A stretch of 58,223 nt of DNA from Parvularcula dongshanensis (GTDB lineage: Bacteria; Pseudomonadota; Alphaproteobacteria; Caulobacterales; Parvularculaceae), in NCBI RefSeq assembly GCF_014199615.1, contig NZ_JACHOB010000008.1:1-58223 (forward strand). Direction: 5' to 3'. Positions within the stretch are counted from its first letter, which is position 1. Each line of letters begins with the position of its first letter. A model generated the notes under the pieces. It ran no database searches and was not told where the DNA came from. It was given only the letters and a program-made list of their open reading frames with translations. Shown in pieces: positions 1 through 58,223 of this stretch. Made by a program: the position numbers and the translations under genes.

Positions 1-146
1 TACCCGCTCTCGGTCGTAAGCAGGACCGAGCCGACCTCCTGGCCGCCCTCCAGCGTGCCGAAACCTTCTCGCGTGGCCTCGGCCGCCTGCGCAGACGTGC
101 AAAGCAGGGCCGCCGCCAGGGCGATCCTCGTCGTAGAACGTGACAT
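1..146 (-). CDS. Aldose 1-epimerase-like exported protein (N-terminus only)
   Basis: Reads leftward off the window edge, so only about 48 codons are present. The ATG at 146 opens a typical Sec signal peptide (basic start, Ala/Leu core, ending near AQAAEA). The mature start reads FGTLEGGQEVGSVLLTTESG, the opening strand of galactose mutarotase/aldose 1-epimerase proteins, which interconvert the alpha and beta anomers of sugars. The signal peptide suggests a periplasmic form. Identification rests on about 25 residues and is therefore moderate. Confidence 0.55.
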   Translation of the reverse strand, partial: MSRSTTRIALAAALLCTSAQAAEATREGFGTLEGGQEVGSVLLTTESG

Positions 147-234
147 CCAAACCTCCCAGACCGCGCCTGTCCGGCTGGCCAAAGAAGGCTCTGACGCCCT
201 CCCGCCGGCTCATGGCGCTTGCAACTCGTCGCGA

Positions 235-311
235 TGGCGACCCCTGCAGGACTCGAACCTGCAACCGTCGGATTAGAAGTCCGGTGCTCTATCCAGTTGA
301 GCTAAGGGGCC
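235..311 (-). tRNA. tRNA-Arg(UCU)
   Basis: The minus strand folds as a 77-nt tRNA including an encoded CCA end. The acceptor stem GGCCCCT pairs with AGGGGTC, the T arm carries GGTTCGAGTCC, and the anticodon loop CTTCTAA gives anticodon UCU, decoding AGA/AGG arginine codons. The discriminator base is G at 238. Confidence 0.95.
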
Positions 312-367
312 CCGCGGCGCAGCCGTAGCAGCGTTCGGCAAGGAGGGCGACGGCCTAGCCGCGCCAA

Positions 368-676
368 TCAGTGGGTCCAGGGCGCTCTTCGATTGGTGAC
401 GAAGTTGTCGGCGTAGGACTTGGCGACCGGCTTGGTCTGTCCGCGCTCGATCACCTGATGGGGGATCTTGTTCGCCTTGGCGTAGGCGACCGCTTCTTCC
501 TTCGTCTCGAAGGTCAGGCGGACCTGTCCGGCCAGCGTGTCGGAAGAGCTCGTCCAGCCCATGAGGGGGTCGATGCGTTGGGCGTATTGCCGGTCGAACT
601 CCAGCACCCACTGGTCGTACTTCGCCTTGCCGGACTGCATGGCCGTGCGCGAGGGGCGGTAGATGCGGGCGTACAT
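368..676 (-). CDS. NDUFS4-type ETC complex I subunit
   Basis: A 102-residue protein matching the ETC_C1_NDUFS4 family of accessory subunits of respiratory complex I, found in mitochondria and alphaproteobacteria. Family features seen are the opening [20 protein letters not shown], the central [20 protein letters not shown] and the later [14 protein letters not shown]. The length is normal. It probably sits on the peripheral arm of NADH:quinone oxidoreductase and stabilises it. It lies between two tRNA genes on the same strand. The ATG at 676 is the only good start. Confidence 0.93.
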
Positions 677-696
677 GCGTGTCTCCTCGCGGCTTC

Positions 697-773
697 TGGT
701 CGGGGCGGCAGGATTCGAACCTGCGACCCTCTGCTCCCAAAGCAGATGCGCTACCAGGCTGCGCTACGCCCCG
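697..773 (-). tRNA. tRNA-Pro(UGG)
   Basis: A 77-nt minus-strand tRNA including CCA. The acceptor CGGGGCG pairs with CGCCCCG, the T arm contains GGTTCGAATCC, and the anticodon loop TTTGGGA gives UGG, the wobble-reading proline tRNA. Confidence 0.95.
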
Positions 774-818
774 AACGACCGCCGTGTAGGCTGAGGAACC
801 GCAGACGGCAAGCGGGGC

Positions 819-2606
819 TCAGACTTCGCCGCCGTGCTCGACGCTCTCATAGATGGGCAGGCCGCCGCCCGCGAGGGCGTCGCGGTCCGGCGCGGGTTCG
901 CCGAGGCGGTCGCGATAGAGCCATAGGTTCGTCATCACGTGGTCGACGAAGCCGCGCGCCTCTCGGTTGGGCACGCTCTCGATCATCAGAAGGGGATCGT
1001 CGATGGGGTTGCGCGCCTGCCAGCGGCGGAAGTTGCCGGGCCCCCAATTGTAGCTGAGCGCCATCTCGAAGAGGTCGCCATGACCGCCATTGTGACGGGA
1101 CAGGAGCTCCGCCACGTAAGACTGGCCGAGCTGCATGTTGTAGCCCGGCTCGTAGAGCTTGTCCGAAGCGCGGCTCGTCGAGCGCATCAGGCTCCGGTCG
1201 CCGCCGACATGCGCGGCCGTCCTCGGCATGAGCTGCATGAGCCCCGCGGCGCCTACGCGGCTGCGGGCGTGGGTCATGAACTTCGATTCCTGCCGGATCA
1301 GGGCGAACAACAAGGCGCGGTCGATCTCGAAGCCGCCGTTCGGCGCGTAGTCCGGCACCGGGTAGAGCCCGGCCCTCAGGGGCGCGTTCTCCTCGCGCTC
1401 CGCCCCCGCCGTCAGCGCGATCATCAGCTGCGCCGTCGGCAACTCGAGGACGTGCGTCAGCGCGGCGAGCGTCCGGTCTTCCTCTTTCGGCAGCTCGGCA
1501 TGGACCCAGCGAAGCTCGTCCTCGGCTTCACGGATGAGGCCGACCTGTCTCAGGGCCGCGGCGCGCTCGATCCGGGGGTTCATCGACTTGAGGCGGTTGT
1601 AGTCCGCGACGGTCAGTGCGGGCGGCGTCCAGTCGATGCCCGAACCCTGGCCGAGCTGGCCCAGCGCGAGCTGACCGTAGAGAGTGAAGGGAAACCGCGC
1701 CGCGATCTCGAGGTGCGGCTCGACGTCGTTCGCGCGGCCCGCAGCCAGGGCGGCGCGCGCCGCCCAGTAGGCGCCCGCAGCGCGTAGCTTGGGCTCCTGC
1801 TCCTCGATCACCGCCATGCGCGCGAAGTACGGGTAGGCGCCCGCATGGTCGCCGGTTCGCCAGGTCGTCAGGCCGGCGATCCAGTGGGCGAGCAGCGCGC
1901 TGTCAGGCGACCGGTCGGAGGCCAGGGTGGCCAACTTGCGCGCATCCGTCAGACGGCCTTGATGGTACAGGCCCTCGGCGACCCAACCGCGTGCGCGGTC
2001 GGTCTGCGGCCGGGTCAACGCGTTGAACTGCGCCGGCGCGTTCAGATAGCTCTGCGCCTGGGCCGCGTGGCCCCGTCCGAGCATGCCGCGCAAGCGCAGC
2101 TCGATGCGGCGCACCTGCTCCTGCCGCGCGGCGTTCGTCTCGTAGTCCTCGGCCAGCTCTGCGGGCAGGGGGGCGGCTTCGTCCGTGCGCCAGCGGCGGC
2201 GGGCTGGCCGCGTGGGCGACGCGCCGGCCGGCTTGCGCCGCAGGGCGAGCCTGTAGATGGGGGCGGCATCCGGATGGTCCGCATAGGCGTCGAGCCAGCG
2301 GGCGAGTTCGGGATAGGACGACCGATAGGCCGTCGGGTGCATGTAGCGTTGCTCGAGCACGTAACCGAGAAGGATCGGGTTCCCGAGCGCCTCGATGAGC
2401 GCGTCGGCCTTCTTCCAGTCGCCGTCCTCCTGCCGCTCGAAGATCTCGCGATAGCGCTCTTCGTCGGCTTCGCTGAGCGGCGTCACGAGCGAAAGGTCGT
2501 TCTCGTCGAGGATCGACGCGATCGACTCCCCAGCGGTCTCGGCAGCGGCCGGCAGCGGGAACAGGCAGGCGAGCGTCAGCGCGGCGAGGGCAGGCCGAAG
2601 GGTCAT
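819..2606 (-). CDS. Soluble lytic murein transglycosylase (Slt family)
   Basis: A 595-residue periplasmic enzyme that cleaves the MurNAc-GlcNAc bond of peptidoglycan with 1,6-anhydro ring formation. Residues 1-22 are a signal peptide. Residues 40-420 form the long alpha-superhelical region of Slt70-like enzymes, with TPR-like helices. The SLT catalytic domain starts near 425, with ALIRQESKF (catalytic Glu about 440) followed by RVGAAGLMQLMP, and a later ALSYNWGPGNF motif. Length matches the family. It stands alone between tRNA-Pro and a small membrane protein gene. Confidence 0.92.
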   Translation of the reverse strand: MTLRPALAALTLACLFPLPAAAETAGESIASILDENDLSLVTPLSEADEERYREIFERQEDGDWKKADALIEALGNPILLGYVLEQRYMHPTAYRSSYPELARWLDAYADHPDAAPIYRLALRRKPAGASPTRPARRRWRTDEAAPLPAELAEDYETNAARQEQVRRIELRLRGMLGRGHAAQAQSYLNAPAQFNALTRPQTDRARGWVAEGLYHQGRLTDARKLATLASDRSPDSALLAHWIAGLTTWRTGDHAGAYPYFARMAVIEEQEPKLRAAGAYWAARAALAAGRANDVEPHLEIAARFPFTLYGQLALGQLGQGSGIDWTPPALTVADYNRLKSMNPRIERAAALRQVGLIREAEDELRWVHAELPKEEDRTLAALTHVLELPTAQLMIALTAGAEREENAPLRAGLYPVPDYAPNGGFEIDRALLFALIRQESKFMTHARSRVGAAGLMQLMPRTAAHVGGDRSLMRSTSRASDKLYEPGYNMQLGQSYVAELLSRHNGGHGDLFEMALSYNWGPGNFRRWQARNPIDDPLLMIESVPNREARGFVDHVMTNLWLYRDRLGEPAPDRDALAGGGLPIYESVEHGGEV

Positions 2607-2793
2607 TCAGCGTCTCTTCGTCAGCGTGGAGGGGGGAGTCTGAGCGCGCAGGGTTAGCAAGGTGTGAAGATGCGCAAAAGAGATGCCGCTCGCCGCGCTT
2701 TTCGGGCCCAAACGCACGAAACCCGGCGCTCGCAGAACGAGGCCGGGCTGGATGGTTTCACGTTCGCCTCGCCCCTGGGGGGCGGGGGGTGCC

Positions 2794-3054
2794 TTAGACC
2801 GTGTGGTCCTCGTGAAGAGCGTGGCTGAGCTGTGCGCTCAGCGAGACGACCGCCAGGGCGTTCGCAGCGATCATCAGCGTGCCGAGCACGAACAGGACGG
2901 CGAGGCGCGCGTCGATCGCATAGGCGACGCCGATCAGCGTCGCGGCGATCAGGAGCGCGGTCACCACCGCGATCGAAGCCGGCATGATCTGGTCGCGAAG
3001 ACGCTGAACCAGCGCGGAACGGGCGGGCGTGGTAGGCGCGAAGTAAGTGGTCAC
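2794..3054 (-). CDS. Small two-helix membrane protein, unknown function
   Basis: An 86-residue protein with a short cytoplasmic N-terminus and two hydrophobic segments (about 24-45 and 48-72) ending in a His/Asp/Glu-rich tail. I chose the GTG at 3054 over the upstream in-frame ATG at 3075 because a strong Shine-Dalgarno GGAGG lies 7 nt before the GTG and would be inside the coding sequence with the longer start. No family is recognised. It is divergent from the LysR gene that follows. Confidence 0.65.
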   Translation of the reverse strand: MTTYFAPTTPARSALVQRLRDQIMPASIAVVTALLIAATLIGVAYAIDARLAVLFVLGTLMIAANALAVVSLSAQLSHALHEDHTV

Positions 3055-3283
3055 GGTTTTGCCTCCAACGGACAACTAGAGTTTGGTGAAGCTTTTCTTA
3101 ACGATGTCTTCTGGTGCTTCTGCCATGGCCTCAACTTAAGGATACCGAGGCCAAGCACAATCTTCACCCCGGCAGTTCACTCGTGACTCCACGGCACGGA
3201 CCGGCCGGTGCGCGGTTTTCGGGACTGTCAGGGAATCGGCGCTATCTTGTGTGCAATGCAGCAAGCCGCCATGTGCTGGAGCT

Positions 3284-4198
3284 ATGGATTCACTCGGAGA
3301 GATCAGGGTTTTCGTCGAGGTCGTGCGGGCGGGCAGCTTCGCCGCCGCCGCTCGGGTGCTCGCCATGACGCCGTCCGGCGCCAGCCGCACGGTCGGGCGC
3401 CTCGAGGAGCGCCTGGGCGTCCGCCTGCTGAACCGCACGACCCGTTCGATGACGCTGACCGAGCCCGGCCGCCTCCTGTTCGAGCGCGGCGAGCGGATCA
3501 TGGAGGAGGTCGAGGCGGCTGAGACGCTGACCCGGGACCACTCGGACACGCCGCGGGGGCGCTTGCGCGTCGCGGCGACCGACGCCTTCACGATCCTGGT
3601 TCTCGTTCCTTTCCTGAAAGGGTTCCTAGAGCGGCACCCCCAGCTCTCCGTGACGACGACCCAAGGGGACGGCGAGGTGGACCTGCTTGGGGAGGGCGTC
3701 GACGTGGCGATCCGGTTCGAGCGGCCCTCCTCGACCTCCTTCATCGCGAAGAAGATCACGGACGATCCCTACGTGATCGTCGCCTCGCCCGACTACATCG
3801 AGCGCCACGGCGTGCCGCAGACGCCTTACGAGCTTCGCGAGCACCGCTGCCTCAACGTGCACGCCCGGCGGCGCACGACCTCACGCTGGGGTTTCTGCAA
3901 GGACGAACACGAAGAGTTCATCCACATCGACGGCGTCTTCTCCGGCATCGGCCTCGCCGTGCGGGAGGCCGTGCTCGCGGGCTTAGGCGTCGCGCGCCTC
4001 GCCGCCTACGTCGTCCGCCCAGAGATCGAGAGCGGTGCGCTCGTCCCGCTCCTCACCGACTACACCTGGGGCGCAGACCGCGCGATCTGGGCGATCTATC
4101 CGCACCGGGAACACCTCGCGTCGAAGACGCGGGTGTTCGTGGACGAGCTGAGTGAGTTCTCTCGAAAGGCGGCGCCGCGATTGTCGCAGGTAGGGTAA
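3284..4198 (+). CDS. LysR-family transcriptional regulator
   Basis: A 304-residue LysR-type regulator. Residues 1-60 form the winged helix-turn-helix (FVEVVRAGSFAAAARVLAMT, then RLEERLGVRLLNRTTRSMTL), and 90-300 form the periplasmic-binding-protein-like effector domain typical of the CrgA/DsdC-like subgroup. The start at MDSLGEIRVF is preferred over a 5-prime extension of 11 residues because LysR proteins begin just before the first helix. The GH12 lipoprotein gene starts 6 nt after its stop, so the two are probably co-transcribed. The effector is unknown. Confidence 0.92.
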   Translation: MDSLGEIRVFVEVVRAGSFAAAARVLAMTPSGASRTVGRLEERLGVRLLNRTTRSMTLTEPGRLLFERGERIMEEVEAAETLTRDHSDTPRGRLRVAATDAFTILVLVPFLKGFLERHPQLSVTTTQGDGEVDLLGEGVDVAIRFERPSSTSFIAKKITDDPYVIVASPDYIERHGVPQTPYELREHRCLNVHARRRTTSRWGFCKDEHEEFIHIDGVFSGIGLAVREAVLAGLGVARLAAYVVRPEIESGALVPLLTDYTWGADRAIWAIYPHREHLASKTRVFVDELSEFSRKAAPRLSQVG

Positions 4199-4204
4199 GC
4201 CTGG

Positions 4205-5095
4205 ATGGCGCGCGGCGGCTTCTTGCGGAAGAACGCGGTGCGGCCGGGGGCGTACGCGTTGCTACTCGCAACCCCATTCCTGTCGGCTTGCATAGACGAA
4301 GGGCGATCTGACGAGGAAGATCGGCCGAAGGTCCAGACGACTTCGCTAGGCTGCGCCCCGTTCGAGTCGTTCGTGCGAGCGGAGCACGTCTACTACAACA
4401 ACGTCTGGAACGCGCAGGCGGCGGGCGGCGATTGGCAGCAATGCATCGTCGAGAAGCCAGGGCGGTACGGTCCCATCTACGGCTGGTCCTGGCGGTGGCC
4501 GGAGCGCGGAACGACGATCTACGCGTACCCTCAGGTAAAGACCGGCTCGTCTCCCTGGGATCCGCTACCGCGCGGCGGGACGGACCTGCCCGCGCGGGTC
4601 GAGGCACTTGGTTCGCTCGTCGTCTCGCACGCCCTTACCGTCGAGGGCAGCGCCGAGCACAACGTCGCAACGACGCTCTGGCTGACGGACACGGACGACA
4701 TCGGCGAGGTTCAGAACCCGGCGACCATCGTCGCAGAGGTCATGTTCTGGACCTACGCAACGCCCGGCCACGTCCAGCCGGCCGGACGGCGCGTTGGCAT
4801 GATCGAAGAGCGTGGTCAGCGCTGGTCGGTCTGGCTCCGCGAAGACTGGCAGGACCAGTCCGGTCAGAACGAGAATGAGTGGACCTACCTCGCCTTCGTC
4901 GCCGAGCAGGCAAGCCTGACGGCGCGTTTCGATCCGCTGACGCTCTTACGACGAGCGAACATTCCCACGCTAGACCTAGACCGCCTCGCTGTGGCGGATG
5001 TCGAGTTGGGGACGGAGATCCTGCGCGGCGAGGGGACCGTGTGGGTCGAAGCGTTCAGCGTCGAGGCGGGCGGGAAACCAAGCCACGCTCGGTGA
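4205..5095 (+). CDS. Lipoprotein with GH12 (cellulase/xyloglucanase-type) fold
   Basis: A 296-residue predicted lipoprotein. Residues 10-29 form a signal with lipobox LSAC (Cys29). GH12 hallmarks follow: GRYGPIYGWSW near 86-96, AEVMFWTY near 177-184 containing the expected nucleophile Glu178, and VELGTEILRGEGTVWVEAF near 266-284 containing the expected acid/base Glu271. GH12 enzymes hydrolyse beta-1,4-glucans such as cellulose and xyloglucan. Here the enzyme would be membrane-anchored, probably at the outer membrane. The LysR gene sits immediately upstream. The family call is from motif recognition; the substrate is not determined. Confidence 0.75.
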   Translation: MARGGFLRKNAVRPGAYALLLATPFLSACIDEGRSDEEDRPKVQTTSLGCAPFESFVRAEHVYYNNVWNAQAAGGDWQQCIVEKPGRYGPIYGWSWRWPERGTTIYAYPQVKTGSSPWDPLPRGGTDLPARVEALGSLVVSHALTVEGSAEHNVATTLWLTDTDDIGEVQNPATIVAEVMFWTYATPGHVQPAGRRVGMIEERGQRWSVWLREDWQDQSGQNENEWTYLAFVAEQASLTARFDPLTLLRRANIPTLDLDRLAVADVELGTEILRGEGTVWVEAFSVEAGGKPSHAR

Positions 5096-5111
5096 CCGAT
5101 CAAGCATGTGA

Positions 5112-5137
5112 AAAGGGCGCCCCGAGGGGCGCCCTTT
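5112..5137. terminator. Bidirectional intrinsic terminator
   Basis: A perfect 12-bp inverted repeat (AAAGGGCGCCCC with GGGGCGCCCTTT, 2-nt spacer) lies between the convergent GH12 and pnp genes. The A/T ends flanking the GC core make it usable in both directions. Confidence 0.85.
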
Positions 5138-5160
5138 CTGGTTCGCGAGGAGGAAGAGCC

Positions 5161-7296
5161 TTACTCGGCCGCTTCGCTCTTTTCCTTCGGAATCTCCTTG
5201 CCGGTCTCCTGGTCGACCATCTTCATGGACAGCTTGACCTTGCCGCGGTCGTCGAAGCCGAGGAGCTTGACCCAGACCTCGTCGCCTTCCTTGACCACGT
5301 CCGTCGTCTTCTCCGGGCGGCCGGACGAAAGCTGGCTGATGTGCACCAGGCCGTCACGCGGGCCGAAGAAGTTGACGAAGGCGCCGAAGTCCATCGTCTT
5401 GACGACCTTGCCCTTGTAGATCTCGCCGACTTCCGGTTCGTCCGTAATCGACTTGATCCACTTGATCGCGGCGTCGATCGAGGCCTTGTCGGAGGAGGCG
5501 ACCTTGATCAGGCCCTCGTCGTCCACGTTCACCTTGGCGCCGGTCTCTTCGACGATCTGACGGATGACCTTGCCGCCCGTGCCGATCACTTCGCGGATCT
5601 TCTCCTTGGGGATCTGGATCTGCTCGATGCGCGGCGCGAACTCGCCGAGCTCCTCGCGGGACCCCGACATCGCCTTGTTCATCTCGCCGAGGATGTGCAT
5701 CCGGCCGTCCTTCGCCTGGGCGAGGGCGGTCTTCATGATGTCCTCGGTGATGCCGGCGACCTTGATGTCCATCTGGAGCGAGGTGACGCCCTCGGACGTG
5801 CCCGCGACCTTGAAGTCCATGTCGCCCAGGTGATCCTCGTCGCCGAGGATGTCGGACAGGACCGCGTGACGGTCGCCTTCGAGGATGAGGCCCATGGCGA
5901 TGCCCGCAACCGCGCGCTTGAGCGGCACGCCGGCGTCCATCATGGCGAGGGAGCTACCGCAGACCGTCGCCATCGAGGACGAGCCGTTCGACTCGGTGAT
6001 CTCGGAGACGAGGCGGATGACGTAGGGGAACTCGTCCTGGGAAGGCAGGACCGCCTTCACCGCGCGCCAGGCGAGCTTGCCGTGGCCGATCTCGCGGCGG
6101 CCCGGGCTGCCCATGCGGCCCGTCTCGCCGACCGAGTAGGGCGGGAAGTTGTAGTGAAGGAGGAAGTTCTCTTTGTACGTCCCTTCGAGCGCGTCGATGA
6201 ACTGCTCGTCGTCGGACGTGCCGAGGGTCGCGACCACGATCGCCTGCGTCTCGCCGCGCGTGAACAGCGCCGAGCCGTGCGTGCGGGGCAAGATGCCGAC
6301 CTCGCCGAGGATCGGACGGATCGTCTTGGTGTCGCGGCCGTCGATGCGCGGCTTGCCCTCGATGATGGCACCACGGACGATGTCGGACTCGAGGCCCTTG
6401 AGGAGGCCCGACAGGACCTGCTCGTCGATGCCGTCCGGGTTCGACTCGGATTGAGCGAGCTGCTCCTTCGCCTTCGACTTGGCGGCCGAGATCGCGGCGA
6501 CGCGGGCGACCTTGTCGGTCTGGCCGTAGGCCGCTTCGAGGTCGGCGCCGACGAGGTCGCGCACGCGGGGCAGGAGGTCCGAGTGATCCGCCGGGGCGTA
6601 GTCCCAGGGCTCCTTGGCGCAGCTCTCGGCGAACGCGATGATCATGTCGATCACCTGACGCGAAGCTTCGTGGCCCTTCATGACGGCACCGAGCATGACG
6701 TCTTCGGAAAGCTCAGACGCCTGGCTCTCGACCATCATGACGGCGTCCTGCGTGCCGGCCATGACGAGGTCGAGGTCCATCTCTTCCATCTCGTCGACGG
6801 GCGGGTTCACGACGTACTCGCCGTTCCGGTAGCCGACGCGGGCGGCGCCGATCGGACCCATGAAGGGGATGCCCGAGATCGTCAGCGCCGCGGACGCGCC
6901 GATCATGGCGACGACGTCGGGGTCGTTCTCGAGGTCGTGGCTCATGACGGTGCAGACGACCTGCACCTCGTTCTTGAAGCCCGGCGCGAAGAGCGGACGG
7001 ATCGGCCGGTCGATGAGACGGCTCGTCAGCGTCTCCTTCTCGGAGGGACGGCCTTCACGCTTGAAGAAGCCGCCCGGGATGCGGCCCGCCGCGTAGGTCT
7101 TCTCTTGGTAGTTCACCGTGAGGGGGAAGAAGGACTGGCCGGGCTTGGCTTCGCGCTGGCCGACGACGGTGCAGAGCACCGAGGTCTCGCCGTAGGTCGC
7201 GAGGACCGCGCCGTCGGCTTGGCGCGCGATGCGCCCCGACTCGAGGGTCAGCTCGCGGCCGGCCCACTCGATGGTCTTCCTGGTTATGTCGAACAT
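5161..7296 (-). CDS. pnp: Polyribonucleotide nucleotidyltransferase (PNPase)
   Basis: A 711-residue 3-prime to 5-prime phosphorolytic exoribonuclease of the degradosome. It has two RNase PH domains (about 10-230 and 310-540) flanking an alpha-helical linker, a KH domain around 555-610 with [13 protein letters not shown], and an S1 domain around 620-690 ([20 protein letters not shown]). The start [11 protein letters not shown] matches the usual PNPase start; an in-frame extension of 22 residues looks non-native. It is on the same strand as rpsO but separated from it by a glycosyltransferase and an opposing osmC gene. Confidence 0.97.
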
Positions 7297-7388
7297 GAAA
7301 TCGTTCTCTTTCATCGCCGCGGGCGGCCGGATTGCCCCCGCGCTGTCTGGTTCGTTTCTCATCTTGCACGAACCGGGGCCTCATGGAC

Positions 7389-7402
7389 TGCGGGGCCCCG
7401 CA
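7389..7402. promoter_or_regulatory. Perfect 14-bp palindrome between pnp and osmC
   Basis: The sequence TGCGGGGCCCCGCA reads the same on both strands and lies in the intergenic region between the divergent pnp and osmC starts. It could be an operator or an RNA hairpin in the pnp leader, where PNPase autoregulation usually acts. Neither role is shown. Confidence 0.35.
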
Positions 7403-7489
7403 ATGCAACTCGCGGCGGTGCCGATCCCGGGGAACCGAGGCCCCGCCGCGCCCGTTCGCAGCCTTTCCCTCACATGAAGGAGGCACGAG

Positions 7490-7918
7490 ATGATCAAGAA
7501 GTACGGCAGCGCGCATTGGACGGGCGGAATCAAGGACGGAAAGGGCCAGATCAGCACCGAGAGCGGCGCGCTCAAGGACCAGCCCTACGGCTTCAACACG
7601 CGCTTCGAGGGCAAGCCCGGCTCGAACCCCGAAGAGCTCGTCGGCGCGGCCCACGCGGCGTGCTTCTCGATGGCCCTGTCCAAGGAGCTGGGCGACGCAG
7701 GCATCGAGAACCCGGAGATCGCGACCAAGGCCACGATCGGCCTCGACAAGGAGGGGGACGGCTTCGCGGTGAAGACCTCGCACCTCGACGTGACGATTAA
7801 GGCGCCGGGCGCCGACATCGGCAAGGTGCAACAGGCGGCGGAGGGCGCGAAGGCGAACTGCCCGCTGTCCAAGCTCCTCAACGCCGAGATCACGATGGAC
7901 GCGACCTACGACGTCTGA
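7490..7918 (+). CDS. osmC: OsmC-family peroxiredoxin
   Basis: A 142-residue OsmC protein, a thiol peroxidase that reduces organic hydroperoxides in the cytoplasm. The two catalytic cysteines are visible as Cys58 (GAAHAACFSMAL) and Cys124 (AKANCPLSKLL), and the family opening KKYGSAHWTGGIKDGKG is present. Full length. An AAGGAGG Shine-Dalgarno lies 8 nt before the ATG. It is divergent from pnp and convergent with the glycosyltransferase. Confidence 0.94.
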   Translation: MIKKYGSAHWTGGIKDGKGQISTESGALKDQPYGFNTRFEGKPGSNPEELVGAAHAACFSMALSKELGDAGIENPEIATKATIGLDKEGDGFAVKTSHLDVTIKAPGADIGKVQQAAEGAKANCPLSKLLNAEITMDATYDV

Positions 7919-7933
7919 CGCCTAGCGTCGTCG

Positions 7934-7958
7934 GGGCGGCCCGCCAGGCGTGCCGCCC
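7934..7958. terminator. Hairpin between osmC and the glycosyltransferase
   Basis: GGGCGGC pairs with GCCGCCC over an 11-nt loop between convergent genes, touching the glycosyltransferase stop codon. There is no strong U-tract, so terminator activity is only probable. Confidence 0.4.
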
Positions 7959-9148
7959 TAAAGCTGCGCCTTGAACAGGCCTTCCAAGGTCTGGGCCAGT
8001 TGGCGGATGTCGTGGCTCTCCTCGACCCGCCGGCGGCCCTCTTCGCCCTTCGCGGTCAGCGTATCGGCGTCCGATTCGAGGCAAGACCGCACGGCCCCGC
8101 GGATGTGCTCGACGGACCCCGCCGGGAAGATCCAGCCGCACTCCTCGTCGAGCAGCTCAGGGATACCGGCGATGTAGGTCGACAGCGCCGGCCGCCCGAG
8201 CGCCATCGCTTCCATGATCACGATCGGCAGGCCTTCCGCGAAGGAGGGCAGGAGGAGAGCGCGCGCGGCGGCCAAGCGTGCCCGGACCTCCGCGCCCGAC
8301 TGCCAACCGACCAGCTTCACGTTGTCTTCGAGGCCCCGCCGCGCGACCTCCGCTTCGATCTCTGGCCGGGTGTCGCCGTCGCCGATCAGGGTGACGCGAA
8401 GACCCGGATGGTCGGCGACCAGCGGCTCGATCGCCTCTGGGATCAGCGTCTGCCCCTTTTGGGGGCAAAGACGGCCGACGCAGACGAACTCTCGGCTGTC
8501 CGGCACCGGGCTCGGCGCGAAGTCGCTGAGCTGCAACCCGCACCGGGCCACATGCACCTTGTCCCGATGCTGCATCCCGCCCCAACGCATCAGCTGCATC
8601 TTGGCGTAGTGGCTGATCGCGATCGCGAACGCCGCGTGTTCCAGCTTCAGGTCGAAGCGGAAGCTTTCCGGGTCCGTCCACTCGTCGGGGCCGTGGACCG
8701 TGAAGCTGTAGCTAGGCCCGCCCATCAGGCGGCAGAGGAGGGCAACGGCTGTCGCGTTGGTCCCGAAGTGGCAGTGGAGGTGCGTGACGCCCTCTCTCGC
8801 CGTCCGTTGGCGCAGATAGGCCGCCTCGGCGAGGTAGGCGGAGGGCCGGACGAAGCCGCCGGTCCCCTTGGCGATCTCGCCGAGCATGCGGCTCGCAGCG
8901 GCGACGCCCTTGGGGTTCCGCGCGCTCTCCGCCGCGAGCGCCGCCCCTAGACCCTTGGCGTTGCCGCTCAGAAGGTAATGGGTCGCCTCTTGCTCTTCGA
9001 GGTCGGTCGGCTCGACCAGCGTCTGATCCCAGCGCCGGACCGCGTAGCGGGTCACGGGCAGGCCGAGCGCCTCCACCGCGCGGATCTCGCGCCGGATGAA
9101 GGTGCCTGAGGTGACCGGGTAGGTGTTGAGGAGGTAGCCGAGTGACAA
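7958..9148 (-). CDS. GT4-family glycosyltransferase
   Basis: A 396-residue GT-B fold transferase resembling those of exopolysaccharide or colanic-acid clusters. The N-terminal domain opens LGYLLNTYPVTSGTFIRREI. The C-terminal Rossmann domain has FVCVGRLCPQKG and the retaining GT4 motif FAEGLPIVIMEAMALGRP (E-x7-E). I chose a TTG start at 9148 because GAGGAG sits 7 nt upstream of it and the alignable region begins there; an in-frame longer form starting at 9187 adds only a basic stretch. The acceptor sugar is unknown. Confidence 0.85.
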   Translation of the reverse strand: MSLGYLLNTYPVTSGTFIRREIRAVEALGLPVTRYAVRRWDQTLVEPTDLEEQEATHYLLSGNAKGLGAALAAESARNPKGVAAASRMLGEIAKGTGGFVRPSAYLAEAAYLRQRTAREGVTHLHCHFGTNATAVALLCRLMGGPSYSFTVHGPDEWTDPESFRFDLKLEHAAFAIAISHYAKMQLMRWGGMQHRDKVHVARCGLQLSDFAPSPVPDSREFVCVGRLCPQKGQTLIPEAIEPLVADHPGLRVTLIGDGDTRPEIEAEVARRGLEDNVKLVGWQSGAEVRARLAAARALLLPSFAEGLPIVIMEAMALGRPALSTYIAGIPELLDEECGWIFPAGSVEHIRGAVRSCLESDADTLTAKGEEGRRRVEESHDIRQLAQTLEGLFKAQL

Positions 9149-9205
9149 GCGGGAACTCCTCGGGGTGCGAACCCGGCGCCGTTGCAAGCGCCGGGCCGGA
9201 ACCGC

Positions 9206-9475
9206 TTAGCGGCGCAGGCCGAGACGGCCGATGAGGTCCTGATAGCGCGCTTCGTCCTTGCCGCGGACGTAGTCCAGCAGGCGGCGGCGCTGCGACACCA
9301 TCTTCAGAAGGCCACGGCGCGAGTGGTTGTCCTTCTTGTGCTCTTTGAAGTGCTCGGTGAGGTTGTTGATCCGCTCGGTCAGGATCGCGACCTGGACCTC
9401 GGGGCTGCCGGTGTCGCCCTCGCCGCGGGCGTACTCTTGCATGAGCTCGTTCTTGCGTTCTGCTGCGATCGACAT
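9206..9475 (-). CDS. rpsO: 30S ribosomal protein S15
   Basis: An 89-residue S15, the primary 16S rRNA-binding protein that nucleates the platform. The signature [28 protein letters not shown] is intact (positions about 41-68). The length is exactly the family norm. It is the first gene of a leftward series, followed after 57 nt by the glycosyltransferase. Confidence 0.98.
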
Positions 9476-9642
9476 CGCGTGCCTTTCGTGCGCCGTGTGA
9501 AGAATCCGCCAGCCGGGGCGCCGTCCAGCCGGGGAACGCGGCGGATAGCCGAGGGGTGGGGCGGAAGCAAGGCGCCGGCCGATCGCCGTCTCCTAACGCT
9601 CATTAACCAACCCTCAACCTTGGGTTGCGTACACCGCAACCC

Positions 9643-11229
9643 ATGATAGCTCTTCTCGGACTCGGCGTCACCGTCTGCATGGTCTTCGGCGGATACATCC
9701 TGGCCGGCGGCAAGCTCTCCATCATCCTTCATTCGCTCCCCTTCGAGATGATGATGATCGGGGGCGCCGCCATTGGGGCGTTCCTGGCCGCGAACGACTT
9801 CACCACCATCAAGCACGTCGGCGGCGACCTCCTCACCCTCATCAAGGGGCCGAAGTGGAAGAAGCAGGACTACCAAGAGCTTCTGTGCCTGATGCACGAA
9901 CTCCTCGGCGTCCGGCGCGAGAGCCCGGTCGACATCGAGGCGCACATCGAGGACCCGCAATCATCCTCGATCTTCTCTCAGTACCCGAAGATCCAGAAGG
10001 ATCACGACGCGACCGACATGATCTGCGACACGATCCGGTCGATGATCATGAACTTCGACAACGCCTATCAAGTCGAGGAGATGCTCGAAAAGCAACTGGG
10101 CCAGCGGCGAGAGGACAGCCTTCACGGCGCGCACGCCCTCTCCAACGTCGCCGATGCGCTTCCCGCCTTGGGCATCGTCGCCGCCGTCCTCGGCGTCATC
10201 AAGACCATGGCCTCGATCGACAAGCCGCCGGAAGTCCTGGGGCAGATGATCGGCGGCGCGCTCGTTGGGACGTTCCTGGGCGTCTTTCTCGCCTACGGCA
10301 TGGTCGGCCCCTTCGCTGCCCGCGTGAAGTCTCTGCGGGAAGAGGAGCACAACTTCTACGGCCTCATCCGCGAGGTGCTCGTCTCGTCGCTGCACGCCCA
10401 CCCCGCGCCCATCTGCGTCGAGGTCGGCCGGAGGAACGCTCCGCATAAGGTCCGCCCCTCATTCCAGGAGATGGACGACGCCATCCGCGCTCTGAAGAAG
10501 GTGGCCTGGCATGTCGGACGCGATCACCGCGGGCCTCTCCCGCCAGACGGGGCTCCTCAAGGAACTCCGCATCCTCGCCTCCAACGTCGCGAACGCCTCG
10601 ACCGAGGGGTACAAACGCGAAGCCTCCGTCTTCACCGAGTACGTCTCGCGCAGGGACGAGGGGAGCCTTTCCCTCGGGTCCTTGCGCGGTCGCTACGCGG
10701 TCATGGAGGACGGCGCCCTGCGCAAGACGGGCGGGACCTACGACCTCGCGCTCTCAGGCAGGGGCTTCTTCGCCGTCCAGCGCGGCGACGACGTTCTCCT
10801 GACCCGCGCTGGCAGGTTCCAGACGAACGCCGAAGGCCTCCTCGTCACCCCGCAGGGCCACCCGGTTCTCGGCGAAGGCGGCGGCGTGATCGAGGTGCCG
10901 CCGGAGAGCCGCGAGGTCGTGGTCAGTCCCGACGGCACGGTCTCGATCGACGGCCTCGCCACCGCCCGGCTCGGCGTCTTCGACGCGCCGGGCGGCAGCC
11001 TCATGCGGGCAGGGGACACGCTGTGGCAGCCGACCGAAGCTTACACCTTCGTAGACGAGGCCGTCCTGCACCAAGGCTTCCTCGAGCAGTCCAACGTGAA
11101 CCCCGTGATGGAGATCGCGCGCCTGACCGAGGCGCAGCGGCTCTTCGAGGCGGGCACCGACCTCGCCGACGCCGAGCACCGTCGCCTCGAGTCCCTCATC
11201 CGTACCCTGAGCGAGCTTTGATCCCATGA
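9643..11229 (+). CDS. motA: Flagellar motor stator MotA, reading through its usual stop
   Basis: Residues 1-288 are a complete MotA proton-channel stator subunit: membrane segments near 1-20, 30-50, 165-190 and 200-225, a cytoplasmic loop, and the motif ALPALGIVAAVLGVIKTM. MotA proteins normally end near residue 288. Here codon 289 at 10507-10509 is TGG, directly before the flgF ATG at 10511. With no stop there the frame runs on for 240 residues in Arg/Pro-rich sequence through all of flgF, ending at TGA 11227-11229. The tail looks like an out-of-frame shadow of flgF. The likely ancestral stop is TAG or TGA at 10507; a sequence error is equally possible. The functional gene is probably 9643-10506. 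Confidence 0.8.
   Translation: MIALLGLGVTVCMVFGGYILAGGKLSIILHSLPFEMMMIGGAAIGAFLAANDFTTIKHVGGDLLTLIKGPKWKKQDYQELLCLMHELLGVRRESPVDIEAHIEDPQSSSIFSQYPKIQKDHDATDMICDTIRSMIMNFDNAYQVEEMLEKQLGQRREDSLHGAHALSNVADALPALGIVAAVLGVIKTMASIDKPPEVLGQMIGGALVGTFLGVFLAYGMVGPFAARVKSLREEEHNFYGLIREVLVSSLHAHPAPICVEVGRRNAPHKVRPSFQEMDDAIRALKKVAWHVGRDHRGPLPPDGAPQGTPHPRLQRRERLDRGVQTRSLRLHRVRLAQGRGEPFPRVLARSLRGHGGRRPAQDGRDLRPRALRQGLLRRPARRRRSPDPRWQVPDERRRPPRHPAGPPGSRRRRRRDRGAAGEPRGRGQSRRHGLDRRPRHRPARRLRRAGRQPHAGRGHAVAADRSLHLRRRGRPAPRLPRAVQREPRDGDRAPDRGAAALRGGHRPRRRRAPSPRVPHPYPERALIP
10511..11221 (+). CDS. flgF: Flagellar proximal rod protein FlgF
   Basis: A 236-residue FlgF, one of the proximal rod components of the basal body. 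The N-terminal rod signature LRILASNVANASTEGYKRE and a C-terminal QSNVNPVMEIARLTEAQRLFE helix are both present, with the FlgE/F/G beta domain between. It begins one base after the codon where the motA stop would be expected and is followed 4 nt later by flgG. Confidence 0.93.
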   Translation: MSDAITAGLSRQTGLLKELRILASNVANASTEGYKREASVFTEYVSRRDEGSLSLGSLRGRYAVMEDGALRKTGGTYDLALSGRGFFAVQRGDDVLLTRAGRFQTNAEGLLVTPQGHPVLGEGGGVIEVPPESREVVVSPDGTVSIDGLATARLGVFDAPGGSLMRAGDTLWQPTEAYTFVDEAVLHQGFLEQSNVNPVMEIARLTEAQRLFEAGTDLADAEHRRLESLIRTLSEL

Positions 11230-12014
11230 CCAACGCCCTTAGAATCGCCGCGACCGGCATGGCCGCCCAGCAGACGCGCGTCGACACCATCGCGAACAAC
11301 ATCGCGAACATGTCGACCACCGCCTACGCCCCGCGCCGGGCCGCCTTCGCCGACCTCCTCTACAAGCAGGAGCTGACCCCCGGTGCCGTCTCCTCGCGCA
11401 CGGGCACGCTCGTCCCCGGCGGCATCCAACTCGGCCTCGGCGTGCGGACGGCCGCGGTGACCCAGGACCGCGTGCAGGGCACGTTGACGGCGACCGGCGG
11501 CGACCTCGACATCGCGATCGAGGGGCGCGGCTACTTCGACGTCGAGCTGCCTTCCGGCGAGACCGCCTACACCCGCGACGGGCGCCTCAGCCTCGACCCC
11601 CAAGGCGTCCTCGTGAACGCCGAGGGCTTCCCCGTCGCGGGCGGCATCACCGTGCCGTCCGACGCGCGCCAAGTGACGATCGCCACTGACGGCGAGGTCT
11701 ACGCGGTCTTCTCCGACGGCTCTTCGCCGCAGGCGATCGGCACGATCGGCCTCACGGTCTTCGCGAACGAGAAGGGCCTCGAAGCGCTCGGCGGCAACCT
11801 CTTCCGCGAGACCGAGGCCTCCGGCGCGCCGTTGGGCGGGGTCGCGGGCCTCGAAGGCGCAGGCTTCATGCGACAGGGCTACCTCGAGGATTCAGGCGTA
11901 GACGTCGTCTCCGAGATCGCCGACCTCATCGAGGCGCAGCGCGGCTACGACCTCAACTCGAAGGTCCTGACAGCCGCGGACGAGATGTACGCCGCCGCGA
12001 CGAGGATCCGGTGA
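11226..12014 (+). CDS. flgG: Flagellar distal rod protein FlgG
   Basis: A 262-residue FlgG, which polymerises as the distal rod connecting to the hook. N-terminal ATGMAAQQTRVDTIANNIAN, central IAIEGRGYFDVELPSG and C-terminal VDVVSEIADLIEAQRGYDLN are standard family motifs. It overlaps the following flgA start by 4 nt, indicating translational coupling. Confidence 0.96.
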   Translation: MTNALRIAATGMAAQQTRVDTIANNIANMSTTAYAPRRAAFADLLYKQELTPGAVSSRTGTLVPGGIQLGLGVRTAAVTQDRVQGTLTATGGDLDIAIEGRGYFDVELPSGETAYTRDGRLSLDPQGVLVNAEGFPVAGGITVPSDARQVTIATDGEVYAVFSDGSSPQAIGTIGLTVFANEKGLEALGGNLFRETEASGAPLGGVAGLEGAGFMRQGYLEDSGVDVVSEIADLIEAQRGYDLNSKVLTAADEMYAAATRIR

Positions 12015-12388
12015 GCCCGCTCTTGATCGCGCTCCTCGCTCCGGCGGTCCTCGCCGCGAAGCCCCTGCCGCGCGGCACCGTGCTGACGGCGGACCTCGTC
12101 GTCGCCGAGGGCGGCGCGGACCTGACGCCCTTCCTCGGAAAGCAGCTGCGCCGACCGGCCTTCGCCGGGCGCCCGATCGAAGCCGCCGACCTCGCAGCGC
12201 CCGACGCCGTCGCGCGCCAGTCGGCCGTGAACGTCGTCTTCCGCAGAAGCGGACTCACCCTGTCCGTGCCCGGACGCGCGATGACGTCGGGCGCCGCGGG
12301 CGACATCGTCACCGTCCTCGTCGAGGGTAAGCGCCGCCCCATGCGCGCCACCGTCACCGGACCCGGCGAAGTGGAGGTCGCCCGATGA
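12011..12388 (+). CDS. flgA: Short FlgA, P-ring chaperone
   Basis: A 125-residue exported protein with a hydrophobic start and a SAF-type region (PLPRGTVLTADLV, then RRPAFAGRPIEAADL), plus a C-terminal FlgA domain (VNVVFRRSGLTLSVPGRAM). FlgA is the periplasmic chaperone for the P-ring. It is about 100 residues shorter than enterobacterial FlgA, as in many alphaproteobacteria. It starts with GTG inside the ATGA-type junction with flgG and overlaps flgH by 4 nt. Confidence 0.85.
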   Translation: MSPLLIALLAPAVLAAKPLPRGTVLTADLVVAEGGADLTPFLGKQLRRPAFAGRPIEAADLAAPDAVARQSAVNVVFRRSGLTLSVPGRAMTSGAAGDIVTVLVEGKRRPMRATVTGPGEVEVAR

Positions 12389-13062
12389 CCGCGCGCCGCT
12401 TCCTGCCCCTCGCGCTCCTCGCTGCCTGCGCGAGCACGCCCGAGCCTGTGCCTGAACCGCCCGTGCCGGAACGCGGCGTTCACGGCGCGGCGGTCCCGCC
12501 TGCCGTCGGCAGCCTGTGGAACCAGGACCCGCAAAGCCTCTTCGGCAACAGGCGCGCGCGCGAAGTCGGCGACATCCTCACCGTCATCGTCGAGATCGAC
12601 GAGGAGGCCGAAATCATGGGCGAGCTGGAGACGGCCCGCACCAGCCAGCGGTCCTTGGGGATCCGCAGCCTCTTCGGCGGCCCCGAGGCCGTCGCGGGCC
12701 AACTGCCGGGCGGGGCGGGCCTCGACCCCGCGATCGACCTCGACAGCGCCCAGGCGCGCAGCGGCGGCGGCTCCTTGCGCCGCGAGGACCGTGTCACCTT
12801 GCGCCTCGCAGCCCGAGTGATCGAGCGGCTGCCGAACGGCGATCTCGTCATCGACGGTCACCAATCCGTACGCGTCAACTATGAGGAGCGGACGCTGCGG
12901 GCTGCGGGCATCGTCCGGCCCGAGGACATCTCGCGTTCCAACACCGTCACTCACGACAAGATCGCCGAGGCACAGATCGGCTATGTCGGCAGGGGCGTGA
13001 TCGACCGTTCGATCCGCCCCCGCCTCGGCGACCGCCTTCTCGATGCTCTGACCCCGTTCTGA
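12385..13062 (+). CDS. flgH: Flagellar L-ring lipoprotein FlgH
   Basis: A 225-residue outer-membrane L-ring protein. The lipobox LAAC is near residue 15. Family motifs include SLWNQDPQSLFGNRRAREVGD, GDILTVIVEIDEEA and the C-terminal PEDISRSNTVTHDKIAEAQI with GYVGRGVI. It is coupled to flgA by a 4-nt overlap and is followed 10 nt later by the FliL-like gene. Confidence 0.95.
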   Translation: MTARRFLPLALLAACASTPEPVPEPPVPERGVHGAAVPPAVGSLWNQDPQSLFGNRRAREVGDILTVIVEIDEEAEIMGELETARTSQRSLGIRSLFGGPEAVAGQLPGGAGLDPAIDLDSAQARSGGGSLRREDRVTLRLAARVIERLPNGDLVIDGHQSVRVNYEERTLRAAGIVRPEDISRSNTVTHDKIAEAQIGYVGRGVIDRSIRPRLGDRLLDALTPF

Positions 13063-13072
13063 GGAGCCAGCC

Positions 13073-13597
13073 ATGCGTCCCCTTCCGATCCTTTTCAATC
13101 TGGTCACCGTTGCGGCGGGTACCGCCGCTGGCGTTTGGCTGCGGCCCGATGCACTCGCCGCCGCGCCCCTCACCGCAGAAGCTACCCACACGCCTGGAGA
13201 GGCGGGCACCGGTCGTCTTCTCGAAACGGACCTACACCCAGGCGGAGTTGTCAAGACGCAGGCGCCTACGGAGGACACGATCGTCATCCAGTTCTCCCGC
13301 CCCTTCGTGGTTTCGGTTGCGGACGATTGGCGCGCACAAAGCCTGATCGTGCTGTCCCTGGGCGTCGAAGTCGACCGAAGAACTAGCGAGACCGCCACCG
13401 GATTGGAGGCGAAGCTGCGCGACCGCATCACGGCCACCCTCGTCCGCCTCGCGGGCGAGGGCGGGCTCGACGACCGGGAAACGGATCCTCTCATGCTGGA
13501 CCGGGTGAAGACCGAGCTGCGCGGCGCGCTCGAGCCGGTGCTTCCGGGCGGCGCCCATGACGTCGTCGTCACGGAGATCCGCAAGCGTGCGGTTTAG
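13073..13597 (+). CDS. FliL-like flagellar basal-body-associated protein
   Basis: A 174-residue membrane-anchored protein with one N-terminal hydrophobic segment (about 5-25) and a periplasmic domain. The C-terminal half resembles FliL: PFVVSVAD, QSLIVLSLGVEVD, then LRDRITATLVRLA and GAHDVVVTEIRKR. FliL surrounds the stator and supports torque generation. A GGAGCC Shine-Dalgarno precedes the ATG. It ends the motA-flgFGAH transcription unit, which fits a stator accessory role. The call is from pattern, not a strong motif. Confidence 0.65.
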   Translation: MRPLPILFNLVTVAAGTAAGVWLRPDALAAAPLTAEATHTPGEAGTGRLLETDLHPGGVVKTQAPTEDTIVIQFSRPFVVSVADDWRAQSLIVLSLGVEVDRRTSETATGLEAKLRDRITATLVRLAGEGGLDDRETDPLMLDRVKTELRGALEPVLPGGAHDVVVTEIRKRAV

Positions 13598-13736
13598 TGC
13601 TCCACGCGAGCCGGTCCGGTGGCAACGCTGCTGCTCCAGACGTCCCTTCGCGGTACTGTTTACCATAGCGCAATTTCAGGTTGCAGACTCGTCCAGAGAG
13701 GCTGCACACTCGGCGGTGCAAGAGGGGTGAGGGGCC

Positions 13737-13910
13737 ATGAAGTTGATGTCGAACGTACTGACGTGGTTTGGTCGAAAGCTGACGGAGAGCGAAGACCTCG
13801 CTCTGTGGGAGCGCACGCGCTGGTTGCGTGACCACAAGGCGTCGCTCGTCGGTGACCCAGACGAGAAGCTGTCTGGTCGGGAACCGATCCAGGTTCGGAC
13901 CGCAGCCTGA
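13737..13910 (+). CDS. Small hypothetical protein (57 aa)
   Basis: An open frame of 57 codons with a purine-rich GAGGGG about 5 nt before the ATG. The product is soluble and charged, with an amphipathic start (MKLMSNVLTWFGRKL) and an acidic then basic middle (ESEDLALWERTRWLRD). It lies in the gap between the rightward flagellar operon and the convergent fliK-flgD pair. I recognise no family; location is the only hint of a flagellar link. Confidence 0.45.
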   Translation: MKLMSNVLTWFGRKLTESEDLALWERTRWLRDHKASLVGDPDEKLSGREPIQVRTAA

Positions 13911-14022
13911 CTTCTCCGGCGGCGGCCGTGAACGTCGCTTCTTCATGGGCGTTGCGCAGGGCGTCGAACGTTTGAATGAGCGAAACGGGAGCGCGGGTGG
14001 CGCCCGCCCTCCCGCGACTTCT

Positions 14023-14277
14023 TCATTCCGCAGACAGCATCCGGACGATCTCGCCCAGGTGCGTGTTCGTCTGCACCTGTTGTTCGAGCGCCGAGAAGGT
14101 CGCGAGCTGCTCGACGAACGCTGTTGAGTCGAGCGGCTTCATCGGGTCCTGATTCTGGACCTGCGCCGTCAGCAGAGACAAGAACTGGGTCAGCTCCTGC
14201 GGCGCGGCGTTCGTCGCGACGGCGGCGGGCGGCGCGGAAGTCTCCGTGCCGTTCGCGACGGGTGAGATGGTCGTCAT
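14023..14277 (-). CDS. flgD: Minimal FlgD hook-cap protein (N-terminal domain only)
   Basis: An 84-residue protein consisting only of the FlgD N-terminal region: TQFLSLLTAQVQNQDPMKPL followed by STAFVEQLATFSALEQQVQTN, the motif that binds the hook tip. The usual Ig-like/tudor domains (another 130 or so residues) are missing and no remnant lies downstream. Such short forms are known in alphaproteobacteria. It follows fliK on the same strand with a 9-nt gap. Confidence 0.88.
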   Translation of the reverse strand: MTTISPVANGTETSAPPAAVATNAAPQELTQFLSLLTAQVQNQDPMKPLDSTAFVEQLATFSALEQQVQTNTHLGEIVRMLSAE

Positions 14278-14286
14278 GAGGCTCTC

Positions 14287-15294
14287 CTAGAGGCGAAGGT
14301 CGAGGCCTTCGCCGCGATGGGCAGGGGCGGGAAGGGGGGGCGTGTCGCTCGCTACGGGCACGCTCATCGCGACGCGGCGGACCGTTGCGTGGGGTGAAGC
14401 GCGCTCCTGAAGGTTCTCTCCGCGCCCGCCCTCGGCGAACTCGATCGAGACGCCGACGAACCCTTGCGCTTCGAGCTGCTTCGTGAGGGTGCCGACGCCG
14501 CGGCGGAGAAGCGAGAGCGTCTCGGCCTCCTGCGCGTGTATAACAGCCTTCACCTGATCGTTCGAGAAGTCGAACTCCACGGTCACCCGGCCGAGGCTCG
14601 GCGGGTCAAGGCGAACCTCCACGGCCCGGTCGTGCGGACTGACGGCGACGGCGCGAACGATCTGCTGCGCAGGGGGATCGGGCGCGACCGTGCCAGCGCC
14701 ATCCATCGCAGCCGGGGACGGCGTCGCTGTGGGCGGCGCTGCAATCGTCGCCGAACCCGCGGCGAAGCCCGTCCCGACGCTCGGACCCCCGGTTTCCGAA
14801 CCGGCCGTCGTGACCGGTTGGGGCGGGATAGGAGCGGACGTCGATCCTTCCGCATTCGTCGAAGCGACCGGTGCGGCTTGGCCGCTCTCCGGCGCCGCCG
14901 CCTTCGCGTCGGCGGCACCCCCCTTCGCTGAGATGAAGTTTGCCGACGCCGCGGCCTGGCTTCGGCCCGGCGGCGCAGGCTGCTCGGTCTCGACCCTCGA
15001 AGGTTCGGCGCCGCCTAGAACCGCATCGCCGGCCTCGGCGAAGAGCGGCGTCGCCTGCGCCGGCCCGAGTGGGGCTGCGGCTCCGGTCGCCTTCGCAGGC
15101 GACGCGTCATCGCCAAGAGCAAGGCCCGCGACCTCTTCGGTCGCGCCTTCGTCGCGCGCGCTGCCGCGAGCGGGGCCCGTCAGGAGGGCGAGGAAGGCCA
15201 GCGGCGAGGTCTCGGTGCCGCAAGGGCGGGTCACCGGTAGCGGCAACGTCGTGCCGTCGGGCGCCGGCGCGGGGAAGATCGACGAGGTCAGCAT
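14287..15294 (-). CDS. fliK: Flagellar hook-length control protein FliK
   Basis: A 335-residue protein. Residues 1-220 are Ala/Pro/Gly-rich and low complexity, the extended ruler part. The C-terminal Flg_hook domain (about 225-310) is recognised by AVEVRLDPPSLGRVTVEFDF and LRRGVGTLTKQLEAQGF. FliK measures the hook and triggers the export-specificity switch at FlhB. The pairing with flgD in one leftward unit is typical. Confidence 0.88.
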   Translation of the reverse strand: MLTSSIFPAPAPDGTTLPLPVTRPCGTETSPLAFLALLTGPARGSARDEGATEEVAGLALGDDASPAKATGAAAPLGPAQATPLFAEAGDAVLGGAEPSRVETEQPAPPGRSQAAASANFISAKGGAADAKAAAPESGQAAPVASTNAEGSTSAPIPPQPVTTAGSETGGPSVGTGFAAGSATIAAPPTATPSPAAMDGAGTVAPDPPAQQIVRAVAVSPHDRAVEVRLDPPSLGRVTVEFDFSNDQVKAVIHAQEAETLSLLRRGVGTLTKQLEAQGFVGVSIEFAEGGRGENLQERASPHATVRRVAMSVPVASDTPPLPAPAHRGEGLDLRL

Positions 15295-15377
15295 GCACGC
15301 GATAAGAGTGGGTAAACGTTTACCGAACCTTTACGCGAAAGCGGTCATACCTCGTTAACGCCCTGAATGAGGTCCGT

Positions 15378-15650
15378 ATGCTTCCCATCTCCACATCGCC
15401 TCTCCTATCCGCCGCCGAACCTATGAAGGGCGGTCAGGACCTGAAGGAGGCGGCGCAATCCCTGCACAAACAGTTTTTGCTCCAGATGTTGAAGGACGCG
15501 AAGTTGGGCGAAGCGCTCGGCGCGAAGTCCTACGAATCCGCCGCGCTCTCCCACGTCGCCCTGCACGAACTCGCGGGCGACCTCGCGGCGGGACAGCCCG
15601 CGCTCGCGGACCGGCTCTACGAAGCGCTCGCGCGCACGGAGGGCTCATGA
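15378..15650 (+). CDS. flgJ: Rod-binding protein FlgJ (rod-cap domain only)
   Basis: A 90-residue protein with the rod-binding motif LKEAAQSLHKQFLLQMLKDA and a helical C-terminus. It lacks the muramidase domain of enterobacterial FlgJ, as is normal in alphaproteobacteria. It would cap rod assembly in the periplasm. The stop overlaps the start of the next gene by 4 nt. Confidence 0.85.
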   Translation: MLPISTSPLLSAAEPMKGGQDLKEAAQSLHKQFLLQMLKDAKLGEALGAKSYESAALSHVALHELAGDLAAGQPALADRLYEALARTEGS

Positions 15651-16003
15651 CGCGCTCCCGCCTGACCGCAGAGACGGTTCTGGAACTCGCCGCCGCGATC
15701 GAGGCGGAGAACGAAGCCTTGCGTGAGGGTCGCGTGCGCGACGCGCTGGTGAGGGCGCCCGAACGCAACGCGCTGATCGAAGCTCTGGAAGCCGGTGTGG
15801 CAGAAGCCCGCAACATGCTTCCCCGTGCCCTCGATGTCCCCTCGAGAGCGCTTCTGAGGGCAGCCGAGGAGAACCAGAAGCTCCTCGCCTCGGTCGCGGC
15901 CGGGCTGAAAGAGGCGGATGGGATGCGCAGGCCGGCAATCGCTTACACCGCACAAGGATCGTCGGTCGCAGACGCCGTGTCCCTCGCTTCGCGAAAGTTG
16001 TGA
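15647..16003 (+). CDS. FlgN-like flagellar export chaperone
   Basis: A 118-residue, mostly helical protein with a coiled-coil style N-terminal half (LTAETVLELAAAIEAENEAL, then RVRDALVRAPERNALIEALE). This matches FlgN-like chaperones, which keep hook-associated proteins soluble before export. It is translationally coupled to flgJ and upstream of flagellin. The family call is inferred from helical pattern and position. Confidence 0.55.
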   Translation: MTRSRLTAETVLELAAAIEAENEALREGRVRDALVRAPERNALIEALEAGVAEARNMLPRALDVPSRALLRAAEENQKLLASVAAGLKEADGMRRPAIAYTAQGSSVADAVSLASRKL

Positions 16004-16046
16004 CGCTTAACCACAACGCAAGGAACTCAGGGTTACTGAAGGCGCA

Positions 16047-16065
16047 TCGCAACCGGAAGTTGCGA
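16047..16065 (+). promoter_or_regulatory. Hairpin in the flagellin leader, candidate FlbT/FlaF control site
   Basis: TCGCAAC and GTTGCGA form a perfect 7-bp stem with a CGGAA loop, 54 nt upstream of the flagellin ATG. In Caulobacter FlbT acts on the flagellin mRNA leader; flbT and flaF are encoded just downstream here. The stem is seen; the regulatory role is inferred. Confidence 0.4.
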
Positions 16066-16118
16066 GAGAAGCGCGGGCTCCAGGACGGAAGCCGAGCGGT
16101 CAACTCAAGGAACCTGGC

Positions 16119-17300
16119 ATGTCCAGCATCAACTTCAACCAGTCCGCCATGGTGGCGCTCGACACCCTGCGTGACATCAACGCCAACCTCGGCCGTGTGC
16201 AGAACGTGATCTCGACCGGCAAAAAGGTCGCGACCGCGCGTGACAACGCCGCCGTGTGGTCGATCTCGACGGTGATGAGCACGGACGTCTCGTCCTTCCG
16301 CGCGATCACCGACAGCCTGAACCTCGGCGCGGCCACGGTCGGCGTCGCGCGCTCGGCGTCCGAGCAGGTGACCGGCCTTCTTCAGCAGATGAAGACGCTG
16401 ATCGTCTCGGCGCAGGAAGAGAACGTCGACCGCACGAAGATCAACACGGACGTTCAAGCCCTCAAGGGCCAGATCGAAGCGATCGTCGACGCGGCGCAGT
16501 TCAACGGCCTGAACCTGCTCAAGGGCGGCGGCAACATCGAGCTACTCTCCTCGCTCGACCGCGGTGCCGACGGCTCGGTTTCGGTCGCAAACATCGCGAT
16601 CTCGAAGCAGGACCTGCAGACGGCGGCGGAGGCCTTCGGCACGGCCGGCGCGATCACCAAAGGCACGGTCGCGGGCGCCGGGACGGTCACGGACACCAAC
16701 GCGACGACCGTCACCTTCTCGGCCCAGGAGATCGCCGAAGGCGACAGCTTCCGCGTCACCGTCGACGGCACGGACTACGACTACGTGGCCCGCGACGGCG
16801 ACACCTCGAACGACGTCGTCCGCAACCTCGCGGCGCGCATGTCGGGCGCAGCGGTCGACGTGACCTACACGGAAGCGGCGGAACCCGCGACGGGCGATGC
16901 GGTCCTGACACTCACCAACAACACGGGTGCGGACGTGACCACGGCGGTCGCGCAGAACTCCGGCGGCACGGCGGGCGGCGGCCTCGCCGACCTCGAAGGC
17001 ATGGACGTCTCGACCGATGCGGGCGCCGACGACGCCCTCGTCAAGATCGAAGGCCTGATGCAGACGGCGATCGGCGCGTCGGCGAGCTTCGGCTCGGCGC
17101 AGAACCGCGTCGACATTCAGAACGACTTCATCCAGTCGCTGATCGACTCGATGGAAGCGGGCATCAGCGCCCTGACGGATGCGAACCTCGAAGAAGCCTC
17201 CGCGCGTCTTCAGTCGCTGCAGGTCCAGCAGCAGTTGAACATCCAGGCCCTGACGATCGCCAACGCCTCGCCGCAAGCAATCCTCGCGCTCTTTCGCTGA
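16119..17300 (+). CDS. Flagellin
   Basis: A 393-residue flagellin with conserved D0/D1 ends: N-terminal SINFNQSAMVALDTLRDINA followed by ISTGKKVATARDNAA, and C-terminal FGSAQNRVDIQNDF and a final LSVQQ-type helix (LQSLQVQQQLNIQALTIANA). The middle (about 175-300) is a Thr/Asp/Val-rich D2-like insert exposed on the filament. No Cys is present, as expected. A good AGGAACC-type ribosome site precedes the ATG. It is the only filament gene in the window and is followed by a strong terminator and flaF. Confidence 0.95.
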   Translation: MSSINFNQSAMVALDTLRDINANLGRVQNVISTGKKVATARDNAAVWSISTVMSTDVSSFRAITDSLNLGAATVGVARSASEQVTGLLQQMKTLIVSAQEENVDRTKINTDVQALKGQIEAIVDAAQFNGLNLLKGGGNIELLSSLDRGADGSVSVANIAISKQDLQTAAEAFGTAGAITKGTVAGAGTVTDTNATTVTFSAQEIAEGDSFRVTVDGTDYDYVARDGDTSNDVVRNLAARMSGAAVDVTYTEAAEPATGDAVLTLTNNTGADVTTAVAQNSGGTAGGGLADLEGMDVSTDAGADDALVKIEGLMQTAIGASASFGSAQNRVDIQNDFIQSLIDSMEAGISALTDANLEEASARLQSLQVQQQLNIQALTIANASPQAILALFR

Positions 17301-17318
17301 TCCGAGCGCAGAGCAGGG

Positions 17319-17340
17319 GGGAGAGGCTTAGGCCTCTCCC
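17319..17340 (+). terminator. Intrinsic terminator after flagellin
   Basis: GGGAGAGGC and GCCTCTCCC form a 9-bp stem with a TTAG loop, 19 nt after the flagellin stop, followed by TCACTCCCTT. It separates the highly expressed flagellin from flaF-flbT. Confidence 0.8.
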
Positions 17341-17390
17341 TCACTCCCTTCCCGGGCGCGACGCGCCGACCGATCTGAGAGAACCAAGAG

Positions 17391-17786
17391 ATGTACCAGC
17401 CGGCCGTGGGTCAGACCGCTTACTCCGCCAACCCTTACGCCGCCGCGCAGCGCGCGACGCTCTCGGGCCGGGCGCTCGAGCGTGAAGTGCTGACCCGCGC
17501 CGCGTTGCGGATCGAGGCAGCGGACGAGGGCGTTCCGGGTGGCGCCTCCGCGCTGGCGCAAGCGCTCGACGGGAACCGGCGCCTCTGGGCGGCGCTCGCG
17601 ACCGACATCGCCGCTTCCACGAACAGCTGCCCCGACGCGCTCAAGGCGCAACTCCTCTCCCTTGCTTCCTTCGTCGAGCGTCACACCCCCCGCGTCATGG
17701 CGGGCGAGGCCGGACGCGAGATCCTCGTCACCATCAACCGCAACCTCGCCGCCGGCCTCGCCGCGCTGGAACGGCAGGCGGCCTGA
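17391..17786 (+). CDS. flaF: FlaF flagellin regulator
   Basis: A 131-residue FlaF protein. Motifs include QTAYSANPYAAAQRATLSGR, LAQALDGNRRLWAALATDIA and NRNLAAGLAALER. In Caulobacter FlaF promotes flagellin synthesis or secretion and works opposite FlbT. The stop is directly followed by the flbT ATG, so the two are coupled. Confidence 0.93.
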   Translation: MYQPAVGQTAYSANPYAAAQRATLSGRALEREVLTRAALRIEAADEGVPGGASALAQALDGNRRLWAALATDIAASTNSCPDALKAQLLSLASFVERHTPRVMAGEAGREILVTINRNLAAGLAALERQAA

Positions 17787-18263
17787 ATGTCCGGCCTGGT
17801 CCTCAACCTTCGCCCCTACGAGAAGGTCGTCATCGGCGGCATCGTTCTGCAGAACGGAAAGCGCCGGAGTTCGCTGCGCGTCGTCGACGAGCGGGCAGGG
17901 GTGCTTCGGCTCTCAGAAGCGCTGCATCCGGACCAGGCCACGACGCCGCTCACCCGCGCCTACTACGTCGCGCAGACCATCGTCTCGGGAGACAGCGAGG
18001 AGCCGATCGCCGCGCCGGTCCTCGCAAGGCTGCTCGACGATGCCCTCTCCGGTTTCAAGGGCTTTCCCTTCCACGCCGAGATCGTCGCGGCGCGTGAAGC
18101 GCTTGAGAGGGCGAGCTACTACCGCGTGATGAAACATTTCCGGCCCCTTCTGATCAAAGAGGCGGCGATACTCGCCGATCCGCGCGTCAAGTTGCCGAAG
18201 GGAGAGACGCGAAAGCTGAGGCTCGCGACGCTGACCGCCACCTTCGCCGTCACTCGACGATGA
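17787..18263 (+). CDS. flbT: FlbT, repressor of flagellin translation
   Basis: A 158-residue FlbT. The family start LVLNLRPYEKVVIGGIVLQN and PLTRAYYVAQTIVSGD are clear. FlbT binds flagellin mRNA leaders and limits translation until the hook is built. It abuts flaF and overlaps by 14 nt, tail to tail, with the HEAT-repeat gene on the other strand. Confidence 0.93.
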   Translation: MSGLVLNLRPYEKVVIGGIVLQNGKRRSSLRVVDERAGVLRLSEALHPDQATTPLTRAYYVAQTIVSGDSEEPIAAPVLARLLDDALSGFKGFPFHAEIVAAREALERASYYRVMKHFRPLLIKEAAILADPRVKLPKGETRKLRLATLTATFAVTRR

Positions 18264-19296
18264 TGCCGGAGCTGCCGGAGTAGCTGAGCACCTCGTCGGT
18301 GACGCTCTGGCTGCGCATCTCCAACCAGAACAGCGCCTCCAGCCGGGCGTTGATCGACGCGTTCGGATCGTCTGCGACCGCCTTGGCCGTGTCGTCGTAT
18401 CGCTCGTACTGCTCGAACAGTTCGGCCCGATCACCGATCGGGACGAACTGTTGCAGCATGTAGAGCGACGCCACCCGCCGTTCGGGGTCGTCGGCACGAA
18501 GCCCTCTCTCAATGAGAGCGATGGCTTCGGGTGATCCGTCCGTCAGCTGAGCGTAAGCGGTGATCGCGCTCGTTTGGATCGCTGGATCCCTGCTCGTCTC
18601 GGCCATCGACCTTATGGCCGTCAGCGCGTTCGGCGAGAGCGTTTCGGGTTCGATCATGAAGACGCTTTGAAGCAGTCTCGTCACGGCGGGACCGTCGGTT
18701 TCCCGCAGGAGGACCCGTTCGACGGCCGACTTCGCGCGGGGGTCTTCCCCTAGGTCGTACAGCGCCAGCGTCACGCCCAGCGCCCGGCTGGCATCGAGCG
18801 AGGACTGCAACAGGATGTCCGACGCATCGAGGCGAAGCTCTCTCGATCCGTTGGTCGCGATGGTGCCGAGAGCAGCGGCCCGTTCTCCGTCCTCGCGCAG
18901 GCCGCTCAGGCGTTGAAGGAACAGTCTGCGAAGGTTCGAATCGGCTTCGATGGCGGCGGCGATCGAATCGCTGAGCTGCATCGCGGCCCGGACCTCGGCG
19001 ATGTCGGGCCTGCCGTTGAGGATCGTCTCCACGATCCGGTTCAGGCAGTCTTCGGGGCAGGCCACGGTCTTACCGTCCGCCCAGTACTGGGGGACGGGTG
19101 CCTCGGCGGACTCGGTTTCGTCTTCCGGGCAGCCGACTTCGGGGGGCGGCGCGCTTGGCCCTTGCGGTATGGCGACGGGCCTAGCCGCAACAGGCGCCTC
19201 GACGGGCGGCGGGGCCTCGGCGCCTGTTCGCGCCGCCCACACCGCGCCCCCGCCTAGAAGCGCGCCGAGGAGACCTGCGCCCAGAACCCGCCACAT
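18250..19296 (-). CDS. Membrane-anchored HEAT-repeat protein
   Basis: A 348-residue protein with an N-terminal membrane anchor (MWRVLGAGLLGALLGGGAVW), a Pro/Ala/Glu-rich linker to about 85, and then an all-helical region of HEAT/ARM-like repeats to the end (for example DPAIQTSAITAYAQLTDGSP). Two cysteine pairs occur before the repeats. The ATG at 19296 is chosen for its GGGGGA Shine-Dalgarno. HEAT repeats usually mediate protein contacts; function is unknown. Confidence 0.7.
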   Translation of the reverse strand: MWRVLGAGLLGALLGGGAVWAARTGAEAPPPVEAPVAARPVAIPQGPSAPPPEVGCPEDETESAEAPVPQYWADGKTVACPEDCLNRIVETILNGRPDIAEVRAAMQLSDSIAAAIEADSNLRRLFLQRLSGLREDGERAAALGTIATNGSRELRLDASDILLQSSLDASRALGVTLALYDLGEDPRAKSAVERVLLRETDGPAVTRLLQSVFMIEPETLSPNALTAIRSMAETSRDPAIQTSAITAYAQLTDGSPEAIALIERGLRADDPERRVASLYMLQQFVPIGDRAELFEQYERYDDTAKAVADDPNASINARLEALFWLEMRSQSVTDEVLSYSGSSGIIVE

Positions 19297-19488
19297 ACTG
19301 TCCCCCTTTGATCCTCGCACTACACGACGGGCCCACCGTCGCTGCAAGACCGCCGCCGCGGGCGGTCGCAGGGACGTGCGTGGCGCTATTCATTGGTTAA
19401 GCGGCCGAACTCTCACGGCTTTCGCCTGTTTGCGGACTCCTGAGCCATGCCGGACGTGCGTGGGCGACGAGCGCGGGAGGCGCAACAG

Positions 19489-20157
19489 ATGAGCGTGACG
19501 AAACCGGTTCCTGGGCCCGTGGGCGCCTTCGGCACCTTCATTCGAGACCGCGACTTTCCCTGCGTCGGCGCGAAGTCCGCGCTCGGCAAGGGACAACTCA
19601 CGCACGTCGTCCTCGAGGACATGCGTTCGGGCGCCGAGGACCGGCGCCTGCTGCGTGCGTTCTACGCCTTCGTGAAGCGCTATCGGGAAGACCGCACCCT
19701 GTTCACGAGCTTCGCGGTCAGTTGGCAGGGGCCGACAGGCCTGTCCGAGCGCGACTTCGAGCGGCTTCTATGGGAACGCCTGCAAGCGCTGCACGAGCTC
19801 GACCGGGCGGAGCACGACTGGGACGGGCGCGTGGAGAGCGATCCTGACAGCCCGCACTTCTCCTTCTCCCTGGGCGAAGAGGCGTTCTTCGTCGTCGGCC
19901 TGCACGACGGCGCAAGCCGCCTCGCGCGTCGGTTCTCCTACCCGACGCTCGTCTTCAACCTGCACGACCAGTTCGAGATGCTGCGCGAAGCGGGCCGATA
20001 TCAGCGCCTCCACGACAAGATCATGGCGCGGGACGAGGCGCTTCAGGGCGAGCCGAACCCGATGATCGCCGAGCACGGCGAGGCGCCGCCCGCGCGGCAG
20101 TACGCCGGTCGCCGCGTGTCCGAGGACTGGTCTTGCCCCTTCACGCCGGTAGGGTAG
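19489..20157 (+). CDS. YqcI/YcgG family protein, GntA-like heme N-hydroxylase
   Basis: A 222-residue member of the YqcI/YcgG family, which includes GntA, the heme enzyme that N-hydroxylates a guanidino group in guanitoxin synthesis. Family marks seen are RDFPCVGAKSALGKGQ, HFSFSLGEEAFFVVGLHDGA, PTLVFNLHDQFEMLREAG and the terminal QYAGRR then WSCPF. The start at 19489 is supported by GGAGG 8 nt upstream. It sits 3 nt before a DUF1989 gene, clearly one operon. No other guanitoxin genes are in view, so the substrate is open. Confidence 0.8.
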   Translation: MSVTKPVPGPVGAFGTFIRDRDFPCVGAKSALGKGQLTHVVLEDMRSGAEDRRLLRAFYAFVKRYREDRTLFTSFAVSWQGPTGLSERDFERLLWERLQALHELDRAEHDWDGRVESDPDSPHFSFSLGEEAFFVVGLHDGASRLARRFSYPTLVFNLHDQFEMLREAGRYQRLHDKIMARDEALQGEPNPMIAEHGEAPPARQYAGRRVSEDWSCPFTPVG

Positions 20158-20160
20158 GGC

Positions 20161-20745
20161 ATGACGAACCGCATTCCCCCGCGCAGCGGCGCCGCCTTCG
20201 AGGTGAAGGCCGGTCAGACCCTGACCGTGACCGATCCGATGGGCGGGCAGGTCTCCGACCTCGTCGCCTTCTGGCGCGAGGACATCGGCGAGTGGCTCTC
20301 GAACGGCCGCACCTTCGACTATGGCGAGACGATCCGCGTCGCGGGCGAGGGGACGGTCCTGTGGTCGAACAGGTCGCGGCCCATGCTCACGATCACCCGA
20401 GACGATGTCGGCGTGCACGACTTCCTGCTGACGCCCTGCAGCCGCGAGATGTGGCCCATCGTCTACCCGGACGAGCCGCCCCACAGGGGTTGCCTCGGCA
20501 ACCTCGCCGAGGCGCTCGCCCCTTACGGCGTGACGCGGGATGCGGTTCCTACGGCGTTCAACGTCTTCATGAACGTCCCCGTCCGGCCGGACGGAAGGCT
20601 GTCCGTCGAGCCGCCGGTCTCGAAGGCGGGGGACAGCTTGATCCTGCGCGCGGAACTCGACCTTATCGTCGGCCTCACGGCCTGTTCGGCAGGGGCGTCC
20701 AACGGCGGGACCTTCAAGCCGATCGATTGGCGCGTGTCGGACTGA
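20161..20745 (+). CDS. DUF1989 (urea carboxylase-associated) family protein
   Basis: A 194-residue DUF1989 protein. Marks seen are GGQVSDLVAFWREDI, SRPMLTITRDDVGVHDFLLT, the Cys-containing LTPCSREMW and NVFMNVPV. Some members (CgdA/CgdB) form the zinc-type carboxyguanidine deiminase of guanidine breakdown; others accompany urea carboxylase. Only one DUF1989 gene is here and no carboxylase is present. Immediate coupling to the GntA-like gene suggests both act on a guanidino or amidino compound. Confidence 0.82.
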   Translation: MTNRIPPRSGAAFEVKAGQTLTVTDPMGGQVSDLVAFWREDIGEWLSNGRTFDYGETIRVAGEGTVLWSNRSRPMLTITRDDVGVHDFLLTPCSREMWPIVYPDEPPHRGCLGNLAEALAPYGVTRDAVPTAFNVFMNVPVRPDGRLSVEPPVSKAGDSLILRAELDLIVGLTACSAGASNGGTFKPIDWRVSD

Positions 20746-20837
20746 TCGCGTCCGCCGGCGGCAAGCTTGCTGCATCGCACAACACTCGCTAACTCCGGCG
20801 CTCGCCCTCCCGACTCCTTTAGCCGGCACGCCTCCCC

Positions 20838-22463
20838 ATGACTTCGAACACCACCGCGACCCTGTTCGCGGACGGCTTCTCGGCCGTTCGCAGCTATGCC
20901 GACCGCACCGCGCGCGGCTGGCGGAACCTGACGCCCGCGACCATGAAGACCGAAGTGCTGGCCGGTTTCACGGTCGCGCTTGCGCTGGTGCCGGAGGCCG
21001 TGGCCTTCGCCTTCGTCGCGGGCGTGCATCCGCTCGTCGGCCTTTACGCCGCCTTCACGGTCGGCCTCGTCACGGCGCTCATCGGCGGGCGTCCCGGTAT
21101 GATCTCGGGCGCGACCGGCGCGCTCGCGGTCGTCATGGTCGAGCTCGTGGCGTCGCACGGGGTCGAGTACCTCTTCGCGACCGTGGTCCTGATGGGCCTC
21201 CTACAGCTCGGCGCGGGCCTCCTGCGCTGGGGCAAGTTCATTCGCATGGTGCCGTATCCGGTCATGCTGGGCTTCGTGAACGGCCTCGCCATCGTCATCG
21301 GCCTCGCGCAGCTCGAGCAGTTCAAGGTCGCGGGCGAGAACGGCGAGCACGCCTGGATGTCGGGGCCGCAGCTTTGGATGACCCTCGGCCTCGTCGCCCT
21401 CACCATGGCGGTGATCTGGGGTCTGCCCAAGATCACCAAGGTCATCCCCGCGCCGCTCGCGGCCATCGGCCTCACGGCGGCGGTCGTCATCGGCTTCGGA
21501 CTCGACGTGCCCCGCGTCGGCGACATGGCGTCGATCGACGGCGGCTTCCCGCCCTTCCACCTGCCCATCGTGCCCTTCACGCTCGAGACGCTGTGGATCA
21601 TCCTTCCTTACGCGGTGATCCTCGCGGCCATCGGCCTCATCGAGTCGCTCCTGACCCTGAACCTCGTCGGCGAGATCGTCGACGAGAAGGGCGGCGCGTC
21701 CCAGGAGTGCGTGGCGCAAGGCGCGGCGAACATCGTCACCGGCTTCTTCGGCGGCATGGGCGGCTGCGCGATGATCGGCCAGTCCATGATCAACGTGAAG
21801 TCGGGCGGCCGCACGCGCGTCTCCGGCCTCACCGCGGCGCTGTTCCTCCTCCTCTTCATCGTCGTTGCCTCCGGGCCGATCGAGCAGATCCCGCTCGCCG
21901 CCCTCGTCGGCGTCATGGTCATGGTCGTGATCGGCACCTTCGCGTGGAAGTCGTTCTCCATGCTCGGCCGCATCCCCCGCTCGGACGCTCTGGTCGTGAT
22001 CGTCGTCACGGCCGTTACCGTCGTGGAAGACCTCGCCATCGCGGTCGTCGTCGGGGTCATCGTCTCCGCGCTCGTCTTCGCGTGGAAGCAGGCGACCCAT
22101 ATGCACATCGAGCGCGTGGAAGAGACGCCAGAAGGCAAGACCTACCACGTGGCGGGACCGCTCTTCTTCGGCTCGACGCAGAGCTTCCAAGCCCTCTTCA
22201 GCCCGAGGAACGATCCCGAGCACGTCGTTATCGACTTCAAGGGGGCCCGCGTCGCGGACCACTCGGGGCTGCAAGCGATCGACGCCCTCGCCGCCCGCTA
22301 CCACGCCCGCGGCAAGGATCTGCGCCTGCGGCACCTCAGCCCCGACTGCCGCAGGCTGTTGGGCAATGCGGGCCAGCTGATCGACGTCCTGCCCGACGAT
22401 CCGGACTACGGCATCGCGGCGGACTACCGGCTGCGCACGGGACGGACGGATACGGGGCACTAA
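20838..22463 (+). CDS. SulP-family anion transporter with STAS domain
   Basis: A 541-residue inner-membrane SLC26/SulP transporter. Residues 30-420 hold the multi-span core with ALALVPEAVAFAFVAGV, TGALAVVMVELVASHG and the GEIVDEKGGASQECVAQG region. Residues 435-530 form a C-terminal STAS domain (VIDFKGARVADHSGLQAIDAL). Members move sulfate, bicarbonate or other anions. It follows the DUF1989 gene by 92 nt on the same strand; whether it is co-transcribed is unclear. Confidence 0.93.
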   Translation: MTSNTTATLFADGFSAVRSYADRTARGWRNLTPATMKTEVLAGFTVALALVPEAVAFAFVAGVHPLVGLYAAFTVGLVTALIGGRPGMISGATGALAVVMVELVASHGVEYLFATVVLMGLLQLGAGLLRWGKFIRMVPYPVMLGFVNGLAIVIGLAQLEQFKVAGENGEHAWMSGPQLWMTLGLVALTMAVIWGLPKITKVIPAPLAAIGLTAAVVIGFGLDVPRVGDMASIDGGFPPFHLPIVPFTLETLWIILPYAVILAAIGLIESLLTLNLVGEIVDEKGGASQECVAQGAANIVTGFFGGMGGCAMIGQSMINVKSGGRTRVSGLTAALFLLLFIVVASGPIEQIPLAALVGVMVMVVIGTFAWKSFSMLGRIPRSDALVVIVVTAVTVVEDLAIAVVVGVIVSALVFAWKQATHMHIERVEETPEGKTYHVAGPLFFGSTQSFQALFSPRNDPEHVVIDFKGARVADHSGLQAIDALAARYHARGKDLRLRHLSPDCRRLLGNAGQLIDVLPDDPDYGIAADYRLRTGRTDTGH

Positions 22464-22484
22464 GAGGCCCCGCCGCCCGGGTCC

Positions 22485-24512
22485 TCAGTTCGCGATGCGC
22501 GGCTCGAAGCCTTCCATCGCCGCCTGCAGGCCCGGTACGTCCTCCGCGCCTGCGGGCACGTTGAGGCTCGACCCTTCGAGCGCGTCGCCGATCGGCTCGG
22601 CCCGGCCGCCGAGGCAGTTCTCGGCGAGGAAGCCCTCGGTCAGCGCGAAGAAGGCGAGGCGGTTCTCCGGCCTGGCGAAGCCGTGGCCCTCGTCGGGGAA
22701 GAGCGCGTAGGTCACGGGCAGGTCCCGCTCCTTCATCGCGTCCACGATCTGCTCGGCCTCGATCACGGTGACGCGGGGATCGTTCGCGCCCTGACCGATC
22801 AGCAGCGGCACCTGGATCTGGTCCACCCGCTCGAGCGGTGAGCGCTCGACGGCGGCGGCCCTGCCTTCCTCGGTCGCGACGTCCCCGATGCCCCGGTTGA
22901 AGGTCGCATCGAGGAAGGGCTTCCAGTACTCGGGAAAGCTCTCGATCAGGGTGACGAGGTTCGACGGGCCGACGATGTCGACGCCGCAGGCGAACGCGTC
23001 AGGCGTGAAGGTGACGCCGACCAGCGTCGCGTAGCCGCCGTAGGAGCCTCCGCCGATCGCCACGCGCTCGGGGTCGGCGATGCCTCGATCGACAGCCCAG
23101 CCGACCGCGTCGATCAGGTCGTCATGCATCTTCCCGGCCCACTCGCCGTGGCTCGCCTCGATGAAGTTCTTCCCGAAGCCGGTCGAGCCGCGATAGTTCA
23201 CCGACATCACGGCGTAGCCTCGATTGGCGAGCCACTGATGGACGGAGTTGTAGCCGTAGTTGTCCCGTGACCAGGGCCCGCCATGCACCCACAGCATCAT
23301 GGGCAGGGCTTCTTCGGGCACCCCGTCGCCGTCCGCATCCGCGCCTTCGGGCAGGGTGTAGTAGGAGACGAGCTCCATCCCGTCCGAGGACGGAATGGTC
23401 ACCGCCTGCATCGGTTGCAGCGGCGCGTCCTCGAGCGCGGGCCGGGTGGTGAAGAGCGGCGTCGCGCGCCGCTTCTTCGCGTCGAAGTGCCAGTAGCGCC
23501 CCGGCGCGGTCGCCGCGTCCTCGTAGACCAGCCACTGCGCATTGTCCTTCGTCTGGCTGACGACCTCGAAGTCGCCCTCTAACGCCTCGTCTAGGGCCGC
23601 GAGCTGGCGCCGCGTGCGCTTGTCCAGCGCCTCCCACTTCACCCGCTCCTTCTCGACGGCGTAGGCGAGGGGCTCGTGCGTCGTGGGGTGGAAGATCACC
23701 TTGGAGACGTCCGCCTCGTCCGACTCCGCGATCACGTCGCGCGTCTCCCCGCTTGCGGCATCGACGAGCACGAGGGCCGCCTTGTCGCGGCCGCGCGTGT
23801 CCAGCATGTAGAAGCCGTCGCCCGCCGCGTTGAACTGCAACGGTCCCGACGCGAGGGCGTCTTCGGGCGGCAGGCTGAAGAGTTCCGTCGGGGACTCTCC
23901 GTCCAGCGACATCACGGTGAAGCCGCCTGCGGGCGTCTGCTGCACGCCGATGCGCACGTTGAGTTCGTCGTCGGCAAGGACGCTGGCGAAGCCCGGGTTC
24001 TCGTAGACCAGCGTCCGCTCGCCCGTCGTCAGGTCGAGGGCGTAGACGTCGTGAAGCTGCGGGTTGCGGTCGTTGAGGCCGACGAGGATCGTCTCCGGCT
24101 TCGCGTAGGAGTAGCCCATCACCTGCGCGCGTACGCCGTCGACGTCGGTCACGTCGCGCGCCTCGCCGCCGCCCGGGGGCACCATGAACAGGTGATAGTC
24201 CTCGTCCCCGCCCGTGTCGCGGAGGTAGAGGACGCTCTCACCGTCCGGTGCCCAGAAGTAATCGGTGATGCCGCGCGTGTCGTCGCTGGTGACCGCGCTC
24301 GCGTCTTCGACCGCTTCGCGCGTGCCGACGTACACGTTCATCACTCCGTCCAGCGGCGCGACGAAGGCGAGCTGGCTGCCGTCCGGCGAGAGCCGCCCCA
24401 TGGTGCGCTCCGGATTGCCGAAGAAGGCCTCGCGAGGCACGAGCGGCACGTCCTGCGCGAGGGCTGGCGCAGCGGCGAGCAAGGCGCCGAGGGCGGCGGT
24501 CGTACGGATCAT
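22485..24512 (-). CDS. Exported S9-family prolyl oligopeptidase-like peptidase
   Basis: A 675-residue serine peptidase with signal peptide (residues 1-19), a beta-propeller region (about 30-400) and a C-terminal alpha/beta-hydrolase domain. The catalytic serine is in GGGSYGGYATL, the aspartate in QGANDPRVTV and the histidine in DEGHGFARPENR. A substrate-side motif HGGPWSRDNYGYN is present. Such periplasmic S9 enzymes trim peptides, often dipeptides, from N-termini. A second, distinct copy is encoded at 47532-49448. Confidence 0.93.
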   Translation of the reverse strand: MIRTTAALGALLAAAPALAQDVPLVPREAFFGNPERTMGRLSPDGSQLAFVAPLDGVMNVYVGTREAVEDASAVTSDDTRGITDYFWAPDGESVLYLRDTGGDEDYHLFMVPPGGGEARDVTDVDGVRAQVMGYSYAKPETILVGLNDRNPQLHDVYALDLTTGERTLVYENPGFASVLADDELNVRIGVQQTPAGGFTVMSLDGESPTELFSLPPEDALASGPLQFNAAGDGFYMLDTRGRDKAALVLVDAASGETRDVIAESDEADVSKVIFHPTTHEPLAYAVEKERVKWEALDKRTRRQLAALDEALEGDFEVVSQTKDNAQWLVYEDAATAPGRYWHFDAKKRRATPLFTTRPALEDAPLQPMQAVTIPSSDGMELVSYYTLPEGADADGDGVPEEALPMMLWVHGGPWSRDNYGYNSVHQWLANRGYAVMSVNYRGSTGFGKNFIEASHGEWAGKMHDDLIDAVGWAVDRGIADPERVAIGGGSYGGYATLVGVTFTPDAFACGVDIVGPSNLVTLIESFPEYWKPFLDATFNRGIGDVATEEGRAAAVERSPLERVDQIQVPLLIGQGANDPRVTVIEAEQIVDAMKERDLPVTYALFPDEGHGFARPENRLAFFALTEGFLAENCLGGRAEPIGDALEGSSLNVPAGAEDVPGLQAAMEGFEPRIAN

Positions 24513-24733
24513 GGCTCTCTCCCAACGGCCCGAGGCCGCCTTTATCGTTCTTCGATGCTATGCGGGTGGCGAGGCCTGTCAATTCGGCGGCGCAGTTCAT
24601 CGGTGGCCAATGGGGCCTTCCGGCGTGCGCGGGGCGCCCGGCTCGAGCAGGCGGGCAAGTCGACTGCGCACCGCGCCTTGCCGTCTGCCGACCCGGCGTG
24701 CGAACCCGGTCTGGGGGCGACGGGAGCAGAGCC

Positions 24734-25914
24734 ATGCTGAAGACATTCGCTATCATGACCGCGCTCGCGCTCTCGCTGCAGGCGGAAGCGCAGACGCCCT
24801 ACACTCCGGGGCCTCATCCCGATTGGGAGCGACGGGCGCCGGAGAGCCTCGGGCTCGACCCTGAGAAGCTCCAGGCGGCCATCGACTTCGCGATCGAGAA
24901 CGAGACGGCCTTCCCGCCGGAGCTGGCCGAGGTTGCCGACGTGCGCGACCTCTCCCTCACCGTGCCGCTCACCTGGGCGCGCGAGCCCTTTTCCTCTCCG
25001 ATCGGCCCGTTCGAGCCGCGCGCGGCGGCGAACGGCCTGATCGTCAAGAACGGCTTCATCGTCGCTGAGTGGGGCGAGACGGGGGAGGTCGACATGACCT
25101 TCTCGATCTCCAAGACCTTCCTCTCCAGCACGGCCGGGCTCGCCTTCGATCAGGGAAAGCTGAACCCCGACGAAGCAGTCATCGAGACGATCGATCCGCC
25201 CACGCCCGACTTCGCGCTTGCGCACAACGCCCCCATCACCTGGGACCAAATGCTGCGTCAGACCTCGGGCTGGATCGGGACCCTGTGGGGCAAGCCCTGG
25301 TGGGCCGACCGGCCCCGAGGGGAGGAGCCCTGGTCGGACCTCGCCGCAGGTCCCCCGGTGCCGGGCGAGGCCTACGAATACAACGACGTCCGCGTGAACG
25401 CGCTCGCCCTGGCGCTCACCCACCTATGGAACCGTCCGCTGCCGGACGTCCTCAAGGAGGGCGTCATGGACCCGATCGGGGCGTCGGACACCTGGCACTG
25501 GGAAGGCTACGAGAACTCCGTCATCGATCTTGGCGGCGAGGACGTCACCGTCGTCTCGGGCGGAGGCCACTGGGGCGGCGGCATGTTCATCTCCGCAGAA
25601 GACCTCGCACGCCTGGGCCTTCTCGGCCTGCGCCGCGGCGAGTGGGACGGAGAGCGCATCCTGTCCAAGGCCTGGATCGCCCGCGCCACGACGCCGACGG
25701 GTCCCGAGCCTGGCTAGGCTACATGAACTGGTTCCTCAACACGGATCAGGAGCGCTTCCCCGCCGCGCGCGAGGACACGGTCGCCTATCTGGGTGCCGGC
25801 ACCAACATGGTCCTCGTCGACTACGAGCACGACCTCGTCGCGGTCGTCCGCTGGCTCGACAACCAGCAACTCGCGGAGTTCGTTCGCCTGCTGACCGACG
25901 CGGTCGAGGACTAG
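24734..25914 (+). pseudogene. Frameshifted beta-lactamase-family serine hydrolase
   Basis: Exported class C-type serine hydrolase (penicillin-binding-protein fold). The signal peptide is residues 1-20, and the S-x-x-K motif appears as FSISKTFLSS. The reading frame is intact to PTGPEPG and then hits TAG at 25715-25717. The next frame continues without a gap as GYMNWFLNTD to the end at 25914. One base is missing between 25716 and 25717; restoring a pyrimidine there gives a normal PGYGYMNWF junction. It could be a recent inactivation or a sequencing error. A GGGAG site precedes the ATG at 24734. Confidence 0.8.
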
Positions 25915-26444
25915 AGGCATCCCTCGACGAGCTGGATCGACGGGCCGCCCGCGTCGATCGCCGCGACCTTGCCCGAGCCGTCCACGACGTAGCGTATGCC
26001 CCGCCCGTCCTCGTCGGTGACGTAAGGCGCCTCCGTGTCGCCGCTGGCCCAGATGGTGACGTAGCGCGAGGGCGCCGCTTCGTACTTGTGCGGGGTTACC
26101 GCCGCGTCCGGCAGCGCCGCCTCGACGGCGTCGCCGTCGTCGCCGACCTTGAAGCCGTCTTCGGTCTCGACCGCCGAGGGGGCGGTCAGCGTGATGCGCG
26201 TCAGGCGCTGGTTCTCGATCATCACGCTCATGCCTTCGGGTAGACCCTCGGGGTGGTAAGCCTCGCAGCTCGCCGAGACGTCCCGGCGCATGGTGCCCGG
26301 CGGTCCGCCTACCGCCAGGGCGACTTCGGTCGCCGGCATGCCGATCGTCAGCGGCCCGAACCCGCCCGGCGTCAGCACCGCTGCCGCCGAGCCCTCTTCG
26401 GCAGGGGCGCAGGCGAGAAGGATGAGGAGGGCGAGGATGCGCAT
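25911..26444 (-). CDS. Hypothetical lipoprotein
   Basis: A 177-residue predicted lipoprotein with lipobox LLAC near residue 12 and a GGAGG Shine-Dalgarno 5 nt before the ATG at 26444. The mature part contains a GGFGPLTIGMPATEV motif typical of small periplasmic domains that begin with a glycine-rich strand-helix, then a mostly beta sequence with one further Cys pair. Function unknown. It overlaps the serine hydrolase tail to tail by 4 nt and is divergent from the next gene. Confidence 0.75.
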   Translation of the reverse strand: MRILALLILLACAPAEEGSAAAVLTPGGFGPLTIGMPATEVALAVGGPPGTMRRDVSASCEAYHPEGLPEGMSVMIENQRLTRITLTAPSAVETEDGFKVGDDGDAVEAALPDAAVTPHKYEAAPSRYVTIWASGDTEAPYVTDEDGRGIRYVVDGSGKVAAIDAGGPSIQLVEGCL

Positions 26445-26455
26445 GAAAGCCTCCA

Positions 26456-27247
26456 GTGACGGATCGCAACCGTCTTGCACCGTGGGCTCCGCCCCGTAAC
26501 GTCTCTCGCGCAGTCCCGAGGACGAGAGCCCTGTTCACCGCCGCCATCATCGCGAGCCTCGCCGCCGCGATCCCCTGCGAAACCATCCAGCATGACGGCT
26601 ACCCCTACACCGCCTGCCGCGCCGCGCCGGACCAGCTGCATCTCCTCCTGAAGGCCGAGGACGGCCGCCCGGTCGGTAACTTCAAGCGAATGGCGGCAGC
26701 GACCGGACCGGTGGTCTGGGCCATGAACGCGGGCATGTATCACCGCGACCGAAGTCCGGTCGGCCTCTTCGTCTCGGGCGGGGCGGAGGTTGCGCCCCTC
26801 AACCGCGAGGAGGCGGAGGAGGGGAACTTCTTCTTGCTGCCGAACGGGGTCTTCTGGGTGGACGAAGAGGGCGCCCACGTCGCGACGACGGACGAGTACG
26901 CGAGCGAGCCCCGCACGCCCCGCCTCGCGACCCAGTCCGGCCCCATGCTGCTGATCGCCGGGGCGCCGCACCCCCGCTTCCTGCCGAAGTCGACGAGCCT
27001 TCACATCCGCAACGGCATCGCGGTCGAGGAGGGCGGGGTGGTCGTCGCGGTGATCTCGGACAGGCCGGTGAACTTCCACCGCTTCGCGGCCTTCTTCCGC
27101 GAGCGCCTCGGCGTCACCGACGCCCTCTACCTCGACGGCACGATCAGCCGCCTTAACGCGCCGAGCCTGAACCGCTCCGACCCGGGCGCACGCATGGGTC
27201 CGATCCTCGTCGCCGTTCCGCGCGAGGAAGACCCGGTCACGCCCTAG
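26456..27247 (+). CDS. Phosphodiester glycosidase (NAGPA domain) family protein
   Basis: A protein of up to 263 residues with a NAGPA/DUF2233 domain: VVWAMNAGMYHRDRSPVGLF, FFLLPNGVFWV, LATQSGPMLL and the terminal ALYLDGTISRL. Relatives hydrolyse phosphodiester-linked sugars; bacterial members act outside the cytoplasm. A hydrophobic segment near residues 27-40 serves as the export signal. The start is uncertain: the GTG at 26456 lies only 12 nt from the divergent lipoprotein start and has no Shine-Dalgarno, so a later start just before the signal is possible. Confidence 0.8.
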   Translation: MTDRNRLAPWAPPRNVSRAVPRTRALFTAAIIASLAAAIPCETIQHDGYPYTACRAAPDQLHLLLKAEDGRPVGNFKRMAAATGPVVWAMNAGMYHRDRSPVGLFVSGGAEVAPLNREEAEEGNFFLLPNGVFWVDEEGAHVATTDEYASEPRTPRLATQSGPMLLIAGAPHPRFLPKSTSLHIRNGIAVEEGGVVVAVISDRPVNFHRFAAFFRERLGVTDALYLDGTISRLNAPSLNRSDPGARMGPILVAVPREEDPVTP

Positions 27248-27447
27248 GCACGAATGGCGGCACCGGCACCGCGATCGTGGCCGGAAGGCCCCTCTCCCCC
27301 GCAGAAGCGCCGCCATGGCCTCGCTGACTTCGGGCGACTTCAAGAAGAGGTTGTGCCCCGCCTGCGCTCGGTCCTGAAGGGCGATCGAGCCGTTGTCCGC
27401 GCCGCGGAACGGTGCGAACCTCCTGCCGAGCTCACGGGAGAGGGCGC

Positions 27448-27963
27448 ATGACGGTGATTGCAGACGGACCGGTTTCGTCGCCGAGGCCGAAGCCTTTGAC
27501 GCCTGACCGGTACGAACGGGCGCTCGCTTACCTCAGCGTCCTCATGCTCGTCGCCGTCCTCGCGGCCATCGTGCGCGGCGCGCCGGAATGGTCGCGCGTC
27601 CCTCCCTTCGTCTGGCTTCACCTCGCGACCATCTCGGTCGCCCTGGCGCTGACGCCGATCCTGCTCCTGCGCGTGCGCGGCACGCGACAGCACAGGCGGC
27701 TCGGTTGGATCTGGGCGGCGGCGATGGCCGGGACCGCCGCCTCGACCTTCTTCATCCGCAGTCACGACGGCCGGTTCAGCGTGATCCACATCCTCTCGGT
27801 CGGAACGCTGATCACGATTCCCGCCCTCGTCGTCGCGGCGCGCAGGCACCGCGTCGCCTCGCACCGCACCTCGGTCAGAGCGACGGTGACCGGCGCGCTC
27901 CTGATCGCGGGCTTCTTCACCTTCCCCTTCGGCCGCATGCTCGGCCGCTGGCTGTTCGGCTAA
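27448..27963 (+). CDS. DUF2306-type membrane protein
   Basis: A 171-residue protein with four hydrophobic segments (about 30-48, 62-80, 90-108 and 140-160). The pattern WLHLATISVALALTPILLL with RQHRRLGWIW and FFIRSHDGRFSVIHILSVGT fits the DUF2306 family, which has conserved His residues within the membrane. Function unknown; a heme or cytochrome-like role has been suggested for related folds. The ATG at 27448 is preferred over an upstream in-frame start because GGGAG precedes it. Confidence 0.75.
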   Translation: MTVIADGPVSSPRPKPLTPDRYERALAYLSVLMLVAVLAAIVRGAPEWSRVPPFVWLHLATISVALALTPILLLRVRGTRQHRRLGWIWAAAMAGTAASTFFIRSHDGRFSVIHILSVGTLITIPALVVAARRHRVASHRTSVRATVTGALLIAGFFTFPFGRMLGRWLFG

Positions 27964-27971
27964 GGAAGGGT

Positions 27972-28448
27972 TCAGCTCGCCGCTTCGCCGCGATAGGCCG
28001 CCTCGAGCCCGGCGATGTCGATCTTACCCATCGACAGCATCGCGTCGAAGGCGCGCTTGCGGCCGCCGGGGTCCTCGCCGCTCAGAAGGGCAGGCAAGCG
28101 GCGCGGCACGATCTGCCAGGACACGCCCCACCGGTCCTTGAGCCAGCCGCACGCGTTCGGCGCGCCGCCATCGGCGATCAGCGCGTCCCACAGACGGTCG
28201 GTCTCGGCCTGAGCCTCCGTATAGACGCTGATCGACGCCGCCTCCGTCAGCTTGAAGTCCTTACCGCCGTTCAGGATCGCGTAGGGCGTCCCCGCGAGGC
28301 GGAAGCTCACCATCGCGGCGTCCTTTCCGTCCGGCCGGAACACGCCGTCGATGCCGCTGTCCGGCAAGAGCGACACGTAGAACTCCGCAGCCGCCTCGCC
28401 GTCCTTCTCGAACCAGAGGCAGGTATGCACCTTGTGAGCGTCGGTCAC
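27972..28448 (-). CDS. VOC-family (PhnB-like) protein
   Basis: A 158-residue single-domain member of the vicinal oxygen chelate superfamily, PhnB/3-demethylubiquinone methyltransferase-like subgroup. Recognised by the opening VHTCLWFEKDGEAAAEFYVS, FRLAGTPYAILNGG and GWLKDRWGVSWQIVP. Metal-ligand positions are not obvious, as in many of this subgroup. It is third in a TetR-SRPBCC-VOC operon. Confidence 0.9.
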   Translation of the reverse strand: MTDAHKVHTCLWFEKDGEAAAEFYVSLLPDSGIDGVFRPDGKDAAMVSFRLAGTPYAILNGGKDFKLTEAASISVYTEAQAETDRLWDALIADGGAPNACGWLKDRWGVSWQIVPRRLPALLSGEDPGGRKRAFDAMLSMGKIDIAGLEAAYRGEAAS

Positions 28449-28472
28449 GGCTGATCCTCCTATCGATCTCGC

Positions 28473-28961
28473 TCAGGACGAAGTCTGGCTGGAGGCGAGG
28501 GCCTCGAGCTGATCGGCGGCGGCGTTCCAGCCCTGCTCGAACCCCATCGCCTCGTGCGCGGCCTTGTCTTCGGGCGTCGGGTGGGCGGCGCCCCAGATCA
28601 TCCGCGTGCCGTCGCCGGCGGCTTCGCTCAGCTCGACGAAGCCGGTCATGACGAAGGGCGGCTCGCTCGTCGCCCGGTCCGGGTCGCGCTCGAAGACGAG
28701 CCTTCGGCCCGCCTCGACGCCCGCATACCGGCCTTCGATCAGCATCCGCTCGCCGGCCGGCCCGTTCATGACTACGTCGAACGGCCCGCCAGGCCTCACG
28801 TCCAGCGTCGCCTCGGACACGAACCAGGGCTTGGGGCAGTACCATTGCTTCAGAAGCTCGGGCTCCGTCCAGCAGCGCCACACGACCGAGGGCGGCGCGC
28901 TCAGCGTTCGGTCGACGTGCAACGTGTTCGGATCGTCCAGCATCTCCTGCGTCGTCTTCAT
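28473..28961 (-). CDS. SRPBCC (AHSA1-like) family protein
   Basis: A 162-residue START-fold protein. The opening VDRTLSAPPSVVWRCWTEPE, then WYCPKPWFVSEATLDVRPGG and FVELSEAAGDGTRMIW, are typical of AHSA1/polyketide-cyclase-like ligand-binding proteins. These bind hydrophobic ligands, and many occur next to ArsR or TetR regulators as here. The start overlaps the TetR stop by 4 nt (ATGA). Confidence 0.9.
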   Translation of the reverse strand: MKTTQEMLDDPNTLHVDRTLSAPPSVVWRCWTEPELLKQWYCPKPWFVSEATLDVRPGGPFDVVMNGPAGERMLIEGRYAGVEAGRRLVFERDPDRATSEPPFVMTGFVELSEAAGDGTRMIWGAAHPTPEDKAAHEAMGFEQGWNAAADQLEALASSQTSS

Positions 28962-29584
28962 GGCGCGCTCCTTTCGGCGCTAGGGGTGAAGAGGGTGGTC
29001 AGGTACTGGCGAAGGTGCCCGATGCCCTCGCGCACGGGCGCTGCGTCGCCTTCGGCCTTGGCGAGGATGAAGGCACCTTGAAGGACGGCCTGCGTGTGCC
29101 GAGCCAGGCTCTGTGCAGTGACGCTGTGGGGCACTCCGGCATCGGCCAACGCCTGGGCGATGTCGCTCTCCAACGTCGCCGCGTGGCCGAGGATGCTCTC
29201 CGCGCAGGCCGCCCTGATCGCGTCCTCGCCGTGGGCTTCCTGCACCAGCGTGCCCGCGAGGCAGGTGAACTCCGAAACCGCGCCCGCCAGCAGATCCTCG
29301 CGAAGGTCGAGATAGGCGAACACCCGGTCCGCCGCGCGCTCGTGCAGATGGTAGTCGGCCTCGCGGAAGAGCGCCCCCGTCACCGCCGACCAGTTCTTCG
29401 CCGCCTCGACGGCGAGTTCGTCCTTGCTGGCGAAGTGGTGGAAGAACGCGCCCTTCGACACGCCCGCCTCGCGACAGAGGTCGTTGACGCTCGTCGCCGC
29501 GTAGCCGCGTTCGCGGATGAGGCGGGTGGCGGCGCCGAGAAGGGCGCTTCGGGCGTCGGGCGGGGAGGGCAGGGTGCTCGTCAC
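28958..29584 (-). CDS. TetR-family transcriptional regulator
   Basis: A 208-residue TetR regulator. Residues 8-55 hold the helix-turn-helix (AATRLIRERGYAATSVNDLC then AGVSKGAFFHHFASKDELA); the rest is a helical ligand domain of the TetR_C type. I place the start at the GTG at 29584 because the N-terminal arm then has normal length; the upstream in-frame extension would cross the operator. It heads the SRPBCC-VOC operon and should autoregulate through the palindrome at 29596. Confidence 0.9.
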   Translation of the reverse strand: MTSTLPSPPDARSALLGAATRLIRERGYAATSVNDLCREAGVSKGAFFHHFASKDELAVEAAKNWSAVTGALFREADYHLHERAADRVFAYLDLREDLLAGAVSEFTCLAGTLVQEAHGEDAIRAACAESILGHAATLESDIAQALADAGVPHSVTAQSLARHTQAVLQGAFILAKAEGDAAPVREGIGHLRQYLTTLFTPSAERSAP

Positions 29585-29595
29585 CGAACCAACAT

Positions 29596-29609
29596 ACCGA
29601 CCGGTCGGT
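29596..29609. promoter_or_regulatory. TetR operator
   Basis: The perfect palindrome ACCGACCGGTCGGT, with partly symmetric CAT/CTGT flanks, starts 12 nt upstream of the TetR GTG. The core matches a widespread TetR-type operator (ACCGACCGGTCGGT). Binding here would block initiation of the TetR-SRPBCC-VOC operon. Confidence 0.75.
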
Positions 29610-29720
29610 CTGTACGCTAGCGCGCTTGGCAGCGCCGATCCGGGCAGCAAGAGGATCGTTGGTCCCCTTCCGTGGGAAAGCCGTTTGCACCGTCCCCGCC
29701 GAACCTCTACGCCTAGAGCT

Positions 29721-31773
<2,053 letters not shown>

Positions 31774-31779
31774 ACCTCC

Positions 31780-32331
31780 ATGTCCCGCTACCTTCTGATC
31801 GCCGTCGCCACTGCGGCTATAACGGGCCTGCTCAGCTGGCTGCTCGGTAGAAGCAAACCTGCGGAGCAGACCGCCACAACGGGGCGGATCACGCCGACGA
31901 AGTGGATCGCGTGGGCCACCGTCTTTGGCGGTGTGGTCATGGCAGCTGGCGGTATCGCGCTGATTGTGATGACAGTTCGAGATGGGGCGGCGGGCGTCGG
32001 CTTGGGCATCGGCCTGGCCCTCATGGGCTTGGCAATCGGTGGGTTCATGCTTCCGTCGCTTGGTAGATGGCACGACGTAACTTAAGACGAGGACGGCCTA
32101 ACCGGACCTTGCAAGACGTTCGGGCCGACGTTGGGTCGCGAGAGAACGACGATCGCTTGGGCCGACATCATTCGGACCGGCGAAACCATCACGCAGTACC
32201 AATATGTCGAAGCGGGCGACGGACGGCGCATCTATTAGAGCGCCTACTACAACGGCCGGTTCGCGTTCGAGCGTAGACTTCTCGAATGTAGCCCTCAGCT
32301 TGCCGACGTATCGGCGCAGACTGCGAAGTAA
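31780..32331 (+). pseudogene. Decayed copy of the downstream two-helix membrane protein
   Basis: One frame of 183 codons runs from ATG 31780 to TAA 32329-32331 and aligns end to end with the intact 180-residue protein at 32477. It is broken by TAA at 32083-32085 and TAG at 32236-32238. In the intact copy both positions are Trp (VWDADG and VYWSRYY, against T-stop-DEDG and IY-stop-SAYY). Membrane segments fall near 2-20, 40-65 and 70-90. Alone, the first part would be a 101-residue membrane protein. No frameshift is seen, so decay is recent or the shortened protein is tolerated. Confidence 0.75.
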
Positions 32332-32370
32332 TGCCGACGTAGGGCGGTCGGGGTCACGCGGCAGCGTTCT

Positions 32371-32452
32371 GCACTGCAACGCGAACGCGATGACGATCGG
32401 GATGGACGCGCTGGTCCTGCGGGTAGCGGACCGCAACAGACTCCTTCGTTAG
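32371..32452 (+). pseudogene. Remnant of a STAS-like gene
   Basis: Bases 32379-32416 match 33241-33278 of the intact STAS-like gene at 36 of 38 positions and encode NANAMTIGMDALV against NANAMTIGLDALV. The frame continues briefly and stops at 32452. With the preceding pseudogene this shows the two-gene module was duplicated in tandem and the first copy has decayed. Confidence 0.7.
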
Positions 32453-32476
32453 GGCTTGGCTTGCAGAAGGTAGCGG

Positions 32477-33019
32477 ATGAGAGACTTCCTCCCCCTGTTC
32501 GCCGTCGGCCTTGGCGTCCCCCTGACGTTCGCCCTTCTGGACCGCGCCGCCCGGCGGGCGGGGCCGCTTGAGGCGTCGCCGACCAGCGGGCGGATCGGGC
32601 CGGGGCGGGCGGCGATCGTCTTGCTATCCGTATGCACCGTGGCCTTCTGCATCGGCGGCTTTGTCGGGACCGTGTATGGTCTGGTCAGCGGAGATTACCT
32701 CTTGGCCGGTACGTCGGTTTTCATTCTTTCGCTCGGACTCGGATCATTCTGGGGCACCTTGATGATGATGTCCCCCGGCGCCCACATAGTCTGGGACGCA
32801 GACGGCGTACGCGGACCGGCGAAGGCGTGGTCCCTTAGCCGCGTGCCAGAGCAGGCGATCATCCCTTGGACCGCTATCGTCCACCTCGAAGAGCAGGACA
32901 ACGGCACCTGCTACGTCCAGACGGCGAACGGCACGCGGGTCTATTGGAGCCGATACTACGCCGGTTACGACGTCTTCGAAGGGGCACTGCTGGCGCGGCG
33001 CCCTGAGCTTCGGGCGTAG
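32477..33019 (+). CDS. Membrane protein of unknown function (intact paralogue)
   Basis: A 180-residue protein with three hydrophobic segments (about 3-20, 45-70 and 75-95) and a soluble C-terminal half (HIVWDADGVRGPAKAW to GYDVFEGALLARR) that looks like a small beta-rich PH-like domain. It is the intact paralogue of the pseudogene at 31780. I do not recognise the family with certainty. It is followed by a large inverted repeat. Confidence 0.7.
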   Translation: MRDFLPLFAVGLGVPLTFALLDRAARRAGPLEASPTSGRIGPGRAAIVLLSVCTVAFCIGGFVGTVYGLVSGDYLLAGTSVFILSLGLGSFWGTLMMMSPGAHIVWDADGVRGPAKAWSLSRVPEQAIIPWTAIVHLEEQDNGTCYVQTANGTRVYWSRYYAGYDVFEGALLARRPELRA

Positions 33020-33129
33020 GGCGGCTTGCGAAGCGTGCCGCCAAGGCGACCGAAGGGCGCCCCCTTTCTCCGCTCAAGGGTGCCCGCTGACGCGGTCATC
33101 GGCGGCACGCTTCGCGAGCCGCCCTACGC
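33014..33129. repeat. Large imperfect palindrome, REP/MITE-like
   Basis: Two 29-nt arms, 33014-33042 and 33101-33129, are reverse complements at 28 of 29 positions and flank a 58-nt centre. The arm begins GCGTAGGGCGGC and overlaps the stop of the membrane protein. A partial sequence GTAGGGCGGTC also follows the decayed copy near 32339. It can act as a transcription terminator and looks like a small repetitive element. Confidence 0.75.
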
Positions 33130-33179
33130 ACCCGCCCCACCCATCCCCACATCCTTCCCGTAACCAAGGGAAGGCCGCC

Positions 33180-33557
33180 ATGCTCAACGTCGAGACCACC
33201 GCCCCGAACCGGCTGCACCTGAACCTGAAGGGGCGGATGGACGCGAACGCGATGACGATCGGGCTCGACGCGCTGGTCGAGCAGGCGGCGCAGATGGAGA
33301 ACGCCCGCGTGCTCTACACCGTGGAGGGCGACTTCGAGGTGCCGACCCCCGGCGCGCTCCTGATCGAGCTGCCCCGCCTGCCGCGCCTCTTCGCGCTCCT
33401 GCACCGCTTCGAGCGCTGCGCCGTCGTCGCGCCGCAAGCCTGGGTCCGCCAGGTCGCCGAGGCCGAGGGCCACCTCCTGCCGGGCCTCGAGATCAAGGCG
33501 TTCACGCCCGACGACCGCGAAGCTGCCGAGCGCTGGCTCGAAGCGTCGGACGGGTAG
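33180..33557 (+). CDS. STAS/SpoIIAA-like protein
   Basis: A 125-residue protein of the SpoIIAA-like (STAS/SEC14) group. Features are an N-terminal beta strand with RLHLNLKGRMDANAMTIGLD, VLYTVEGDFEVPTPGALLIE, a hydrophobic FALLHRFERCAVVA and the C-terminal KAFTPDDREAAERWL. Members are small cytoplasmic proteins, possibly lipid or nucleotide binding. AAGGAAGGCCGCC precedes the ATG. A fragment of a second copy lies at 32371. Confidence 0.82.
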   Translation: MLNVETTAPNRLHLNLKGRMDANAMTIGLDALVEQAAQMENARVLYTVEGDFEVPTPGALLIELPRLPRLFALLHRFERCAVVAPQAWVRQVAEAEGHLLPGLEIKAFTPDDREAAERWLEASDG

Positions 33558-33558
33558 G

Positions 33559-33584
33559 GTGGATCGAGCGAAGCGGATCCACCG
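33559..33584 (+). terminator. Repeat-type hairpin after the STAS-like gene
   Basis: GGTGGATC pairs with GATCCACC over GAGCGAAGCG, right after the TAG stop. It has the GTAGGGTGGATC look of dispersed bacterial palindromes and may end transcription. Confidence 0.55.
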
Positions 33585-33647
33585 AGGGTCGCGGCGGCAT
33601 CACGCGACCCCCTACGATCCATCGCCTCTTCGTCGTAAGACCGGCCC

Positions 33648-34007
33648 ATGACCCGCGCCGTCTCTTCGCCCCCCGCCGGTTGGCAACTCGGACGCCAAGG
33701 AACAGGCTACGAGAAGCGCCTGCTCGCGAGGGGGCGCTGGCCACTCCCCTTCGATGTGTGGCTGCTGCGCTATCGTCCGGGCGCCGGCGTTCCGACCCAT
33801 ACGGATCCCGTTCCCGGAAAGCGGCACTACCGCCTCAACGTCCTGTTGCGACGGGCGGAAGGGGGCGTCTTTCATTGCGAACGGACGCTCTGGCGGCGGG
33901 GGCGCGTCGTTCTCTTCCGGCCCGACCAGTCGCTGCATCGGGTGACGCCCGTCACGCATGGCACCCGTTACGTTCTCAGCGTCGGCTGGGTTCTTTCGGC
34001 CGGCTGA
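33648..34007 (+). CDS. 2OG-Fe(II) oxygenase-like protein
   Basis: A 119-residue protein of the small Fe(II)/2-oxoglutarate dioxygenase group related to aspartyl/asparaginyl hydroxylases. The iron-binding H-x-D is in VPTHTDPVPG, the distal His in QSLHRVTPVTHGTRYVLSVG with the Arg that would hold 2-oxoglutarate, and strands VWLLRYRPGAG and YRLNVLLRRAEGG frame the barrel. It is short but appears complete. Substrate unknown. Confidence 0.75.
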   Translation: MTRAVSSPPAGWQLGRQGTGYEKRLLARGRWPLPFDVWLLRYRPGAGVPTHTDPVPGKRHYRLNVLLRRAEGGVFHCERTLWRRGRVVLFRPDQSLHRVTPVTHGTRYVLSVGWVLSAG

Positions 34008-34104
34008 CACGCTGCGACTGCGCAACGCGCTCAAGCGCCGCGATGATCCATGTTAAACCCTCCGGCGCGGCCGGGGGAGGCCGCGTCACCTGAAGGACCG
34101 GCCC

Positions 34105-34512
34105 ATGAGAGCCTCCATCATCGCGGCGAGCCTCGCCGCGCTCACCATCGCAACCACCGCCGCCGCCGACCACCACAAGGAGATGGCGAACGCGCCTTCG
34201 GCTAGCGAGCTCACCGGGGCCTGGACCGACGGCGACGGCACGCTGAACCTGATGCCGGGCGGCCACTTCGCCGCCGTCTATGGCGACCGGTTCGTCATCG
34301 GCATGGGCACCTACGAGGTCTCGGACGGCGAGATCACCGTCACTGATAGGGACGGCTTCAACCCCTGCGGCGATCCGGCGACCTACGCCTACGAGTTGGG
34401 CGACAACGAGGTCACCTTCACCGTCGTCGGGGAGGATACCTGCGAGGGCCGCAAGGAGGTCGTGGACGGCAAGACCTGGACCAAGGCCCAGATGCCGGAC
34501 ATGGACAGCTGA
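34105..34512 (+). CDS. Exported hypothetical protein
   Basis: A 135-residue protein with signal peptide (residues 1-21, ending TTAAA) and a compact acidic mature part containing one Cys pair (NPCGDP and EDTCEGR). The GTLNLMPGGHFAAVYGDRF then GTYEVSDGEITVTD pattern suggests a small beta-barrel such as a lipocalin-like domain. No family recognised. GGACCGGCCC precedes the ATG. Confidence 0.7.
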   Translation: MRASIIAASLAALTIATTAAADHHKEMANAPSASELTGAWTDGDGTLNLMPGGHFAAVYGDRFVIGMGTYEVSDGEITVTDRDGFNPCGDPATYAYELGDNEVTFTVVGEDTCEGRKEVVDGKTWTKAQMPDMDS

Positions 34513-34571
34513 CCACGGGGCGGCGGGGGGCACCTTACCCCCGCGCGGGCGCCCAGCCTTACCCTCGCGCC

Positions 34572-34859
34572 ATGCCGAGAACCCTCAAACCCCCCGCGAG
34601 CCCCTACACCGCCCTGATCCGCGCCCGCGCGCGGCGAGAGCAGGTCCGCCTCCTGGACGAGCTTCGCCGGGAGCGGGAGAAGGCCGACTACGCCCGCACC
34701 GTCGCCGACAGGCGGGCGGAGCACGCGAAGAAGCAGCGCATCGCCAAGATCGTCGCCCGCGCGGAGGCGGGCGGCTACGGCCAGCGCCCCCGCACCCCGG
34801 CCGAAGACCACGTGCGGACGAAGATCGACGAAAGCTGGATGGACAAGCACGCCTGGTAA
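34572..34859 (+). CDS. Small basic helical hypothetical protein
   Basis: A 95-residue very basic protein (RARARREQVRLLDELRRERE, then HAKKQRIAKIVARAEAGG) that would form one long charged helix, perhaps a coiled coil or nucleic-acid-binding segment. No family recognised. It is followed by the palindromic repeat cluster that the mobile element has entered. Confidence 0.5.
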   Translation: MPRTLKPPASPYTALIRARARREQVRLLDELRREREKADYARTVADRRAEHAKKQRIAKIVARAEAGGYGQRPRTPAEDHVRTKIDESWMDKHAW

Positions 34860-34887
34860 CGGAGGTGCGACGCCGCCGCCCGCTTTC

Positions 34888-35006
34888 ACCTCTCCCTCTG
34901 GGAGAGGTCCAAATCTTCGATTTGGGGTGAGGGCTATCGAGGTTAGCGCTTAGTAGCTCTGCCGCTGGCCCTCACCCGAAGCCGCTGACGCGCCTTCGAC
35001 CTCTCC
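34888..35006. repeat. Nested palindromic host repeat, left part (split by insertion)
   Basis: Hairpins lie side by side: ACCTCTCCC/GGGAGAGGT at 34888-34908, CCAAATC/GATTTGG at 34909-34925, and GGTGAGGG at 34926-34933 pairing with CCCTCACC at 34969-34976. The last motif ACCTCTCC at 34999-35006 is cut off here and resumes at 37991-38010 as ACCTCTCCC/GGGAGAGGT. Removing the mobile element restores an approximately 130-bp unit with a hairpin at each end. Confidence 0.75.
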
Positions 35007-35029
35007 GGCCTTATGTAGCAAGAGCACCA
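35005..35029 (+). repeat. Left terminal inverted repeat of the IS1595-type element
   Basis: CCGGCCTTATGTA followed by GCAAGAGCACCA. It pairs with the right end at 22 of 25 positions. Confidence 0.88.
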
Positions 35030-35039
35030 AGCGCAGAGG

Positions 35040-35062
35040 CCCGGAAACGCTTACGTTTCGGG
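35040..35062 (+). promoter_or_regulatory. Hairpin at the ribosome-binding position of the first element gene
   Basis: CCCGGAAACG and CGTTTCGGG form a 9-bp stem with one bulged G and a CTTA loop, ending one base before the ATG at 35064. In several insertion sequences such terminal hairpins limit translation from outside transcripts; that role is inferred here. Confidence 0.5.
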
Positions 35063-35063
35063 C

Positions 35064-35543
35064 ATGGAACATACCTACACGATCAGTGGACTGCTAGAGC
35101 ACCGGGCGCAAGTCGCGGGCGAGGTCGAGTTCTACCGGCACAAAGCGGCTCACGCTGCGGAGTTGCTGGGCGCGGTCGATCAAGTGTTGCGCTCGCTTGG
35201 CTACGAAGGCTCGGACATCACGGCACCGCCGAAGCGCGTACAGGCGGCAGGCCTGTTCCGGCGAGGCGAGTTGTCCCGGACGATTATGGCGACGCTCAGA
35301 GAGGCCCCGGAAGGCGTCACCGTGGACGGGATAGCTCGGCTGATCTGCCGCGAGCGAGGTTGGGACACTGACGACGCCAAGTGGATGACGGCGCTGCGGG
35401 CGAAGATCGGTCGTGCCCTCAGCAAGAAGAGGGCAAAGGGGCAAGTGACCAGCGAGGAAAGGGCGGGCACTTGGTACTGGTGTGTCGCGCCGGTGACGGG
35501 GCGCCCGGAGGCACCCCGCCTGCTAGCGGGCGCAGCCGGCTAG
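35064..35543 (+). CDS. Passenger protein with predicted winged-helix domain
   Basis: A 159-residue protein. Residues 1-50 form a coiled-coil-like helix (MEHTYTISGLLEHRAQVAGE onward). Residues 70-140 read as a winged helix: LSRTIMATLREAPEGVTVDG, IARLICRERGW, then a basic IGRALSKKRAKGQVTS wing. This arrangement occurs in uncharacterised alphaproteobacterial proteins I have seen as short hypothetical genes; the function is unknown. It lies at the left end of the mobile element and may be regulatory. The ATG sits under a hairpin with no clear Shine-Dalgarno. Confidence 0.65.
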   Translation: MEHTYTISGLLEHRAQVAGEVEFYRHKAAHAAELLGAVDQVLRSLGYEGSDITAPPKRVQAAGLFRRGELSRTIMATLREAPEGVTVDGIARLICRERGWDTDDAKWMTALRAKIGRALSKKRAKGQVTSEERAGTWYWCVAPVTGRPEAPRLLAGAAG

Positions 35544-35553
35544 CGACCTGCTC

Positions 35554-35661
35554 TTACTTGCAGGGCTTGGGTTTTGACCGCGTATGGGTCTTCACCCGTA
35601 CGGTCTTCGGTCCCGGTTTAGGGGTGGTCCGCACAACGCGGGTCTTGGTCTTACAAGCCAT
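35554..35661 (-). CDS. 35-residue Lys/Arg/Thr/Pro-rich peptide
   Basis: A short gene with a strong ribosome site (GAAGGAG, 8 nt before the ATG at 35661). The product begins MACKTKTRVVRTTPKPGPKT and ends in KPKPCK, with alternating basic residues, five Pro and a Cys near each end. It has no hydrophobic segment. Such composition suggests nucleic-acid or polyanion binding. It lies between the first passenger gene and the transposase, in the same direction as the transposase. No family recognised. Confidence 0.55.
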   Translation of the reverse strand: MACKTKTRVVRTTPKPGPKTVRVKTHTRSKPKPCK

Positions 35662-35903
35662 GATGCTGGCTCCTTCACAGAGCGTGCACCGCTTGACGCT
35701 AAGCTTGACGGGTCACATAGGAGCCCGGCATTATGGCGCTCTGATCGGCAGCGATGCACTGATTTGGCCGATCACCGTGGCCCGGGTAGTTGGCGCTCCC
35801 GGGCCACAGCTTTGTCTCCCCTCAACTACACGGGCGTCGGACTAGAGTGCAAGTTTGTACTCTTTTCGTTCACGCACATCCTGATTTTGAGTCGATCCGA
35901 CTC

Positions 35904-36869
35904 CTACGCTGCCCGCTGCCAGTACCCAGCCCACTGGCGGCTGACGGGTGACGCCATGGCGAGCCCAGCGAGGCGACCTGCGAGCTTGCCGTTCGGCTCG
36001 CGGCGGTGATCCTCTAGCCACGCTGCATGGCCTGCGTACTGGTGCAGGTATTGCGGGCTGACGTGGTGGTGCTGGCCGCCGATCATCCGGCGCAGACGCG
36101 AGAAGAAGCTTTCCGCCTGGTTTGTGCAGGCCCCGGCGATGCTGTAGCCCTCGCGGTGATCGATCCGGGCCATGGGGAAGGCCGCTTCCAGCGCGTCCCA
36201 ATGGCCCGCTTCGTCTGCGTGAAGCTCAGAGCCCGGCGCGATCCGCGCGGCGGCGAAGGGCACGCCTTCGGCTTCCGTGCGGGTGACGGTCGTGATCGTT
36301 CGACCTTGCTTCTCGCGAACAGCGATGACGACGCGGCGCTTGCCGGTCTGGTGCTTCGCGAGGCGGCGGTCGATCCGATCCTCGCGACGGTTCGCCTGAC
36401 GGATCTTGCCGCCGACGTAGCAGCCGTCAATCTCGACCGCGCCGCGAAGGATCATTGCGCGTGTCTCGCCAGACATGGCCTCGCGGACCTTGTGCGCCAG
36501 GACGAACGCGGTCTTGTACTGCACGTCGAGGTCACGGCTGAGCTGCACCGTGCTCAGGCCCTTGGCACCGTTCACGATGAGTAGGATGCCCGCCAGCAGG
36601 TCCGTGAAGGCGAGCTTACGGCTCGCGAAGATCGTGCCCGACGTGACGGAGAACTGGTGACGGCAGACAGCCTCGCGGCACTTGAACTTGCGGCGCGTCG
36701 TGATGCTGTAAGCGTAGAGCGAGCCGCAGCGGGGGCACACGGGCGCGCCGTCCGTCTCAGGCCAACGGACCTTGCAGAAGGTCTCATACGCCTTCTCCTC
36801 ACCGGCTTTGTAAATCGTGGCGAGGCTCAGCGTGCGGGACTTTGCGGAGAGAAGGAAGTGCTGCGCCAT
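35904..36869 (-). CDS. IS1595-family transposase
   Basis: A 321-residue transposase with an N-terminal zinc ribbon (Cys45, Cys48, Cys64, Cys69) followed by the ISXO2-like catalytic domain. Likely catalytic residues are Asp148 (AVEIDGCYVGGK), Asp219 (LHADEAGHW) and the Asn250/Glu253 region (CTNQAESFFSRLRRM), with the family motif GGQHHHVSPQYLHQYAGHAA near 265-284. The frame is complete and looks active. It is divergent from the DUF6471 gene, sharing the operator array between them. Confidence 0.95.
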   Translation of the reverse strand: MAQHFLLSAKSRTLSLATIYKAGEEKAYETFCKVRWPETDGAPVCPRCGSLYAYSITTRRKFKCREAVCRHQFSVTSGTIFASRKLAFTDLLAGILLIVNGAKGLSTVQLSRDLDVQYKTAFVLAHKVREAMSGETRAMILRGAVEIDGCYVGGKIRQANRREDRIDRRLAKHQTGKRRVVIAVREKQGRTITTVTRTEAEGVPFAAARIAPGSELHADEAGHWDALEAAFPMARIDHREGYSIAGACTNQAESFFSRLRRMIGGQHHHVSPQYLHQYAGHAAWLEDHRREPNGKLAGRLAGLAMASPVSRQWAGYWQRAA

Positions 36870-36881
36870 GGTATTGCCTAC

Positions 36882-36961
36882 GATGCCTTACGGCATCATA
36901 GATAGTACCATACGGTACTGTTTGCAATGCCGGCAGTACCGTATATGCTGCGGAAAGTACC
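36882..36961. promoter_or_regulatory. Operator array between transposase and DUF6471 genes
   Basis: Four copies of AGTACC/GGTACT start at 36904, 36914 (inverted), 36935 and 36956. The first two form the palindrome AGTACCATACGGTACT; the last three are spaced exactly 21 bp apart, two helical turns. A separate palindrome GATGCC-TTAC-GGCATC is at 36882-36897 next to the transposase ATG. The last copy ends 3 nt before the AGGAG of the DUF6471 gene. This looks like binding of a multimeric regulator controlling both genes. Confidence 0.7.
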
Positions 36962-36976
36962 GCAGGAGATACCTAC

Positions 36977-37201
36977 ATGCCGTCGACCGATTGGGAAGCG
37001 CGTGCCTCCAACCTTCTCAAGGCTGAGTTGAAGCGTCGGGGAGTGACTTACGGCCAACTCGTTGAGAAGTTGGCAGCTATCGGCGTTGACGAGAAGGAGG
37101 CTAACATCAAGAACAAGCTCAGCCGAGGCAAGTTCTCGGCCGTTTTCATGTTGCAAGCTCTATCTGCTATTGGCTGTTCTACTATCGTTATTAGCGAATA
37201 G
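36977..37201 (+). CDS. DUF6471 protein, likely element-encoded regulator
   Basis: A 74-residue protein of the DUF6471 family: DWEARASNLLKAELKRRGVT, YGQLVEKLAAIG, ANIKNKLSRGKFSAVFMLQA. The order of helices resembles a Cro/CI-type helix-turn-helix, so I infer DNA binding. AGGAG precedes the ATG. It is divergent from the transposase with the AGTACC array between, which fits a repressor of transposition. It overlaps the membrane gene tail to tail by 42 nt. Confidence 0.8.
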   Translation: MPSTDWEARASNLLKAELKRRGVTYGQLVEKLAAIGVDEKEANIKNKLSRGKFSAVFMLQALSAIGCSTIVISE

Positions 37202-37921
37202 CGGCGCGAAATCTTGTCGGTCCGGACTCGTACAGTATGGGAGTTCGCGCAAGAATTCCACGCTATAATCTCCGGTTTTCGCAAAACTCACTACGTGATC
37301 AATAAGCGCCCTATATGATGTATACCGTTGATCCACAGTGAATCCTTCCTCTCTTATCTGCGTCGCGCTTCTGATTGGCACCCGCTGTAGCTCGAACATC
37401 ATTTCTACCACGGCATGATAAAAATATTCAGCCTCTGGCAAAGTAACCGCAAGCTCTCTCATTAGCGAACTGTATTCTTGAGTGCCTTCAATAATTTCAA
37501 GAGGAGGCATAGTTTTGTAAGCAGTAGACTCTCTCCTAAATCGCTTCAATTCATCAACGATGGACTCACGTATCTTAGCCTCCCTGATCGCCATCCTCTC
37601 GCGCAAAGCGGTAGTGCGAATTCTTTCCGGCGCGGTGAGTTCTTGTTCTAATTGCGCGATCCGCTGCTGATCTACTCGCCAGATCTGATAGGGCGCGGAA
37701 AGAATGCGAACCAGAACCACCCCGCCGAACGCAAGCGCGATGTAGACAGGGATAAGCTGTGCGATCTGATCCGGCATATCAGCGCCGGAGAGTTGGAAGA
37801 ATGCTTGCGCGATGGGCGGCACGGTGAAACCCAGCGCGTCGATGAACCGTAGACTCGGGCGCGTCGCATGTTCCCAGATACGGGTAAGGTAACGTGCCGC
37901 CATAGCATGGCTGTACCCCAT
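37160..37921 (-). CDS. Passenger membrane protein with coiled-coil
   Basis: A protein of up to 253 residues. There are hydrophobic segments near 28-46 and 55-75, a coiled coil near 83-125 (DQQRIAQLEQELTAPERIRT onward), and a soluble C-terminal domain with FYHAVVEMMFELQRVPIRSA. No enzymatic motif seen. Base composition is distinctly more A+T-rich than its neighbours, suggesting a foreign source. A second start at 37903 is possible. It ends the mobile element; role unknown, perhaps surface or phage-related defence, but nothing shows this. Confidence 0.65.
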   Translation of the reverse strand: MGYSHAMAARYLTRIWEHATRPSLRFIDALGFTVPPIAQAFFQLSGADMPDQIAQLIPVYIALAFGGVVLVRILSAPYQIWRVDQQRIAQLEQELTAPERIRTTALRERMAIREAKIRESIVDELKRFRRESTAYKTMPPLEIIEGTQEYSSLMRELAVTLPEAEYFYHAVVEMMFELQRVPIRSATQIREEGFTVDQRYTSYRALIDHVVSFAKTGDYSVEFLRELPYCTSPDRQDFAPLFANNDSRTANSR

Positions 37922-37965
37922 ACCGGGCGAGTAGTGGACTCCGCGCCATGCTAGTCACTGAGCCC

Positions 37966-37990
37966 TGGTGCGTTTGATACATAAGGCCGG
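37966..37990 (-). repeat. Right terminal inverted repeat of the IS1595-type element
   Basis: Read on the minus strand: CCGGCCTTATGTA then TCAAACGCACCA. Followed on the plus strand by the target repeat ACCTCTCC and the rest of the host hairpin. Confidence 0.88.
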
Positions 37991-38010
37991 ACCTCTCCCG
38001 AGGGAGAGGT

Positions 38011-38486
38011 AACAAGAACGCGGAACTTATCCCCGCCCCCTCATCTCCTGCCATGTTGCCCCCGTTCTCCCGGACAGGCCGGGCGGTGTGCACGCTACTC
38101 ATCGGTTCGGGGGACGGTGATCCTAAGGCGAGCGGGCGTAGCGGCCCGTACCATGAGTGGCTGATCGGGGCTCATGGCTCATCGCTGAAGGACGAGGGTT
38201 TCAAGCGCTATCGCGGACCAAGGCGCCGAAAGGTCGCCCCCTGCGAGGGCCCCTTGGCAAGATCACCGCCGGACGTTCACCGTTCTGGGCTACAGTATCA
38301 ATCCAACTCCCCGCTCAGCGCGGGGACGTCCGGACACCCGGCCCATCGTACACCCCGCTAGGCGGGCGCTTCGGCATGCGCGCTGCCCTTCCGAGGCCGG
38401 ACGGCTGCTCTTCGAACTTGCCTTTCCGTTAACGTACCGTTTACGTGCTCACCGCGCCCCGGGGAGAGGGGCTTGGGGAGAGTACG
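38011..38486. other. Gene-free stretch with small hairpins
   Basis: About 475 bp without a convincing gene. Short frames on both strands lack ribosome sites and family features. It contains a hairpin CCCCGC-TCAGC-GCGGGG near 38311-38327 and other GC-rich inverted repeats. I compared it by eye with tmRNA, SRP RNA, RNase P RNA and 6S RNA and found none of their conserved cores. The last 50 bp should hold the promoter of the VPLPA-CTERM gene. Confidence 0.4.
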
Positions 38487-39245
38487 ATGAAGACCAAGCT
38501 GACAGCGCTCTGTGCGCTGAGCGCCCTTTGTGGCACCGCCGCGGCCGCGCCCGTCGCGGTCGACTTGTCGAGCTGGACGGCGGAGGGGCAGGGCACCTGG
38601 ACCAACGCGCCCGACAACAACAGCGTCGTTCAGACCGTCAACGGCATTCCGGGCGTCTACTTCAACGGCGTCGACAGCCAGGGTCAGGCGCTCTCGGGCA
38701 CGATCGAGGTCCAGTCGACCGGTGACGACGACTACATCGGCTTCGTCCTCGGCTACAACGCCGGCGACATCGCGAACGAGGACGCGAACTACATCTTGAT
38801 CGACTGGAAGCAGGGCGATCAGAACTACTATGGCGGCCTCGGCCGGGCAGGCCTCGCGATCAGCCGCGTGACCGGCGCCCTCGACGACGCCTCGGGCGCC
38901 TGGTGGCACGACGCCGCCGACGGGGTCGAAGAACTCGCCCGCGCGAACACCCTGGGCGACACCGGCTGGGAAGACCTCACGGTCTACAACTTCGACCTCG
39001 TCTTCACCGAGGGCCTGATCCAGGTCTTCGTCGACGACGTGCTCGAGATCAGCCTGCCCGGCGTCTACGAGAACGGCAGCTTCGGCTTCTACAACTACAG
39101 CCAGGCCAACGTACGCTACGGCGCCCTGACGCAGCAGGTCGTGGACCCCGATCCCGTACCGCTGCCCGCGGCGGCGGCGCTCTTCGCGCCGGTCCTCTTC
39201 GGCGGCGCCGCGCTCCGCCGCAGGGCGAAGCGCGCAGCGGCCTAG
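38487..39245 (+). CDS. VPLPA-CTERM sorted exported protein with TSP C-like domain
   Basis: A 252-residue exported protein with a signal peptide (1-21), a lectin/laminin-like jelly-roll domain (DDYIGFVLGYNAGD, NYILIDWKQGDQN, LIQVFVDDVLEISLPGVYEN, GSFGFYNYSQ) resembling the thrombospondin C-terminal fold, and a C-terminal sorting signal: VPLPAAAALFAPVLFGGAAL followed by RRRAKR. Such tails are processed by exosortase-type systems in the envelope. No exosortase is in the window. Its stop overlaps asd by 4 nt, tail to tail. Confidence 0.85.
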   Translation: MKTKLTALCALSALCGTAAAAPVAVDLSSWTAEGQGTWTNAPDNNSVVQTVNGIPGVYFNGVDSQGQALSGTIEVQSTGDDDYIGFVLGYNAGDIANEDANYILIDWKQGDQNYYGGLGRAGLAISRVTGALDDASGAWWHDAADGVEELARANTLGDTGWEDLTVYNFDLVFTEGLIQVFVDDVLEISLPGVYENGSFGFYNYSQANVRYGALTQQVVDPDPVPLPAAAALFAPVLFGGAALRRRAKRAAA

Positions 39246-40273
39246 TCCGCGTCCCGCGCCTCGATCAGGCCGCGGTTGATGAGGAGCTCGGCGATCTGAA
39301 CCGCGTTCAGCGCCGCGCCCTTGCGCAGGTTGTCCGAGACGACCCAGAGGTTCAGCCCGTGCTCGACCGTCGGGTCGATCCGGATACGGCTGACGAAGGT
39401 GGCGAAGTCGCCGACGCACTCGACGGGGGTCACGTATCCGCCGTCCTCGCGCTTGTCGACGACCAGCACGCCCGGTGCCTCGCGCAGGACCGACCGCGCT
39501 TCCTTGTCCGTGATCGGACGCTCGAACTCGATGTTCACCGCTTCCGAGTGTCCCACGAAGACGGGTACCCGGACGGCCGTCGCGGTCAGCGCGATGCCGG
39601 CGTCGAGGATCTTCTTCGTCTCCGCGACCATCTTGTACTCCTCCTTGGTGGAGCCGTCCTCGAGGAAGACGTCGATGTGCGGGATGACGTTGAAGGCGAT
39701 CTGCTTGGTGAACTTGGACGGCGTCGGGTCGTCGTTGACGTAGATGCCCTTGGTCTGCGTGAAGAGCTCGTCCGAGGCTTCCTTCCCGGCGCCCGAGACG
39801 GACTGATAGGTCGAGACCACCACCCGCTTGATCCCGGCCCGGTCATGAAGCGGCTTGAGCGCCACGACGAGCTGCGCGGTCGAGCAGTTGGGGTTCGCGA
39901 TGATGCCGCGCTTGCGGAAACCCTCGACGGCGTCGGGGTTCACCTCCGGCACCACCAAGGGCACCTCGTCATCGAGACGGAAGTGCGAGGAGTTGTCGAT
40001 CACCACGCAGCCGAGATCGGCGGCCTTCTGCGCGTATTCGGCGGAGATGTCCCCACCCGCTGCGAAGATGGCAATGTCGGCTTGCCGGAAGTCGAACTGG
40101 GCGAGGTCCCGGCACTTCAGCGTCCTGTCGCCGAACGAGACTTCCCGCCCCTGCGACGAACGAGAGGCCAGGGCGAAGACCTCGGCGACCGGAAACAGCC
40201 GTTCTTCGAGGATGGACAGCACCTCGCCGCCCACCATGCCGGTCGCCCCGACGACCGCGACGTTGTAACTCAT
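39242..40273 (-). CDS. asd: Aspartate-semialdehyde dehydrogenase
   Basis: A 343-residue Asd. It reduces L-aspartyl-4-phosphate with NADPH in the lysine/threonine/methionine and diaminopimelate pathway. The nucleotide motif VGATGMVGGEVLSIL is at 8-22, the catalytic Cys in ANPNCSTAQLV near 133, the conserved VSGAGKEASDEL near 165 and the later GHSEAVNIEFERP. Full length, start at MSYNVAVVGATG. Confidence 0.97.
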   Translation of the reverse strand: MSYNVAVVGATGMVGGEVLSILEERLFPVAEVFALASRSSQGREVSFGDRTLKCRDLAQFDFRQADIAIFAAGGDISAEYAQKAADLGCVVIDNSSHFRLDDEVPLVVPEVNPDAVEGFRKRGIIANPNCSTAQLVVALKPLHDRAGIKRVVVSTYQSVSGAGKEASDELFTQTKGIYVNDDPTPSKFTKQIAFNVIPHIDVFLEDGSTKEEYKMVAETKKILDAGIALTATAVRVPVFVGHSEAVNIEFERPITDKEARSVLREAPGVLVVDKREDGGYVTPVECVGDFATFVSRIRIDPTVEHGLNLWVVSDNLRKGAALNAVQIAELLINRGLIEARDAD

Positions 40274-40337
40274 GACACCGCTCCTGACGAACAGCGGGCG
40301 GGCTTAAAGGGACCGTCGCCCGCGTCAAGGCGGCTGG

Positions 40338-40595
40338 CTACTCGAACCGGAGAGGTTCGGCATCCTCGAAGACGACGGGGGGCCCCGCCTCGGGCGGCGC
40401 GACCGGACCGCCATAGGCTGGTGGCTCCGGCTCCTCGAAGGCAGGCGCCGCAACGCCTTGTCCCCACGATCGCTCGTCGTCGTAGGCTCGGCCGACGGTG
40501 GGGCTGTCCGCATCGCTACTGGTCCCGCCCAGATGAACGAAGGCCATGGCGGCGAACGCGCATAGAAGCGTCAGGGCGGCGGCGTAGGATCGCAT
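40338..40595 (-). CDS. Small exported hypothetical protein
   Basis: An 85-residue protein with an N-terminal hydrophobic signal (MRSYAAALTLLCAFAAMAFV) and a Pro/Glu/Gly-rich, acidic, probably unfolded mature part (PAFEEPEPPAYGGPVAPPEA). AGGGAATGACGCC precedes the ATG. No family recognised. Upstream of tolQ on the opposite strand. Confidence 0.55.
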   Translation of the reverse strand: MRSYAAALTLLCAFAAMAFVHLGGTSSDADSPTVGRAYDDERSWGQGVAAPAFEEPEPPAYGGPVAPPEAGPPVVFEDAEPLRFE

Positions 40596-40796
40596 GGCGT
40601 CATTCCCTCCGGTGAGGGCGAATCAGACGACACGGGCCTTAAGACTCGGTTCCTCCGCCTCGTTCTCACCGCAGCGAACGGTCATCGATCGTTAAGGATA
40701 TCGGTCGAGATCACGTCTCAAAATGGCGCAGCTAGCGTGCTAGGGGCGCCCGCGAACGGGGCGGGGCAGCGCGCCTGCCCCCTCCCGGAGGACCGA

Positions 40797-41501
40797 ATGG
40801 AAGAGACCGTCGCGGTGACGAACACGCTCGGCACCGACTTCAGCGTGATCGGCATGTTCATGCAGGCCGATCCGATCGTCAAAGCGGTGATGCTTGGGCT
40901 CGCCGTGGCCAGCATCTGGTCCTGGGCGGTGATCATCGAGAAGGCGATGACCTTCCGCAAGCTCAAGACCAAGGCCCGCCGGTTCGAGGAAGCCTTCTGG
41001 TCGGGCAAGCCGCTCGACGACCTCTACAGCCGGACGAAGGGCTCGGCCGACCACCCGATGGCGAAGGTCTTCGTGGCCGCGATGAGCGAGTTCGGGCGGG
41101 GGCGCCAGCAGACCGCCGGCTTCGCGCCGGGCGCGCAGGAACGCATCGACAAGGTCATGCGCGTCACCGTCGACCGCGAACTCGACAAGACCGAACGCCA
41201 GCTGCCGGTCCTCGCGACCATCGGTTCCGCCGCGCCCTTCGTTGGCCTGTTCGGCACAGTCTGGGGCATCATGAACGCCTTCCAAGGCATCGCGGAGACG
41301 GGGGACGCCAACCTCGCCGTCGTCGCGCCCGGCATCGCCGAGGCCTTGTTCGCGACGGCTATCGGCCTCGTCGCTGCGATCCCGGCCGTCGTCGGTTACA
41401 ACCGCTACTCGGCCGCTCTCAACGCCTATGCCGTGCGGCTGGAAGGCTTCGCTGGCGAGTTCTCGACCCTCCTCTCGCGGCGCCTCGACGGGGCCGCGTA
41501 A
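40797..41501 (+). CDS. tolQ: TolQ/ExbB-family proton channel
   Basis: A 234-residue inner-membrane protein of the Tol-Pal motor. Three membrane segments (about 25-45, 140-165, 175-200), with VIIEKAMTFRKLKTKARRFE after the first and the proton-channel region GSAAPFVGLFGTVWGIMNAF. The start at 40797 is chosen for GGAGG 5 nt upstream. Its TAA overlaps the tolR ATG by one base. Confidence 0.95.
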   Translation: MEETVAVTNTLGTDFSVIGMFMQADPIVKAVMLGLAVASIWSWAVIIEKAMTFRKLKTKARRFEEAFWSGKPLDDLYSRTKGSADHPMAKVFVAAMSEFGRGRQQTAGFAPGAQERIDKVMRVTVDRELDKTERQLPVLATIGSAAPFVGLFGTVWGIMNAFQGIAETGDANLAVVAPGIAEALFATAIGLVAAIPAVVGYNRYSAALNAYAVRLEGFAGEFSTLLSRRLDGAA

Positions 41502-41914
41502 TGGCCGGCGGGATCCAGCCGCGCGGCGGGCGGGGGCGCAGCCGCCAGATCGCCGAGATCAACGTGACGCCGCTCGTCGACGTCATGCTCGTCCTTCTGA
41601 TCGTCTTCATGGTGGCGGCGCCGCTCCTGACCGTCGGGATCGAAGTCGAACTCCCCGAGACCGAGGCCCGCGCGATCACCGAGCAGACCGAGCCGCTGGC
41701 CGTTACCCTCACCGCGGACGGCACGATCTACGTGCAGGAGACGCCGATCGAGTACGACAACCTGGTCGCGCATCTGACCGCCATCTCGCAGGCCGGCTAC
41801 GACCAGCGGATCTACGTCCGGGCGGATCAGGGCGTGCTCTACAACGACGTGGCTCGGGTCATGGGCCGAATGAACGCGGCGGGCTTTACGAGCATCGGCC
41901 TGGTCACGGACTGA
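41501..41914 (+). CDS. tolR: TolR/ExbD-family protein
   Basis: A 137-residue TolR. One membrane segment (about 28-48) has the essential Asp in INVTPLVDVMLVLLIVFMV; the periplasmic domain follows (LTADGTIYVQETPIEYDNL). It couples the proton channel TolQ to TolA. Starts on the stop of tolQ. Confidence 0.95.
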   Translation: MAGGIQPRGGRGRSRQIAEINVTPLVDVMLVLLIVFMVAAPLLTVGIEVELPETEARAITEQTEPLAVTLTADGTIYVQETPIEYDNLVAHLTAISQAGYDQRIYVRADQGVLYNDVARVMGRMNAAGFTSIGLVTD

Positions 41915-41923
41915 GCGAGCTTG

Positions 41924-42832
41924 ATGCGCGGCGCCGGGCCCTTCTTCGTCTCCTTCGGACTGCACGTCCTCGTCCTCGTCGGCGTGGTCTTCGGCTGGCT
42001 GACCGGCTTCCTGTCGCGACCCGTCGATCCGGACATCGTGCCGATCATTCCGGTCGAGTTGCTGTCGGAAGCCGAACTCACCGACCGGGTCTCCGTGCAG
42101 GAGATGGTACGGGCGGAGGAACCCGAACCCGAACCTGAACCGGAACCTGCGGCCGAAGAACCCGAACCTACGCCCGATCCCGAGCCGCTGCCGCCAGAGC
42201 CGGAACCCGTTCCCGAACGCCCGGCGCCTGAGCCCGAACCCGCGCCCGAGCCGCAACCGGCCGAGCCGGAACCCGCGCCCGAGCCGACCCCGGCCGAACC
42301 GGAGCCGGCCAAAGAGGCGCCCGAACCCGAGCCAGAGCCTCAGCCCGAACCGGCCGAGCCCGAACCCGCGCCCGAAGAGCCGGAGGACGTTCTCGACCTT
42401 GCGAGCCTCGACGACGCGCTGAAAGACCTCACCCCCGACGACCGGGCCCCGTCCTCCCCGCGCGAAGTCGCGGAGGGCACGGCCACCGGAGAGCGTGATC
42501 AGGAGCAGATCGGCCTTGGCGACAAGCTGACGGTCTCGGAGGAGGCGCTTCTCCAGTCCGCCTTCGAGCAGTGCTGGAACCGTCAGTTCGGCGTGCCCGA
42601 TCAGGAACGCCTGATCGTGTCCGTCCGCATCGAGCTGAACCCGGACGGCACCCTGGACGGCTCTCCTCGCGTGTTGAACGATGGCCAGATCAGCCGCTCC
42701 GGCAACCGCTACTGGGCCGTCGCGCGGCAGCGAGCCTTGAGCGCGGTCATCGACTGTGCGCCGTACGACATGGTGCCCGAGCGGCTTCTGTCCGAGCCCT
42801 TCGTCTTCAACTTCAAACCGCCCGCGGCCTAG
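41924..42832 (+). CDS. tolA: TolA-like protein with a Pro-Glu repeat rod
   Basis: A 302-residue TolA. The membrane anchor is near residues 12-32 (VSFGLHVLVLVGVVFGWLTG). Residues about 65-155 are a run of P/E pairs (EPEPEP type) in place of the usual Ala/Lys/Glu helical rod. The C-terminal domain (about 205-300) carries the single-Cys motif AFEQCWNRQFGVPD and a second Cys in IDCAPYDM. A TTG lies directly before the ATG at 41924. tolB and pal do not follow; yajC does. Confidence 0.85.
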   Translation: MRGAGPFFVSFGLHVLVLVGVVFGWLTGFLSRPVDPDIVPIIPVELLSEAELTDRVSVQEMVRAEEPEPEPEPEPAAEEPEPTPDPEPLPPEPEPVPERPAPEPEPAPEPQPAEPEPAPEPTPAEPEPAKEAPEPEPEPQPEPAEPEPAPEEPEDVLDLASLDDALKDLTPDDRAPSSPREVAEGTATGERDQEQIGLGDKLTVSEEALLQSAFEQCWNRQFGVPDQERLIVSVRIELNPDGTLDGSPRVLNDGQISRSGNRYWAVARQRALSAVIDCAPYDMVPERLLSEPFVFNFKPPAA

Positions 42833-42909
42833 CCGCGCGGAGAGGGCGGGGGTATAGCGCCGCTCAACCCGCGCCCCTAGGTGCCACCGTCGCTAACACC
42901 GGAGCCCTC

Positions 42910-43254
42910 ATGTTCCTCTCAGCCGCCTATGCGCAGGACGCCGCCGCGCAACAGCCGAACTTCTTCACCTCGCTCATTCCCTTCGTCCTGATGGCGGTGG
43001 TCTTCTACTTCCTCCTGATCCGCCCGCAGCAGCAGGCGCGGAAGAAGCATCAAGCCATGGTGGCGGGGGTCAAACGCGGCGACGAGGTGCTGACCTCCGG
43101 CGGCATCCTCGGCAAGGTCGTCAAAGCCCCCGAGGGCGACGAGTGCACGATTGAGATCGCCGAGGGCGTTCAGGTGCGCGTCGTGAAGGCGACCCTGACC
43201 GACGTGCGCGGCAAGGGCACGGCGGCTGCGGCACCGGCCAAGACCAAGGCCTGA
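42910..43254 (+). CDS. yajC: Preprotein translocase subunit YajC
   Basis: A 114-residue SecDF-associated membrane protein: FFTSLIPFVLMAVVFYFLLI helix, then RPQQQARKKHQAMVAGVKRG and VLTSGGILGKVVKAPEGDEC. GGAG precedes the ATG. It is 3 nt from secD, in the canonical yajC-secD-secF order. Confidence 0.95.
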   Translation: MFLSAAYAQDAAAQQPNFFTSLIPFVLMAVVFYFLLIRPQQQARKKHQAMVAGVKRGDEVLTSGGILGKVVKAPEGDECTIEIAEGVQVRVVKATLTDVRGKGTAAAAPAKTKA

Positions 43255-43257
43255 TCG

Positions 43258-44850
43258 ATGCTGCAGTTCCGCCCCTGGCAGGTCGGCTTCGTCGTCTTCC
43301 TCGTCCTGCTCGGCGCCTACTTCGCGGCGCCGAACTTCTTCCCCAAGGACAAGACGCCTTGGGGTTTCCAGGACAGCCGGGTGACCCTCGGTCTCGATCT
43401 TCAGGGCGGGAGCTACCTGCTTCTCAGGGTCGACACGGACAAGGTCATCGACGACCGCCTTCGTGGCCTCGAGCGGGACGTCCGCGCGGCGCTTCGCGAC
43501 CGCGGCGACGGGGGCAGGGTCCAGTTCACGGGACTTCGTCGCCTAGATGGCGGCATCGTCGTACGGATCCCGAGCGAAGACGATCTCGACCGCGCCGAGC
43601 AGCGGCTGCGTAGCCTCATCGGACCGGTGGGCGGGGGTCTGGGCGGGCTGGGCAGCCCGCGTGACCTTCACGTCGAGCGGGAAGGGGACACCTTCACGCT
43701 GACGCTGACCGAAGAGGCCGTCACTTTCATCACCGACAACGCCGTGACGGATTCGATCGAGGTGGTCCGTCGCCGGATCGACAGCCTGGGCACCACCGAG
43801 CCCTCCATCGCCCGCCAGGGCGAGGGCCGCCTCGTCGTCCAGGTGCCGGGCGACGACGATCCCGAAGCGCTGAAGTCCGTCATCGCGCGGACCGGGCAGC
43901 TCAGCTTCCACATGGTCGAAGGCCCCGCGCAGATCGGCGAGCCCGTACCGCCGCGCCGCATCGTCGCGCCGCTGGCCGAAGGGGGCGGCAGCCTCGTCCT
44001 GATCGAGGACCCCGAGGTGACGGGCGACATGGTCACGGACGCCAGCGCGCAGCCGAACCAGGACGGCGGCGGCTTCCAAGTCAACTTCGCCTTCGACGGC
44101 CGGGGGGCGCGGCGCTTCGGCGACGTGACGCGGAACAACATCGGGCGGCAGTTCGCCATCCTGCTCGACGACCAGATCATCTCCGCCCCCACGATACAGG
44201 GGCCGATCACGGGCGGTTCCGGCCGCATCACCGGCAACTTCTCGCCCGAGGAGGCGACCGAGCTGTCGATCCTGATCCGGTCGGGTGCGCTGCCCGCGCC
44301 GCTGACCGTCATCGAGCAGCGCACGGTCGGCGCCGACCTCGGTGCGGACTCGGTGAAGGCCGGGACGATCGCCCTCATCATCGGCTTCGTGGCCGTGGTC
44401 GCCTACATCGTGGTGTCCTACGGACGGTTCGGCATCTACGCGGACATCGCGCTTCTGGCGAACGTCGTCCTGATCGCGGGCGCCCTGTCGGTCCTCGGCG
44501 CCACGCTGACCCTGCCGGGCATCGCCGGCATTGTCCTCGTCATCGGCATGGCGGTCGACGCCAACGTCCTCATCTTCGAGCGTATCAAGGAAGAGCTGAA
44601 GGCGGGCCGCAAGCCCGTCGCCGCCGTCGAGCAAGGCTACGGCCAGGCATGGTCGGCGATCTTCGACGCGAACCTGACGACGCTGATCGCCGCCTTCATC
44701 ATGTTCATGCTCGGGGCGGGGCCGGTGCGCGGCTTCGCGATCACACTCGGCATCGGAACGGTGACCTCCGTCTTCACCGCCTACGTCATCACCCGCATCT
44801 TCGCGGGCCGCTACGTCCTCGCGAAGCGTCCGAAGACGCTGTCGCTCTAG
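43258..44850 (+). CDS. secD: Protein translocase subunit SecD
   Basis: A 530-residue RND-type membrane protein that uses the proton gradient to help complete Sec export. N-terminal TM, DLQGGSYLLLRVDTDKVI, large periplasmic P1 domain, and C-terminal five TMs with IVLVIGMAVDANVLIFERIK and the proton-relay Asp. Full length. Confidence 0.97.
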   Translation: MLQFRPWQVGFVVFLVLLGAYFAAPNFFPKDKTPWGFQDSRVTLGLDLQGGSYLLLRVDTDKVIDDRLRGLERDVRAALRDRGDGGRVQFTGLRRLDGGIVVRIPSEDDLDRAEQRLRSLIGPVGGGLGGLGSPRDLHVEREGDTFTLTLTEEAVTFITDNAVTDSIEVVRRRIDSLGTTEPSIARQGEGRLVVQVPGDDDPEALKSVIARTGQLSFHMVEGPAQIGEPVPPRRIVAPLAEGGGSLVLIEDPEVTGDMVTDASAQPNQDGGGFQVNFAFDGRGARRFGDVTRNNIGRQFAILLDDQIISAPTIQGPITGGSGRITGNFSPEEATELSILIRSGALPAPLTVIEQRTVGADLGADSVKAGTIALIIGFVAVVAYIVVSYGRFGIYADIALLANVVLIAGALSVLGATLTLPGIAGIVLVIGMAVDANVLIFERIKEELKAGRKPVAAVEQGYGQAWSAIFDANLTTLIAAFIMFMLGAGPVRGFAITLGIGTVTSVFTAYVITRIFAGRYVLAKRPKTLSL

Positions 44851-44859
44851 GAGGCAGTC

Positions 44860-45900
44860 ATGGGCTTCAGCTTCATTCCCGACGACACGCACGTCCCATT
44901 CACGCGCTTCGCGCTGCCCGCGCAGATCGTCTCCCTTCTAGCGGTGATCGGCGCGGTCGCTGCCCTCTTCGTCTTCGGCCTGAACTTCGGGATCGACTTC
45001 CGAGGCGGCGTCACCGTCGAGGTCGGTCCCGCCGAGGGGGCGGAGTTCAGCGCGAGCGACCTTACCGACGTTCGCCAGGCGGTCGGAACCTTGGATCTCG
45101 GCGACGTCCGGGTGCAGAACATCGGCGGCGGCCTCGGCGACGAGCAAGAGGGCATCGTCGTCTTCGTCGAGGCGCAGGACGGCGAAGCGGCCGCGCCCGA
45201 AGAGGGGCCGGGGCAGGACACAGGCAGCGTCGAAGCCGACGAAGCCGCAGAGCTCGCGCAGCAGCAGGTCGCCGATCAGGTGCGCGGCGTCCTTACCGAG
45301 ACCCTCGGTGAGAACATCAGCTTCCGGCGCGTCGACGTCGTGGGGCCCACCGTTTCGGGCGAGCTCGTCCGGGCGGGGATCGAGGCCCTCGCGCTCGCGA
45401 TCGGTCTGATGCTGGTTTACATCTGGTTCCGCTTCGAGTGGCAGTTCAGCCTCGGGGCCGTCATCGCCCTCTGCCACGACGTGACGCTGACGCTCGGCGT
45501 GTTCGCGCTGATGCAGATCGACTTCACCCTGTCGATCATCGCCGCGCTCCTGACCATCATCGGCTACTCGATGAACGACACGGTCATCGTGTTCGACCGG
45601 ATCAGGGAGAACATGCGCAAGTTCAAGCGGATGCCGCTGCCGGAGCTGATCGACCTGTCGGTCAACCAGACGCTGTCGCGGACCATCATGACCTCGTTCA
45701 CGACGCTGATCGCGCTGTTCGCGCTCTACTTCTTCGGCGGCGAGGTGCTGCGCGGCTTCAGCTTCGCGATCATCTGGGGGATCCTGGTCGGGACCTACTC
45801 CTCGATCTTCATCGCGAGCCCGATCCTGATGCGCACCGGCGTCCGCGACCTTTCGGAGAAGCGGTCCGGTCAGACGACCGAGCCGGTCGCAGCGGAGTAG
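44860..45900 (+). CDS. secF: Protein translocase subunit SecF
   Basis: A 346-residue SecF: FGLNFGIDFRGGVTVEV near 35-51, an Asp/Glu/Gln-rich insert near 95-140, a six-TM arrangement with TIIGYSMNDTVIVFDRIREN near 230-250. The insert (EAQDGEAAAPEEGPGQDTGS) is longer than usual. It follows secD by 9 nt and is followed at once by a GTG-started gene. Confidence 0.96.
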   Translation: MGFSFIPDDTHVPFTRFALPAQIVSLLAVIGAVAALFVFGLNFGIDFRGGVTVEVGPAEGAEFSASDLTDVRQAVGTLDLGDVRVQNIGGGLGDEQEGIVVFVEAQDGEAAAPEEGPGQDTGSVEADEAAELAQQQVADQVRGVLTETLGENISFRRVDVVGPTVSGELVRAGIEALALAIGLMLVYIWFRFEWQFSLGAVIALCHDVTLTLGVFALMQIDFTLSIIAALLTIIGYSMNDTVIVFDRIRENMRKFKRMPLPELIDLSVNQTLSRTIMTSFTTLIALFALYFFGGEVLRGFSFAIIWGILVGTYSSIFIASPILMRTGVRDLSEKRSGQTTEPVAAE

Positions 45901-46653
45901 GTGCGGGCCGACGCCTTCGCGCCGCTGACCCCCGAGGCGGCGGCTAGCCTTCTCGATATGTTGGCGGGGGCCGAGGACTGGCGTCTCCTCCTGCCCTACG
46001 TCGAGGACGAAAAGCGCGGCGGAGCACTGACGCTGCTCGCCTTGGGCGCTGAGCTCGCCAACGCGCCGGCGCGCGCAAGCGAGCCGCCGCTCGCCATGAT
46101 CCGCTTTCAATGGTGGCGCGAGGCGGTGGAGGAGGCCTTCGGCGACACGCAGGTCCGCCGGCATCCGCTTGCCTTGGCGATCGAGACCACGCTCGGCGCT
46201 GCCCCCTCGATGCATTCGCGCCTCCTCTCCCTTGTCGACGGTGCGGAGGCGGTCATCGACGCTGCGCCGCCGCGCACGGTGCAAGAAGCGCTCACCCTCG
46301 CGACCCCGCTCTACGGCCGCCTCGGCGACGCCCTGACCGATTGGCTCGGTGCCAGTGTTACCGCGGGGGCGGGATCGGCTCTCACGCTCCATGCCGTCGC
46401 GACGGCCAAGCTTAGCACGCCGCTGCAGGGGCGGGGATTGCCGCGGGTCGCGGATCTGATCGCTCAGGGCGAAACAGAGGGGCTGGCGCCCCAGATCGAA
46501 GCGCAGCGTAGAGAGATCCGCGGCCTACCCGCCGAAGTCCTGCCAGCTGCGCTGCCGTTCAGCCTTGCGAACGCTTATGCGAAGGGGCGCCGGCCGGGCG
46601 GTTTGGAGAAGCGCGCGCGCTACCTTCGCGTCATGCTGACCGGGCGCTTTTGA
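45901..46653 (+). CDS. Squalene/phytoene synthase-like (NDUFAF6-type) protein
   Basis: A 250-residue all-helical protein of the squalene/phytoene synthase superfamily. Landmarks are DWRLLLPYVEDEKRGGALTL, MIRFQWWREAVEEAF and ALPFSLANAYAKGRRPGG. I see neither of the Asp-rich DxxxD motifs that bind prenyl diphosphate, so it more likely belongs with NDUFAF6-type complex I assembly factors. It has a GTG start directly after the secF stop and overlaps the next gene by 23 nt, tail to tail. Confidence 0.75.
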   Translation: MRADAFAPLTPEAAASLLDMLAGAEDWRLLLPYVEDEKRGGALTLLALGAELANAPARASEPPLAMIRFQWWREAVEEAFGDTQVRRHPLALAIETTLGAAPSMHSRLLSLVDGAEAVIDAAPPRTVQEALTLATPLYGRLGDALTDWLGASVTAGAGSALTLHAVATAKLSTPLQGRGLPRVADLIAQGETEGLAPQIEAQRREIRGLPAEVLPAALPFSLANAYAKGRRPGGLEKRARYLRVMLTGRF

Positions 46654-47383
46654 CGGCCCGCTTGCCGACGCCCGGAAAGGCGACGACCTCGGCGGCCTGA
46701 CGGTTCGCCGACGGGCAGAGGTCCTTGAGCGGACAAGCCTTGCAGTCCGGCCGCCCCTCGCCGCAGACCGTGCGGCCGAGCCGGGCGAGCCCGCGCCCGA
46801 GGTCGGCGAAGTCCTCCGCACGCCAGCTCGACGGTGCCTTCTCGGCGACGTGGCGGGGCAGGGCGGAGAGAGCCGCAGACGGGCCTGCAAGTCCGAGCCT
46901 GCGGATCGGGCGGGCACCCTCCTTGCCGATCGCGAGGACGGGGCGGCGCAGGTCCGAGAAGCTCAGCGTCGCCGCTGCGATCGACGCGTTCACGCCCGGC
47001 AGCGTTTCGAGCCAACGCGCCGCGGCCTCGGTGCCGAGACGCTGAAGGAAGTCGAGATCGATCGCGCCGCGTTCGTCCTCGATCCGGCGCATGATCGCAG
47101 GCAGCGCCTTCGCCTTCTCGGTCCCGCCGGGCACGCCCACGAGGACCCGCGAGACCTTCTCCTCGGGCGCGTCCCGAAGGTCGGACCAGCGGGGGAAGGT
47201 CGCGCGCAGCCGGTTGTAGACGGCGAGGCCCACTGCGGGCGCAGCCCCCTCCGCGACGACCGAGAAGACGAGCTGACTGAGCGGATCGGTCAGCCGCGCG
47301 GGCCGCGCGGGGTAGAGCGCACGCATCCGTTCCAGGATCTCCGGAAGGCGGTTGTCCACAGCGAAGGTCATCGAGGTCTGCAT
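46631..47383 (-). CDS. Endonuclease III-like protein lacking catalytic residues
   Basis: A 250-residue HhH-GPD/endonuclease III homologue. The C-terminal 4Fe-4S loop C-x6-C-x2-C-x5-C is intact (CGEGRPDCKACPLKDLC). The helix-hairpin-helix reads LPGVNASIAA where active enzymes have LPGVGRKTA, so the catalytic Lys is Ser. The Asp loop VDTHV reads IGKEG, so the catalytic Asp is Gly. The first-domain SAQATD reads SVVAEGAAPA. It may bind DNA without cutting, or be degenerating. The start at 47383 follows a long leader; 47371 is also possible. Confidence 0.75.
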   Translation of the reverse strand: MQTSMTFAVDNRLPEILERMRALYPARPARLTDPLSQLVFSVVAEGAAPAVGLAVYNRLRATFPRWSDLRDAPEEKVSRVLVGVPGGTEKAKALPAIMRRIEDERGAIDLDFLQRLGTEAAARWLETLPGVNASIAAATLSFSDLRRPVLAIGKEGARPIRRLGLAGPSAALSALPRHVAEKAPSSWRAEDFADLGRGLARLGRTVCGEGRPDCKACPLKDLCPSANRQAAEVVAFPGVGKRAVKSARSA

Positions 47384-47531
47384 GGCCCGAATCATGCAGA
47401 ACATTGGGGGAACGGTCAACTATGTTTCGCGTTTGTTCCGCAGCATCGTTCTCTCCGGCGGAACGCTGCGCCCGCCCGTTGTCGAAGCGCCGGCGCCGTA
47501 GCAGGCTGCCATCGTTCGCAAGGAGTCGGGA

Positions 47532-49448
47532 ATGCGTCGAGCGATTTGGACGGTGATGACGGTGGTCGGCCTGACGGGCGGGGGCGCTGCGGCGCAGACG
47601 ACGACCTACCCGGCGAAGGCCTTCTTCGAGACGACGAGCTTCGGCCTCGCCAGTGATCCCTATGCCTTCTCGCCCGATGGCGGCACGCTCCTCGTCAGTT
47701 CGGACGAGAACGGCGTCTTCAACGCCTACGCGGTGGACCTGACGACGGGCGGCAGGGAGGCGCTGACCGAATCCGCGAGCGATGCGAGCTTCGCGGTCAG
47801 CTTCATGCCGAACGGCGGCGGCTTCCTCTACACCGCCGATCAGGGCGGGAACGAGCTGAACCACCTCTACCTCGGCGGCGTTGGCGACGCGCCGCGCGAC
47901 CTGACGCCCGGGGATGAGTTGAAGGCGAGCTTCGTCGGCTGGATCGAGGACGGCGCCGCCTTCGTCGTCTCGACCAACGAGCGGGACCCGCAGTTCTTCG
48001 ACGCCTACCGCTACGATGCCGAGACGTTCGAGCGGAGGATGATGTTCCAGAACGACGAGGGGTTCGCCAGCCTCGTGATCTCGCGGGACGGCAACCTGCT
48101 CGCGGCGACGAAGGAGCGGACCTCCGCGGACAGCGATATCTACCTCGTCGACCTCGCAGATGGCGGCGAGCCGCGCCTGATCACCGAGCATGAGGGGAAC
48201 GTCGCGCACGGCGTCTACGACTTCACGCCGGACGGGGAGAAGCTCGTCTACGCGACGGACGAACACGGCGAGTTCACGCAAGCCTGGACCTACGACGTGC
48301 AGAGCGGGGAGAAGGCGCCGCTGATCGAGGCCGACTGGGACGTCGCCTATGTCGGCTTCTCGCCTTCGGGCCGCTACCGCGTTCACGGCGTCAACGCCGA
48401 CGCTTCGACCGAGGTGACGGTCACGGATCTTCGGACCGGCGAGGCCGTTCCCTTCCCGACCGGCCTGCCGGAGGGCGACGTCGGCTCGGTGCGCTTCTCG
48501 CGGAACGAGCAGCAGATCGCCTTCACGGTGGACTCTTCCCGGTCTCCCTCGGACGTCTTCATCGCCGAGCTCGGCGCCGGTGAGGCCCGGCGTCTGACCG
48601 ACGCGCTGAACCCAGCGATCAACGCCGCCGACCTCGTCGAGGCGGAAGTGGTCCGCTACGAGAGCTATGACGGGCTCGCGATTCCGGCGATCCAGTACAA
48701 GCCGAAGAGCGCGAGCGCCGAGAACCCCGTTCCGGCCATCGTCCTCGTGCATGGCGGCCCGGGCGGGCAGAGCCGGACCGGTTACAGCGCGATGATCCAG
48801 CACCTCGTCAACCACGGCTACGCGGTGCTGGCGGCGAACAACCGCGGCTCGTCGGGGTACGGCAAGACGTTCTATCACATGGACGACCGCAAGCATGGCG
48901 ACGTCGACCTGCGCGACATCGTGGCCGCGCGCGGTTACCTGGAGGGTCTGCCTTGGGTGGACGGCGACAAGGTCGCGGTGATGGGCGGCTCCTATGGCGG
49001 CTACATGACGATGGCGGCGCTCACCTTCCATCCTGAAGCCTTCGACGCGGGCGTGAACATCTTCGGCGTGACGAACTGGGTCAGGACGCTGGAGAGCATT
49101 CCGGCCTGGTGGGGCTCTTTCCGCGAGGCGCTCTACGACGAGATGGGCGACCCCGCGACCGATGCGGAGCGGCACCGGGCGATCAGCCCGCTCTTTCACG
49201 CGGAGAACGTGACGAAACCCGTCCTGATCGTTCAGGGCTCGAACGATCCCCGCGTCCTCCAGGTCGAGAGCGACGAGATGGTCGAGGCGCTGCGCGAGAA
49301 CGGCGTGCCGGTCGAGTACGTCCTGTTCGACGACGAGGGCCACGGCTTCCTCAAGCGGGACAACCGCATCGAGGCGTCCGAAGCCTACCTCGCCTTCCTC
49401 GACCAGTACCTGAAGGGCAAGGGCGAAGAGAGCCGGGAAGGGGACTGA
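47532..49448 (+). CDS. Exported S9-family peptidase
   Basis: A 638-residue prolyl oligopeptidase-like serine peptidase with a signal peptide (1-21). A seven-bladed propeller region (about 30-370) carries repeated DPYAFSPDGGTLL-type strands. The hydrolase domain has the Ser in GGSYGGYMTM, the Asp in QGSNDPRVLQ and the His in DEGHGFLKRDNR. GGPGGQSRTGYSAMIQHL is also conserved. It is related to but clearly different from the copy at 22485. Confidence 0.94.
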   Translation: MRRAIWTVMTVVGLTGGGAAAQTTTYPAKAFFETTSFGLASDPYAFSPDGGTLLVSSDENGVFNAYAVDLTTGGREALTESASDASFAVSFMPNGGGFLYTADQGGNELNHLYLGGVGDAPRDLTPGDELKASFVGWIEDGAAFVVSTNERDPQFFDAYRYDAETFERRMMFQNDEGFASLVISRDGNLLAATKERTSADSDIYLVDLADGGEPRLITEHEGNVAHGVYDFTPDGEKLVYATDEHGEFTQAWTYDVQSGEKAPLIEADWDVAYVGFSPSGRYRVHGVNADASTEVTVTDLRTGEAVPFPTGLPEGDVGSVRFSRNEQQIAFTVDSSRSPSDVFIAELGAGEARRLTDALNPAINAADLVEAEVVRYESYDGLAIPAIQYKPKSASAENPVPAIVLVHGGPGGQSRTGYSAMIQHLVNHGYAVLAANNRGSSGYGKTFYHMDDRKHGDVDLRDIVAARGYLEGLPWVDGDKVAVMGGSYGGYMTMAALTFHPEAFDAGVNIFGVTNWVRTLESIPAWWGSFREALYDEMGDPATDAERHRAISPLFHAENVTKPVLIVQGSNDPRVLQVESDEMVEALRENGVPVEYVLFDDEGHGFLKRDNRIEASEAYLAFLDQYLKGKGEESREGD

Positions 49449-49463
49449 TCGCCGATCGGACGA

Positions 49464-50852
49464 TCAGGCCGCCGCGCGTGCCTGGCCGAGCCAGCCTTCG
49501 AGGTCCTGAAGCGCCCGCGCCGTGATGAGGCGCTTGCGGGCGCGGCCCTTCTCCTTCCCGCGCAGCCGGTTCCCTTCGGGGTCGCGGCTCGGCGCGGCCA
49601 TCTCGGGGAAGAGGCCGAAGTTGACGTTCATCGGCTGGAAGCTGCCCTTGCCGTCACCGATGTGCCCGCCCGTGATGTGACCGTGCAGCGCGCCGAGCGC
49701 GGTCGTCAGCGGCGGCAGGTCCGCCGCGCGGCCTTCGGCCTCCGCGACCGCGAAGCGGCCCGCCAGGAGGCCCATGGCCGCGCTCTCGAGGTAGCCCTCG
49801 ACGCCGGTGATCTGCCCTGCGAAGCGCAGGCGCGGCATCGCCTTCAGGCGAAGCTCCGTGTCCAGAACCTTCGGCGAGTTGAGGAAGGTGTTGCGGTGGA
49901 TGCCGCCGAGCCGCGCGAAGCGCGCGTTCTCGAGCCCCGGGATCAGGCGGAAGACGTCGCCCTGCGCGCCGTATTTCAGCTTCGTCTGGAAGCCGACCAT
50001 GTTGTAGAGGGTGCCGAGGGCGTTGTCCTGGCGCAGCTGAAGGACGGCGTAGGGCCGTTTGCCCGTGCGGGGATCGGTCAGGCCGACGGGCTTCATCGGA
50101 CCGAAGCGGAGCGTGTCCCGGCCGCGCGATGCCATCACTTCGACCGGAAGGCAGCCCTCGAAGTACGGGGTGTCCTTCTCCCACGCCTTGAACTCTGCGG
50201 TGTCGCCTTCGAGGAGAGCGTCGAGGAAGCGGTTATACTCTTCTTCCGAGAACGGAAGGTTGATGTAGTCCTTGCCGGTGCCGCCCGGCCCCGGCTTGTC
50301 GTAGCGGGATTGGTACCAGGCCGTGCCGAAGTCGATCGAGTCCTTGTGGATGACGGGCGCGATGGCGTCGAAGAAGGCGAGCTCTTCCTCGCCCGTCAGG
50401 CCCTTGATGGCCTCTGCGAGCGGCGCCGCCGTGAGGGGCCCGGTCGCGACGATCACGTTGTCCCAGTCTTCGGGCGGAAGGCCTTCGATGACCTCGCGCA
50501 CGATGGTGACGTTGGGGTGGGCGGTGAGCGCCTCGGTCACGTCCTGGGAGAAGCCGTCGCGGTCGACCGCCAGCGCGCCGCCGGCGGGCACCTTGTTCGC
50601 GTCCGCGCAGCGCAGGATGAGGCTGCCCGCGCGGCGCATCTCCTCGTGCAGGAGGCCGACGGCGTTGTTCTCCGCGTCGTCCGAGCGGAAGGAGTTGGAG
50701 CAGACGAGCTCCGCGAAACGGTCCGTCGCGTGCGCCTCCGTACTGCGGACGCCGCGCATCTCGTGAAGGACGACCTCGTGGCCCGCTTCGGCGGCCTGCC
50801 AGGCCGCCTCCGACCCCGCGAGGCCGCCGCCGATGACGTGTATCTTGCTCAT
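49464..50852 (-). CDS. trmFO: tRNA m5U54 methyltransferase (folate/FAD-dependent) TrmFO
   Basis: A 462-residue flavoprotein that methylates U54 of tRNA using methylene-tetrahydrofolate. The FAD motif is [17 protein letters not shown] at 3-19; [20 protein letters not shown] carries the Cys used in flavin linkage; [20 protein letters not shown] and [20 protein letters not shown] follow. Length is normal. The start at 50852 ([10 protein letters not shown]) is chosen over one 9 nt upstream because of alignment. Confidence 0.96.
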
Positions 50853-51552
50853 GGGGGGCACATAGCGAGGGGAGGGCGAGGGCGGAAGGTGGGCAGCCAG
50901 CGTCGTCCTTGATCTCTTTTGTGGCGCTACCGGCGGGCTGACCGCCCGCCTGCTTGAGCGCTGGCTGGCGGCACGGGCCTTCGGCCCCGGGCGCCAGCGG
51001 GCGCGGGGCCAGCGAGACCGGAAGCGAGGCAGCGCTCATCGTCCGCTTGCGCGGTGGTACGATGGTCCGGGGTGTCCCGCGCGCGGCTCGCCGCAGCGAA
51101 GGGTTTGATTTGGAGGTGCTGCGGCGTGAAGGGTCCCACACCGTAGCCTGACGCGCGGTACGGGACCCTCCACGCTCCTCAGCGCGATCCGCCGGGGCCG
51201 TTCTTCAGCTCGCCCGGCGCGTGTCTGGCCTGAGGACGTGGGTAGCATTCCATCTACCAGACGCCTCAGCACGTGGTCCCGCAGCGGCAGGCAGGAGGAA
51301 CGTCAGCTGTCCGCCCCGCCCCGGCCCTGCCGCGACGCGGGGAGAATGGCACGGGCCCAAGGGGGCGGGGATAAGTCGTCGGGCGGTCGCGGCACGCGGC
51401 CGCCATTGGCGACCGCCCTACGGGACGCAGGAGCCGATCGGAGGATCGCGGCGGGCCCTTCGCTGTGGGGGCGAGTTGACCTCAGGGCCGCATCGCCCTT
51501 CGCTGAAAAGCGAAACGCGCCGGCAGACCACGGCGCTTCGGAGGAAACGATC
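50853..51552. other. Gene-free, hairpin-rich stretch
   Basis: About 700 bp without a supported gene. Hairpins seen are GGCGGGC/GCCCGCC at 50932-50950; GCTGGCG...CGCCAGC with inner GGGCC-TTC-GGCCC at 50964-50998; CTGAGG/CCTCAG enclosing GGTAG/CTACC at 51230-51269, with an alternative GTCTGG/CCAGAC helix; and TTCGCT-GAAA-AGCGAA at 51499-51514. The last precedes the VOC gene ribosome site. A non-coding RNA or long regulated leader is possible; no known RNA family core was recognised. Confidence 0.4.
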
Positions 51553-52497
51553 GTGAAGTTCTTACGCGCGCGGCTCGTCGCGCCAGCCATGACGGTGGGA
51601 TTGATGCTTGGGTCAGCGACTGCGCAAACTCCGGAACGTCCGGCCATCACCGGCGTCTCGCACCTCGCCGTCTACGCCGCCGACCCCGACGCGAGCGAAC
51701 GGTTCTACGTCGAGACGCTCGGCGCGACCCGGCGCGCGGATCCCACGGACCCGGACGGGGTACGCTACTACTTCTCTCCGAAGCAGTTCGTGGAAGTCCT
51801 GCCTCTCCCGGCGGAGGCGGGCGAGAAGAACCGCCTCGCCCATGCGGCCTTCGCGACGGAGGACGCCGAGGCCCTGCGCGCCTACCTCGAAGCGAACGAC
51901 GTGAAGGTGCCCGACGGCGTCGAGAAGGCGAGCGACGGCAGCGCCTGGTTCGAGGTCGAAGATCCCGAGGGCACGCCGGTCCGGTTCGTAGAAGCGCCCG
52001 AAACGCTGCCCGACGTGCGCGACAACCCGATATCGAGCCGCGTCATGCATGTCGGCTTCATCGTCCACGACCGCGCGCGGCAGGACGCCTTCTACAAGGA
52101 CGTGCTCGGCTTTCGCGACTATTGGTCCGGCGGGCCCGAAGGCGAGCGGGAGGTCTGGGTTTCCTTACAGGTCCCCGACGGGACGGACTGGGTCGAGTAC
52201 ATGATCGTCGGCGAGCCGGACGGGCACGGCATCCCCGAAGACATGAGCAAAGACACGCTCGGCGTCCTCAACCACTTCGCGCTCGGCGTGCCGAACACGC
52301 GGGACACCTACACGGTCCTGTGGAACGAGGAGCGCCTGGCGGGCCAGGACGAGGTCCCGAAGATCGGGCTCGACGCGAAGTGGCAGCTCAACCTCTACGA
52401 CCCGGACGGCACCCGCGCCGAGTTCATGGAGTTCGCGCCGATTGGCGAGCCCTGCTGCAACCCCTTCAAGGGTGCGCATCCGAGCGCGGACGAGTAG
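51553..52497 (+). CDS. Exported double-VOC-domain protein
   Basis: A 314-residue protein with a signal peptide (about 1-24, ending SATAQ) and two vicinal oxygen chelate domains: first, about 30-155 (GVSHLAVYAADPDASERFYV), second, about 170-300 (MHVGFIVHDRARQDAFYKDV, LNHFALGVPN, EFMEFAPIGEPCCNPFKG). Metal ligands would be His and Glu of these strands. The export signal is unusual for this family. GTG start with GGAGG 8 nt upstream. Substrate unknown. Confidence 0.82.
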   Translation: MKFLRARLVAPAMTVGLMLGSATAQTPERPAITGVSHLAVYAADPDASERFYVETLGATRRADPTDPDGVRYYFSPKQFVEVLPLPAEAGEKNRLAHAAFATEDAEALRAYLEANDVKVPDGVEKASDGSAWFEVEDPEGTPVRFVEAPETLPDVRDNPISSRVMHVGFIVHDRARQDAFYKDVLGFRDYWSGGPEGEREVWVSLQVPDGTDWVEYMIVGEPDGHGIPEDMSKDTLGVLNHFALGVPNTRDTYTVLWNEERLAGQDEVPKIGLDAKWQLNLYDPDGTRAEFMEFAPIGEPCCNPFKGAHPSADE

Positions 52498-52516
52498 GGC
52501 GGGGAGGGCCGCCCTA
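52495..52516 (+). terminator. Hairpin terminator after the VOC gene
   Basis: TAGGGCGG and CCGCCCTA form a perfect 8-bp stem with a GGAGGG loop that starts at the stop codon of the gene. Confidence 0.6.
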
Positions 52517-52523
52517 GGCGCTT

Positions 52524-52714
52524 CTAGCCTCGGCGGCAGCGCCGGTCCCGATGCGCCTCCGAGACCGGAAGCCGCGCCGTCATGCGGCGGGCGCGGCTTC
52601 CGGTCCGGTCGGCGCGGTCGCAGGCCTCGCACGTCCAGACGCGCGCGTCGCGTGCCCCGCCGCGCGCAGGCAACGGCCAAGGCCCGCCAGCGTGTCGTCG
52701 CCGAAGAGCAGCAT
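52524..52714 (-). pseudogene. Mut7-C RNase-domain remnant with internal deletion
   Basis: From ATG 52714 the frame encodes MLLFGDDTLAGLGRCLRAAG, matching the start of Mut7-C/PIN-like proteins (Asp, then LARWLRxxGYDT). A different frame then gives VWTCEACDRADRTGSRARRM, matching their C-terminal zinc-ribbon end (CPxCGRVYWxGSH-RM), and stops at 52524. Around 90 residues of the middle are missing and the two parts are out of frame. It lies 2 nt after the ZIP gene stop. Identification rests on these two segments. Confidence 0.55.
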
Positions 52715-52716
52715 CG

Positions 52717-53460
52717 TCAGCCGGCATAGCCCGCGATGAGCGCGAAGCCGGCGAAGCCGAGCGAGAAGCCCAAAGTGGAGCCCCAGCGCGGCGGGCCGGG
52801 CTCGTCGCCCTCCGGCACCACGTCTTCGATCGTCGCGAGGAGGAGGAGGCCGACGATGCCCGCGAGGACGGCGTTCTGAACCATCTCGGGGCGGCCCTGG
52901 AGGAGCAGGAAGCCCAGAAGCGCACTGACGAGGACGGGTAGGAACATGCCGCCGAGGCCGAGGAGGCGGGTCCTGCGCCGTGCGCCCTCGTGCTTCAGGT
53001 TGGCGTTGGCGGCGTAGCCGCCGGGAACGTTCGCGATCAGCTGCGCCGCGGCCAGGAGGAAACCGAGGTCGAGGGCCACTGCGGACCCTGCGCCGGTGAC
53101 GAGACCGTCGCTGACGAGGTCCGCCCCGATGGCCGCGTAGACCATCCAGGCCTTCGTGCTCGCGCCCTTCGCGCCGCCAACCGCCTTGTGCCGCCTTACC
53201 GCCCGGACCCCGCGAGACAGGGCGACCGACACGCCCGCCCCGATCAGGAAGGCGAGGACGACGCCCCAGCGGGGCACCGAGGGCAGGATCCGCGGCATCA
53301 GGTCGACGCTGATCAGCGCGATGGCGATGCCGGCCGCCGCATGCAGCGCCGTGCCGACGAGCCATCGGGGTGCGTCGGTCCGCTCCGCCAGAAGACCGCC
53401 CGCCATGTTCCCGACGCCGGGAAGAAGGGCGTATGCGAGGACGAGGAGTAGGTCGCTCAT
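52717..53460 (-). CDS. ZIP-family metal transporter
   Basis: A 247-residue membrane protein with about seven hydrophobic segments. Marks of the ZIP family are LPGVGNMAGGLLAERTD, LHAAAGIAIALISVDLMPR, IGADLVSDGLVTGAGSAVAL and ANVPGGYAANANLKHEG. Members import zinc or other divalent metals. The start at MSDLLLVLAYALLPGVG is taken; longer in-frame readings lack any signal. It shares a short divergent region with the DUF2167 gene. Confidence 0.8.
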   Translation of the reverse strand: MSDLLLVLAYALLPGVGNMAGGLLAERTDAPRWLVGTALHAAAGIAIALISVDLMPRILPSVPRWGVVLAFLIGAGVSVALSRGVRAVRRHKAVGGAKGASTKAWMVYAAIGADLVSDGLVTGAGSAVALDLGFLLAAAQLIANVPGGYAANANLKHEGARRRTRLLGLGGMFLPVLVSALLGFLLLQGRPEMVQNAVLAGIVGLLLLATIEDVVPEGDEPGPPRWGSTLGFSLGFAGFALIAGYAG

Positions 53461-53693
53461 GATCCGGCTCCGATTGCCTGCCACTGGGCGTAAGGCGGAA
53501 AAGGGGCGAGCGGTGCGGTCCGGCCTGCGCCTCACCCGGCGGCCTCTTTCGGGCCCTACGTCCCCACACACGGATCGCGGTGCGGTTGGTTCCGCCCCGA
53601 CCTGTGGTTTCCCCCATGTTTGCCAAACTAAAGGTTGTGCTTGCCTCGGCGTTCGCAACCCGTCATTCTCGGCGCGGGAACTGGGGACATTCC

Positions 53694-54605
53694 ATGATCA
53701 GAAAATTTGCTGCGGTGGCGGCGCTCGCCGCCTTGTGCGCTGTTGCGCATGCTCAGGATACGGAAACGGCGCTGGCGGACGAGGCGGCGCCCGATGCACG
53801 CGACGCCGCGTGGGCCGAGGCCTTCCAGGACGGCCTCGAACGCCGGACCGGAAGGATCGAGATCGCGGACGGCGTGGCGATCCTCGAGGTACCCGAGGAC
53901 TTCTACTTCCTCGGTCCGGAAGACGCGGCGGCGGTCCTCGAAGAGGCGTGGGGCAACCCCGAGGACGAAGCGATCCTCGGGATGATCTTTCCGGCACGCT
54001 TCTCTCCGCTCGACCGGGAGAGTTGGGGGGTAAGCCTCAGCTATGACCGCGACGGCTACGTCTCGGACGACGACGCATCGTCGATCGATTACGACGAATT
54101 GCTCCAGCAGATGCAGGACGGCGCCGAAGCGCAGAACGCGTGGCGCCAAGAGAACGGCTACGGCGCGGTTCACTTGCTCGGTTGGGCGGAGTCGCCGTCC
54201 TACGATCCTTCGACCAGCAAGATGTTCTGGGCGAAGCAGCTTCGCTTCGAGGGAACGGATGTCGACACGTTGAACTACAACGTCCGCGCCCTTGGCCGCG
54301 AAGGCGTGCTGAACGCGAACTTCATCGCCACGATGGGCGACCTCGCCGAGATCAAAGAGGCCTCACCGGCCGTGATGGAGATGATCTCCTTCAGCGCGGG
54401 GAATCGGTATGCGGACTATCAGGAAGGCGACAAGGTCGCTGCCTACGGCATCGCCGGGATGGTGGCCGGCGGCGCGCTGCTGGCGAAGAAGTCCGGCCTG
54501 ATCGCCGTGGCGCTCATCGCGCTCAAGAAGTTCGGCATCCTGGCGCTCGCCGGCATCGGCGCGATGTTCGGCGCCGTCAAACGGCTGTTCTCCAAGGAGT
54601 TCTAG
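53694..54605 (+). CDS. DUF2167 membrane-anchored protein
   Basis: A 303-residue protein with a signal peptide (1-20), the DUF2167 domain (TGRIEIADGVAILEVPEDFY, AWGNPEDEAILGMIFP, ESWGVSLSYDRDGYVSDDDA, FNYNVRALGREGVLNANFIA) and two C-terminal membrane helices (about 250-285). Envelope localised, function unknown, often next to metal or stress genes. The ATG at 53694 is chosen because the signal peptide starts there and GGGGA precedes it. Confidence 0.85.
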   Translation: MIRKFAAVAALAALCAVAHAQDTETALADEAAPDARDAAWAEAFQDGLERRTGRIEIADGVAILEVPEDFYFLGPEDAAAVLEEAWGNPEDEAILGMIFPARFSPLDRESWGVSLSYDRDGYVSDDDASSIDYDELLQQMQDGAEAQNAWRQENGYGAVHLLGWAESPSYDPSTSKMFWAKQLRFEGTDVDTLNYNVRALGREGVLNANFIATMGDLAEIKEASPAVMEMISFSAGNRYADYQEGDKVAAYGIAGMVAGGALLAKKSGLIAVALIALKKFGILALAGIGAMFGAVKRLFSKEF

Positions 54606-54648
54606 AGCCGGTCGCTCGAACCGGGTCGAGCAGCGGCTCGCCGCCTCG

Positions 54649-57561
<2,913 letters not shown>

Positions 57562-58095
57562 GCAGCCTCCCGCCGGCAAAGGGGTGAGTCTAGGCCGTTA
57601 ACCTCTGACGGCCCCGTGAACAAGAGGGGAACGTCGCCTTCCGCCTGCCAACGTGGCCAGGCGCCACGGCGACGATGGCCGCTCAGCCCCGGTCATCGCC
57701 CCTCCGTGATCCCGCACACCTCACTGCGTCGAGCCGCTTGAATTCGGGAGTCGGCTGGTGCAAGGCAGCAACAAGCTACGCAGTTGGTAGAACTCAACTT
57801 TTCGCGATCGGGAAAGTCTGCCTCACTAGTTTCACGTAAACGCCTGATCTCGTCTCCATCCGCGCCTTAGCGGCTTCGAAGCACGAGCGTTGCGGGACGG
57901 TTCGCGGTCGCAGGTTTGTCTGTGCGCGAGTCCGACGGCGGAAGAAGGAAGGCGCTGCCATCAACGATTGCCGCCCGGACAAAGAAGCCGGCGGTGCGTC
58001 GGTCCGCACGTGACGCGGCCGTCCGGGAGGTGAAGTGAGGCCGTCACGTTCGGCTGGCTTTATCGATCATGCAGCGGGACTGCAGGGACATGGAT
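57562..58095. other. Gene-free region upstream of uvrA and the GT25-like gene
   Basis: Roughly 530 bp between divergent starts. It contains the uvrA promoter side, an A+T-richer patch around 57780-57850, and a hairpin at 58009-58048 (CGTGAC/GTCACG with GGCC/GGCC and a 2-nt bulge) 48 nt before the next start. A 71-codon minus-strand frame at 57794-58009 has no convincing features. Confidence 0.35.
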
Positions 58096-58223
58096 ATGAC
58101 GAATCAAGGTGGACTACGGTCGATCTCGGACCGGATCGTGGTGATCAACCTGCCGTCTCGCCAGGACCGGCGGACCGCGATCGGCGGCGAGCTGGCGCGG
58201 CTCGGCGTGACGCTCGGCGAGGG
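58096..58223 (+). CDS. Glycosyltransferase family 25-like protein (N-terminus only)
   Basis: Runs off the right edge after about 42 codons. RIVVINLPSRQDRRTAIGGE with LARLGV matches the opening strand and helix of GT25 (LPS biosynthesis) enzymes, which add sugars to lipopolysaccharide or glycoproteins. The ATG at 58096 has AGGGA 7 nt upstream; an in-frame ATG at 58090 is less well spaced. Confidence 0.65.
   Translation, partial: MTNQGGLRSISDRIVVINLPSRQDRRTAIGGELARLGVTLGE

Follow-up and report, generated by a model that had tools for sequence, protein, structure and literature searches.

An IS1595-family transposon of a gene-carrying group in a Parvularcula-type genome, with a DUF6471 protein as candidate repressor of its transposase

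The stretch of DNA analysed here (the window; 58,223 nucleotides), from a Parvularcula-type genome, contains a structurally complete IS1595-family transposon of 2984 bp at 35006-37989 (Table 1). Its transposase frame is uninterrupted, with an N-terminal zinc ribbon and a C-terminal DDE_Tnp_IS1595 domain, and matches the profiles PF12760 (5.6e-14), PF12762 (DDE_Tnp_IS1595, 2e-36) and NF033547 (5.9e-43). The terminal inverted repeats, which bound the transposase and begin CGGCCTTATGTA..., had been described as 25 bp long; in our search they headed the list of inverted pairs in the region, with 26 nt at 35004-35029 and 37966-37991 that are 88% complementary, and the terminal 25-mer has only two matches in the whole window when up to seven mismatches are allowed. 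Comparison of 16 two-ended elements (the window's own and 15 from the 20 regions fetched, among them one in the same genome) revealed that CGG or a close variant starts and ends the element, so that the exact 8-bp target duplication is GACCTCTC, present 8/8 in 11 of the 16 and exact in 54 of 65 elements of a wider set that overlaps them in part. The direct repeat reported by the initial annotation is real; its register, ACCTCTCC, was dropped for the one that lies one base further left. With its inverted ends, 8-bp duplication, intact transposase frame and extra genes, the unit is the complete IS1595-type element that had been proposed, and the zinc ribbon, DDE_Tnp_IS1595 domain and 8-bp duplication are among the family traits given in the available part of PMC8101967.

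Table 1. Features of the element and its insertion site (window coordinates)
Feature	Position	Strand	Basis
Interspersed palindromic repeat (ACCTCTCCC..GGGAGAGGT family), insertion target	left part 34886..35005, continues 37998-38010		genome repeat comparison
Left target duplication copy, GACCTCTC	34998..35005		register set by comparing elements
Left terminal inverted repeat, CGGCCTTATGTAGCAAGAGCACCA	35006..35029	+	both ends found in 15/20 fetched regions
Winged-helix protein, 159 aa, long N-terminal helix	35064..35543	+	ORF, model, comparison
35-aa basic ORF, Shine-Dalgarno-like sequence, putative coding	35554..35661	-	seen only in this element
IS1595-family transposase, 321 aa, zinc ribbon + DDE_Tnp_IS1595	35904..36869	-	Pfam
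Transposase/DUF6471 divergent intergenic region	36870..36976		length ~105 bp conserved in relatives
Palindrome GATGCC-TTAC-GGCATC, proposed operator	36882..36897		position conserved, half-sites covary in relatives
Proposed transposase promoter, -35-like TTGCAA 36922-36927, 17-bp spacer, -10-like TATCTA 36899-36904	36899..36927	-	by eye, conserved columns
DUF6471 protein, 74 aa, XRE-type helix-turn-helix fold	36977..37201	+	Pfam, model
Orphan 253-aa protein, right-slot cargo	37160..37921	-	ORF, hydropathy
Right terminal inverted repeat	37966..37989	-	repeat search + element comparison
Right target duplication copy, GACCTCTC	37990..37997		register set by comparing elements

The element interrupts an interspersed palindromic repeat. 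When the target is re-joined across the element at GACCTCTC, it agrees with uninterrupted copies of this repeat elsewhere in the genome, as an empty-site check of the proposed boundaries should. Regions from three of nine other same-genus genomes (G051, G053 and G055) yielded no orthologous empty site because synteny with these three is broken, being retained for the right flank only, in one genome. Since no near-identical second copy was found in the window's genome and the sole other copy found there is decayed, we do not claim recent activity. The host of the transposon is a marine-type bacterium.

Four open reading frames accompany the transposase. The assignment of one of them to DUF6471 is borne out by a Pfam match of 3.2e-31, and a structure model gives an XRE-type fold that is closest to restriction-modification controller (C) proteins and also resembles HipB. 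Searching the PDB with the DUF6471 profile returned nine sequences at E up to 1, with no C protein among them; annotated phage records held no match at E 1e-3, and our literature search for DUF6471 found no paper. The putative winged-helix protein has no Pfam match, yet its model (pLDDT 88.5) supports the fold. A palindrome, GAAACG-CTTA-CGTTTC, lies near the start of its gene in the window; palindromes at this place are not enriched in relatives.

The 35-residue ORF and its Shine-Dalgarno-like sequence exist as first described, and in the loci searched with it there was no convincing homologue, matches beyond itself being only weak and of low identity (best E 0.053). The gene for the 253-aa protein is convergent with that for DUF6471 and overlaps its 3′ end by 42 bp. 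From its earlier description as an A+T-rich membrane/coiled-coil protein, the composition holds (the right end has 52% GC, compared with 68% for the remainder of the window), as does one membrane helix by hydropathy (2.3 at residues 56-74); the coiled coil was judged by eye, from a charged stretch after the helix. A two-helix membrane protein was also considered and dropped, since hydropathy supports one helix and the N-terminal stretch reaches 1.19. No homologue of the 253-aa protein was found in 61 other genomes of the family or on plasmids, and 385 genomes of the class gave one marginal match besides itself (E 9.6e-4, 25% identity). Pfam returned DUF2681 only, below cut-off (E 0.007), and the PDB weak matches (E 0.04-0.05). 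The protein is cargo of the right slot, and what relatives carry suggests, as our leading guess, that it may act as a toxin-like or anti-phage membrane effector.

We compared 80 loci chosen by DUF6471, of which 65 are elements with paired ends; no end pair was recognised in the remaining 15, several of which reach a contig end. The gene order, which might have turned up in relatives outside such ends, was found inside them in 65 of the 80 loci. Elements of the group nearly always have matched ends resembling CGGnnTTatG, duplicate 8 bp at sites of the SRNATNYS type, and carry a winged-helix gene at the left end and a DUF6471 gene divergent from the transposase across a conserved interval of ~105 bp. 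A transposase is present in 62 of the 65 paired-end elements and a winged-helix gene in 63; in 61 this gene is close to the left end and plus-stranded, and it usually faces the transposase. At 73 of the 80 loci DUF6471 and the transposase are divergently arranged, and a transposase-first scan, independent of DUF6471, found it adjoining the transposase in 15 of 19 copies. The other four copies, which lack it, together with a Limimaricola plasmid's minimal element of 1543 bp that has an exact duplication and carries the transposase and winged-helix gene only, indicate that DUF6471 is not always required. Transposase and DUF6471 divergences correlate moderately (Mantel r 0.38, p 0.001); the correlation between DUF6471 and winged-helix divergences is not significant (r 0.08, p 0.105).

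Two of the extra genes, for the winged-helix protein and DUF6471, thus belong to the near-constant equipment of the group and are not cargo. The initial annotation, which had treated all four non-transposase genes as cargo, holds in this respect for the copy-specific 35-aa ORF and membrane gene. When copies with the same ends are compared, as it had suggested, cargo differs between elements and occupies two variable slots, one from the winged-helix gene to the transposase and the other from DUF6471 to the right end. In relatives these slots often contain Panacea antitoxin, KilA-N, methylase or restriction genes, and DUF6471 is followed downstream, in 42 of the 65 elements, by a gene for a membrane protein that belongs to a single profile family.

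At the transposase 5′ end of the divergent intergenic region an inner and an outer inverted repeat are nested, and both covary beyond shuffles. The covariation of a predicted second palindrome near DUF6471 did not exceed that of shuffles, leaving a second operator unsupported. Consensus promoter scans did not single out the proposed transposase promoter.

We consider it probable that the element belongs to a distinct, gene-carrying group of IS1595-family transposons in which DUF6471 represses the transposase. We infer the repressor role from the XRE-type, controller-like fold, the divergent position ~105 bp away and the covarying palindrome at the transposase 5′ end. The transposase, as in other members of the IS1595 family, would move the unit by its ends. 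DUF6471, which is modelled as a small XRE-fold protein and is presumably a dimer, would bind the covarying palindrome, which overlies the region where the transposase starts, and repress the transposase, and probably itself too. A naive cell would produce transposase until enough DUF6471 has built up, much as restriction genes are timed by their controller proteins. The winged-helix protein may bind DNA and thereby help or tune transposition. Against this explanation stand the second palindrome and the promoter scans described above, the elements without DUF6471 and the limited correlation of divergences; in addition, no Foldseek E-value for DUF6471 is 0.1 or lower, and outside Alphaproteobacteria DUF6471 occurs mostly without a transposase, which is present at 1 of 12 loci.

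If DUF6471 does not chiefly control the transposase, it could be the antitoxin-like partner of the downstream gene, in an addiction or defence module to which transposase control is secondary. Many of the 42 downstream membrane genes start inside the 3′ end of DUF6471 on the same strand, the HipB-like aspect of the fold would suit such a partner, and one 1393-bp unit (L125) has ends, an exact duplication, DUF6471 and the membrane gene with no transposase match. On plasmids, DUF6471 also precedes restriction-modification genes and an exporter cluster. However, DUF6471 is kept where the membrane family is absent, in the window and in 23 of the 65 elements, and the covarying palindrome is on the transposase side rather than that of the downstream gene; we regard this reading as rather unlikely. 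The one-operon arrangement of Type II toxin-antitoxin systems is also absent in the window, where DUF6471 and the gene that follows it are encoded on different strands.

We give still less credence to the idea that the nested repeats fold, in the leader of the transposase transcript, into an RNA hairpin by which the ribosome site is hidden, with DUF6471 unrelated. The nesting, the covariation of both repeats and their position directly upstream of the transposase start would all fit a hairpin, but the conserved boxes would place the transcript start inside the inner repeat, and mismatched arm pairs have no excess of G-T over A-C types (GT/TG 14, CA/AC 19). The outer repeat could nevertheless be part of an RNA hairpin. 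It is very improbable that all four extra genes are ordinary passengers acquired by chance. The family does include known carriers of passenger genes, according to the accessible part of PMC11891212, and in the data searched no other copy has the 35-aa ORF or the 253-aa gene, so for these two the idea stands; for the winged-helix gene and DUF6471 it is already contradicted by their near-constant placement, near the left end and beside the transposase, respectively.

Among known elements, the closest to the window's transposon, with DUF6471 as its proposed repressor, is presumably the ISNha5 subgroup of IS1595, which in ISfinder has ends CGGnnTT, a length of several kb and passenger genes. The ends and passengers fit, and 2984 bp is slightly below the usual length range of the subgroup. 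As far as the available descriptions of these gene-carrying "transporter IS" go, the zinc ribbon, DDE_Tnp_IS1595 domain, 8-bp duplication and extra genes are held in common, and ISNha5 itself carries a transcription-regulator passenger (PMC11891212, in part). Compared with ISNha5, taken by description only, the window's group differs in its near-constant winged-helix gene and DUF6471 and in its modular slots. Those Tn3-family transposons that carry toxin-antitoxin genes as passengers (Lima-Mendez et al., 2020, PMC7157771, as partly available) are alike in tying accessory genes to the transposition module and in their toxin-antitoxin cargo, but the transposase family, ends and duplication differ, and here a near-constant regulator and winged-helix protein are present and toxin-antitoxin is just one cargo type. 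Among the matches listed in our literature searches (IS1595 with passenger genes, toxin-antitoxin or restriction-modification; Panacea with transposon), whose scope excluded most subscription papers, the founding IS1595 paper included, and which were available in part, this arrangement is not described.

C proteins such as C.Esp1396I, C.BclI and C.AhdI share the small XRE-type helix-turn-helix fold of the DUF6471 model. However, the window's DUF6471 neighbours a transposase, not restriction genes, and no protein of the element has a Pfam restriction or methylase match. C proteins bind palindromic operators at the promoters that they regulate. The window has a covarying palindrome at the transposase end and none supported, by prediction, at the DUF6471 end. 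RptR (79 aa), which represses type I restriction islands, is similar in being a very small helical repressor beside restriction genes, with palindromic sites that overlap the -10 box; it has no close structural relative in the PDB according to the available part of PMC12255303, whereas DUF6471 matches C proteins in fold. RptR is not named among the nine PDB matches of the DUF6471 profile, from a PDB copy that may not include it.

A tentative and broader possibility is that this widespread, mainly alphaproteobacterial group is a self-timed carrier of immunity modules. DUF6471 would let the transposase fire on entry and then shut it off, the two slots would exchange toxin-antitoxin, restriction and membrane-effector genes, the 253-aa orphan would be a new membrane effector, and restriction-modification operons would be either the source from which DUF6471 was recruited or its recipients. 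Linkage of DUF6471 to restriction-modification genes was seen in relatives alone, in plasmids of Acinetobacter and Pseudoalteromonas; on Roseomonas and Bradyrhizobium plasmids its contexts had neither paired ends nor a transposase. If the timing model is true, there is a direct parallel between restriction systems and transposons as they establish in a new cell.

For DUF6471, a domain of unknown function, the analysis supplies a fold and a context together with a role that can be tested, and apparent passenger genes of an IS may belong to the control system of the element. Toxin-antitoxin and restriction genes may travel by way of the modular slots, a route that has drawn little notice, and the right-slot proteins of relatives form a list of uncharacterised candidates.

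The transposon in the window has paired ends and an 8-bp target duplication (GACCTCTC), as the initial annotation had recognized, although that annotation began the element one base early and placed the duplication one base to the right of its true position. The flanks, re-joined minus one copy of the duplication, form the palindrome TTCGACCTCTCCCGAGGGAGAGGT. Since TTCGACCTCTCCCGAGGGAGAGGT is uninterrupted at two other places in the same genome (1 mismatch over the 23 bases searched), insertion of the element into a palindromic repeat is well supported. Repeats related to the target palindrome occur at four places in this genome. A composite palindromic repeat (ACCTCTCCC..GGGAGAGGT) of a REP-like family is interspersed at several genome places, including 34886-34912, 34963-35005 and 37998-38010 in the window. 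Directly right of the element, positions 38445-39245 encode a protein that matches a thrombospondin C-terminal-like domain in Pfam (3e-12) and, by eye, has a VPLPA-type C-terminal tail.

Features of the transposon, in window positions
Feature	Position	Strand	Remarks
Element	35006-37989		left end CGGCCTTATGTAGCAAGAGCACCA, right end CGGCCTTATGTATCAAACGCACCA, read inward
Winged-helix protein	35064-35543		
35-aa basic ORF	35554-35661	minus	
IS1595 transposase	35904-36869	minus	zinc ribbon and DDE_Tnp_IS1595
DUF6471 protein	36977-37201		
253-aa protein	37160-37921	minus	one membrane helix by hydropathy

The element shows the IS1595 family features for which it was tested and, judged by its ends and size, is a likely candidate for the ISNha5 subgroup. 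The 253-aa gene and DUF6471 overlap tail to tail by 42 bp. When ends were compared in 20 fetched regions (1 from the same genome and 19 places in genomes of the family), both ends were present in 15 and one end in 3, and none was recognized in 2. With the window, this gives 16 elements; the unit starts with CGG or a closely similar sequence, and the 8-bp duplication is exact in 11 of them. BLASTP clustering of their ORFs, with tblastn also used, placed the winged-helix family in 16/16 and DUF6471 in 15/16; the transposase is present in all 16, fragmented in L035, the second locus of the window's own genome. Neither the 35-aa ORF nor the 253-aa gene had convincing matches outside the window among these 16 elements.

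We scanned one genome per species with the DUF6471 alignment, confirmed 375 loci and carried the top 80 forward (at least 7 on the same contigs as regions in the family-level set). In 73 of these 80 loci, the transposase gene is upstream of DUF6471 and divergent from it, at a spacing of 99-215 bp, mostly near 105. Paired ends enclose DUF6471 in 65 of the 80 loci, and the 8-bp duplication is exact in 54 of the 65. Candidate pairs with an exact duplication were favored in selection, but a chance 8-base match is rare; a few elements, including L091, L130 and L125, have weak ends on one side. Profiles built partly from these loci found the transposase in 62/65 elements and the winged-helix gene in 63/65. 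In 61 elements the latter lies on the plus strand, no more than 700 bp from the left end; the exceptions are L077 (915 bp), L109 (in reverse orientation next to the transposase), and L091 and L130 (none); short left-end proteins of nine elements aligned with the winged-helix profile at 98% probability. Because the 65 elements had been picked via DUF6471, we also searched with the transposase, which gave 20 matches in 17 of 385 genomes of the class (E 1e-60 or better). Excluding the window, DUF6471 adjoins 15 of 19 transposases and is missing beside those of L207, L219, L220 and the decayed own-genome copy. At the scale of the phylum, 30 loci were examined, with a transposase match at 14/18 inside the class (window included) and 1/12 outside. 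DUF6471 is therefore a wider family that, chiefly in Alphaproteobacteria, has become an almost fixed component of this transposon group. We found no mention of DUF6471 in the open-licence papers searched. At seven loci from one family outside the class (L230, L233, L234, L236, L238, L239 and L240), DUF6471 lies in an apparently conserved neighborhood that includes frames of ~130-155, 235 and 350 aa and in which no transposase match was found.

Between transposase and DUF6471, 72 intergenic regions of at most 140 bases were aligned (mean column identity 49%). Near the transposase start is a 6-4-6 palindrome, CGWTRC-nnnn-GYAWCG (GATGCC-TTAC-GGCATC in the window). In 58/72 regions, 5 or all 6 of its arm pairs match, vs about 14% in shuffles. 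Its arms covary (CGTTAC/GTAACG, CGATGC/GCATCG, CGATAC/GTATCG, CATTAC/GTAATG), scoring 0.372 vs 0.176 (SD 0.016) shuffled, with 0/500 shuffles as high and slid controls at or below 0.197, as does an outer inverted repeat (0.307 vs 0.205, 0/500 shuffles as high); since the shuffles do not remove relatedness, these figures are support, not probabilities. Covariation was not supported for a palindrome on the DUF6471 side, and the palindrome test 5′ of the winged-helix gene gave background level. Candidate transposase promoter boxes were read solely from conserved columns, and consensus scans gave no confirmation. We infer that DUF6471, predicted to be a small protein of the XRE fold class, represses the transposase via the palindrome near the transposase start. 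Transposase activity may be timed to cell entry, and a role for the winged-helix protein can also be envisioned. Divergence of the transposase correlates with that of DUF6471 (r 0.38, p 0.001) and of the winged-helix gene (r 0.23, p 0.001), and the correlation between DUF6471 and the winged-helix gene is not significant (r 0.08, p 0.105). Given these unequal correlations, the module is partly shuffled.

The remaining genes are variable. The right slot, between DUF6471 and the right end, holds a membrane protein belonging to a single profile family in 42 of 65 elements, an opposite-strand gene in 20, as in the window, and other genes in 3. As 12 of the 20 opposite-strand ORFs overlap the end of the DUF6471 domain (by 1-59 bp; 8 are without overlap), the overlaps suggest that this slot is swapped near a fixed border. 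The cargo set of 139 proteins was made up of the 253-aa protein of the window and 138 others from 57 elements; 9 of the 139 are divergent winged-helix genes. The ORFs had been called mechanically, and some are spurious. Among the 25 of 45 Pfam families listed were SocA/Panacea antitoxin (10, all confirmed individually), KilA-N (5) and DNA methylase (3); M78 peptidase, Mrr and RelE were found twice each, and Eco57I-type methylase, RhuM, Clp protease, Gp49-like toxin and HTH_37 once each. Methylases, BstA and capP were among the PADLOC matches. When 20 larger cargo proteins were scanned one at a time, 11 matched no Pfam family. In 138 flanking genes sampled from 472, the cargo families were absent from the 25 most frequent of 163, with single cases possible; the most frequent were mostly metabolic, signalling and repeat families. 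The cargo proteins may be effectors. One study reports membrane toxins for the Panacea antitoxin and notes closeness to transposases (PMC8832971); several neighbors of the Panacea genes here are small proteins with hydrophobic stretches, which fit such toxins. A methylase and an Mrr/NA-iREase1-like region lie within the transposon in a single protein in L094 (3091-4917) and across two overlapping ORFs in L109 (2633-4475). The 6.6-kb element of L061 (3711-10333) carries a 1063-aa Eco57I/MmeI-type methylase, and a second transposase-DUF6471 pair lies just outside it (1333-2640).

Smaller and decayed forms also occur. In a 1543-bp element of a Limimaricola plasmid, with exact duplication CAGCAGCT, only the transposase and winged-helix gene were seen. 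The 1393-bp unit of L125 has ends, an exact duplication, DUF6471, a membrane gene and a counted winged-helix profile match, and L188 and L189 retain the winged-helix, DUF6471 and membrane genes with an exact duplication; none of the three had a transposase match. The decayed second copy in L035 (3174-6840, contig 7) has a fragmented transposase, other minus-strand ORFs, no DUF6471 and a duplication matching at 6/8 bases. In L159 (5650-10798), on Acinetobacter sp. plasmid pYH16056-2, a search for the left end found none; the locus combines part of a transposase with DUF6471, a methyltransferase-helicase pair and a weakly matching right end, and is possibly a remnant of the same transposon type.
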